Source: Leptolyngbya sp. DLM2.Bin27 (GTDB lineage Bacteria; Cyanobacteriota; Cyanobacteriia; Phormidesmidales; Phormidesmidaceae). From it: a stretch of DNA of 33,407 nt. The position numbers were made by a program, and so were the translations under genes. Positions 1 through 33,407 of this stretch are shown piece after piece. The stretch spans positions 1 to 33,407 of the forward strand of contig RECJ01000182.1 of NCBI GenBank assembly GCA_007694115.1. The letters are read 5' to 3'. The notes beneath the pieces were generated by a model. The model did not search any database. It saw only the letters and a list, made by a program, of their open reading frames with translations, and was not told the DNA's origin. How positions within the stretch are numbered: the stretch's first letter is position 1; the number at the start of each line of letters is the position of its first letter.

Positions 1-40
1 TTGAGCATAACCCTCAGCCTTTTTTTTAGCCCTCTACTCC

Positions 41-358
41 TTGTCGAACTCACGTTATATCACAGACATTCCAGACATTGCCATAATTGACACCCAAGCC
101 CAGCACCTAGACGCGTCTCACTATGTGGGCATCTACCAATTCGACTCTGGAGATCAAATCTCAGTCACCGCCATTGAGGGGCAGTTGTACTGGCGAGGCA
201 CTGACAGCCCGGAGATTGCCCTACACCGTATTTTCAATAGTGAATTTGCCCCTGACTTGCATATTATTTTCAACCTTTCTCCCCAAGAGATAGCAGAAAG
301 CTTGACGCTCATTCAAAGGGGAAAACAAGAGCAAACTGCTCAGCGAGTATCAGACTGA
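41..358 (+). CDS. Hypothetical protein, 105 aa, possible DUF3471-like beta domain
   Basis: I do not recognise this gene with certainty. The frame opens at a TTG codon; in-frame stops lie upstream at 2 and 8, there is no ATG upstream, and no Shine-Dalgarno sequence is visible. Residues around 28-75 have the pattern HYVGIYQF...IEGQLYW...FAPD. This resembles the small beta-strand domain found after serine beta-lactamase-like hydrolases (DUF3471-like), but that is only a pattern impression. No signal peptide or membrane segment is visible. The lack of a good start allows that this is a remnant of a longer gene. The next gene, pntB, is on the opposite strand and converges on it. Confidence 0.5.
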   Translation: MSNSRYITDIPDIAIIDTQAQHLDASHYVGIYQFDSGDQISVTAIEGQLYWRGTDSPEIALHRIFNSEFAPDLHIIFNLSPQEIAESLTLIQRGKQEQTAQRVSD

Positions 359-376
359 GATGCTTGTCAACGGGCA

Positions 377-416
377 GGCAGTAACGTCTAGGCAGTAACG
401 TCTAGGCAGTAATGTA
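377..416. repeat. Tandem repeat, 14-base unit, about 3 copies
   Basis: Unit GGCAGTAACGTCTA is present exactly at 377-390 and 391-404, with a diverged partial copy at 405-416. It lies just after the stop codon of the upstream small ORF. Loose GGCAG-containing echoes continue to about 475. Confidence 0.85.
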
Positions 417-568
417 CAAATTCTAGACAGACTAGTACCTTAAGGCAGAAGTATAAAGGCAGAACGCAGAAGGCAGACAAGGGAGGCGCTGTATTCCAGG
501 GACTAGGCCTTGCGGAAATAGGGGGGCTATTTCTGCCTTCAACTACTAGGAAGCTGGTGATGGCTGGG

Positions 569-722
569 CTGGGGCTCTAAAGGGCAAAGGGTACTCATGG
601 CCACGGATACCAAATCCGGATTCCCTACCCCCGATTGCCCATCGGCCAACCTGTAGGGGCAAACGGCGGTTCGCCCAGGGGTATCGGGGGTAGCCAAGCA
701 GGATTCGGTATTAGAGCCCCAG
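569..722. repeat. Nested inverted-repeat (MITE-like) element
   Basis: Three nested inverted repeats share one axis. The outer arms are CTGGGGCTCTAA (569-580) and TTAGAGCCCCAG (711-722), a perfect 12-base match. The middle arms are ATACCAAATCC (608-618) and GGATTCGGTAT (701-711), with one mismatch. The inner arms are CTACCCCCGAT (625-635) and ATCGGGGGTAG (683-693), a perfect 11-base match. The centre also holds an imperfect GGCAAAC/GTTCGCC pair. No target-site duplication is obvious and no transposase is encoded. The element sits 15 bases beyond the pntB stop, so it could fold in the 3' end of the pnt transcript. Confidence 0.7.
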
Positions 723-737
723 GTCGCCTGAGCTGGC

Positions 738-2150
738 CTAGACAGTCGCGAGGGCTGGGGCGTTTTCGCTAGACAACTGGGCGAGGACGCCGTTGACGTT
801 GGTTTTGGCATCGCCAAACAGCATCAGCGTGTTGTCGTTAAAGAAGAGCGGATTGTCTACCCCGGCGTAGCCCGACGACATGCCGCGCTTGAGCACCACT
901 ACGGTGCCCGCCTCCCATACTTCCATCACGGGCATCCCGGCAATTGGGCTAGTGGGGTCATTTTTGGCGCTGGGGTTAACCGTGTCGTTAGCGCCCACCA
1001 CCAGCACCACATCGGTTTTCGCTAGATCGTCGTTGATCTCGTCCATTTCGAGCACGATGTCGTAGGGCACGTTGGCCTCGGCCAGCAGCACATTCATGTG
1101 GCCGGGCATGCGACCCGCCACGGGGTGAATGCCAAACCGCACCTGTTTGCCCTGGGCGCGGAGCAGGCGGGTAATCTCGGCCACGGCGTGCTGAGCCTGG
1201 GCTACGGCCATGCCGTAGCCGGGCACAATCACCACGCTCTGGGCGGCGTCGAGCAGGTCAACCACTTCACCTGTGGTAGTGCTGGTGGCGCTGCCTACTA
1301 GGGCGGCAGACTTGCTAGTGCTGGTGGTTTCGCCAAAGCCGCCGAGCACGACGTTGATAAACGAGCGATTCATGCCTTTGCACATGATGTAGCTGAGAAT
1401 GGCTCCGCTGCTGCCCACCAGCGCTCCGGTGATAATCAGCAGGTCGTTGTTGAGCATAAAGCCCGCCGCCGCCGAGGCCAGACCCGAGTAGCTGTTGAGC
1501 AGCGAGATCACCACCGCCATGTCGGCCCCGCCGATGGCCATCACAATCACAATGCCAAAGATGGCTGCGATCGCAGTCATGGCCCCCAAGGCAATCAGCG
1601 GCGTGGCGTCAGCCCCGGTGAGAAAGGGAAAGCCCAGGGCGACGATCGCCCCCAGCATGCCCAGGGTGAGCACGTGGCGGGCGGGCAGCAGCACCGCCCG
1701 GCTGGGCACCCAGCCCCGCAGCTTGGCCACCGCGATCATCGACCCGGTGAAGGTAATAATGCCAATGAACACGCCAATAAAAATTTCTACCCGGTGGACG
1801 GTCACATCGCCCCCGGTCAGGGTTGCGCTGGGCTGGAGATATTCGGCAAAGCCCACCAGCACGGCGGCTAGGCCCACAAAGCTATTGAGCAGCGCCACCA
1901 TCTCAGGCATATCGGTCATGGCCACGCGGGAGGCGGCTAGCGCCCCCACCATGACGCCTAGGCCAATGGAGCCTAGCTGAATTGGGTAGCCCTGGCTGAT
2001 GGCGGCGGTGGCGGCAAAGGCAACGGCCATGCCGACCATGCCCAGCAGGTTGCCCCGCTTGGCGCTCTCGGGCTGCGACAGCCCGGCCAGACTGAGAATG
2101 AACAGGGCACTGGCGGCAATATAGGCAGTGGTTACGAGGTTGGTTTCCAT
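738..2150 (-). CDS. pntB: NAD(P) transhydrogenase subunit beta (PntB)
   Basis: This is the membrane subunit of proton-translocating transhydrogenase, which moves hydride from NADH to NADP+ at the expense of the proton gradient. The product is 470 aa, normal for the family. Residues 1-270 are a run of hydrophobic helices forming the membrane domain. About 300-470 is the NADP(H)-binding domain III, with [29 protein letters not shown], the acidic EMDEIN stretch, GANDTVNP and [10 protein letters not shown], all hallmarks of the family. It starts at an ATG at 2150. It lies 98 bases downstream of pntA on the same strand, and the two are almost certainly co-transcribed. The spacer contains an AT-rich hairpin that may modulate the relative expression of the subunits. 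Confidence 0.97.
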
Positions 2151-2199
2151 GTTTGGAGAAGTGAAGGGATGGAGAGGAAAGAGTTTTGAGTTTTGAATG

Positions 2200-2230
2200 T
2201 TGAGTGTTGAGTTTTTAAGTCAACACTCAA
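2200..2230. repeat. AT-rich hairpin in the pntA-pntB spacer
   Basis: TTGAGTGTTGA (2200-2210) and TCAACACTCAA (2220-2230) form a perfect 11-base inverted repeat around a 9-base loop. It is flanked by further imperfect complementarity (TTTTGAAT at 2191-2198 against ATTCAAAA at 2239-2246). It lies in the transcribed spacer upstream of pntB and has no U-tract typical of a terminator, so an mRNA processing or stability element is more likely. Its sequence style matches AT-rich interspersed repeats of filamentous cyanobacteria. Confidence 0.65.
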
Positions 2231-2248
2231 AACTTAAAATTCAAAATT

Positions 2249-3859
2249 TCATTTGTGGAACATGTTCAGCATGCGCTGGGAGACCATAAACCCGCCGGCG
2301 ATGTTGACGGTGCCGAGGAAAAGAGCGATCGCACCTAGGATCGTCATCGGTGAGGTGATGTCGCCGGAGATCTGGAGCATGCCGCCGATGATAATGATGC
2401 CGCTGATGGCGTTGGTGACACTCATCAGCGGCGTGTGCAGGGAGGGCGACACGTCCCAAATTACCTTCCAGCCCAAAAAGCTAGCCAGCACAAACACCGT
2501 GAGGTGGCTGATAAACGAAGCCGGTGCCCAGAGGCCAATGGCGACACAGGCCAGACCCAAGATCCCAGGCCAGAGCAGCTGGCCATACCAGGGTTTGACG
2601 ACTGGGGCAGCAGCGGTGACGGCGGCGGTAGGTTGAGGGCTGGGGGCCGGGGCCGGAGCTTCTACCTGGGGCGGCGGCCAAGTGACTTGGCCGTTGTGAA
2701 TCACGGTGGTGGCGCGGATCACCTGGTCGTCCATATTGACGGAAAAACTCGCAGCTCCGCCCAGGTCGCTGAGCAGGTGCACCAGGTTGTTGCCGTAGAG
2801 CTGGCTGGCCTGGGAGGCCATGCGGCTGGGCAAATCGGTGAGGCCAATGATGGTGACGCCGTTGTGCGAGATCACTTCACCGGGCTGGGTGACTTCGCAG
2901 TTGCCGCCCTGTTCTGCCGCCAGGTCAACCACCACCGAGCCGGGCTTCATGCTCTCGACCATTTCCTGGGTGATCAGCAGCGGTGCTTTTTTGCCGGGGA
3001 TCAGCGCCGTGGTGATGATGATATCGACATCTTTAGCCTGCTGGGCAAACAGGGCCATCTCGGCGGCGATAAAGGCTGGGCTCATCACCTTGGCGTAGCC
3101 GCCTGCGCCGCTGCCGTCTTCGGTTTCATCGAAGTGCAGCTCCAGAAATTCGGCCCCGAGGCTCTGTACCTGCTCTTTGACCACCAGGCGGGTGTCAAAG
3201 GCTTTGACGATCGCCCCCAGGCTCTTGGCCGCGCCGATTGCCGCTAGCCCAGCTACACCGACGCCAATCACCATCACCTTGGCCGGGGGCATTTTGCCCG
3301 CAGCGGTGATCTGCCCGGTAAAGCAGCGACCAAAGTGGTGGGCTGCTTCGATTACGGCCCGGTAGCCGCCAATGTTCGCCATCGAGCTGAGGGCGTCGAG
3401 CTTCTGGGCGCGGGAGATACGCGGCACCGAATCCATCGCCAGTACTGTGCCCCCCTGCTCGGCCATTTGGGCCAGCAAATCGGGGTTTTGGGCGGGCCAG
3501 ATAAAGCTGGCCAGGGTGGTGGTGGGCTTAATCAAGGTGGCTTCGTGGCGGCCCAGGTCGGGATGGTGCTGGGGCGATCGCACCTTGAGCACCATATTGG
3601 CGGCCTCCCAGAGGCTGGCCGCATCGGGCATGATTTGGCAGCCTACGGCCTCGTAGGCGCTGTCGGTAAAGCTGGCTCCGGCTCCGGCCTGGGTTTCAAC
3701 CAGTACGGTAAAGCCCAGCTTTTGAAGTTTTTTGGCGGTGTCAGGGGTAGCGGCTACCCGCCGTTCGCCTGCAAAAATTTCCTTTGGAATGCCCACTGTC
3801 AACCCTGGGGTGACAGCCTCTGCTGAGACGGGGGCGGCTTGGGGTGCTGCAATAGTCAT
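2249..3859 (-). CDS. pntA: NAD(P) transhydrogenase subunit alpha (PntA, fused form)
   Basis: This is the NAD(H)-binding subunit of proton-translocating transhydrogenase. At 536 aa it is the fused alpha type, as in E. coli (about 510 aa), not the split PntAA/PntAB type. Residues 20-390 are the soluble domain I: GIPKEIFAGERRVAATP near 23-39, the Rossmann glycines VIGVGVAGLAAIG near 196-208, and DLAAEQGGNCE further on. A Pro/Ala-rich linker at about 395-425 leads to three or four membrane helices (425-536) forming domain IIa. It starts at an ATG at 3859. It is first in an operon with pntB. A 537-base spacer upstream separates it from tyrA and is the likely site of the promoter. Confidence 0.97.
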   Translation of the reverse strand: MTIAAPQAAPVSAEAVTPGLTVGIPKEIFAGERRVAATPDTAKKLQKLGFTVLVETQAGAGASFTDSAYEAVGCQIMPDAASLWEAANMVLKVRSPQHHPDLGRHEATLIKPTTTLASFIWPAQNPDLLAQMAEQGGTVLAMDSVPRISRAQKLDALSSMANIGGYRAVIEAAHHFGRCFTGQITAAGKMPPAKVMVIGVGVAGLAAIGAAKSLGAIVKAFDTRLVVKEQVQSLGAEFLELHFDETEDGSGAGGYAKVMSPAFIAAEMALFAQQAKDVDIIITTALIPGKKAPLLITQEMVESMKPGSVVVDLAAEQGGNCEVTQPGEVISHNGVTIIGLTDLPSRMASQASQLYGNNLVHLLSDLGGAASFSVNMDDQVIRATTVIHNGQVTWPPPQVEAPAPAPSPQPTAAVTAAAPVVKPWYGQLLWPGILGLACVAIGLWAPASFISHLTVFVLASFLGWKVIWDVSPSLHTPLMSVTNAISGIIIIGGMLQISGDITSPMTILGAIALFLGTVNIAGGFMVSQRMLNMFHK

Positions 3860-4396
3860 AGAAGAAAATTACTACTGAGGTGGCCTTAGACAGAGAAAAC
3901 AGAGGGAAAAGTTGGCTGCGATCGCACCCGATGCAGTGCTCACTATCGGCAACGGGAGGATGTTGGCTCCAGCCCAGCGGAAGACTTGACTCAGGCAATC
4001 GCCACAATTCTCAAAAGAGCGTCATCCCATGGGTCAAATTCAACCGGCCCAAAATGGGCCAAACTCAACAGCATGTCTGCGGGCAGAGATCATTCAAAAA
4101 TTCAAAACTCAGGCAAAATTTAGAACGAGAAAGCCCAGCTTAAAAAGCTCTGACTTTAGGGCAAGGGTTTAGATTTATCTATGTCGCTTCAGCCTCAAAC
4201 CGCAGCGGCAAAAAAACATGGTTCGCTTTTCCCCTCATACCATCACCTCTATCGCTTCAGAAGGCTCAGATATCCAGATTGTTTTTTGATTTAAATAAAA
4301 CTCCCAGGGCAGGGAAAACCCTGAAACCCAGTTTTTAGGAGGGTAAAGGGGTGGTCATAGACTATTAAGAATGCTTTACCTAATTCAGTCGTGAAA
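3860..4396. other. Intergenic region upstream of pntA, no gene seen
   Basis: This stretch lies between pntA and the 3' end of tyrA. It has one HIP1 site near 3919, AT-rich segments (4080-4330) and a short CAGGG/CCCTG hairpin around 4304-4322 that could end the tyrA transcript only weakly. The open frames here lack ribosome sites and protein-like composition. The pntA promoter is presumably here, but I could not fix -35/-10 boxes. Confidence 0.6.
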
Positions 4397-5272
4397 TCAT
4401 GAGTTCCTGACAGATGCTGCCGAGCGCTCTAGCTGGAGATAGCCGGGGCGGGCCGTTTGAGCCTGGGTCAAAGTGGCGTGCAGGCTGTTCCAGTTTTCAG
4501 CAGCGATCAGGGTTTTGAGCTGGTCGATCTGCTGCTGGTACTGGGTCAGGGCCGCCAGCAGGGCCGATTGGTTATGGCGCGCCATTAAAGTGCCTAGCTC
4601 AGGCACGCCGCCGCCCACCCGGCTGGTGTCTTTAAAGCCAGAGCTGGCCAGGGCTTGAGCCAGGGCCAAAATGTCCGGGTCTGCTTCCTGCTGACAGGCG
4701 AGAATCAGGCTGCTGCTCACCATCACCGGCAGGTGCGAGATCCAGGCCACGGCGCGGTCGTGCTGGGCGGGGTGGCACTGCGCCAGGCTGGCCCCGAGAC
4801 CAGTGGCGATCGCCCGCACCCGCTCCAGCGCCTCAGGGCTGGTGGCCTCGGTCGGGGTGAGCACGTAGGGGCGATCGCAGAATAGCCCCGCCTCGGCTAC
4901 TGCCAGCCCCGCCGCCGCCTTACCCGCCATTGGGTGCCCACCCACAAACCCCGGCCACAGCGCCTCAATCGCAGGCACAATCTCGCCTTTGACCGAGGCC
5001 ACATCCGTCACCACCGCCGCTGGGGCCAGGTACGGCACGATGGCCGCTGCCGTCGCCACGGTGACATCGATCGGAGTGCAGATAAACACCACCTCAGCCT
5101 CGGCCACCAGCCCTAGGTCAGTACCCGCTTCAGTTACCGCCCCCATCGCCAGCGCTGCCTGGGCCGTTTCTGGCCGCCGAGCAATGCCGATCACAGAATG
5201 ACCCTGGCGAGTCAGATCTAGCCCCAGGGAGCCGCCGATCAGGCCCAGACCAATAATGGCAATGCGTTCCAT
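4397..5272 (-). CDS. tyrA: Prephenate/arogenate dehydrogenase (TyrA)
   Basis: This enzyme oxidatively decarboxylates prephenate or arogenate in tyrosine biosynthesis. Cyanobacterial members usually use arogenate with NADP+, so arogenate dehydrogenase is the more probable activity; that is family knowledge. The product is 291 aa. The nucleotide-binding loop GLGLIGGSLGLD is at residues 8-19, TPIDV near 66-70, and the signature GHPMAGKAAAG near 116-126. A helical dimerisation domain follows, containing AWISHLPVM and LASSGFKDTSRVGGG. It starts at an ATG at 5272. It lies 250 bases downstream of proA on the same strand, the gap filled by palindromic repeats, so co-transcription is uncertain. Confidence 0.95.
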   Translation of the reverse strand: MERIAIIGLGLIGGSLGLDLTRQGHSVIGIARRPETAQAALAMGAVTEAGTDLGLVAEAEVVFICTPIDVTVATAAAIVPYLAPAAVVTDVASVKGEIVPAIEALWPGFVGGHPMAGKAAAGLAVAEAGLFCDRPYVLTPTEATSPEALERVRAIATGLGASLAQCHPAQHDRAVAWISHLPVMVSSSLILACQQEADPDILALAQALASSGFKDTSRVGGGVPELGTLMARHNQSALLAALTQYQQQIDQLKTLIAAENWNSLHATLTQAQTARPGYLQLERSAASVRNS

Positions 5273-5325
5273 AGGTTTATCAGAAGTTGATCTGTGGCCT
5301 CAGCCTACAGCCGATGTAGATGTAG

Positions 5326-5475
5326 GGTGGGCACTGCCCACCATTGGGGAAACTATTTTCCAGAGGTCGCCTTAGCTTAGACTATTTCTCGAAAAGAACC
5401 TGCCTTCACCGGGCAAACAACCGTTTGCCCCTACGGTAGGAGGGTACCCCCAGGTAGGGGCGCAGGCCTGCGCCC
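5326..5475. repeat. Cluster of three perfect palindromes between tyrA and proA
   Basis: The three palindromes differ in sequence. GGTGGGCA-C-TGCCCACC is at 5326-5342. GGGCAAAC-AACC-GTTTGCCC is at 5411-5430. GGGCGCAGG directly joined to CCTGCGCCC is at 5458-5475. Each is long enough to form a stable RNA hairpin in the tail of proA mRNA. The middle one resembles the centre of the element at 569-722 (GGGCAAAC...), which suggests dispersed interspersed repeats, not terminators, since none has a following T-tract on the minus strand. Confidence 0.75.
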
Positions 5476-5522
5476 TGGGGAGACATCTAAAATGTCGGGT
5501 ATTTTCATTGCCAGAATTGTCC

Positions 5523-6842
5523 TTAGAGGGGCAAATCTTTGTGGGTAAAGGGCTTGGCCTCGCTGCCGCTGTAGGTAGTCGACACATGACCCTCGCCCAC
5601 CAGGCGATACTTGTAAGTGACCAACCCCTCTAGCCCCACCGGGCCACGGGGGGGCATTTTTTGGGTGCTGATGCCCACCTCAGCCCCAAACCCGTAGCGA
5701 AAACCGTCGGCAAACCGGGTCGAGCAGTTGTGAAACACCCCGGCGGCATCGACACGATCCATAAAGTAAGCGGCGGTGGCGGGGTGGCGGGTGACAATTG
5801 CCTCCGTGTGGCGCGAGCCATAGGTATTGATGTGGGCGATCGCATCCTCCACCGAGCCCACCACCTTGATGGCCAAAATCAAATCGCTGTATTCCGTCGC
5901 CCAGTCAGCGGCGGTGGCGGGCACCAGGTAGGGGACGATTGCCTGGGCGGCCTCATCGCCGCGCAGCTCAACCCGAGCGTGGTGCAGGGCGTCGGCTAAA
6001 AGCCCCAGGCCCGCAGCGGCAATGTCGCGGTGGATTAAAAGCGTTTCAATGGCATTGCAGGCCGAGGGGTAGGCGGTTTTGGCATCGAGGGCAATTGCGA
6101 TCGCCTGCTCCAGATCGGCATCGCTGTCTACATACAGGTGACAAATGCCATCGGCATGCCCCAGCACCGGAATCCGCGTATTCTCCTGCACAAACTGCAC
6201 AAACCCATTGGAGCCACGGGGAATGATTAGATCCACGTAGCCCTCTAGATCTAGCAGGGCGCGAGTCTCTTCACGGGTGGTCAGCAGCTGCACCGTCTCC
6301 GGGTCTACCCCCGCATTTTTCAGCCCCTGCTTAATCGCCTCCACCAGGGCCGTGCACGAGCACACCGCCTCCTTACCACCCTTGAGAATCACCCCGTTCC
6401 CCGACTTGATCGCCAGGGCCGCAATCTGCATGACCGCATCGGGGCGTGACTCAAAGATCACCCCCAGCACCCCTAAGGGCACCGCCACCCGCGTCAGCAC
6501 CAGCCCATCATCTAGCTCGCGGTGAACCTGCACCGCCCCCACCGGATCGGGCAGTCGGGCCACGTCGCGCACCCCAGCGATCGCCCCCGTCAGCTTCACC
6601 GCATCGAGCTTGAGCCTGTCGTAGAGAGGCTTAGCCAGGTTGTCCGCCACCGCCGCTTCACAGTCGGCTTGGTTCGCTCCCACAATTTGATCAATATTGG
6701 CCTCCAGCGCCGCCGCCACCGCCTCAATGGCGCGGTTCTTCTCAGCGGCAGACAAACTGGCCAGCGTCTGGGCTGCCCGGCGAGTCGCCTGGGCGATTGA
6801 CAGCAGCGGCTGAGCGTCTTGAGCAAGGGGAGAAACAGTCAT
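5523..6842 (-). CDS. proA: Gamma-glutamyl phosphate reductase (ProA)
   Basis: The enzyme reduces gamma-glutamyl phosphate with NADPH to glutamate semialdehyde, the second step of proline synthesis in the cytoplasm. The product is 439 aa, slightly longer than the usual 415-430. Family signatures are visible: [56 protein letters not shown], and the catalytic cysteine Cys262 in [14 protein letters not shown]. The C-terminal end includes [20 protein letters not shown]. It starts at an ATG at 6842. It lies 87 bases downstream of smtB on the same strand, although a functional link to zinc is not apparent. Confidence 0.97.
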
Positions 6843-6929
6843 AGCAGTGCAAACAACCCGGCAGTATCCCAGTCTACCGCCTCAGCGAAAGCACATTTCC
6901 CCCACCCACTCACACACCCATCTACCCAC

Positions 6930-7298
6930 CTACTCATCCCCCGGCTCATCCAAATGCTCCGACGCCTCGCGGTAGAGGTTAAACACATGGTCATCCTTGA
7001 GGCAATAGAGCACGTTGCGGCCCCGCTTGCGGTAGCTGACCAAGCGGGTGGCCCGCAAAATTCGCAGCTGGTGCGACACCGCCGACTCGCTCATCTCCAC
7101 CGCCGCCGCCAGTTCCCCCACCCGCATTTCGCCCAGGGCCAGGGCCGAGAGAATCCGCCAGCGGTTGGGATCGCCCAAGACGCCAAAAAATTCCGCCATC
7201 CGCTGAGCCTTCTCTAGGCTCAAAATCTCCGCCACAGATTGAGCATCGTGGACGCAGGCCGTAGACTCAGCCGAGGAAATCGGGTCAACCATCAACAT
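6930..7298 (-). CDS. smtB: SmtB-type zinc-responsive ArsR-family repressor
   Basis: This winged-helix repressor releases DNA when zinc binds. I chose the ATG at 7298 because AGGAG lies just before it; the upstream TTG at 7331 has no ribosome site. The chosen start gives 122 aa, the same length as Synechococcus SmtB. The DNA-reading helix contains SESAVSHQLRILRATRLVSYRKRGRNVLY. The alpha5 metal ligands are all present: Asp102, His104, His115 and Glu118 (SmtB Asp104/His106/His117/Glu120). The second, alpha3N site has lost its key cysteine: Arg59 stands where SmtB has Cys61, although Cys15 remains in the N-terminal arm. It is divergent from the metallothionein gene smtA, with a palindromic operator between them. 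It should repress smtA and probably itself. Confidence 0.93.
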   Translation of the reverse strand: MLMVDPISSAESTACVHDAQSVAEILSLEKAQRMAEFFGVLGDPNRWRILSALALGEMRVGELAAAVEMSESAVSHQLRILRATRLVSYRKRGRNVLYCLKDDHVFNLYREASEHLDEPGDE

Positions 7299-7380
7299 AT
7301 TCTCCTGGGGGCAAGCCCGCTGTTTGAGCAAAGCCTGACACCGATAGCTAGAAATAAAACCCAGACAACACCTGAATGCC

Positions 7381-7418
7381 TGTTCATATGTTACTATTCA
7401 TCTATGAACAGTTGTTCA
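7381..7418. promoter_or_regulatory. smt operator/promoter region
   Basis: TGAACA-GT-TGTTCA at 7405-7418 is a perfect 6-2-6 palindrome, the known core of the SmtB/ArsR 12-2-12 operator. A second looser pair, TGTTCA at 7381-7386 and TATTCA at 7395-7400, lies just before it. Both sit between the divergent starts of smtB (7298) and smtA (7480), as in the Synechococcus smt locus. Zinc-dependent derepression by loss of SmtB binding is inferred from that family. Confidence 0.85.
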
Positions 7419-7479
7419 AGCGTTTGAGCTTAAGGGCTTGAGCATTAGTTTAGTTCACCCCGTTCAGAGGATCTCTGCT

Positions 7480-7650
7480 ATGACCACCGTTACCCAAATG
7501 AAATGCGCCTGTGACTCTTGCCTCTGTGTCGTTGACACCAGCCAAGCGATCGAAAAAGACAGCCAATATTTTTGCAGCGACGCCTGCGCCAACGGCCACC
7601 CCGAAGGATCCACCGGCTGCGGCCACAGCGGCTGTGGCTGCCACAACTAG
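7480..7650 (+). CDS. smtA: Bacterial metallothionein SmtA
   Basis: This is a small cytoplasmic protein that binds four Zn2+ in a Cys/His cluster and buffers or detoxifies zinc and cadmium. The product is 56 aa, the length of Synechococcus PCC 7942 SmtA. All ligands align: Cys9, 11, 14, 16, 32, 36, 47, 52 and 54, plus His40 and His49. Recognisable segments are KCACDSCLC, YFCSDACANGH and GCGHSGCGCHN. The start is the ATG at 7480, with AGAGG about 9 bases upstream; an in-frame TTG at 7438 would overlap the control region and add a non-conserved leader. The gene is followed by a strong terminator and is divergent from smtB. Confidence 0.96.
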   Translation: MTTVTQMKCACDSCLCVVDTSQAIEKDSQYFCSDACANGHPEGSTGCGHSGCGCHN

Positions 7651-7669
7651 CGTCCATCTAGCTCTAGGA

Positions 7670-7698
7670 GCCGCTGTCGGGGTTCGCCCGGCAGCGGC
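7670..7698 (+). terminator. Rho-independent terminator of smtA
   Basis: GCCGCTGTCGGG and CCCGGCAGCGGC form a 12-pair stem (one G-U) around loop GTTCG, followed by ATTTATTTAAA. It begins 19 bases after the smtA stop. Confidence 0.88.
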
Positions 7699-7836
7699 AT
7701 TTATTTAAACGACCCAGCCCCTGATTCACACTGCGTCCCTCCAGTTGCTGTGGCGCTTCTAGCCTCTTGTCCCCTTAAAATTGACATAGAGCAATCGAAG
7801 CAGAGAGCAATCGGAGCAGAGGGCAGATTTTAGACT

Positions 7837-8550
7837 ATGGCGCAAAAGACTGTGGCGCAAAAGACTGTGGCACAAACTGACCCAAACCGGGTGCTGCGAC
7901 TGCTGCCCCTAGTCACCGGGGGCCTTGGCGGCACACTGTTGATGCTCAATCGAGTGCTAACCCCGGCCCTGACCGAATCCCAGGCGCGATCAGACGTTAT
8001 GGGGGTGATTCTCAGCGCCCTGCTAATTTTGACGGGGCTACTGTGGCAGCGGGTGCAGCCCATTTCTCCCGAAGCGGTGACGCTGATCGGCGAGGCCGGG
8101 CTGGAGCTAGACGACACCCTGCCCGATGCCGCCCAGACCGAGTTGGCCTGGGCCTCGCACCTGCTGTTGACCAACACTGTCACCCGCTCTGTGGTGGTCT
8201 ACCGCCAGGGCAAAACTCTGCTGCGGCGCGGCGTGCTAGCTCCCAAGGCCGAGGTCACCCCCGGCCCCATTCTCAAGCGGGTGCTAGAAACAGGCAAAGC
8301 TATCTATCTAGTCAAACTCAGCATCTATCCCGGTCGGGTAGAGTTTGACTATCTGCCCGAAAACACCCAGGGCGTGATCTGTCAGCCCGTGGGCAAGCAT
8401 GGCGCACTGATTTTGGCGGCCAACGCCCCCCGCAGCTACACCCGCCAAGACGAAGCCTGGGTAGAGGGGATCGCCGACAAGCTGGGCCACACCCTAGATG
8501 GGTTAGCCGCCGATGACCCAACTGCTGAGCTAACGGCAACAGAAGGCTAG
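7837..8550 (+). CDS. CCB2/CCB4-type cofactor assembly of complex C protein
   Basis: The sequence matches the pattern of the cyanobacterial 'cofactor assembly of complex C subunit B' family (DUF2930). The plastid homologues CCB2/CCB4 help attach heme ci covalently to cytochrome b6. The product is 237 aa. Two hydrophobic helices come first (about 21-40 and 54-70: LLPLVTGGLGGTLLMLNRVL and GVILSALLILTGLLWQ). A GAF-like soluble domain follows to about residue 220 (HLLLTNTVTRSVVVYRQG; GVICQPVGKHGALILAANA). The N-terminus contains the repeat AQKTVAQKTVAQT, encoded by a 15-base direct repeat at about 7839-7868; the true start could lie after it. The gene appears monocistronic. A divergent heme-assembly gene and hemH in the same window fit a cytochrome theme but are not adjacent. 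Confidence 0.82.
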   Translation: MAQKTVAQKTVAQTDPNRVLRLLPLVTGGLGGTLLMLNRVLTPALTESQARSDVMGVILSALLILTGLLWQRVQPISPEAVTLIGEAGLELDDTLPDAAQTELAWASHLLLTNTVTRSVVVYRQGKTLLRRGVLAPKAEVTPGPILKRVLETGKAIYLVKLSIYPGRVEFDYLPENTQGVICQPVGKHGALILAANAPRSYTRQDEAWVEGIADKLGHTLDGLAADDPTAELTATEG

Positions 8551-8591
8551 GGGTTAGACAGGCCAAGTGTGACCGGCTCTAACTACCGAGG

Positions 8592-8634
8592 GGTATACGG
8601 TGCAAGGTAGGCCGCAAACCGTAAACCGTACACC
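8592..8634. repeat. ACCGTACACC-family repeat copy
   Basis: The spacer carries GTATACGGTGCAAGG followed by AACCGTAAACCGTACACCGT, the same word set as the perfect inverted repeat at 33181-33210. It lies between convergent genes and may serve as their shared 3' hairpin. Confidence 0.55.
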
Positions 8635-8654
8635 GTCCTCCCCCCCAACTTTCA

Positions 8655-9779
8655 TCAATACAACTCATATTTCATCCACTGGCAGGGGATCGTCCCGTTG
8701 TAGACGGGAACTCGCTGGGCCGATTTGAGGCCAATGGAGCGAGCCAGTTCTTTGTTGCCGCTGAGCACAAAGGCTGTCCAGCCCTTGAAGCGCTGCTTGA
8801 GCACGTCGCCCAGCAGCTTGTAAAACGCGCCGAGGTCGGCGTCGGCCCCGAGGCGCTCGCCGTAGGGGGGGTTGCACAGCAGCAGGCCGCTGTCGGCGGG
8901 GGCCTCTAGGTCAGCCAGATCGGCGGCCCAAAACTTGACTTGATCGGCGAGGTCGCAGCGCTGGGCGTTGAGCTGGGCCTGATGAATGATGTCGGGGTCG
9001 CGATCGCACCCCCCCACCCAAACCCCCAGATCTGTGCCCCGGCTCGCCTCCGCCTCTTGCCACAGGCGATCCCACAGATCGCCATCAAAGTTGGGCCAGG
9101 TCTGACAGCCAAACTCTTCGCGAAAAATACCCGGCGCGATCTTGAGGGCCATCATGGTGGCCTCTAGGGGCAGCGTGCCCGAGCCGCAGAGCGGGTCGAT
9201 CAGGGGCACATCGCCCTGCCAGCCCGTCAGCGTCACCAGGGCTGCCGCTAGAGACTCTTTAAGTGGGGCGGCCCCCACGGCGGGTCGATAGCCACGGCGG
9301 TGCAGGCTGGAGCCAGAGCTGTCGAGGCTGACGGTGGCGGTGTCGGCTTGAATGTGTAGGTTAATGCGCACCTCGGGGTGCTGGGTGTCGACGGTGGAGC
9401 GATCGCCCCACTGCTGCCGCTGCTGATCGACCACGGCATTTTTCACCTGTAGCGCGGTGAAGTGGGTGTGGTTGAGATTGGGGTTTTTGCCCGTGGCATC
9501 GACGGCAAAGGTGAGGTCGGGGGTGAGGTAGGGCCGCCAGTCAATGCTTTGAATGCCCTGGTAGAGATCCTCGGCGTCGCGGCAGGGCACCTCGGCCAGC
9601 TTGACCAGCACCCGAAAGGCCAGCCGTGACCACAGGTTGACCCGGTAGAGCAGGGCCAGGTCGCCCTCAAAGGCCACCCCGCAAAAGCCGGGTTCTGTAT
9701 TTTGAGCGCCCAACCCTTCTAGCTCGGCGGCCGCTAGGGCTTCTAGACCCCGAGCAACGGTGGCAAAATATGCGGCCAT
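8655..9779 (-). CDS. THUMP-domain RNA guanine-N2 methyltransferase (RlmL-type)
   Basis: This is a predicted SAM-dependent N2-guanine methyltransferase of the RlmL/YcbY N-terminal half type, acting on 23S rRNA. The product is 374 aa. Residues 1-55 are the N-terminal ferredoxin-like part (YFATVARGLEALAAAEL), and about 55-155 is the THUMP domain. About 165-374 is the Rossmann methyltransferase: HRRGYRP at 160-166, the SAM loop DPLCGSGTLPLEA at 195-207, and the catalytic motif NPPYGERL at 303-310. It starts at an ATG at 9779. The fused second methyltransferase of E. coli RlmL is absent, as in most cyanobacteria. A tRNA target cannot be excluded from sequence alone. Confidence 0.9.
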   Translation of the reverse strand: MAAYFATVARGLEALAAAELEGLGAQNTEPGFCGVAFEGDLALLYRVNLWSRLAFRVLVKLAEVPCRDAEDLYQGIQSIDWRPYLTPDLTFAVDATGKNPNLNHTHFTALQVKNAVVDQQRQQWGDRSTVDTQHPEVRINLHIQADTATVSLDSSGSSLHRRGYRPAVGAAPLKESLAAALVTLTGWQGDVPLIDPLCGSGTLPLEATMMALKIAPGIFREEFGCQTWPNFDGDLWDRLWQEAEASRGTDLGVWVGGCDRDPDIIHQAQLNAQRCDLADQVKFWAADLADLEAPADSGLLLCNPPYGERLGADADLGAFYKLLGDVLKQRFKGWTAFVLSGNKELARSIGLKSAQRVPVYNGTIPCQWMKYELY

Positions 9780-9995
9780 GGGCCTCCTCTACGCCTCCTC
9801 TACAACGTCTCGATCGATGCTCTGGGTTGGTGTCGCCAACCCCAGCTTCCCCAGGGATTTACCGTTTTGTTAAGACCGAATATTTCGACACATCTCACCC
9901 TTGGAAGCTAGGCTATTCTATTGATATCCTGATGGATATTGCACCCCCAATTTAGGGTAAAGTGCATCAACCAGCGCTGAATGCGGCGGTTTCGC

Positions 9996-10020
9996 CAACA
10001 GCGGTTTGGCCCCCCTGTTG
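9996..10020 (+). promoter_or_regulatory. Leader hairpin upstream of infC
   Basis: CAACAG (9996-10001) and CTGTTG (10015-10020) can pair around a 13-base G/C-rich loop. The hairpin ends about 9 bases before the ribosome site AGAGGAAAG of infC. Its position would allow an effect on ribosome access, but this is inference. Confidence 0.4.
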
Positions 10021-10040
10021 AATCATGAGAGGAAAGACTT

Positions 10041-10526
10041 ATTTCTAAGACGCAACTGGTAAACCGGCAAATTCGCTCACCCCAGGTGTTCTTAATTGAC
10101 CATGAGAACCAAAATCGGGGGCTCATGGATACTCGCGAGGCGCTGACCATCGCGGAGGACGTAGGCCTTGACCTGGTGGTGGTTTCCAACGGCAAAGATG
10201 CCCCTGTGGCCAAAATTCTGGACTACGGTAAGCTCCAGTACCAGCAGAGTAAGCGACAGAAGCAAAGCTCTAAGCCGTCTTTGAAAGAAGTCAAGCTGCG
10301 CCCCAACGTGGGTGAGTCTGACTACCAGCTTCGCATTCGGCGCTCGGTTGAGTGGCTGTCTAAGGGAGACTCGGTTAAGTTTTTAGTGCGCCTGCGGGGC
10401 CGTGAACACCAGCACCGCGATCGCGCCGCCGAGTTGCTAGAGCGGATTGTAAAAGATATCGGTGATGCCGGTAAGGTGCAAGCTCTTGACCGCAAGGCGC
10501 TGGTGCTCATGATCACCCCAGCCTAG
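10041..10526 (+). CDS. infC: Translation initiation factor IF-3, probable AUU start, divergent copy
   Basis: IF-3 binds the 30S subunit, prevents premature 50S joining and proofreads the start codon. The conserved N-terminal block VNRQIRSPQVFLID lies upstream of the first GTG (10086), so translation must begin earlier. The only well-placed candidate is ATT at 10041, five bases after AGGAAAG; AUU is the classic autoregulated infC start. This gives 161 aa, short for the family (about 170-180). The N domain continues with MDTREALTIAEDVGLDLVVVS and ILDYGKLQYQQ. The C domain has EVKLRP, DYQLRIRRSVEWLSKGD, RLRGREHQH and VLMITPA. It differs from typical cyanobacterial IF-3: usual PPVCRIMDYGK reads APVAKILDYGK, and the last loop is shortened. 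It could be a second paralogue of the main infC. Confidence 0.85.
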   Translation: MSKTQLVNRQIRSPQVFLIDHENQNRGLMDTREALTIAEDVGLDLVVVSNGKDAPVAKILDYGKLQYQQSKRQKQSSKPSLKEVKLRPNVGESDYQLRIRRSVEWLSKGDSVKFLVRLRGREHQHRDRAAELLERIVKDIGDAGKVQALDRKALVLMITPA

Positions 10527-10553
10527 GGGCTAGCGACCTCTGCTCTGCTCTGC

Positions 10554-10592
10554 ACAAACCTGGCCAGGGCCAACGCCGCCGGCCAGGTTTGT
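10554..10592. terminator. Terminator hairpin shared by infC and the convergent regulator
   Basis: ACAAACCTGGCC (10554-10565) and GGCCAGGTTTGT (10581-10592) form a perfect 12-pair stem around a 15-base loop. It lies between the convergent ends of infC (10526) and the minus-strand response regulator (10621). There is no long T-run after either arm, but the stem itself ends in AAAC/GTTT, so it could work in both directions. Confidence 0.8.
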
Positions 10593-10620
10593 AATCGATC
10601 GGTAGTCGCTTAACCTTGCC

Positions 10621-10998
10621 TCAGATAGCCCAGCCTAAGATCTGGGCCACCTCTTGCCATACGGTCACAGGGTCAAAGGGCTTGGCAATGATCCCGGCGA
10701 TGCCCAGGGCGGTCGGGTGGTCGCGATCGCTCGACATGACCTTAGCCGTCAATAAAATCACCGGTACAGCCTGGGTTTTGGGCTGAGACCGCAGCTGAGC
10801 CACTACCTCAAAGCCGTCCATATCAGGCATAGAAACATCTAGCAAGATACCGTCCCAAGGCGCAGCCAGGGCCGCCTGTATGCCCTCGCGGCCCGACCCA
10901 GCGCTGCCGGTTTGCCAGCCGCCAAACTCCTCTAGGGAGAGGCAAACGACGTCGCGAATATCCAGCTCGTCGTCAATGACTAAAATCCGCTTGCTCAT
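10621..10998 (-). CDS. Single-domain response regulator (CheY-like receiver)
   Basis: This is a stand-alone phosphoreceiver of 125 aa starting at MSKRILVIDDE. I placed the start at the ATG at 10998; the open frame runs further upstream but only into the kinase coding region. Acidic pocket residues Asp9/Asp10, the phosphoacceptor Asp54 (GILLDVSMPDMDG), Thr85 and Lys106 (IAKPFDP) are all present, so it should be phosphorylatable. No output domain is attached, so it probably acts by protein contact or phosphorelay. It is third in a minus-strand operon, 49 bases after the histidine kinase gene, which is its likely phosphodonor. Confidence 0.93.
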   Translation of the reverse strand: MSKRILVIDDELDIRDVVCLSLEEFGGWQTGSAGSGREGIQAALAAPWDGILLDVSMPDMDGFEVVAQLRSQPKTQAVPVILLTAKVMSSDRDHPTALGIAGIIAKPFDPVTVWQEVAQILGWAI

Positions 10999-11047
10999 AG
11001 ATTTACAAAGTTGCTCATAGAAGGCCCAGAGAGGGCGGTTAGGTGGC

Positions 11048-13876
11048 TCATAGGTCTTTGACCGGCAGCGTAAAGAAAAAGGTGCTGCCCAGGCCCAACT
11101 GGCTCTCCACCCAGATTTCCCCACCGTGCTGCTCGACGATGCGTTTACAGATAGCTAGCCCCAGGCCAGATCCCCCCTTCCGCCGCGAATCTGACCCATC
11201 CACCTGCTGAAACCGCTCAAAGATCACCTCTAGGCAATGGGCCGGAATGCCTCGCCCCTGGTCTTTTACGGCCACTCGCAGATACAGCGGCGGCGGTTCG
11301 CCACCGCCATCGGGTTCAGGGCTGGGGGTCTCAGGGCTGGGCAGCGCCGGCACAGCCACCGTCAACCAAATTTTGCTTCCAGGGTCAGAAAATTTAATCG
11401 CGTTGCCCAGCAGATTAGTCAACGTCTGCACAATGGCGTCTGGCATGACCATCACCGTGGCGTGAGTAGGGGCAATATGGAGGCTCACCTGGGCCGCCTC
11501 TGCGATCGCCTCTACCCCACTCACCGCCTGGTCAATCAACTCGTCGATGGCATAGGGTTCTAGCACCAGTTCGCTATGCCCCGAGGCCAGACGCTCTAGG
11601 TCGAGAATGTCATTGACCAGGCGAATCAGTCGCTCGGTGTTGTTGAGGGCCATGTGCAGCATTTGCTGGGCCTTTTGGGGGCGATCGCTCAGCACCCCAG
11701 CCGCCAAAATGCCCAGGCCGCCACGAATGGCCGTGAGGGGCGTGCGCAGTTCATGGCTAACAATGGAGATAAACTCATCCTTGAGACGATCGATCTTGTA
11801 GCGATCGCTGATGTCGCGCACCACCACCAGCACCTCATCCTGGGTCACCGGAATAATGCGCGCCTCTTCGTAGAACACCTTGCCATCCCACCAGAGCTCG
11901 TACTCCTGCCGCTGAATCTTGCCCGTAGCTAGCGCCACCTCAACTAAGCGCTGTCGCCCCTCCGCCAGAGCCCTGGGCAAATTTTCGTACATGCTAGTTT
12001 CCAGAATGCGGCTGGCATCGCCAATCCAGTTGACCGCCTCCAGGTTATAAACTTCCTTGGGTCGGCCGTCGCGGCCCAGGCGCATCAGCAGGTCAGGAAT
12101 CGCGTTAATCAGCGCCTGCTTAGTCGCCTCACTGGCTACCAGTGACGCGGTCTGGGCCGCCACCTGGCGCTCTAGTTCTTGCTGGTAGTGGGTGCGCAGT
12201 CGCTCAGCCTGGCGGCGCTCGCTGATGTCTTGGAAGGTGTTGATCGAATAGATCACCTGCCCCAGATCGTTAACCACCGGAATGGTATGCACCTCTAGGG
12301 GAATGCGGCGATGACCCGTATCGACCTCAATGTCGTCGGTGTAAGCGGTCTCGCCCCGCAGACCGCGCACCACGGGCAACTCGGCGGTGGGGTAAAGCTG
12401 ATCGCTGCCAGCCCGATACAGCCGATAGGTGGTAGCCAGCGGCTCGGCATCGGCCAGGGCAGTACCCTGGGTCAGCATCTCTTTGCCCTTGGCATTGAGA
12501 AACAGCATGTGCCCCTGCTGGTTATGGACGCTGAGGGCCACCGGCACCGCGTTGAGAAAGGTCGCTAGGGTATGCTCACGGTCTTTGAGGTCTTGAAAAG
12601 ACCCTACGAGCTGCCCCACCATCTGGTCAAACCCCTGCCGCAGGGCTTCTACCTCCTGAATGCGGCTGGGCTGGGTCGGGGGCACCACCGCCATGCCGTC
12701 GGTAAAGGCCTGGGTAGCCCGCTGCAGCGACAAAATGGGCCGGGTGATATAGTCTGCGGTCCACAGCCCCAGGCCAATCGACCCCATTAGGGCCAGGGCA
12801 CACAGTAGCGCAGTCCGGGCCATGTTGGCGTAGATATTAGCCATAAACTCCGAGGTCGGAATCACCGTCACCAAGATCCAGTTCAGCTCAGCCTGCATCG
12901 GTGTGGCCTTGACAAAATAGCGCTGGTTTCCCAAGCGCACCTCAGAAAACACCGGCCCCTGAATTTGGCTAAAGTCGGCGTGGGCGTCTAACAGGTCTTG
13001 GGCGGCGGCGCGGGTGATTGAATCGCGGCTCTGGGTCACCGACAGGCGGCGGGGCGGCACGGCCACGTTTTGGGCATAGTTGCTGGCCTTACCCAGCCTG
13101 AAAGGCAATTCGCTGGTAGAGGTTGCCACCAGGTCACCGTTGGGTTCGATCACAAAAATTTGCCCCTGGGGGCTGGGGATCAAAGCCTGCAAAAACTCCC
13201 CTAGCTCGGTCAGCAAAATCGCGGTACTGACCACCCCCCCGGCCTGACCCGCAGGCGTTGTAAAGGGCATGAATCGCACCATCGCCAGCCGGGGCCGATT
13301 TTCACCGCGCTCTAGGGTTACCACCAGCCGCCACAGCCCCTCGGGGTACGCCTGAGCCGCAGCATACCAAGGATGGTCTGGTGGGTCGCGGTGGGGGTCG
13401 TAGTTGTAGCGCAGTGGGGCTACGGGGCTTTTGTCTTGGCCCTCGCCATCGGTGGTGTAGTGATAGAGCGTGCCATCGACAGCGTCAATATTGAGTCGTC
13501 TCACGGACAGTGAACCTGACGGCGATCGGGCCACATTGAGAAAGGCCCCGGCCTGGTTGGCGATCGCAATGCCGGTCAACTCTGGAAACAGGCTGAGCTG
13601 CTGCACAAAATGGTCTTCTAGGCTGCCCAGATCGGTGCTGCTAAACTGTCCGTTTTGCAGCAAGTAACCGTTGGTTTGGGCTACAAACTCCAGCACCTTT
13701 AGGTAGGCCTTGAGGCTGTCTTCGGTACGTTCACTGCTCTCGGTCATCAGCTGGCTGGCCATATCGCTCACCGCCCGCTGCCCGCTGCGGTACGACAGAT
13801 AGCCCACCACCCCCGTAGTGCCGACAATTTGCAGCAGAAAAGGGACAATCAGCAGATTTCGCAGGGAAAATTTCAT
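11048..13876 (-). CDS. Membrane sensor histidine kinase (dCache-HAMP-PAS-PAS-HisKA-HATPase)
   Basis: The product is 942 aa. A first membrane helix lies near residues 8-28. A long extracytoplasmic region to about 348 looks like a double Cache sensor (DPPDHPWYAAA, GGVVSTAILLTELGEFL). A second helix lies near 350-373, then HAMP, two PAS regions (about 434-550, ending INTFQDISERRQAE, and about 585-690, ending VVVRDISDR), with a coiled linker between. The kinase core has the phosphoacceptor His708 in SIVSHELRTPLTAIRG, Asn825 in LLGNAIKFSDPG, KDQGRGIP, and GSGLGLAICKRIVEQHGG. A proline-rich insert (SPETPSPEPDGGGEPPP) interrupts the ATPase domain. It starts at an ATG at 13876. It sits between two response regulator genes in one operon (52 and 49 bases). 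The ligand cannot be told; Cache domains often bind small metabolites. Confidence 0.95.
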   Translation of the reverse strand: MKFSLRNLLIVPFLLQIVGTTGVVGYLSYRSGQRAVSDMASQLMTESSERTEDSLKAYLKVLEFVAQTNGYLLQNGQFSSTDLGSLEDHFVQQLSLFPELTGIAIANQAGAFLNVARSPSGSLSVRRLNIDAVDGTLYHYTTDGEGQDKSPVAPLRYNYDPHRDPPDHPWYAAAQAYPEGLWRLVVTLERGENRPRLAMVRFMPFTTPAGQAGGVVSTAILLTELGEFLQALIPSPQGQIFVIEPNGDLVATSTSELPFRLGKASNYAQNVAVPPRRLSVTQSRDSITRAAAQDLLDAHADFSQIQGPVFSEVRLGNQRYFVKATPMQAELNWILVTVIPTSEFMANIYANMARTALLCALALMGSIGLGLWTADYITRPILSLQRATQAFTDGMAVVPPTQPSRIQEVEALRQGFDQMVGQLVGSFQDLKDREHTLATFLNAVPVALSVHNQQGHMLFLNAKGKEMLTQGTALADAEPLATTYRLYRAGSDQLYPTAELPVVRGLRGETAYTDDIEVDTGHRRIPLEVHTIPVVNDLGQVIYSINTFQDISERRQAERLRTHYQQELERQVAAQTASLVASEATKQALINAIPDLLMRLGRDGRPKEVYNLEAVNWIGDASRILETSMYENLPRALAEGRQRLVEVALATGKIQRQEYELWWDGKVFYEEARIIPVTQDEVLVVVRDISDRYKIDRLKDEFISIVSHELRTPLTAIRGGLGILAAGVLSDRPQKAQQMLHMALNNTERLIRLVNDILDLERLASGHSELVLEPYAIDELIDQAVSGVEAIAEAAQVSLHIAPTHATVMVMPDAIVQTLTNLLGNAIKFSDPGSKIWLTVAVPALPSPETPSPEPDGGGEPPPLYLRVAVKDQGRGIPAHCLEVIFERFQQVDGSDSRRKGGSGLGLAICKRIVEQHGGEIWVESQLGLGSTFFFTLPVKDL

Positions 13877-13928
13877 GGCGGGTTAGCGTCGGCACGGCGG
13901 CTGGCCCTGGCGGATAAACGGGCTGAGT

Positions 13929-16382
13929 TCAGCACATGGGATAGAGACAGAAGGTGTTGCCGCCTCGGGCTTTAGCATCTTTAAGGGCCTGTTCGGCAGT
14001 CTTGAGCAAATGACTGCTAGAGAGAGACCCGGTGGGCGTCGTGCCGCCGATACCCAGGCTGAGGGTAATATAGCCCCCTGACGCAGGGCTGGGGTGAGGA
14101 ATTTTGAGGTCGGTAACCGCCTGCTGCATGCGCGAAACTACCCGCAGCGCCCCGTCTAGGTTGGTATTGGGCAGCACAACGCCGAACTCTCGATCGCCAC
14201 AGCGGGCCACCAGATCAATGTTGGGATTGACGGTGTGGTGCAGGCTGCGGGCGAGGCGGCACAGGGCCGCATCGCCCGCCCGCTGGCCGTAGACCCGGTA
14301 GTAGGTGCACAGATCGTCAGGGGTGCACAAAATTAGCGAAATCGGGGCCTGGTCTTGGCAGTGGCGCTCCCACTGCTGCTGCAAAAAAGCATCGAAATGC
14401 AGGCTGTTAGCCACCTGGGTGAGGGGGTCGGTGGTGTCTTGCTGGGTCCAATAGAGGGCCTGATGGTGGCGCATCTGCTCGATTTGCTGGCGCAGGTGCG
14501 ATCGCTCAATGCGGCTGAGCACCCGAGTCACTAACTCTGGCCCCACAATGGGTTTGCCAATCAGATCGTCGCCGCCGACCTCAAACACCTGGCGCACGGT
14601 GACAGTGTCAGGATGGGCGGCCACCATCAAAATTGGCAGGTTGCCAAAGCGGCAGTCTTGGCGCACCACCTGGCACAGGTCAATGCCGCTAAAGGTCGGC
14701 ATGTCTAGGGCCAGCAGCAGCAGGTCGGGCTCGGTCTGGCGCAGCACCTCCCAAAACTGGCTGGGGTCTTCTAGTTTGGTGACGGTCAGACCCCAGGGGG
14801 TGAGTAGGTCACCAATCACCCCGCAGGTAATGGGGTCGTTGTCGACTACCATCACCCGCGACTCTGGGGCTTGAGCGTCGGGCAAGATCTGATCGAGGGT
14901 GTCTAAAATTTGGCCAACAGTCACCGGGGCCACCAGGTAGCGATCGCCCTGGAGCCGGGCCACCTGCACCCGTTCGTCTAGGCTGTCGCAGCCGGTGAGC
15001 ACCAGCACCGGCTGCTGCGGATAGCGGTGTTTGATCTCCCGCAGCGGAGCCAGTTTTTCGGCCTGGGAAACGCTTTGGTTGAGGGACAGCACCACGACTT
15101 CGGCCCTGCCTTGGGCCAAGCGCTGAAGTAGGTCAGTTAGCCCCGTAGCGCGATCAAACTGCCAGCCCCGCTGCGGCGCATCAGCCTGCAAACAGGCGTT
15201 TAAATCTGGCTCTAGGGCCAGGGCTATGCCCCGCCACCGGGGCTTGGCCGGGGCACTGGTAGCCTCGGCTTTATCCCCGGATCTGTCCCCGGATCTGTCT
15301 GCGGGCTCTATGGGTTTAGGCGGCAGGGCCAGGGCTTGCTTGAGCGCCAGCAGGTAGCTAGAGAGTTGATCGACTGCGCTCGCCCCCAGGGGCTGGGTGC
15401 TGCCGAGCAACTGCTCTAGCTGGCGGGCCTGGGTCGAGCCTTCTTCGTAGCCAAAGGTGCCGAGCCCCCCGGCCAGTCGATGGGCCTCTTCGCAGGCGAT
15501 CGCTCGCTGCAGGGGCGGCAGGTTACCCGCCTGGAGCGATCGCACGGCCCCTTCTACCACCGCCAGGCGCTGCTGTATCGACGATTGAAACCGAGCTGAG
15601 ATCGCTTCTAAAGCCCTTGGGATCCGGGGCGGGCCGGTGCCCTGGGCCGCCCCCAGGGCACCGGCTGGCTCCGCCGTTGTCTCCTCAGCCCCAACTGGGC
15701 CGGGGGGAAGATCTCGCAGGCGATAGCCCAAACCATACACAGTCTGGATCACGTTTTCGACCACGCCGCTGCGTTTGAGGCGGTTGCGCAGGTCTTTGAC
15801 CAGGTTGGTCACCGCCCCTTCGGTGGGCGAGTCATCGATGGTCCATAGGTGGTCGAGAATCGTGCTGCGGCTAAACACCCGCTGGGGGTAGCGTAAAAAC
15901 AGCTCCAGCAGGCTGTATTCCTTGGGGGTCAGGGGTACCACCTGGCCACGGTAGGTCACCTGGGCCAGGGTTGAGTCAAGACACAGCTGCCCCCACACCA
16001 GCGACGGAATGGTGCTGGCCCGCGTCCCCCGTCGCAGCAGGGCGCGCACCCGGGCCAGCACCTGCGACACCTCAAAGGGCTTCGTGACATAGTCATCGGC
16101 CCCGGCATCCAGTCCGGCAATCACATCTTCATCGTCAGCCTGGGCGGTGAGCATCAAAATGGGTGTTGACACCCCCTGCCCCCGCAGCTGACGGCACAGG
16201 CTAATACCGTCAAGACGAGGAATGTTGAGGTCTAGCATGATCAAGTCGTAGTTCCACAGGGTGGCCAGTTCCTGAGCAATCACGCCGTCAGTGGCTTTCT
16301 CTACGGTGTAGCGTGCCGCAGTCAGGTGGAACACCAGCAGGTCTTGGGTGGATAGGTCATCCTCAACAAGCAAGATTTTCAT
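13929..16382 (-). CDS. Hybrid OmpR-type regulator: REC, winged helix, Hpt, pseudo-REC, REC, degenerate GGDEF
   Basis: The product is 817 aa, first of a three-gene signalling operon. REC1 (1-118) has Asp51 and Lys101. An OmpR-type winged helix (about 125-225) includes LTPKEYSLLELFLRYP and TVYGLGYRLR. An Hpt domain follows with His301 in EEAHRLAGGLGTFGYEEGS. About 383-500 looks like a receiver fold lacking the phosphoacceptor. REC3 (about 508-625) has Asp560 and Lys610. The GGDEF domain (about 645-817) reads CGDREFGVVLPNT (728-740) where the active motif would be GGDEF or GGEEF, so cyclase activity is unlikely. The linker has RSGDRSGD, from a 12-base direct repeat. It starts at an ATG at 16382. 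It combines DNA binding with relay domains and probably exchanges phosphate with the kinase and small receiver downstream. Confidence 0.93.
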   Translation of the reverse strand: MKILLVEDDLSTQDLLVFHLTAARYTVEKATDGVIAQELATLWNYDLIMLDLNIPRLDGISLCRQLRGQGVSTPILMLTAQADDEDVIAGLDAGADDYVTKPFEVSQVLARVRALLRRGTRASTIPSLVWGQLCLDSTLAQVTYRGQVVPLTPKEYSLLELFLRYPQRVFSRSTILDHLWTIDDSPTEGAVTNLVKDLRNRLKRSGVVENVIQTVYGLGYRLRDLPPGPVGAEETTAEPAGALGAAQGTGPPRIPRALEAISARFQSSIQQRLAVVEGAVRSLQAGNLPPLQRAIACEEAHRLAGGLGTFGYEEGSTQARQLEQLLGSTQPLGASAVDQLSSYLLALKQALALPPKPIEPADRSGDRSGDKAEATSAPAKPRWRGIALALEPDLNACLQADAPQRGWQFDRATGLTDLLQRLAQGRAEVVVLSLNQSVSQAEKLAPLREIKHRYPQQPVLVLTGCDSLDERVQVARLQGDRYLVAPVTVGQILDTLDQILPDAQAPESRVMVVDNDPITCGVIGDLLTPWGLTVTKLEDPSQFWEVLRQTEPDLLLLALDMPTFSGIDLCQVVRQDCRFGNLPILMVAAHPDTVTVRQVFEVGGDDLIGKPIVGPELVTRVLSRIERSHLRQQIEQMRHHQALYWTQQDTTDPLTQVANSLHFDAFLQQQWERHCQDQAPISLILCTPDDLCTYYRVYGQRAGDAALCRLARSLHHTVNPNIDLVARCGDREFGVVLPNTNLDGALRVVSRMQQAVTDLKIPHPSPASGGYITLSLGIGGTTPTGSLSSSHLLKTAEQALKDAKARGGNTFCLYPMC

Positions 16383-16837
16383 CGGCGAGGAAGTTTTCTG
16401 GCGGGTAGGATCTGCCTAGGGTCGGGATTGGCCCTACAGGTGCGCTCTAGTCACCTCTCAAAACCTCGTCAGAGGTTGAGCAGAAGCGATCTCAAGCTAG
16501 CCCAGAGGCAAAAACCCCTTGCAATCTTTTCTAGCATATCGTTATCCTCGAATCTTCTTTACCACGCAGGCTTAGTTTTGGGGAGGGTGGCAGCTGCATT
16601 TTTTAGGGTTTAAGTTTGGGGTTTTAGGGCCAATACCGTAGCTGGGGTTGCCGAATTAGCAACACCCGATGCCTCGATGCTCTATCTAGAGCCCCCTAGA
16701 GGCAGCTTTTAGGCGGGTATTGGGTGCTGCGATCGCACTATCTACAGACCCAGGGGCAGCCATCCCCGTCGGAACCGTTCGTCCAGCTTGTAGAATAGTT
16801 GTGATATCAGTACATACTTTAGAGCCACTACAGTGCC
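16383..16837. other. Intergenic region between the signalling operon and hemH, with nested inverted repeats
   Basis: No gene is supported here. CCAATACC (16630-16637) pairs with GGTATTGG (16716-16723). Inside it TGCCTC (16670-16675) pairs with GAGGCA (16699-16704) and CTCTA with TAGAG (16680-16691). GCAACACCC also nearly matches GGGTGCTGC across the same axis. This is a second nested palindromic element in the window. A HIP1 site lies at about 16729. The divergent promoters of the signalling operon and hemH must be here; TAGAAT near 16792 is a possible hemH -10. Confidence 0.6.
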
Positions 16838-18001
16838 ATGGGTCGTGTTGGGGTCTTATTGCTAAATCTGGGGGGGCCAGAGCAGCCCGACGATGTTCGC
16901 CCCTTTTTGTTTAACCTGTTTGCCGATCCAGAAATTATCCGCCTGCCCTTTCCTTTTCTGCAGCGGCCCCTGGCCTGGTTGATTTCTAGTTCGCGCGCTA
17001 AACAGTCCCAAGAAAACTACCAGCAGATTGGCGGTGGGTCTCCCCTGCGCCGCATTACCGAAGAGCAGGCCGAGGCGCTCCGCCAGGTTTTAGCCGACCG
17101 AGGCACCGAAGCCAAAATCTACATTGGCATGCGCTACTGGTACCCCTTCACCGAAGAGGCCGTGGCCCAAATCAAGCGTGACGGCATCGAAAAGCTGGTG
17201 GTGCTGCCGCTGTATCCGCAGTTTTCGATCAGCACCAGCGGCTCTAGCTTTCGCCTGCTAGAGCGTCTCTGGCTCGAAGACCCAGCCCTCCAGCGGGTTG
17301 TCTACACCGCCATCCCCTCCTGGTACGATCGCCCTGGCTACACCGAGGCCATGGCCGACTTGATCGCCCAGGAGCTAGACAAGCTCGATAGTCCCGATCA
17401 GGCCCACATTTTCTTTAGCGCCCACGGGGTGCCCGTCAGCTACGTCGAAGAGGCCGGCGACCCCTACCAGCGCGAGATCGAGCACTGCACCGAGCTGATT
17501 ATGAAATCGCTCAACCGCCCCAACCCCTATACCCTGGCCTACCAAAGCCGGGTTGGCCCGGTGGAGTGGCTTCAGCCCTACACCGAAGATGCGATTGAGC
17601 AGCTGGCCCAGCAGGGGGTCAACGATCTGGTGGTAGTGCCGATCAGCTTTGTCTCCGAGCATATCGAAACCCTCCAAGAGATCGATATCGAGTACCGCGA
17701 AATCGCTGAAGCCGCTGGCATCCACGGGTTTCACCGGGTACCTGCCCTGAATACTCATCCGCGCTTTATCGGCGATATGGCCGATATGGTGACCGAGGCT
17801 CTGGCGGCCCCCCGGCAGCTGTTTTCCGACGTGGTGCAGCCCGACAAAAAGGTCAAGATCTACCCCCAAGATCGCTCGGCTTGGGGGTTGACCCCTGTGG
17901 CCGAGGTGTGGAACGGGCGACTGGCAATGGTTGGCTTCTTGGCCCTGCTGCTAGAGCTGGTCAGCGGTCGTGGGCCGTTGCACTTCGTCGGTATTCTCTA
18001 G
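16838..18001 (+). CDS. hemH: Ferrochelatase with C-terminal chlorophyll-binding (CAB/Hlip-like) helix
   Basis: The enzyme inserts Fe2+ into protoporphyrin IX to make heme. The product is 387 aa, the usual length of cyanobacterial and plant-type FeCH. The catalytic core spans 1-325: [13 protein letters not shown] at 8-20, the catalytic His196 in FSAHGVP, and the conserved Glu277 in [12 protein letters not shown] linker (about 326-345) leads to one membrane helix carrying [12 protein letters not shown] (356-367), the LHC-type chlorophyll-binding motif, with Glu356, Asn359 and Arg361. In Synechocystis this domain binds pigment and tunes the enzyme at the thylakoid membrane; that is family knowledge. 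It starts at an ATG at 16838. The gene appears monocistronic. Confidence 0.97.
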
Positions 18002-18057
18002 GCTCTAGACAGGCGAATGGGGACAGGGGCTAGCGGTTCAGGAGGGTTGGCGGGCCG

Positions 18058-18621
18058 CTACTGCTTTGGCTTAGAGCGCCGGGGCCACTGCTGCCACAGG
18101 TAAGAAGTGCGAATCACCAGCCACAGCAGCAGCAGCGCAATCATGCCCCCCTGGTTAGGGGCATCAAAGGCCAGCACCGCCAGCACAATACACAGCCCAT
18201 CGACCGCAAAAAAGCTCCACAGGGGTGGGCGGCGGGGGCGAAAAAACAGGCCCACTTGCAGCAGCTGAATCACTAGAGCCAGCAGGGCGCTAATCAGGCC
18301 AATCAGCAGGTTGAACCTGCTGTCGAGGCCTACGGTGCGGGCGATCGCAATCCCCGCCAGGGCTCCCACCCCAGGGCTGAGTACCAGCTCCAAAATTTGA
18401 AAAAAACGCTGACTGTAGCGGTCTTTAGACAGCATTAGTTCTGCCGCAGACCAGGTGGCCAGCACCCCCAGCACCAGGGCCGGCGGCAGCTGAGACAGCA
18501 GCGGCACATTGACCCACAGCTGGGGGCCAGACATGAGGCCAATCAGCAGCAGGGGCAGGGCTAGCCGCAGCCCGGTTGCCGCTGCAATCGACAAAATTGC
18601 CAGTAGTTCTGTAATAATCAC
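18058..18621 (-). CDS. DUF4126 membrane protein
   Basis: The product is 187 aa with four to six hydrophobic helices (about 4-30, 45-62, 78-96, 103-127, 133-150 and 157-175). The opening ELLAILSIAAATGLRLALPLLLIGL matches the pattern of the DUF4126 family of unknown function. The C-terminus is basic (RRSKPKQ), likely cytoplasmic. It lies 91 bases downstream of hrcA on the same strand, with a tandem repeat in the spacer, and may be the last gene of that transcription unit. No catalytic motif is visible. Confidence 0.8.
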   Translation of the reverse strand: MIITELLAILSIAAATGLRLALPLLLIGLMSGPQLWVNVPLLSQLPPALVLGVLATWSAAELMLSKDRYSQRFFQILELVLSPGVGALAGIAIARTVGLDSRFNLLIGLISALLALVIQLLQVGLFFRPRRPPLWSFFAVDGLCIVLAVLAFDAPNQGGMIALLLLWLVIRTSYLWQQWPRRSKPKQ

Positions 18622-18671
18622 GGCTCGCCCTTACCGGCTTGGGTCGCTGCTCGATGTATTCCCTATGGGTT

Positions 18672-18726
18672 TATTGGCTGAGGGTTCTATTGGCTGAGGG
18701 TTGCTGAGGGTTCTATTCGCTGAGGG
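18672..18726. repeat. Tandem repeat, 16-base unit, overlapping the hrcA stop
   Basis: TATTGGCTGAGGGTTC occurs at 18672-18687, again without its last base at 18688-18702, then as GCTGAGGGTTC (18703-18713) and TATTCGCTGAGGG (18714-18726). The last copy encodes the final residues and stop of HrcA (codons for LSE-stop). The array therefore seems to have expanded from the 3' end of the gene. Confidence 0.85.
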
Positions 18727-19810
18727 CCATAGAGAGGTAGTCAGCGGCTGACTTGACCACAGCCACAGCATTTTCGTAAACCATGCGGGTTGGCCCTAGC
18801 ACCCCGACGCTGCCCACCGAAACATTGCGGCGGGTGTAGTTAGAGACCACCAGGGCGCAGCCCTGCATAGGCTCTAGCGGGTTCTCAGCCCCAATCCACA
18901 CTTTGACGTCAATGCCGCTGGTCGCCGGGCGAGGCACCGAGGGGGCAGCAATCAACAGCGGCCACAGCTGGGACTGGTCTTCTTCGAGCAGGCGCACAAT
19001 CGCCTGAATGCGCTGGGCGTCAGAGAACTCAGGCTGGCGCAGCACTTCAGCTAGGCCGCTGACTACGAGATAGGGAGTGCCGGCGGTCTGCGATCGCAGT
19101 GCCAAATCCTCCAGAGCCTGGCAAAGCAGCGCGCCATAGTGCTCAAACTCTTCGCCTAGATCACCCCAGTTCAGCGTCGTGACATCGCTCAAAGGTCGTC
19201 GGCGCAGGTGGTGGGTCAAAAAATTCGACAAAATTTCTAGCTGCCGTCGGCCCAGCGCTTCATCTACCGCTGGTGATTCACTGCCCAGCATCGGCGGCAG
19301 CTGCACAACTACCGACTGAGTGGCCAACGAGTCTAGCAGCACCACCATCAGCACCTGCCCACTCTCCACCGCCACCAGCTGAATGTGGCGAATCAGCGCC
19401 GTACTGGCCTGGGGTACCGTGACCAGGGCGAGGTAGCCACTGATCTGGGCCAAAATCTGAGTCGCCGATCGCAGCAGCGACTCCAGGCTGTGCCCCATCC
19501 AGTCAATTTCCTCGGTCAGGGCTGCGTCGACCTGTCGCTTCACTCGGGTTGATGGCGACATCAACCGATCCACATACAGACGATAGCCAAAATCAGAGGG
19601 TACTCGCCCCGAAGAAGTATGGGGCTGGTAGAGCAGCCCGTATTTCTCCAGCAGGCCCATGGCGTTGCGCACCGTGGCTGGGCTCACCTTCAAGTTATAT
19701 TCCTGGGCCAAGGCCCGTGACCCAACCGGCTCTGCCGTGGCGATATAGTGACGAATCGTAGCCTGGAGAACCTGCTCGTGGCGAGCACTCAGGGGAAGGG
19801 CAGAGTCCAT
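18713..19810 (-). CDS. hrcA: Heat-inducible transcription repressor HrcA
   Basis: HrcA represses chaperone genes (groESL, and in some bacteria dnaK) by binding the CIRCE element, with GroEL acting as co-factor. The product is 365 aa, within the family range. The N-terminal winged helix (about 5-75) has LQATIRHYIATAEPVGSRAL and VSPATVRNAMGLLEKYGLL, followed by TSSGRVPSDFGYRLYVD. The rest is the GAF-like dimerisation region, ending GSVGVLGPTRMVYENAVAVV. It starts at an ATG at 19810. I saw no CIRCE sequence in the window, so its targets are elsewhere. It is third in a minus-strand run after a Roadblock-like gene and a ferredoxin gene, spaced 102 and 91 bases. Confidence 0.96.
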   Translation of the reverse strand: MDSALPLSARHEQVLQATIRHYIATAEPVGSRALAQEYNLKVSPATVRNAMGLLEKYGLLYQPHTSSGRVPSDFGYRLYVDRLMSPSTRVKRQVDAALTEEIDWMGHSLESLLRSATQILAQISGYLALVTVPQASTALIRHIQLVAVESGQVLMVVLLDSLATQSVVVQLPPMLGSESPAVDEALGRRQLEILSNFLTHHLRRRPLSDVTTLNWGDLGEEFEHYGALLCQALEDLALRSQTAGTPYLVVSGLAEVLRQPEFSDAQRIQAIVRLLEEDQSQLWPLLIAAPSVPRPATSGIDVKVWIGAENPLEPMQGCALVVSNYTRRNVSVGSVGVLGPTRMVYENAVAVVKSAADYLSMALSE

Positions 19811-19901
19811 AGGGGTTAAGGCAAAACTCAGCTACGGCTTTGCCTTACCATAACAGATGTTTTCCGAGCTTCGGTACTATACCCAGCCTCGGCCCCAGTG
19901 C

Positions 19902-20387
19902 TCATAGATCTTTACTCTGGTTAAAGAACTCACCCACCCTAAAGCTAGCCGTGCGCTCCAGCTGGGCCATAGTCGAGCGAGTAATCAGCTTGCCCTGCTC
20001 CACTAGCACTTCCCCGGTAATCGGGTGCAGTAGATCTTGATCAGCTCGGCGACCAATCAGCGCCTCAATGTCTTGCAGCGAGTTGACGTACATCCCGGGC
20101 GGCAGCTCCACTACCACCCCATTGCCCATCACCCTAGCCTGGCAGGCCAGCCGCGAGTTGGGTTTACAGGAGGTAATCACCTCCAGGGTACGCTGCTCTC
20201 GCCGATTGATGGGGGTCAGCGACTCCATGCCCGACTGCACGTAGATATGGCAGGTGGCACACATGCCCCTGCCGCCGCATTCCTTGAGCACGTCGAGATC
20301 TTTGTTGATCAGCACCGACAGCAAATTACTGTTGGTTGCAACTGAGCTTTCTTGGGCAATAGGTTCTAAACGGACGTTTTTAGCCAT
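19902..20387 (-). CDS. [2Fe-2S] ferredoxin-like protein with C-terminal extension
   Basis: The product is 161 aa starting at MAKNVRLEPIAQES. I chose the ATG at 20387 because the frame upstream is hydrophobic and non-conserved in look. Cluster ligands are Cys37, Cys43, Cys46 and Cys82 in a C-x5-C-x2-C-x35-C pattern, the adrenodoxin/ISC-ferredoxin spacing and not the C-x4-C-x2-C of photosynthetic PetF. Cys74 is extra. About 60 residues follow the ferredoxin fold, with GEVLVEQGKLITRSTMAQLE, a segment whose role I cannot assign. A role in electron transfer to iron-sulfur assembly or a dedicated oxidoreductase is plausible but unproven. It lies between the Roadblock-like gene and hrcA. Confidence 0.88.
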   Translation of the reverse strand: MAKNVRLEPIAQESSVATNSNLLSVLINKDLDVLKECGGRGMCATCHIYVQSGMESLTPINRREQRTLEVITSCKPNSRLACQARVMGNGVVVELPPGMYVNSLQDIEALIGRRADQDLLHPITGEVLVEQGKLITRSTMAQLERTASFRVGEFFNQSKDL

Positions 20388-20445
20388 GATGAGGTGCGAA
20401 ATAGATGACGGAAGTAGAAATAACCAGCCTGTAACCATCCCGGTG

Positions 20446-20477
20446 GGCCATGGGTTCTACAGATTCGAACCATGGCC
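20446..20477. repeat. Hairpin between the Roadblock-like gene and the ferredoxin gene
   Basis: GGCCATGGGTTC (20446-20457) pairs with GAACCATGGCC (20467-20477) with one bulged base and a 9-base loop. It follows the stop of the upstream gene by about 12 bases on the minus strand. With no T-tract it could be a weak terminator or an mRNA processing site. Confidence 0.7.
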
Positions 20478-20489
20478 GAGGCCGTTACC

Positions 20490-21347
20490 CTAGGGCGTTG
20501 GGGGCGGCGATGGTTCCAGCAGCAGGCGCTGCTCCTCTGGGGTGAGGGCTTGGCCGCTGACCAGGGTTTGAAAATTGCGGATGGTTCTGCCACCGCGCTT
20601 TAGAAATGCCGAGACCCAGTCCTTGATCCACTGGCGTTGTTCTAGGGTCAGGGGAGGTTGGCCGCTGCCAGTGACGGCAAAATGACCATCCTGTTGCAGC
20701 TCAAACTGCTCAAGCCAGGGGTGAGCCGGTCGAGATTGTCGCCAGGTGTTGATCACAATGGTTTTGCCCAGGTACTGGGCTGCCCCGTCACTGAGGTGGT
20801 TGAGGGCTACCACCACCGCTTGGTAATCAGCCGATAGCTTAACCTGAATTGGCGCTGCTGGGCTTGAGATGGCCGGGACTGGCGTTACTGGAGCCTGGGC
20901 AGGCTCTGGGGCAGGGGCAGATTCTGGGGCGGCGGGGCTAGGGGCGGCGGGTGTGAGGGCACTGCTGCCCAACGTGACACAGCCAGCCAAAAGCCTAAAG
21001 GTAGACACCGCATTATGGGGTGCTTCCATCAGGGTGGCCTTGAGCTGGCTAATGGCAGTACCATACTCAGCTAGCGATATATTGTCGGTGATGAGCACCA
21101 GCAAAATCAGCCCCTGGCCCAGCTTGTAGATGTGGGCTAGCTGATTGGCAAAGCGAAAGCTAAAGGTCTCAAAATGGGCAGGAGTGGTGTCAACCACCTG
21201 CTGGATGCCCTGGGCGAGGGCGTCTTGCTGCTGGGTGTTGAGGCTGATGTCCGGTCCAAAAAAGAAGGGTCGATTGCGTCCATCAATCAGCGCCATCCCA
21301 GCGATGCCGGGCAAATTTAAGACATTCTGGATCACCTGCCGTTTCAT
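20490..21347 (-). CDS. Hypothetical two-domain protein, N-terminal Roadblock/LC7-like
   Basis: The product is 285 aa. Residues 1-120 look like a Roadblock/LC7 fold: LNLPGIAGMALIDGRNRPFFFG, then a hydrophobic strand HIYKLGQGLILLVLITDNIS, typical of small dimerising regulators of G proteins or signalling. A Pro/Ala/Glu-rich linker (about 131-166) leads to a second domain (about 168-275) that I do not recognise, with YQAVVVALNHLSDGAAQYLG and LTLEQRQWIKDWVSAFLKRGG. No signal peptide or membrane helix is visible. The C-terminus is proline-rich. It starts at an ATG at 21347. It heads the run leading to ferredoxin and hrcA. The Roadblock call rests on pattern alone. Confidence 0.72.
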   Translation of the reverse strand: MKRQVIQNVLNLPGIAGMALIDGRNRPFFFGPDISLNTQQQDALAQGIQQVVDTTPAHFETFSFRFANQLAHIYKLGQGLILLVLITDNISLAEYGTAISQLKATLMEAPHNAVSTFRLLAGCVTLGSSALTPAAPSPAAPESAPAPEPAQAPVTPVPAISSPAAPIQVKLSADYQAVVVALNHLSDGAAQYLGKTIVINTWRQSRPAHPWLEQFELQQDGHFAVTGSGQPPLTLEQRQWIKDWVSAFLKRGGRTIRNFQTLVSGQALTPEEQRLLLEPSPPPTP

Positions 21348-21562
21348 AAATTTGTTGGGATACCGTTCTAAGATTTTGTGATCGCGTGCCCTGAACCAAG
21401 TAATCTAAGGATGGCAGGCCTCATTCAACACAGGGCTGGAGGCCATAAGTCTATCCAAAATTGTTGTAACGACGTTGGTTGCGGCGATATCGGGGAGATG
21501 GCCTGTATTAGTATCATGGTTTGTTGGCATCCCAGGATTATCGTACGTTAGGGTTAATGCCC

Positions 21563-22603
21563 ATGTCTGACCTTCCTTTTACCCTCGATCAGCTGCGCAT
21601 TCTCAAAGCGATCGCAGCAGAGGGCAGCTTTAAACGAGCGGCAGACAGCCTGTATGTCTCTCAGCCAGCGGTTAGCCTGCAAGTACAAAACCTAGAGCGC
21701 CAGCTAGATGTACCCCTGTTTGACCGGGGCGGGCGGCGAGCTCAGCTGACCGAGGCCGGGCATTTGCTGTTGAGCTACGGCGATCGCATTCTCAGCCTGT
21801 GCCAAGAGACCTGCCGCGCCATCGAAGATCTCCAGAACCTGCAGGGCGGCACTCTGATTATCGGCGCTAGCCAGACCACCGGCACCTACCTGCTACCCCG
21901 GATGATCGGCCTATTTCGGCAGAAGTATGCCGACGTAGCCGTGCAGCTCCATGTCCACTCCACCCGCCGCACCGCCTGGAGTGTCGCCAATGGCCAGGTT
22001 GACCTAGCCATTATTGGGGGTGAAATTCCTCCCGAACTACAGGACTCTTTAGAAAGAGTGCCCTACGCCGAGGACGAACTCGCACTGATCATGCCGATGT
22101 ATCATCCCCTGGCCAGCCAGGCCGTGGTGCAGCGGGAAGATCTCTACAAGTTGCACTTTATTGCCCTAGATTCGCAATCCACCATTCGCAAGGTGATCGA
22201 TCAGGTGCTCACCCGCTGCGGTATTGAGACCCGCCGCCTCAAGATCGAAATGGAGCTCAACTCCATTGAGGCGATCAAAACCGCCGTCCAGTCGGGGCTA
22301 GGGGTGGCCTTTGTGTCTAACTCCGCCATCGAAAAAGAGCTCCAGATGGGCGTGCTGCACCGAGCCAAAATCGATTCGGTGGTGGTCAACCGCACTCTGT
22401 CGGTCATTTTCAACCCTAGCCGCTACCGGTCTAAGGCCGCCGCCGCCTTTACCACCGAAATTTTGCCCCAGTTTACTAACCTGCCCCTCAATTTCAAGCC
22501 CACAGGCCCCGAAAAAAATAGCCCCGAAAAAAATAGCCCCGAAAAAAATGGCACTAAGCCAGCCCCCTCGCCCCAAGAGCCCCTCAATCTCAGCAGCCCC
22601 TAG
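21563..22603 (+). CDS. rbcR: LysR-type regulator RbcR (Ycf30)
   Basis: RbcR activates Rubisco operon transcription in cyanobacteria and red-type plastids in response to carbon-cycle metabolites. I chose the ATG of [16 protein letters not shown] at 21563; ATG 21557 and TTG 21521 are alternatives in frame. This gives 346 aa. The helix-turn-helix is within residues 8-67 ([35 protein letters not shown]). The effector domain begins [20 protein letters not shown] and includes [12 protein letters not shown]-like [13 protein letters not shown]. The tail carries an unusual [14 protein letters not shown] repeat, encoded by a 15-base tandem repeat. It is convergent with an NtcA-like regulator gene. The native family members usually end near residue 315-330, so the repeat tail is an addition. 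Confidence 0.93.
22507..22551. repeat. Coding tandem repeat, 15-base unit x3, in the rbcR tail
   Basis: The unit CCCCGAAAAAAATAG occurs three times, the last ending ATGG. Each copy contains a run of seven A, which is prone to slippage. It encodes three PEKN(S) units near the RbcR C-terminus, past the conserved domain. Confidence 0.88.
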
Positions 22604-22640
22604 GGGATGATCCCAGCTAGAGGCTTGATTGGGCGGGTTC

Positions 22641-23372
22641 CTAGACCTCGTGAACTGTCAACGGGTTGCCGGGAATGGCAATCAGCCCATCTCTGTAGAT
22701 ATGGATCAGGTTGCGCTGGCGGAGTTTGCCCATCAGTCGGGTGACGGTGACCCGAGTCGAACCAATGGCGCTGCCGATCTGAGCGTGGGTCAGTGCCCAG
22801 GGCAGATAGTACCCCGACTCACAGGGTTCACCAAACTCTTCGATCAACAGGGTGAGAAAGCCGAGCAGGCGATCGATGGTGCGCCGCTGCCCTAGGGTGC
22901 TGAGCCACAGCAGCTTGCGCTGGTGTTGATAGCGAAAGGCATCGAGCACCTCGCGGCGAAAGTGGGGCCAGTTGTCTAGGTCATTCCAGTACAGCCAGAT
23001 CACGGTGGTCTGGTCGACGTGGGCAAAACTCTGCAACAAAAATGGAGCCTGGGCCACAATCTCAAAGGGCTGCCCAGCCCCGACAAAGCCAAGAAAAGCC
23101 TCTTCGTTGAGGCCTATGGACAGGGGCGAAGCGCCCTCTTCGTCACTCACCTCAAAGTCAAGCTCTGGTTCTCCGTCGCTTGCTCCCTCAGCAGAGCCCA
23201 CCAACCGCACGGCGCCGCGCTCTACCAGGTAGAGCAGCCCAGATCGGGTGGGGATACGCTCGTTCTGGTTAAACGTTCTCGTCCGGTAGTGGGCGTGGGC
23301 CCAGTCAGTAATGCGCTGCCAAGTCAAAAATGGCCGGGCGTTATCAGAGGGAAGAGATGATTGCATAGCCAT
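22641..23372 (-). CDS. Crp/Fnr-family regulator with NtcA-like DNA-binding helix
   Basis: The product is 243 aa. The N-terminal part (about 25-150) is a cyclic-nucleotide-binding-like barrel with an acidic insert (EGASDGEPELDFEVSDEEG). After a long helix the winged helix contains LTHAQIGSAIGSTRVTVTRL (about 194-213). Its IGSTRVTVTRL core equals the recognition helix region of NtcA, which reads GTA-N8-TAC. The effector domain, however, does not read like NtcA (no matching 2-oxoglutarate pocket segments that I can see), and cAMP-binding residues of SyCRP1 are not obvious. I infer a separate Crp/Fnr paralogue that may share NtcA target sites. It starts at an ATG at 23372. It is convergent with rbcR, 37 bases apart. 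Confidence 0.85.
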   Translation of the reverse strand: MAMQSSLPSDNARPFLTWQRITDWAHAHYRTRTFNQNERIPTRSGLLYLVERGAVRLVGSAEGASDGEPELDFEVSDEEGASPLSIGLNEEAFLGFVGAGQPFEIVAQAPFLLQSFAHVDQTTVIWLYWNDLDNWPHFRREVLDAFRYQHQRKLLWLSTLGQRRTIDRLLGFLTLLIEEFGEPCESGYYLPWALTHAQIGSAIGSTRVTVTRLMGKLRQRNLIHIYRDGLIAIPGNPLTVHEV

Positions 23373-23665
23373 CAGTTGGATGAGAGGGTATGGGCCACGA
23401 CCAATTGAGGATCCCCGAGGCTAGGACGCGATCGCTCTGGCCAATGCCATTAGCAAAGGTCACAAAGCCTTCACAAGTCATCCAATACTAATACAGAGAA
23501 CCCGTAATTTCCCGGAGTCCTGCTAGCGATTGTGTTCTATCCCATTCGGAGGAGAGCCTAAACCCTAACCTGTCCCAGGGCATTTTTGGGCGATCGCCTC
23601 GGCCTACGTTTTTAACGATACCAAAACCTATAAGAAAAACTGTTCATTCAAACGGCCCCTAGGGG
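23373..23665. other. Intergenic region upstream of the Crp/Fnr gene, no gene seen
   Basis: The stretch has two HIP1-like sites (about 23429 and 23591), and no open frame with protein character. The Crp/Fnr promoter on the minus strand is presumably here. Just right of it, GGGGG-TGACAAT-CCCCC (23662-23678) overlaps the -35 box of the candidate small RNA. Confidence 0.55.
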
Positions 23666-23694
23666 GTGACAATCCCCCACAGTGGTCATATAAT
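23666..23694 (+). promoter_or_regulatory. Near-consensus sigma70 promoter of a candidate small RNA
   Basis: GTGACA (23666-23671) is five of six to TTGACA, and TATAAT (23689-23694) is a perfect -10 box, with the optimal 17-base spacing. The inverted repeat GGGGG-N7-CCCCC (23662-23678) covers the -35 box and could be an operator. No gene follows on this strand before the convergent hydrolase gene. Confidence 0.7.
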
Positions 23695-23700
23695 TCAAAT

Positions 23701-23768
23701 GTGTGAGGAGCGAACCAGAAGAGATGCCGAGACGAAACACGGCCAGTCGTCGGCATCTCTTTTGTTTT
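23701..23768 (+). ncRNA. Candidate small RNA of about 68 nt
   Basis: Transcription from the promoter at 23666-23694 should begin near 23701. The predicted RNA opens GUGUGAGGAG and then folds into a hairpin: AGAGATGCCGA (23720-23730) pairs perfectly with TCGGCATCTCT (23750-23760), extended inside by GAC/GTC. TTTGTTTTG follows, so the hairpin is a Rho-independent terminator on this strand only. An ORF of 62 codons crossing it is repeat-made and lacks a proper start. The 5' end is complementary to the CUCCUCACAC core of the cyanobacterial sRNA Yfr1 and also resembles a Shine-Dalgarno sequence. No known RNA family is assigned. Confidence 0.55.
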
Positions 23769-23802
23769 GTAGGTCATTTTCTCTGCTCTGGCCCCAGATC
23801 CT

Positions 23803-23847
23803 TGTGGGTTAGGCACATGTGGGTTAGGCACATGTGGGTTAGGCACA
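23803..23847. repeat. Tandem repeat, 15-base unit x3
   Basis: TGTGGGTTAGGCACA occurs three times without change at 23803-23817, 23818-23832 and 23833-23847. It lies in the spacer between the candidate small RNA and the 3' end of the hydrolase gene. No spacers separate the copies, so it is not CRISPR. Confidence 0.92.
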
Positions 23848-23887
23848 TTGGTAGACCAAGCCACCCGCTCGAACTCGTCGCGTCAAT

Positions 23888-24817
23888 TTAGCTGTTTGAG
23901 CTAGCTTCTAGAGGGCGAGAGGAGGTCGCTAAAATCCCTCGCAGCGCTTTAGCCACCACCTGCGGCTGCTCAACCATGGCTAGGTGGCCGCAATTTTCGA
24001 TTTCGATGACCGTATTCTGACCCTGGCTCGATGACTTTAGATAGCTCGCCAGGTGGTTCACGTAGCGTAGGTTCATCACTTGGTCTTGACGACCGGCCAT
24101 AAAGTGTACCGGCTGAGTTAGCTCTGCCACCAGACGCGGTAGTAGGTGCACTTCGGCTTCGGTAGTCGACTCTAGCAAGCTGCCCAGGGCCGCTGCGCCG
24201 TCGGCTTGCAGCAGGTCAAGGCAGCGATCGCGCCCCCAGTCGTAGGCCAAGGGTCGGTGTACCATCATGCGGGTGAGCAGCAGCGGCAGCAGCGTGTGGC
24301 GCAGCCAGGGCCGTCGCCAGCCCACAATATACTGCCCCGCCTGGCGAAACTGCTGAAACTCTCGCTCTAGATAGAGGCCCCCACCCGAGTTCATGCACAC
24401 GACTCCCTGCACCAGCTGGGGAAAGCAGTGGGCCATCCACAGCGCCACACTGCCCCCCAGAGAGTGCCCCACTAGCCACACCGGGCCTAGCTTAAGCTGT
24501 TCGAGCAGGGCCGCTAAATCGCGGGCGTAGGCCCCCAGACCATAGGGCGACGTTGAGGCTCCCCAGGCCTGGGCAGCGGCGGGTATGCCTGGACAATGCT
24601 CTGCTAGGCCGTAGCGCGACTCACCAAACCCCCGCAGATCGTAGGCTAAGCAAAGATGGTCAGCACTGAGCTGATCGATCACGGGTTGCCAGTATTTGTG
24701 GCTGAGCAACCAGCCATGGATAAAAACCAGTGGAAAAGGTTGGCCCGCTGCCGTGAGCGGCCTATTACCGGCAAGTTGATAGTAGTGGGAGACGCCAAAG
24801 ACGGTGGTAGTGGCCAT
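23888..24817 (-). CDS. Alpha/beta hydrolase
   Basis: The product is 309 aa with the standard alpha/beta hydrolase layout. The oxyanion region is VFIHGWLLSHKYW (about 31-43), the strand-turn AYDLRGFGESRYG follows near 58-70, and the nucleophile elbow GHSLGG (Ser118 by count) lies after LGPVWLV. The acid is probably in the MAGRQDQVM segment and the catalytic His in IENCGHLAMVEQP. A lid region (about 145-215) is rich in Leu/Arg. No signal peptide is seen, so it is cytoplasmic. The substrate cannot be told. It starts at an ATG at 24817 and lies 43 bases downstream of the ACT-like gene on the same strand, a likely two-gene unit. Confidence 0.9.
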   Translation of the reverse strand: MATTTVFGVSHYYQLAGNRPLTAAGQPFPLVFIHGWLLSHKYWQPVIDQLSADHLCLAYDLRGFGESRYGLAEHCPGIPAAAQAWGASTSPYGLGAYARDLAALLEQLKLGPVWLVGHSLGGSVALWMAHCFPQLVQGVVCMNSGGGLYLEREFQQFRQAGQYIVGWRRPWLRHTLLPLLLTRMMVHRPLAYDWGRDRCLDLLQADGAAALGSLLESTTEAEVHLLPRLVAELTQPVHFMAGRQDQVMNLRYVNHLASYLKSSSQGQNTVIEIENCGHLAMVEQPQVVAKALRGILATSSRPLEASSNS

Positions 24818-24860
24818 AGGCCGATGATGGCCCCTCAGGCCAGTGCTGCACCACTCTAGC

Positions 24861-25577
24861 CTAGCTCATCAGGCGGTAGCGTATGCCATCGGCAATTTTT
24901 TGGCCTAGATAATCTGGGATCAGGCTTTCGTTAGGGCCGAGTAAATAGAGAATCAAGCGAGTGCGCCCTCGCCACACCAGCAGGTTGGCGTTGACCACCA
25001 GCAGGTCTTCTTGCCAAATCGCGTACATCACCTTGTAGAAAAGCCCCGGCTGGTTGGCAGCCTCAATCAGTAGGGCCGGTAGGTGAAACACCGGATCGAC
25101 ATAAAACTCTGTTTCGACCTGCTCTAGGCCGGCATCTAAATTAAACTCGACGGTCAGCATTTCTTCGACCTCAAAATGCCCCGCCAGGGTCTCTTGAATG
25201 GCCCGGCAGACATTCTCGGCGGTCTTGGGGCTCAGCGCTTTGCCTCCCCGAGACACTACCAGCTTGATGAACACCAGCATGGGCGGATAAATCTGCCCGT
25301 AGAGACTGAGGTTGTGAATGGTCAGCCCATAGGCTGCCAGCACGCCAAAGATATCGCTGAGCAAAAATGACTGATTGCGGTAGACAAAGTGCAATGCACT
25401 TTTGGTGCCCTCGGGCTTGATATCCAACACGGCCTGGCGCTGCTTGTAGAGTTGGTAGGCCAAGCGCAGATTTTGCAGCTGAATCTCACTGCTGACAAAC
25501 TGTTCGTAAAACTGCGGAAAGGCTCGATTGAAGCGCTTCAACAGCTCAACCGTAGAGGGGTTTAAGCCAGCGGCCAT
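24861..25577 (-). CDS. Hypothetical protein with two ACT-like domains
   Basis: From the ATG at 25577 (MAAGLNPSTVELLKRF) the product is 238 aa; in-frame ATG at 25616 and GTG at 25634 are other possible starts, none with a clear ribosome site. After a helical N-terminal part (QFYEQFVSSEIQ) two segments have ACT-type beta-alpha-beta patterns. The first is FLLSDIFGVLAAYGLTIHNL, followed by the strand MLVFIKLVV. The second is QPGLFYKVMYAIWQEDLLVV, followed by NANLLVWRGRTRLILYLL. This resembles the C-terminal sensing domains of GlnD (PII uridylyltransferase) without its catalytic domains. A sensor role for amino acids is possible but not shown. It heads a unit with the alpha/beta hydrolase. Confidence 0.72.
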   Translation of the reverse strand: MAAGLNPSTVELLKRFNRAFPQFYEQFVSSEIQLQNLRLAYQLYKQRQAVLDIKPEGTKSALHFVYRNQSFLLSDIFGVLAAYGLTIHNLSLYGQIYPPMLVFIKLVVSRGGKALSPKTAENVCRAIQETLAGHFEVEEMLTVEFNLDAGLEQVETEFYVDPVFHLPALLIEAANQPGLFYKVMYAIWQEDLLVVNANLLVWRGRTRLILYLLGPNESLIPDYLGQKIADGIRYRLMS

Positions 25578-25634
25578 GGTGGGAAGGACGGAACTCCATG
25601 GAGGTAACGTTAACATTTGCCGACTCAGGAACAC

Positions 25635-26080
25635 TTGAAAATCGGGAATCTATCTCCGGTCTGAGGGCTCTAGCAACGGATGTCGTCGGGGAAACTCTCC
25701 ATTTGGCTAGCCCCGCCGGACTTATGGCCCACTCGATTGGGGTACCAAGGGCTAGGGCTAGGGATGGATGAGCCGCCAGTTTCAGCCCGGCAATGGGGTT
25801 AGACCGGCTGTGCCCCAGCCGCTGGCTGAGTTGCGATCGCAGCCTCAGAACAGCGGCTCGCTTGGGCAAGACTCCCCTAGAGCAGCCTTAACTCCATTCA
25901 GACAGACAGCATAAATCTAAAACTGGCCAGGAGCATCGGCATTTGAAGGGGATATACTTAGGGAGAAATGGTGTTTAGCCCTCAGTTTAGCTCTCGCCTA
26001 AGCTACTGCGCCGGAGTGTCTAGGGCTAATCATTATAAGCTGTTGAACGTTGTTCTACCTCGTTATCAGACAGGGCTTGC
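25635..26080. other. Intergenic region between the ACT-like gene and ycf52
   Basis: No supported gene. One HIP1-related site lies near 25834. TATACT at 25953-25958 is a possible -10 box for ycf52, with no good -35 that I can see. A minus-strand open frame (25546-25869) overlaps the ACT-like gene start and has low-complexity composition. Confidence 0.5.
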
Positions 26081-26602
26081 ATGGGTTTTTGGAAAAGTCT
26101 TTTTGTCGGATCTGATGGCACTTCGTCTGGAGAGGCAGCATCTGGGGGCAGCGTCCTAGAAGCCCTACCTGAGCACGGAGAAGGGTCGACTATCGTGTTT
26201 AGCACCGATCGCGACCTTGACCTCTACGAGTTAGAAGAGCTGTGCAATGCCGTGGGCTGGGCCAGGCGACCGATTCGCAAGGTCAAAAAAGCCATTCAGC
26301 ACAGCTACCTGGTGATCACAATGTGGGAGCAGCGAGGCACCCGCCGCCGCCTGGTGGGCTTTTCTCGAGCTACCTCTGACCATGCTTTTAACGCCACCAT
26401 CTGGGATGTAGTCGTCCATCCTGACTTCCAGGGCCGAGGGCTGGGCAAAGAACTCATGCGCCAGCTAATCAAAAAACTGCGCAGCGAAGACATCAGCAAC
26501 GTCACTTTGTTTGCTGACCCCCAGGTGGTCGAGTTTTATAAAGGGCTAGGGTTTATGCCCGACCCCGAGGGCATTAAAGGCATGTTCTGGTACCCAGACT
26601 AG
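26081..26602 (+). CDS. ycf52: GNAT acetyltransferase Ycf52
   Basis: This is a GCN5-family N-acetyltransferase of 173 aa, homologous to plastid Ycf52 and the plant plastid NSI/SNAT enzymes, which acetylate lysines or amines. The conserved opening MGFWKSLF is present. The acetyl-CoA binding motif is [17 protein letters not shown] (about 110-126). Also conserved are [29 protein letters not shown] and [19 protein letters not shown] poorly conserved Gly/Ser-rich stretch (about 10-35) separates the N-terminus from the fold. It starts at an ATG at 26081. The substrate in cyanobacteria is not settled. It is convergent with a DUF4332 gene. Confidence 0.93.
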
Positions 26603-26634
26603 GCAGGGCTGACCCCGGTTTAGGTCGAGTGACG

Positions 26635-27048
26635 TCAAGCGCCTCGACTGAGGGCTTTGGCCTGGTGAATCCACAGGGCCACCTGGTCAGCGGTGGGGCA
26701 GAGGTCGTTGCGCTGCATGGTGGCGACATGCAGCCGCCGCAGCTGGGTAAACAGCCGCTGAGACGAACTGGCCGCTAGCTGAGGCACAGAGATAATGCCT
26801 GCGTGCAGCAGCAACCCGCTGAACTGGCAGCCCACCGCAGGCACCCGCGCCAGGTCAGCCAAGATCACCCACTTAGTGACGTAGCGCAGGGGCACCTGAA
26901 GGGTCTTGGCCAAGGTTTGGCGATGTGCCACAGAGACTCCGTAGCGCCGCAGTTGGTCAGTGCTGGTGAGGCCCAGCCGGGCCATACCCTGGGCGTGGGC
27001 TGAGCTGAGTCCGGGGAGTTGCTCTAGGGGGTAGGCAGGCGTCGCCAT
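26635..27048 (-). CDS. DUF4332 helix-hairpin-helix protein
   Basis: The product is 137 aa. It has repeated helix-hairpin-helix-like units of the DUF4332 pattern: EQLPGLSSAHAQGMARLGLT (about 9-28) and VILADLARVPAVGCQFSGLLLHAGI (about 61-85). Such units may bind nucleic acid non-specifically. No enzyme motif is visible. It starts at an ATG at 27048. It is divergent from the tRNA-Pro gene, sharing about 110 bases of upstream DNA. Confidence 0.8.
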   Translation of the reverse strand: MATPAYPLEQLPGLSSAHAQGMARLGLTSTDQLRRYGVSVAHRQTLAKTLQVPLRYVTKWVILADLARVPAVGCQFSGLLLHAGIISVPQLAASSSQRLFTQLRRLHVATMQRNDLCPTADQVALWIHQAKALSRGA

Positions 27049-27125
27049 GGCAAAGTTCTCAAGATCAGGTGGGGGTGAGGTGAAGCTAGACTAGGGGGCT
27101 GTGACGGTTCGGCAATAAAGCAGGC

Positions 27126-27131
27126 TATACT
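27126..27131 (+). promoter_or_regulatory. Probable -10 box of tRNA-Pro
   Basis: TATACT sits 30 bases before the mature tRNA 5' end. A GTGACG at 27101-27106 could be its -35, although at 19 bases the spacing is long. Confidence 0.45.
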
Positions 27132-27160
27132 AATGACTGATCGCGACTGATCACGGTCTA

Positions 27161-27234
27161 CGGGATGTAGCGCAGCTTGGTAGCGCGCCTGCTTTGGGAG
27201 CAGGATGTCGCAGGTTCAAATCCTGTCATCCCGA
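27161..27234 (+). tRNA. trnP: tRNA-Pro (anticodon UGG)
   Basis: This is a complete 74-base cloverleaf. The acceptor arms are CGGGATG (27161-27167) and CATCCCG (27227-27233), with discriminator A. The anticodon arm is CCTGC-TTTGGGA-GCAGG, so the anticodon is TGG. The T arm is GCAGG-TTCAAAT-CCTGT. The CCA end is not encoded; TTTTG follows directly. Confidence 0.97.
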
Positions 27235-27399
27235 TTTTGAGTATAGGCGGTTTGCCGGACTGAGTTAGTCACTCTGCCTGAGCAGTCAGACTGTCACAGG
27301 GGTCTGCACAGATCGGCCCTGGCTTGTAGTATCTATAGTCATTGACATTAGCGATTATTTGCCCAAAGCTCACTGCCGTTACGCACGACAAAAACTCCT

Positions 27400-28131
27400 A
27401 TGCGACAGCTTTTTTCTTCTATTTTGCGGCCCCTGCCTCTGCTTGCTGCCCTGATTAGCGGCAGCCTTTTAGGGGGTGGTCTGGTGATGCCCCTGCCCGC
27501 CGAAGCCCTGGGTGAAGAGGCCATTGTCGACAAACTTGAGCAGGTGCCGGTTTTCATTATTTTGAACTCTGACGGCCAGCCGCTAACGGCCGCTGCCGAG
27601 GTCAACAATGAAGAGATTAAAGTGCCGGTGGTGTTCATTGACGGAGAGGCCGCCGAAGAGTTTCTAACCCGTGCCCGTCAGGAAGATCCCAGTGCCCAGG
27701 TAGCCCTGGTTGACCTGGGCACCCTCTACCAAGAGACAGTGCTCAACAGCGTTGAACAGGTGCCGCTGCTCTACTTACCCATTGGCGGTGAGCTCGACGC
27801 CGCTTTGCAGCTAGAGTCTAACTTTCAGGGCGTGCCCCTGTTTATCGCCCGCCAGGGTGCCAATGGCCCTTATCTGACCATCAATCAAAACGGTGAGGCC
27901 TCGCTGCCGATGTTTTTCTCGCGCAACGACTTGCAGACGCTGCTAGACCGCTACCGAGAAACCAATGCCGCCGCCGCCAGTGAGATTGTGATTCAAGTGC
28001 TTTCGCTGGAGTGGTTGCTGGCGACAATGATCAACAGCAACGATCCGGCGCTAGATGCGCAGCTTGAGCAGGTGCGGCTGTTTCCGTCTACGGAGGTGCT
28101 CAACTATATCCGGTCGCAGCAGCCCCGATAG
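27400..28131 (+). CDS. Tic22-family periplasmic protein
   Basis: The product is 243 aa and resembles cyanobacterial Tic22 (Synechocystis slr0924), an essential periplasmic/thylakoid protein. It is related to the plastid import factor and is thought to chaperone outer-membrane proteins. A signal peptide is visible: basic MRQLFSSILR, a hydrophobic run to about residue 34, and cleavage likely after AEA. Two repeated Tic22 units follow, each with the pattern EQVPVFIILN...PLT / VPVVFIDGEAAEEFL and QGVPLFIARQ...YLT / LPMFFSRNDLQTLL. It starts at an ATG at 27400. A strong terminator follows, shared with the convergent phosphoketolase-family gene. Confidence 0.9.
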   Translation: MRQLFSSILRPLPLLAALISGSLLGGGLVMPLPAEALGEEAIVDKLEQVPVFIILNSDGQPLTAAAEVNNEEIKVPVVFIDGEAAEEFLTRARQEDPSAQVALVDLGTLYQETVLNSVEQVPLLYLPIGGELDAALQLESNFQGVPLFIARQGANGPYLTINQNGEASLPMFFSRNDLQTLLDRYRETNAAAASEIVIQVLSLEWLLATMINSNDPALDAQLEQVRLFPSTEVLNYIRSQQPR

Positions 28132-28151
28132 CGGTAGGAGTCTACAAACCT

Positions 28152-28181
28152 AAAGCGGGGGATCAGGGCATCCCCCGCTTT
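28152..28181. terminator. Bidirectional terminator between tic22 and the phosphoketolase-family gene
   Basis: AAAGCGGGGGAT and ATCCCCCGCTTT form a perfect 12-pair stem around a 6-base loop. A-rich left and T-rich right ends let it work in both directions. It lies 21 bases after the tic22 stop and 14 bases after the convergent gene's stop. Confidence 0.88.
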
Positions 28182-28194
28182 GGATTTGAGCGTT

Positions 28195-30399
28195 CTAGGC
28201 CAGCAGAGCCATGGCTCGGGCGACAAAGTTGTCTGCCGTTAGGCCGTTGAGGGCCATGATCTGCCCGGCGCTGGCGGTGGTTTCGCCCCGCCGCCAGCAG
28301 AAGGTATCGCGGGGGGCGGTACTGCGCAGCATGATCGGTTCGAGCATGGCGCTTGAGCCGCCAGTGACACCAAGCAGCACATCGCCACCGAATAGGCGAG
28401 TGAACCCGGCCTCGTCAAGAAAATGGCTGTCGGGTTCAGAGCACATGTCCCACGCGACATCAGTGGGGCGGTAGAGCTGGCGTGGGTTGACCACTGACAC
28501 AATGCGGCTGCCGATGCCGCTGGCCGCTAATTGCTCTGCGGCTTCAAACACAGGTATCAGGGTCATGTCGCCAATGACGGCAAACACCACGGTTTTTTCA
28601 CCGGGTATGGCCGCTAGCTCAACCGCACCTTCGCTCAGGGCGCGGCGGGTTTGCTCAAAGGTGGTGCGAATGGGCAAGGGCGACTTGCTGGCGGTGATGG
28701 TGACGCCCTTGTTGCGGGTGGCCAGTGCCCAGTCAAAGCACACCTGAATGCCGTTGGCATCGGTGGGGAACAGGGGGTAGACGTTGCCGTTGCGCATCAT
28801 GCCCGCAAAGTAGTTTTCGACTTCGGGGCGCTGGTGGGTCCAGCCGTTGCGGCCCTGCTCTAAGGCTCCGGCGGTAAACAGGCAGATGGTAGAGGGGGTG
28901 GGGCGGCGTAGCTCAGCCATGGCCTGGGTAACCGTCTGCCAGATGGGCAGGCCGTTAATGGCAAAGGATTCGTAGGAACACCAGAGGGTGCGGCCCCCAA
29001 AGAGCGCCTGGGCTGCCGCTAGACCGGCGCAGGCATCTTCGCTGAGGGGCTCGTACACCTGGCCCTGGGGCTGCTGAAAGTAGATCGGGTCGGCGGTGGG
29101 GTGAATGATCTTGAGCGCCTGGTTGATGTTGTTGATGCCCGAGGCGGCGTTACCGTCGGCATTGGTGACGACAAACTGGGCATCTTGCTGGCCCACGTAG
29201 CCCACCAGGGCACCCATGGCGGTGGTAGCCACCTGCTTGTCGCCGCCCACCGGGAACTCATTTAGCGGCAGAGTGCCCAGGTCGGCCAGGGGCAGCACCG
29301 ACTCGGTGACGGCGGTTTTGGCACCGGGGCCGCCCATGGCGCGCTCGTAGTTGGTGCGCACTAAGGCCCAGGCCTCGGGGTGCAGGGCGCGGGTATTGAG
29401 GGCACGGGCGATGTAGTCGCGCTGGAGCGAGTCGCCGGGGTAGAGGTTGTGGGATTGGGCACCGCGCTTGTGGACGCCAGCCCCCTTGAGCTGCTTGACA
29501 ATCAGCACTGTGAGGGTGCCGCCCAGGGCCAGCTTGGCGGCTTTATCGGTGGCCTCTAGCACCGCCTGGGTAAAGGCAAATCGCTGGGGAAAAGAGAAGG
29601 CGGTGCTGTCGACATAGTCGCCGGGCTGGTTGGCGTCGTCAAAGTCTTTGGCATCGACCAGCACGACTTCATGGAAACCGTTGCCGCGCCAGTAGTCGAT
29701 CATGGCCTGGTTAGACTTGGTGGAGACCATGCTGTGGTGCTCTTGGCTGTAGCCATTCCACACCAGAATGGGCAGAAAGTTGGTGACGGTGGGGTAGGCG
29801 GTGTTGAAGTGGCCAAAGCTGCTCATGATGTAGGGCTCACCCAGGCCGCCGTCGCCGATGGTGACGGGGAACAGCACCTCGGGGTGCAGCTTGGCCCCGG
29901 CCATGGCAAAGTGCTGGCCCTGGCCGAGGGGGCCGGCGGGGTTGAGCAGACCGGGGATTTGACCCGACAGGTGGCCCAGCAGCCCGTGGGTTTCACGGAA
30001 GCGATCGCATAATTGCTGCACAGTCTCGATCCCCATGTCCTCTAGGGAACGGTCTAGGAACACGTTGCTGTAGAAGCCGGGGGCGTGGTGGCCGACCTCG
30101 GTGATGATGTTTTTGTGGCCCAGCATGACTAAAGATGCGATCGCATCGGCAATGCTGGCAAAGCCGCCGGGGTGGCCTGACTCTTTGCTGGCGGTCACTT
30201 GCAGGGTGAGGTAACGCAGGGCATCGGCGGCCAGCAGGGTTTGATAGACCGCCGCAGGGTCGCTGGGGGAGGTAATGGCGGTTTGCCCTGGGGCGATCGC
30301 CGCCGCCTGACCATAGATCGCAAACTCGGGCAGCAGTTCCCCAAAGTGCTGAATGCCCTCACAAAATGCCGGAACTGATTGCGTGCTGGCTACCGTCAT
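28195..30399 (-). CDS. Phosphoketolase-family thiamine-diphosphate enzyme (divergent, second type)
   Basis: I chose the ATG at 30399, preceded by AGGGGGAT; the TTG at 30423 has no such site. The product is 734 aa. The thiamine-binding segment is GDGGLGEPYIMSSFGHFNTA with the downstream LPILVWNGY (about 188-225), as in phosphoketolases. The N-terminal SKESGHPGG resembles transketolase. The C-terminus DVLLGVTGGSSAMLEPIML and GETTASAGQIMALNGLTADN again matches the phosphoketolase C domain. Typical phosphoketolases (about 790-810 aa, opening with YWRAANYL) read differently, so this is the shorter cyanobacterial subtype, like Synechocystis sll0529. Predicted substrates are xylulose-5-phosphate or related sugar phosphates; the exact reaction is uncertain. 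It is convergent with tic22. Confidence 0.82.
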   Translation of the reverse strand: MTVASTQSVPAFCEGIQHFGELLPEFAIYGQAAAIAPGQTAITSPSDPAAVYQTLLAADALRYLTLQVTASKESGHPGGFASIADAIASLVMLGHKNIITEVGHHAPGFYSNVFLDRSLEDMGIETVQQLCDRFRETHGLLGHLSGQIPGLLNPAGPLGQGQHFAMAGAKLHPEVLFPVTIGDGGLGEPYIMSSFGHFNTAYPTVTNFLPILVWNGYSQEHHSMVSTKSNQAMIDYWRGNGFHEVVLVDAKDFDDANQPGDYVDSTAFSFPQRFAFTQAVLEATDKAAKLALGGTLTVLIVKQLKGAGVHKRGAQSHNLYPGDSLQRDYIARALNTRALHPEAWALVRTNYERAMGGPGAKTAVTESVLPLADLGTLPLNEFPVGGDKQVATTAMGALVGYVGQQDAQFVVTNADGNAASGINNINQALKIIHPTADPIYFQQPQGQVYEPLSEDACAGLAAAQALFGGRTLWCSYESFAINGLPIWQTVTQAMAELRRPTPSTICLFTAGALEQGRNGWTHQRPEVENYFAGMMRNGNVYPLFPTDANGIQVCFDWALATRNKGVTITASKSPLPIRTTFEQTRRALSEGAVELAAIPGEKTVVFAVIGDMTLIPVFEAAEQLAASGIGSRIVSVVNPRQLYRPTDVAWDMCSEPDSHFLDEAGFTRLFGGDVLLGVTGGSSAMLEPIMLRSTAPRDTFCWRRGETTASAGQIMALNGLTADNFVARAMALLA

Positions 30400-30756
30400 A
30401 CCTAATCCCCCTACTAGCGTCAAAAAACGTCATTGGCCTGCGCTCGGGTTGGGTCAAAATTGAGCCCAAGCCCTGACGCTCAGCCCGCTGTATACAATCC
30501 TAAAGGCTGTTAACCATCCTACACAGCTGTGGGGATCTCGGAACGGAGCGCGCCATTGCAACTGACTATGGCATCTATGGCTAGGACTGGGGCTAGAACT
30601 GGGGCTAGGACTGGTCGACATCAGTAACCGGATCATCGCCAACTGCCCCAGGTCGAGGTCTTACACTGACTCACAGGCCCATTGACATCGGCACAGTCCT
30701 GCCACCAAAACAGATATACTACAGCCCACACCCCCAGGGGCAGGGCTTGAAATCCA
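30400..30756. other. Intergenic region with a 12-base tandem repeat
   Basis: This lies between the phosphoketolase-family gene and the Trypco1 gene, both on the minus strand. It has no supported gene; the sequence is mainly simple repeats (30579-30614) and unremarkable DNA. The promoter of the phosphoketolase-family gene should be here. Confidence 0.55.
30579..30614. repeat. Tandem repeat, 12-base unit x3
   Basis: GGCTAGGACTGG at 30579-30590, GGCTAGAACTGG at 30591-30602 (one change) and GGCTAGGACTGG at 30603-30614. It is non-coding. Confidence 0.92.
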
Positions 30757-31146
30757 TCACTTTTGGTCAAATGAACACTGCACCGTGATTTTCAGATTGC
30801 TCTCTGCGGTGCCTTTAGTAACGTAGGGAACTCCTGCCTCTCCGCCGACCTTGAGGCCAAACTCTAGGGTGACTTTTTCGACATTGGCGGTGGCCATGTC
30901 TTTGAAGGCGTTCATGGTGTAGGTGGTGTAGGTGCGAATGGTGCCTTCAATGGCCTTAAAACTCTGAACCGCGTGGGCCTGAACGGCCTGGCTAGGCATG
31001 CCTAACCCCTTGGCGGTGCGGGTGGTTTCGCCGTAGGTTTCTGGGCCAGGGGGGGCTGGGGCTGAGCCTGGAGTAACCACGTCTTCGGTGGCCTCCATAT
31101 AAATCTCGCTGCCATCCTCTAGGCGAATCGAGACTAGTTGAGTCAT
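30757..31146 (-). CDS. Trypco1 (CU044_2847-family) domain protein
   Basis: The product is 129 aa from the ATG at 31146 (MTQLVSIRLEDGSEIYMEAT), with GGAG 8 bases upstream. The opening LVSIRLEDGSEIYMEA and the closing VEKVTLEFGLKVGGEAG...SNLKITVQCSF match the trypsin-co-occurring domain 1 pattern. That domain was named for its company with trypsin- or caspase-type effectors in NTP-dependent conflict systems (Aravind group). Here it is alone, with no peptidase or STAND NTPase in view. A short Pro-rich insert (PGSAPAPPGPET) follows the first strand. It is divergent from a two-helix membrane protein gene, with 167 bases between them. The function is unknown. Confidence 0.82.
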   Translation of the reverse strand: MTQLVSIRLEDGSEIYMEATEDVVTPGSAPAPPGPETYGETTRTAKGLGMPSQAVQAHAVQSFKAIEGTIRTYTTYTMNAFKDMATANVEKVTLEFGLKVGGEAGVPYVTKGTAESNLKITVQCSFDQK

Positions 31147-31313
31147 AGTGCACACTCCGATGGTTAAGATGCGTATCCATCCATTAGTATGCCCGAACCA
31201 GCGCAAGTCTCACCACGGCTGGCGATCGCGTCTGTGACGATAGGTTTTCCGTACCCTGACCACACCCCCAGAGCCGCCAATTTTGTTTATAAAAAGAAAG
31301 GGACTCTTGGTAG

Positions 31314-31838
31314 ATGGGGGCGGCGATGGCTGATCTAATAACCGATTCATATATCAGCGATGGCGAGTTTTTGTACCCCGCCGAAGATGCCCAGCAGATT
31401 TTGAGCCTGGCGATCGCCCGTCAAACTGAGTCAGGCGAACTTTCCCGCACCCAGCTCCTAGAGATTGCCGACGAACTGGGTATCTCCGCCGACCTGATCA
31501 CCGCAGCCGAGCGCGAGTGGGATGTCAAAAAGTATGAACTCGCCGACCAAAAGCTGTTCGATAGCCAGCGCCGCCAGCGCCTTCACCACGACCTAGCCCA
31601 GTTTTTGATCATCGGTGGCGGTGTGTTGGTGTTTCAGCTGGTCACCGGCGGCTGGCTGTGGAACTGGCTGATCTACATCACCTTTGGCCCCTGGGCCCTG
31701 CAAATTGCCTGGGATGCCTGGCGCATCTATCGCCCCAACGAGTACAGCTACCGCAAAGAGTTTCAGCGCTGGCGGCGCAAGCAGCAGATGAAGCGGGCCG
31801 TGGGTGGCGTCGTGCGGCGGCTGTGGAGGTCGTCGTAG
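31314..31838 (+). CDS. 2TM-domain protein with SHOCT-like N-terminal region
   Basis: The product is 174 aa from the ATG at 31314, or 170 aa from the ATG at 31326 (MADLITDSY); neither ribosome site is decisive. The N-terminal part FLYPAEDAQQILSLAIARQT...GELSRTQLLEIADELGIS resembles a short helical pair of the SHOCT type. Two membrane helices follow (about 94-112 and 116-136: FLIIGGGVLVFQLVTG and LWNWLIYITFGPWALQIAW), the 2TM pattern. The C-terminus is strongly basic (FQRWRRKQQMKRAVGG). It is divergent from the Trypco1 gene. No function can be assigned. Confidence 0.75.
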   Translation: MGAAMADLITDSYISDGEFLYPAEDAQQILSLAIARQTESGELSRTQLLEIADELGISADLITAAEREWDVKKYELADQKLFDSQRRQRLHHDLAQFLIIGGGVLVFQLVTGGWLWNWLIYITFGPWALQIAWDAWRIYRPNEYSYRKEFQRWRRKQQMKRAVGGVVRRLWRSS

Positions 31839-31866
31839 CGTTAGCTTGCGTTACCCACCCTACGGC
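31834..31866. repeat. Interspersed repeat at the Uma2 remnant boundary
   Basis: GTAGCGTTAGCTTGCGTTAC followed by CCACCCTACGG resembles the widespread cyanobacterial palindrome family built on GTAGGGTGCGTTAGC. It covers the end of the 2TM gene and sits exactly where the 5' part of the Uma2 pseudogene is missing. Confidence 0.5.
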
Positions 31867-31877
31867 CAAAACAGTGA

Positions 31878-32355
31878 CCTAAGCACGAGTTTTCAGGTCG
31901 GCTGATCGAACGGTTTATCTCGACCCTAGTTGAACTCATGGGTCTGCGGATTAAAACCATGGGGTCAACCACCATGAACTACCCTGGCCTTAGAAAAGGG
32001 GCCGAACCCGACAACGCCTACTACCTGCAAAATCAACCCCTGGTGAAGGGGCGCAATGTGGTATTTGGCGCAGATCCACCCCCCCCCCGATCTAGTCGTT
32101 GAGGTAGATATTACCCACACCGACATTGCCAAAAACCAGTTTTACGCCAGCCTAGGGGTGCCTGAGTTTTGGCGCTTCAACGGCAAAGGGTGGCGGGTTT
32201 ATACGCTACAAGACGGCGTTTACAGCGAGGTAGCGCTCAGCCCGACGTTTCCCCAGGTGCCCAAGGCGAAGCTCTATGGGTTTCTAGCGACCGCCAAGGA
32301 CGACGAAATCACCGCTGTGCAAGACCTGCGGGCCTGGTGGCAAGCCCATGGCTAA
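31878..32355 (+). pseudogene. Uma2-family endonuclease remnant, truncated and frameshifted
   Basis: The first half (31878-32079) reads PKHEFSGRLIERFI...LRIKTMGSTT...GAEPDNAYYLQN, the Uma2 (DUF820) nuclease core. Its frame then runs into a stop at 32099. The second half (frame 32056-32355) reads PPPDLVVEVDITHTDI...YASLGVPEFWRFNG, the rest of the core with the catalytic E-x-D. The two join at a run of ten C (32079-32088); nine C would restore the frame. The N-terminal 40 or so residues are absent, since an in-frame stop at 31875 and the repeat at 31834-31866 precede the similarity, and no start codon fits. It is therefore probably dead, although C-run slippage or a sequencing error could explain the frameshift alone. 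Confidence 0.8.
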
Positions 32356-32411
32356 GGCGAAGGCGCTCTATCGCAGTTTTAGACTCCCTAGGCAATGATC
32401 TAAGACATAGG

Positions 32412-33113
32412 TTAGCCAAACTCCTGCTCGATGATTCGCCAGCTCGCCGCCGTCACCCCCGGCTCTAGGCTGAGGCGGCTGATGATGTCCTCTAAGGCCT
32501 GGTCATTGCGGGTTTGGGTGACCAGTTCAGCTTCGACCTCAACTCTGTCTTTGGCGTCTTCAATATCTTCGCTGGTCAAGGACCGCAGTCGCATTTGGAT
32601 CTTGCTCAGCGATTGCAGCAGCGCTGCCCGCACGTGGGCCTCGTCGTCGCTGCGGCAGGTAAGGGCACAGAGGTAGCACAGCTCTAGCTCTGTGCCCTGG
32701 AGCGGTTCCTGGTTGATGCGATAGCTGAGGGGGCGCAGCACGGTGTTGGAGATCAGGACTGCGATCGCCCCCATCACCGCCGGAGCAAAAAAGCCCGCCC
32801 CCGCCAAACTGCCCACCGCCGCCGCGCACCAGATAGTCGCGGCAGTGTTGAGCCCCCGCACGCTCAGCCCCTCCCGCAAGATCACGCCCCCGGCCAAAAA
32901 GCCAATGCCCGACACCACCTGGGCGGCAATGCGGGTGGGGCTGGCCTCATCGGGGGTGAGTACCGAGAGCAGCACAAACAGTGCCGCCCCCGTAGCCACC
33001 AGGGTATTGGTGCGCAGCCCTGCCATTCGCTGTCGCCACTGGCGCTCTAGCCCCAGAGCCGACCCCAGCAAAAATGCCACCGTCAGCCGCACCGCAAACT
33101 CCGTCCACTCCAT
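32412..33113 (-). CDS. MgtC/SapB-family membrane protein
   Basis: The product is 233 aa. Residues 1-130 are the MgtC membrane domain: RLTVAFLLGSALGLERQWR, MAGLRTNTLVATGAALFVLL, VSGIGFLAGGVILREG and LNTAATIWCAAAVGSLAGAG, all conserved. About 140-233 is the cytoplasmic ACT-like tail. In pathogens MgtC supports survival in low Mg2+ and inhibits ATP synthase; environmental members are implicated in magnesium or membrane-potential homeostasis. It starts at an ATG at 33113. The unit appears to be a single gene, its upstream spacer filled by a palindromic repeat. Confidence 0.93.
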   Translation of the reverse strand: MEWTEFAVRLTVAFLLGSALGLERQWRQRMAGLRTNTLVATGAALFVLLSVLTPDEASPTRIAAQVVSGIGFLAGGVILREGLSVRGLNTAATIWCAAAVGSLAGAGFFAPAVMGAIAVLISNTVLRPLSYRINQEPLQGTELELCYLCALTCRSDDEAHVRAALLQSLSKIQMRLRSLTSEDIEDAKDRVEVEAELVTQTRNDQALEDIISRLSLEPGVTAASWRIIEQEFG

Positions 33114-33180
33114 TCGTTACCTCGAACAACGTTGTTTCTTGATTGGGGATCGGGTTTGCGGTGTACAGTTTGCGGCTCAC

Positions 33181-33210
33181 GGTGTACGGTTTTGCCTGGC
33201 ACCGTACACC
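33181..33210. repeat. Perfect inverted repeat of the ACCGTACACC family
   Basis: GGTGTACGGT (33181-33190) and ACCGTACACC (33201-33210) pair perfectly around 10 bases. Related words GGTGTACAGT (33160-33169) and GCACCGTACA (33213-33222) flank it. The same family is seen at 8592-8634. It lies between mgtC and the gene entering from the right edge. Confidence 0.85.
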
Positions 33211-33240
33211 TCGCACCGTACAACCGACACCTCATCTCCC

Positions 33241-33405
33241 CTACTCCTCGTCTGCCCCAACACGGGGCAAATCTTGGGCCAAGCGATGCCGCATCCGGGC
33301 AGTTTGCAGCGTCTGCCACTGAGAATCTAGCCGTTCCATTGCATCAGACGGGGAGATCTTACCACCGGTTTCTAAAGCGCAGGTTAACGAAACTTGGTTA
33401 GCAAA
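33241..33405 (-). CDS. 3' end of an unidentified gene running off the right edge
   Basis: The minus-strand frame is open from the window edge to a TAG at 33241-33243. It gives 54 residues with ordinary composition, ending LETGGKISPSDAMERLDSQW then LQTARMRHRLAQDLPRVGADEE. The other two minus-strand frames here stop at once, and helix-forming composition suggests real coding sequence. I do not recognise the family. Its start lies beyond 33407. Confidence 0.55.
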   Translation of the reverse strand, partial: FANQVSLTCALETGGKISPSDAMERLDSQWQTLQTARMRHRLAQDLPRVGADEE

Positions 33406-33407
33406 GT

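Follow-up and report, generated by a model that had tools for sequence, protein, structure and literature searches.

Translation initiation factor IF3 is a core factor, and its gene is usually treated as a single-copy marker. In the available part of PMC5987646, infC belongs to the marker set. The infC gene that we analyzed in Leptolyngbya sp. DLM2.Bin27 (genus Nodosilinea) raises two questions, namely at which codon its translation starts and whether its product is the usual cyanobacterial IF3 or a different type. All positions below refer to the window, i.e., the whole stretch of 33,407 nucleotides that was analyzed (contig RECJ01000182.1, forward strand). The gene occupies positions 10041-10526 on the plus strand and encodes 161 amino acids, excluding the stop codon. 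Its product scored 146.6 bits against TIGR00168 (cut-off 60) and matched both Pfam domains, the N-terminal domain PF05198 at 10059-10265 (86.2 bits; cut-off 26.9) and the C-terminal domain PF00707 at 10281-10484 (69.8 bits; cut-off 34.8). The predicted structural model (pLDDT 85.1) aligned in Foldseek with 1tif over the N-domain and with 1tig over the C-domain (TM to target 0.92 and 0.80, respectively). Thus, the product is translation initiation factor IF3 with both domains present. The gene is under strong purifying selection (dN/dS 0.03-0.07 against 23 relatives). Unlike E. coli, where the order is thrS-infC-rpmI-rplT, infC stands alone in the window between two opposite-strand neighbors, and the infC-rpmI-rplT order was not found at this locus. 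The neighbors, judged from sequence, are a divergently oriented putative THUMP-type rRNA methyltransferase (8655-9779, minus strand) and a converging ORF for a putative response regulator (10621-11124, minus strand); they were kept in 23 and 21, respectively, of the 24 distinct Nodosilinea-type loci.

With respect to the start codon, the IF3 frame opens at 10029 and ends at 10526. An in-frame TGA (10026-10028) closes it immediately 5' of the ribosome site and is followed by GAG GAA AGA CTT ATT TCT AAG ACG CAA CTG GTA AAC CGG. The sequence-only reading had pointed out that conserved IF3 residues lie upstream of the first standard start codon and had proposed the ATT at 10041-10043, together with its ribosome site, as the start. 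Both observations held on closer analysis: the Shine-Dalgarno core GAGGA (10029-10033) lies 7 nt 5' of the ATT, no standard codon occurs earlier in the frame, and the earliest in-frame ATG, GTG or TTG is the GTG at 10086-10088. The Pfam IF3_N match begins already at 10059, so that a start at this GTG would cut into the N-domain.

To compare this start with those of relatives, we collected 165 loci of the divergent IF3 type to which the window gene belongs; one (L107) had no N-terminus, and the other 164 gave 114 distinct start regions. An Ile codon (ATT, ATC or ATA) was present 6-18 codons before a conserved N-domain Asn in all 114 regions, and a Shine-Dalgarno match of at least 4 nt at a spacing of 5-11 in 111 of them. 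More than two-thirds (81/114) contained no in-frame ATG, GTG or TTG within 25 codons 5' of the conserved Asn, and the frame was closed 10-13 codons before this residue in 61/114. When the start was chosen by the Shine-Dalgarno match alone (spacing 5-11), it was ATC in 81 regions, ATT in 25 and ATA in 5, with none in the remaining 3; in regions with several Ile codons, the pick of the start codon is a matter of judgement. The residue following the chosen start was Ala (50), Val (35), Ser (25) or Thr (1), all residues after which the initiator Met can readily be removed. An earlier rule for choosing the start had favored second residues of this kind and was kept out of the evidence in favor of the Shine-Dalgarno-only rule. 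An upstream in-frame standard codon was present in 33 of the 114 regions, and an extended form of IF3 may be made in these. Eight of the 33 had a match of at least 4 nt to a wide anti-Shine-Dalgarno pattern, and those nearest to the purine core were L001 (AGGA), L038 (AAGG) and L134 (AGGAG, only 3 nt away).

Within the 24 distinct Nodosilinea-type genes, the start codon was ATT in every case. Only 15 of the 161 codon columns consisted of a single codon in these homologues, whose dS to the window copy was 0.45-2.0. Two further Ile columns were also entirely ATT, and the invariant start codon in Nodosilinea is therefore suggestive but no proof. The 114 start regions agree with one another by sequence comparison, which strongly supports the position of the AUU start at 10041, and we infer that this codon is used in vivo.

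A start at a standard codon, i.e., the view of annotation pipelines, would place it at GTG 10086 in the window or at upstream standard codons in some relatives. The 33 regions with an upstream standard codon are in its favor, and so are two annotated Nostoc plasmids: in AP018319.1 (L194) the divergent infC is annotated from a TTG 5' of the Shine-Dalgarno site and looks too long, and in NZ_CP046705.1 (L195) it is annotated from a downstream TTG within the N-domain and looks too short. However, the window frame has no upstream standard codon at all, and the first downstream one lies beyond the conserved Asn in 110 of the 114 divergent homologues. GTG 10086 itself was rejected, as 3 of the 24 Nodosilinea homologues have GTA or GTT in its place and initiation there would remove conserved N-domain residues. 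We thus regard a standard-codon start as very unlikely, and automatic annotation appears to miss the near-cognate start of divergent infC, with AP018319 and NZ_CP046705 as probable cases of misannotation. Another arrangement at this site is an ATG-started ORF of 7 codons (10025-10048) that overlaps both the Shine-Dalgarno site and the ATT, from which ribosomes might shift +1 into infC. A slippery site was not evident, and the TCATGA of the window corresponds to TTTTGA in most Nodosilinea relatives, which thus lack the ATG; a frameshift from ATG 10025 was therefore rejected as extremely improbable.

The AUU start resembles that of E. coli infC, which also encodes IF3 and begins at AUU behind a Shine-Dalgarno site with no standard start nearby. 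When E. coli K-12 infC was read in the same way, the ATT was recovered, preceded by a Shine-Dalgarno site at a spacing of 8 nt, and no standard codon was present. As judged from sequence, the window gene matches the E. coli type in its near-cognate start, its Shine-Dalgarno site and the lack of a standard start within reach. In contrast, the canonical infC genes of Cyanobacteriia start with ATG, GTG or TTG, mostly without a Shine-Dalgarno site: all 28 canonical genes with a full N-terminus had a standard in-frame codon within 25 codons, and just 6 of them had a match of at least 4 nt at any standard codon. A near-cognate start is also known from Staphylococcus aureus, where ribosome profiling showed that infC begins at AUA behind an extended Shine-Dalgarno site and is thought to be autoregulated (PMC13009471); unlike the present case, the available part of that paper describes neither a paralogue nor a replacement. 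We further examined 19 IF3 loci, 15 from other Cyanobacteriota lineages and 4 plasmid-borne genes from Pseudomonadota and Bacillota. In 16 of them, an Ile codon behind a Shine-Dalgarno match could plausibly serve as the start; among the other three, a TTG preceded by a strong site is the more likely start of L210, and L209 and L211 were ambiguous. Thus, infC probably had a near-cognate start originally; the divergent gene would have kept this older state, and the canonical gene of oxygenic cyanobacteria would be the exception. Within this set, infC of the non-photosynthetic Cyanobacteriota (L197-L208) apparently starts with ATT, ATA or ATC behind a Shine-Dalgarno site. Plasmid-borne infC genes of Falsirhodobacter and Azospirillum (L212 and L214) have probable ATA starts and are possible extra IF3 copies in Pseudomonadota.

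The sequence-only reading had also noticed that the protein departs from usual cyanobacterial IF3, which was borne out by comparison: it reads APVAK in place of PPVCR, and its C-terminal loop is about 3-4 residues shorter than the canonical one. Scores for PF00707 split the relatives cleanly into canonical (117-129 bits) and divergent proteins (66-83 bits), and a profile of the divergent protein gave two peaks in a survey of the class (at least 229.8 and at most 160.2 bits). Divergent IF3 was detected in 99 of the 388 cyanobacterial genomes sampled, with a scattered spread; 51 of the 388 belonged to the closely sampled family of the window organism, and 50 of these 51 carried it. Phylogeny likewise separated the two types: in a tree of 100 rows, the divergent IF3 rows formed one clade and the canonical Cyanobacteriia rows another (support 100/99 for each), the divergent clade was not nested within the canonical one, and window-type IF3 fell outside the canonical clade. 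The divergent clade sits on a long stem (1.99) and is placed next to another long branch at low support, and the position of its root should not be relied on. Within the scope of our searches, the divergent clade was found only in oxygenic cyanobacteria, with copies also on Nostoc plasmids. A phage origin was rejected, since the best phage matches were below 40% identity and no closer than ordinary bacterial IF3.

Both types share the two-domain architecture and the same organism class, and they coexist in many genomes; outside the window's family, divergent and canonical IF3 occurred together in all 5 genomes checked. The earlier suggestion that the window gene might be a second IF3 thus stands for the class but fails for Nodosilinea, where canonical IF3 was absent from 26/26 genomes. 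In the window genome itself (G000, 86% complete), a search for a canonical infC beside the window gene, as that suggestion would have it, returned none, and the two IF3 genes that it contains both belong to the divergent type. Given this completeness, the absence there proves little by itself, and it is the genus data that carry the point. The other IF3 gene of this genome (L001, G000:C59:21151-21633) is a type A divergent IF3 with an ATC start after GGAG and is followed by a pyrR-like ORF.

In the family as a whole, canonical IF3 was present in 13 of 57 genomes and absent from 44, each of which contained at least one divergent copy (44/44), and an IF3_N profile repeated this picture of presence and absence. 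In addition to Nodosilinea, it was missing from g3 (6/6), g162 (7/7) and g10 (2/2), as well as from g5, g161 and one 87%-complete genome of g8. The window-type gene (type B) was found in all 24 Nodosilinea genomes whose genes were read (G000-G023); two further genomes, G441 and G442, are included only in the 26 for canonical absence. A second divergent copy, of type A, was present in 13 of the 24, and the window-type gene was the sole IF3 in the other 11, of which 8 were at least 97% complete. In one genome of another genus of the family (G433, counted among the 13 canonical-positive genomes), the canonical infC is broken by a frame change near the start and an in-frame TGA, and Y107, a position invariably occupied by Tyr in the 28 canonical rows, is substituted; an intact divergent copy accompanies this broken gene (L250, G433:C125:19400-20500). 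It looks like a decaying pseudogene and hence a loss in progress, with an assembly error as another possible cause. These comparisons show that the divergent clade has replaced canonical IF3 in Nodosilinea and several sister genera, so that the window gene is the main or only IF3 there.

We then compared residues in 48 divergent and 28 canonical rows, using E. coli numbering. In contrast to E. coli IF3, the divergent clade has changes at R25, Q33, R66 and R116 and a C-terminal loop of reduced length; it also lacks the C-terminal Lys pair. R25 is Arg in 28/28 canonical rows and Leu or Phe in 43/48 divergent ones, R116 is Arg in 23/28 canonical rows and Glu, Gln, Gly or Lys in 47/48 divergent ones, and among the divergent rows Q33 is replaced by Asn in 44/48 and R66 by Lys in 47/48. 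Other positions were retained, either in all 48 divergent rows (Y75, K79, R129, R131 and R133) or in most of them (R99 in 46/48 and R147 in 47/48). We take R25, Q33 and R66 to be N-domain positions that face the initiator tRNA. Q33 and R66 also vary in outgroup rows, and R25 is therefore the distinctive change of the divergent IF3. Such changes make an altered start-codon fidelity possible. A changed initiator tRNA as the partner of the changed IF3 was rejected, because the tRNA core was unaltered by exact match in 52 of the 57 family genomes, including that of the window; ARAGORN called tRNA-Met(cat) at all 4 loci checked.

These data are best accommodated by a reading that we consider quite probable: the window gene, which encodes an IF3 of the divergent clade that has replaced canonical IF3 in Nodosilinea and several sister genera, would be translated from the AUU at 10041, and this start would be kept weak for negative autoregulation. 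The Shine-Dalgarno site would recruit the 30S subunit to the infC start and offset the weak codon, IF3 already on the 30S subunit would reject the near-cognate AUU, and a rise in free IF3 would then lower infC synthesis, as in E. coli. Autoregulation of E. coli infC is cited in the available part of PMC9410913 and is also found among the references of PMC9845219. From this analogy we infer autoregulation of the window gene, and the divergent protein presumably has full IF3 activity. The leader contained no RNA structure beyond chance (z 0.20), no Rfam family was found at the window infC, and no sigma-70-type promoter was found in 9780-10040.

A different role would be that of a specialised or conditional second factor, acting in stress, differentiation or symbiosis, for which the weak start merely lowers expression with no feedback by IF3. 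Its scattered spread outside the window's family and its presence on Nostoc plasmids would suit such a role, and the changes at R25, Q33 and R66 hint at altered activity. However, 44 of the 57 family genomes have no IF3 type other than the divergent one, which must do the general job there, and IF3 genes of other lineages typically begin at near-cognate codons as well, so that we consider a purely specialised role unlikely. It is possible, if somewhat doubtful, that the divergent IF3 was at first a back-up under the control of canonical IF3 and later became the sole, self-regulated IF3 with altered stringency. The canonical factor, made from an AUG or GUG start, would have repressed the AUU or AUC start of its paralogue, which would have been produced only when IF3 activity was short; with this insurance, the canonical gene could have been lost in several lineages, and a sole IF3 with a changed face towards the initiator tRNA might then have altered the stringency of start-codon selection.

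Cyanobacterial IF3 thus falls into two clades with different start-codon control, one of which has replaced the other in the window's group. A near-cognate infC start is already known; what seems to be new is a cyanobacterial clade with such a start that replaces the canonical IF3. In the literature searched, which largely excluded subscription papers, neither a second cyanobacterial IF3 nor the start of its gene was described. The available part of PMC4971617 lists infC copy numbers of 1, 1, 2 and 2 in four cyanobacteria without comment, and that of PMC3610870 reports infC of Nodularia spumigena, which may be either IF3 type, among the strongest transcription starts. Natural strains without canonical IF3 could be used to examine which residues of IF3 are important for fidelity. 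Some caution is also appropriate, as annotation may misplace the start of infC and infC trees may mix paralogues.

Two other elements of the window are worth recording. A divergent pair at 6930-7650 comprises, as judged from sequence, a putative ArsR/SmtB-type repressor and a small Cys-rich SmtA-type metallothionein. A Cyano-1 RNA (RF01701, 46.6 bits) was detected at 23697-23766, upstream of a CRP/NtcA-type-like ORF on the minus strand (22641-23372).

Follow-up and report, generated by a model that had tools for sequence, protein, structure and literature searches.

The window, a stretch of 33,407 nucleotides from Leptolyngbya sp. DLM2.Bin27, contains a gene-free gap of exactly 515 bases between two minus-strand genes, which is the size given in the initial annotation. 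The gap is flanked on the left by a gene for a Crp-type regulator (22641–23372) and on the right by a gene for an alpha/beta hydrolase (23888–24817), which is convergent with the small RNA (sRNA) gene described here and ends about 120 bases from it. Pfam matches only the C-terminal helix–turn–helix domain of the Crp-type regulator, and the nearest NCBIfam model, PtrA, scores 90 bits, far under its cut-off of 300; the gene adjoins Yfr2 in most genomes of the genus and is more than 1.3 kb distant in two (G001, G013). Directly 3' of the sRNA, at 23803–23847, the 15-mer TGTGGGTTAGGCACA is present in three perfect tandem copies. Both boxes of the promoter predicted earlier (GTGACA-N17-TATAAT) were found on the plus strand, and they agree with the consensus at 11 of 12 positions. 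Of 32 family loci, 31 retain the TGACA of this -35 box (GTGACA, 23666–23671) at the matching position, and 31 likewise have a TATA/TANANT-like element where the -10 box (TATAAT, 23689–23694) lies. The GGGGG-N7-CCCCC inverted repeat that surrounds the -35 box (23662–23678) had been put forward as an operator. It is perfect in only 3 of the 32 loci, with 4 of 5 pairs kept in 5 more, whereas the TGACA that it encloses is kept in 31; a role of this repeat as a conserved operator is therefore improbable, and we rejected it.

The RNA that starts after this promoter is a Yfr2 RNA. A search of all Rfam models gave a match to RF01701 (Cyano-1) at 23697–23766, which covers the full model (1–69) with 46.6 bits for a gathering score of 41 and an E-value of 3.5e-5 for the whole window, and the family model R1 gave 105 bits. 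Cyano-1 was discovered through comparative genomics (PMC2864571) and corresponds to the Yfr2 family motif (PMC8400943). Members of this family have three published hallmarks (PMC2662882): the 5' end is conserved and unpaired, the central loop measures 12 nt, and a bulge lies four bases away from this loop. All three are present here, the 5' end being UGUGUGAGGAG. We conclude that 23700–23768 on the plus strand (about 69 nt, both ends being predicted, the 5' end at about the G of GUGUGAGG) is a Yfr2 gene, a further member of a known family whose link to Yfr1 has likewise been published already. The initial annotation thus correctly recognized a free-standing sRNA gene with a promoter and a terminator, but missed its membership of the Yfr2/Cyano-1 family. 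Neither Rfam nor the lineage model R1 found a second Yfr2 copy in the genome assembly, which is 86% complete, so that further copies of Yfr1 or Yfr2 may be missing from it; the one additional R1 match falls on this very hairpin, read on the opposite strand.

The RNA is composed of an unpaired 5' end, a linker and a long stem-loop. The 5' motif UGUGUGAGGAG (23700–23710), which corresponds to the (UG)UGUGAGGAG motif of Yfr2 RNAs, is invariant in relatives except for its first base (bases 2–11 are identical in 28 sequences), and the predicted probability of being unpaired is 0.73–1.0 for bases 1–10. Within it, GTGTGAGGAG (23701–23710) is the exact complement of CTCCTCACAC, in agreement with the complementarity to the Yfr1 core that had been pointed out from the sequence. 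The linker CGAACCAG (23711–23718) contains CGAACCA, invariant in the 28 sequences, in which GAAC is predicted to pair with the GUUC beside the Yfr1 core. The stem-loop (23719–23761) doubles as terminator stem and is followed by a conserved T-rich tract, TTTTGTTTT (23760–23769). The hairpin with a T-tract described initially is thus present, but the 11 pairs attributed to it are too few, as the best stem has 12 + 3 pairs, interrupted by a single bulged G (23749). This G lies after 3 pairs, four bases from the 12-nt apical loop GAAACACGGCCA (23734–23745), so that the RNA has the 12-nt loop on a long stem with a bulge at -4 that is typical of Yfr2. The hairpin escaped a simple terminator scan, since its loop of 12 is above the limit of 8 set in that scan. 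The loop is of the conserved GAAACANGGNNA kind; GAAACACGGCAA or GAAACAAGGAAA takes its place at most loci of other families.

Conservation places this feature far beyond chance: in addition to the RF01701 E-value of 3.5e-5, the RNA body is 98–100% identical across the genus, compared with about 40% at 100 bases on either side. Of 25 other genomes of the genus (Nodosilinea and allies), 24 gave one Yfr2 match each. In a sample of the phylum, almost every genome of its class has Yfr2, with one to eight copies each, and the genomes listed from outside the class have none. Like the promoter, the pairing of the stem is kept in relatives: in a set of 28 sequences, 13 of them distinct, 97.4% of the cells are paired, and compensatory changes of the kind that the initial annotation had proposed to look for are present, since 7 of the 15 pairs are altered on both sides. 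Covariation in the stem was 0.418, compared with 0.240 ± 0.023 after shuffling (0/500 shuffles reached the real value), and all slid registers were worse.

This pattern also bears on two other explanations of the locus. The hairpin might do no more than terminate a neighbouring gene, or might have arisen by chance behind a fortuitous promoter, an idea for which the nearby end of the convergent hydrolase gene (~120 bases) could be invoked. However, the conserved unit takes in the promoter and the unpaired 5' end, and the RNA is also kept in family loci where a look at the 1.5 kb taken did not find the window's neighbour genes; conservation already refutes this explanation, whose likelihood is practically nil. 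A bidirectional terminator was rejected as the minus strand has no U tract after the hairpin. Alternatively, GAGGAG could be the ribosome-binding site of a short protein gene with an ATG at 23724, encoding MPRRNTASRRHLFCFV, given that 13 bases separate GAGGAG from the ATG and that the frame is open in the genus. This explanation is very improbable: the family's other genera contributed 7 loci, none of which has the ATG, the changes in the stem keep pairing and not codons, and the frame crosses the terminator to end differently in each species. The loss of the ATG outside the genus refutes a conserved function of this short open reading frame.

The presumed partner is encoded in the same genome. 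We located Yfr1 by motif, structure and synteny on contig 232 (G000:C232:13514), where the core ACTCCTCACAC lies between two hairpins and trxA starts 394 bases downstream. The sequence ACUCCUCACAC is predicted to be unpaired (0.99–1.0) between the 5' stem-loop and the terminator hairpin, and the GUUCA that precedes the core is invariant in 20 Yfr1 genes. Pairing of the two RNAs was assessed in silico. Unconstrained duplexfold energies were uninformative (316/1000 shuffles were as low as the real pair) because this program ignores the molecules' own folds; we therefore used cofold differences, which give the pairing beyond these folds. The duplex prediction with the genome's own Yfr1 suggested by the initial annotation gave -21.0 kcal/mol, compared with -5.7 ± 3.0 for shuffled Yfr2, and none of 500 dinucleotide-shuffled Yfr2 sequences was as strong as the real one. 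Yfr1–Yfr2 pairs from 20 genomes, each tested with its own partner, gave -19.2 to -20.6 kcal/mol. The predicted pairing consists of 10 base pairs, a C-A mismatch, and then the GAAC of the Yfr2 linker with the GUUC of Yfr1; shuffling the linker only cost 2.7 kcal/mol on average, and 3/300 such shuffles attained the real value. These values predict that the Yfr1–Yfr2 pairing is strong and specific. Experiments on other cyanobacteria have detected the interaction: Yfr2 pulls down Yfr1 in Prochlorococcus (PMC6778093), and the Nostoc RNAs bind each other in gel shifts (PMC6974561).

Complementarity to Yfr1 is also found in front of porin genes. In the assembly, five sites carry the 10-mer CTCCTCACAC or its complement, a number that is not above chance (three for the reversed control), and all five can be assigned: Yfr2, Yfr1, two OprB/SLH porins and one DUF11 surface protein. 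Both porin genes, one of which scores as por_somb (iron uptake porin) in an NCBIfam scan, carry GGTGTGAGGAG directly before the start codon as ribosome-binding site, and therefore Yfr2 looks like a target mimic. Tandem porins with this GGTGTGAGGAG site recur genus-wide, and cofolding of Yfr1 with the two porin mRNAs gave -11.3 and -17.7 kcal/mol. Complementarity of the porin sites by itself is weak evidence for targeting by Yfr1, because GAGGAG is itself a ribosome-binding consensus and the 10-mer count is not above chance; the weight of the porin argument comes from the positions of the sites and their conservation in the genus. The DUF11-type surface protein gene (G000:C134:10581, L098, minus strand) has a perfect Yfr1-complementary 10-mer 18–27 bases before its GTG start and is a candidate new Yfr1 target. 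Two more gene families of the genus have GTGTGAGGAG before their start and are likewise candidate targets: a short membrane protein (MLIGFLISVVILAISLLIISKIPPIGVEIDS...; L182, L201, L202, L222) and a protein that by eye resembles phytoene/squalene synthases (L184, L195, L224).

In conclusion, family membership, conserved structure, promoter, an own Yfr1, complementarity and porin sites were all observed here, and we propose, with a probability of about 0.93, that the gene is the single detected Yfr2 of this genome, has its own promoter, and is likely to act as a decoy of Yfr1 that frees porin and envelope mRNAs. The early guess of a pairing with Yfr1 or mimicry of its mRNA targets is supported by conservation, by the genome's own Yfr1 and by the ribosome-binding sites of the porins, the pairing itself being predicted. 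In the model that we favour, a sigma-70-type promoter would drive a separate transcript of about 69 nt, made of an unpaired 5' end and a long hairpin that would serve as terminator. The 5' end (GUGUGAGGAG) would copy the ribosome-binding site of porin mRNAs and, as a decoy, would bind Yfr1 via 10 + 4 base pairs; titration of Yfr1 would then relieve its block on porin and envelope mRNAs, and additional targets may be reached through the conserved loop. By analogy with other cyanobacteria, we infer that the RNA is transcribed, binds Yfr1 in the cell, releases its targets and is induced by high light or nitrogen shortage. Yfr2 is expressed as an abundant, light- or nitrogen-responsive RNA of about 65–95 nt in Synechocystis, Prochlorococcus and Nostoc (PMC2662882, PMC6778093, PMC6974561), and the Yfr2a promoter of Synechocystis is very strong and stimulated by light (PMC2662882).

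A different division of roles is conceivable, in which Yfr2 would mainly act on mRNA and antisense targets of its own via the 12-nt loop, and pairing with Yfr1 would chiefly protect it or switch it off. The loop and the top of the stem are as invariant as the 5' motif, and the Prochlorococcus Yfr2 turned out to have numerous own targets and to be cleaved by RNase E unless bound by Yfr1 (PMC6778093). However, co-expression of Yfr2 in E. coli restored a porin reporter repressed by Yfr1, so that Yfr2 is able to neutralize Yfr1 (PMC6778093), the linker found here adds pairing to Yfr1, and both directions of control are compatible with each other. We consider it somewhat unlikely that action on its own targets is the main function, and retain the Yfr1 decoy as the preferred reading.

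The upstream region of the gene contains two elements that may be relevant for its control. The box ATAAGAAAAACTG (23630–23642, plus strand) lies about 70 bases before Yfr2, and 27 of 32 family loci have its ATAAGAA at a distance of 70–72 bases upstream of the RNA, in surroundings that are about 40% identical. It is absent from the Yfr2 loci of other families, except one with a reversed copy. The form ATAAGAAA(AA)CTG of this box is also seen at the same position in L032–L053, L084, L085, L087, L090, L091 and L093. The other element is GTGACA, the most enriched upstream hexamer in a class-wide sample (22 of 46 Yfr2 loci for 1.8 expected), which in the present lineage is the -35 box. Many Yfr2 loci of the other subtype have TGTCAC/T 51–56 bases before GAGGAG, and in some of them it faces a GTGACA about 16 bases further up. 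TGTGACA/TGTCACA elements are found about 50–71 bases before GAGGAG in L229–L268 and L026–L083, and form in some loci an inverted repeat, roughly GTGNCAGTTN4AAACTGTCAC. In Prochlorococcus, Yfr2 is known to have a GntR regulator. The subtype with linker CGAACCAG, and mostly with loop GAAACACGGCCA, was seen in about 10 families. A joint reading of these observations, doubtful as a whole, would be that a distinct Yfr2 subtype exists in these ~10 families, that its linker CGAACC became invariant because the Yfr1 pairing gains four base pairs through GAAC (14 instead of 10), and that the TGTGACA-type element, known from upstream of many other Yfr2 genes, falls within its -35 box, where a bound regulator would repress and not activate.

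This work reveals no new kind of regulator, and the essentials are already explained; it places the Yfr1–Yfr2–porin circuit known from Prochlorococcus and Nostoc in a whole filamentous cyanobacterial lineage, and names details that can be tested, namely linker pairing and two conserved upstream elements. The RNA resembles the Yfr2 family (Yfr2-5, Yfr2a-c; RF01701), present in nearly all cyanobacteria, by its 5' UGUGUGAGGAG, 12-nt loop, bulge four bases off, terminator stem and own promoter. It differs by its loop, GAAACACGGCCA compared with the GGAAACAAGGAAA type of the RF01701 consensus, by its fixed linker CGAACCAG, whereas the Yfr2 linker was called unconserved in the original description (PMC2662882), and by the single copy detected here and per genome of the genus, compared with up to nine in others; with one detected gene per genome, a clean deletion would be simpler to obtain than in multi-copy species. 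With Yfr1, its pairing partner, and Yfr10/Syr5-like RNAs, it has a complementary core in common, but Yfr1 carries CUCCUCACAC between two hairpins and Yfr2 carries the complement at its 5' end. Enterobacteria have sponges or target mimics, such as the chb mRNA decoy of ChiX, and SroC for GcvB. The likeness lies in the principle, the imitation of an mRNA target site by an RNA, which thereby titrates an sRNA; an Hfq step as in enterobacteria is no part of the case proposed for Yfr2, the sequences are unrelated, and Yfr2 has a gene to itself, with a promoter and a terminator of its own.
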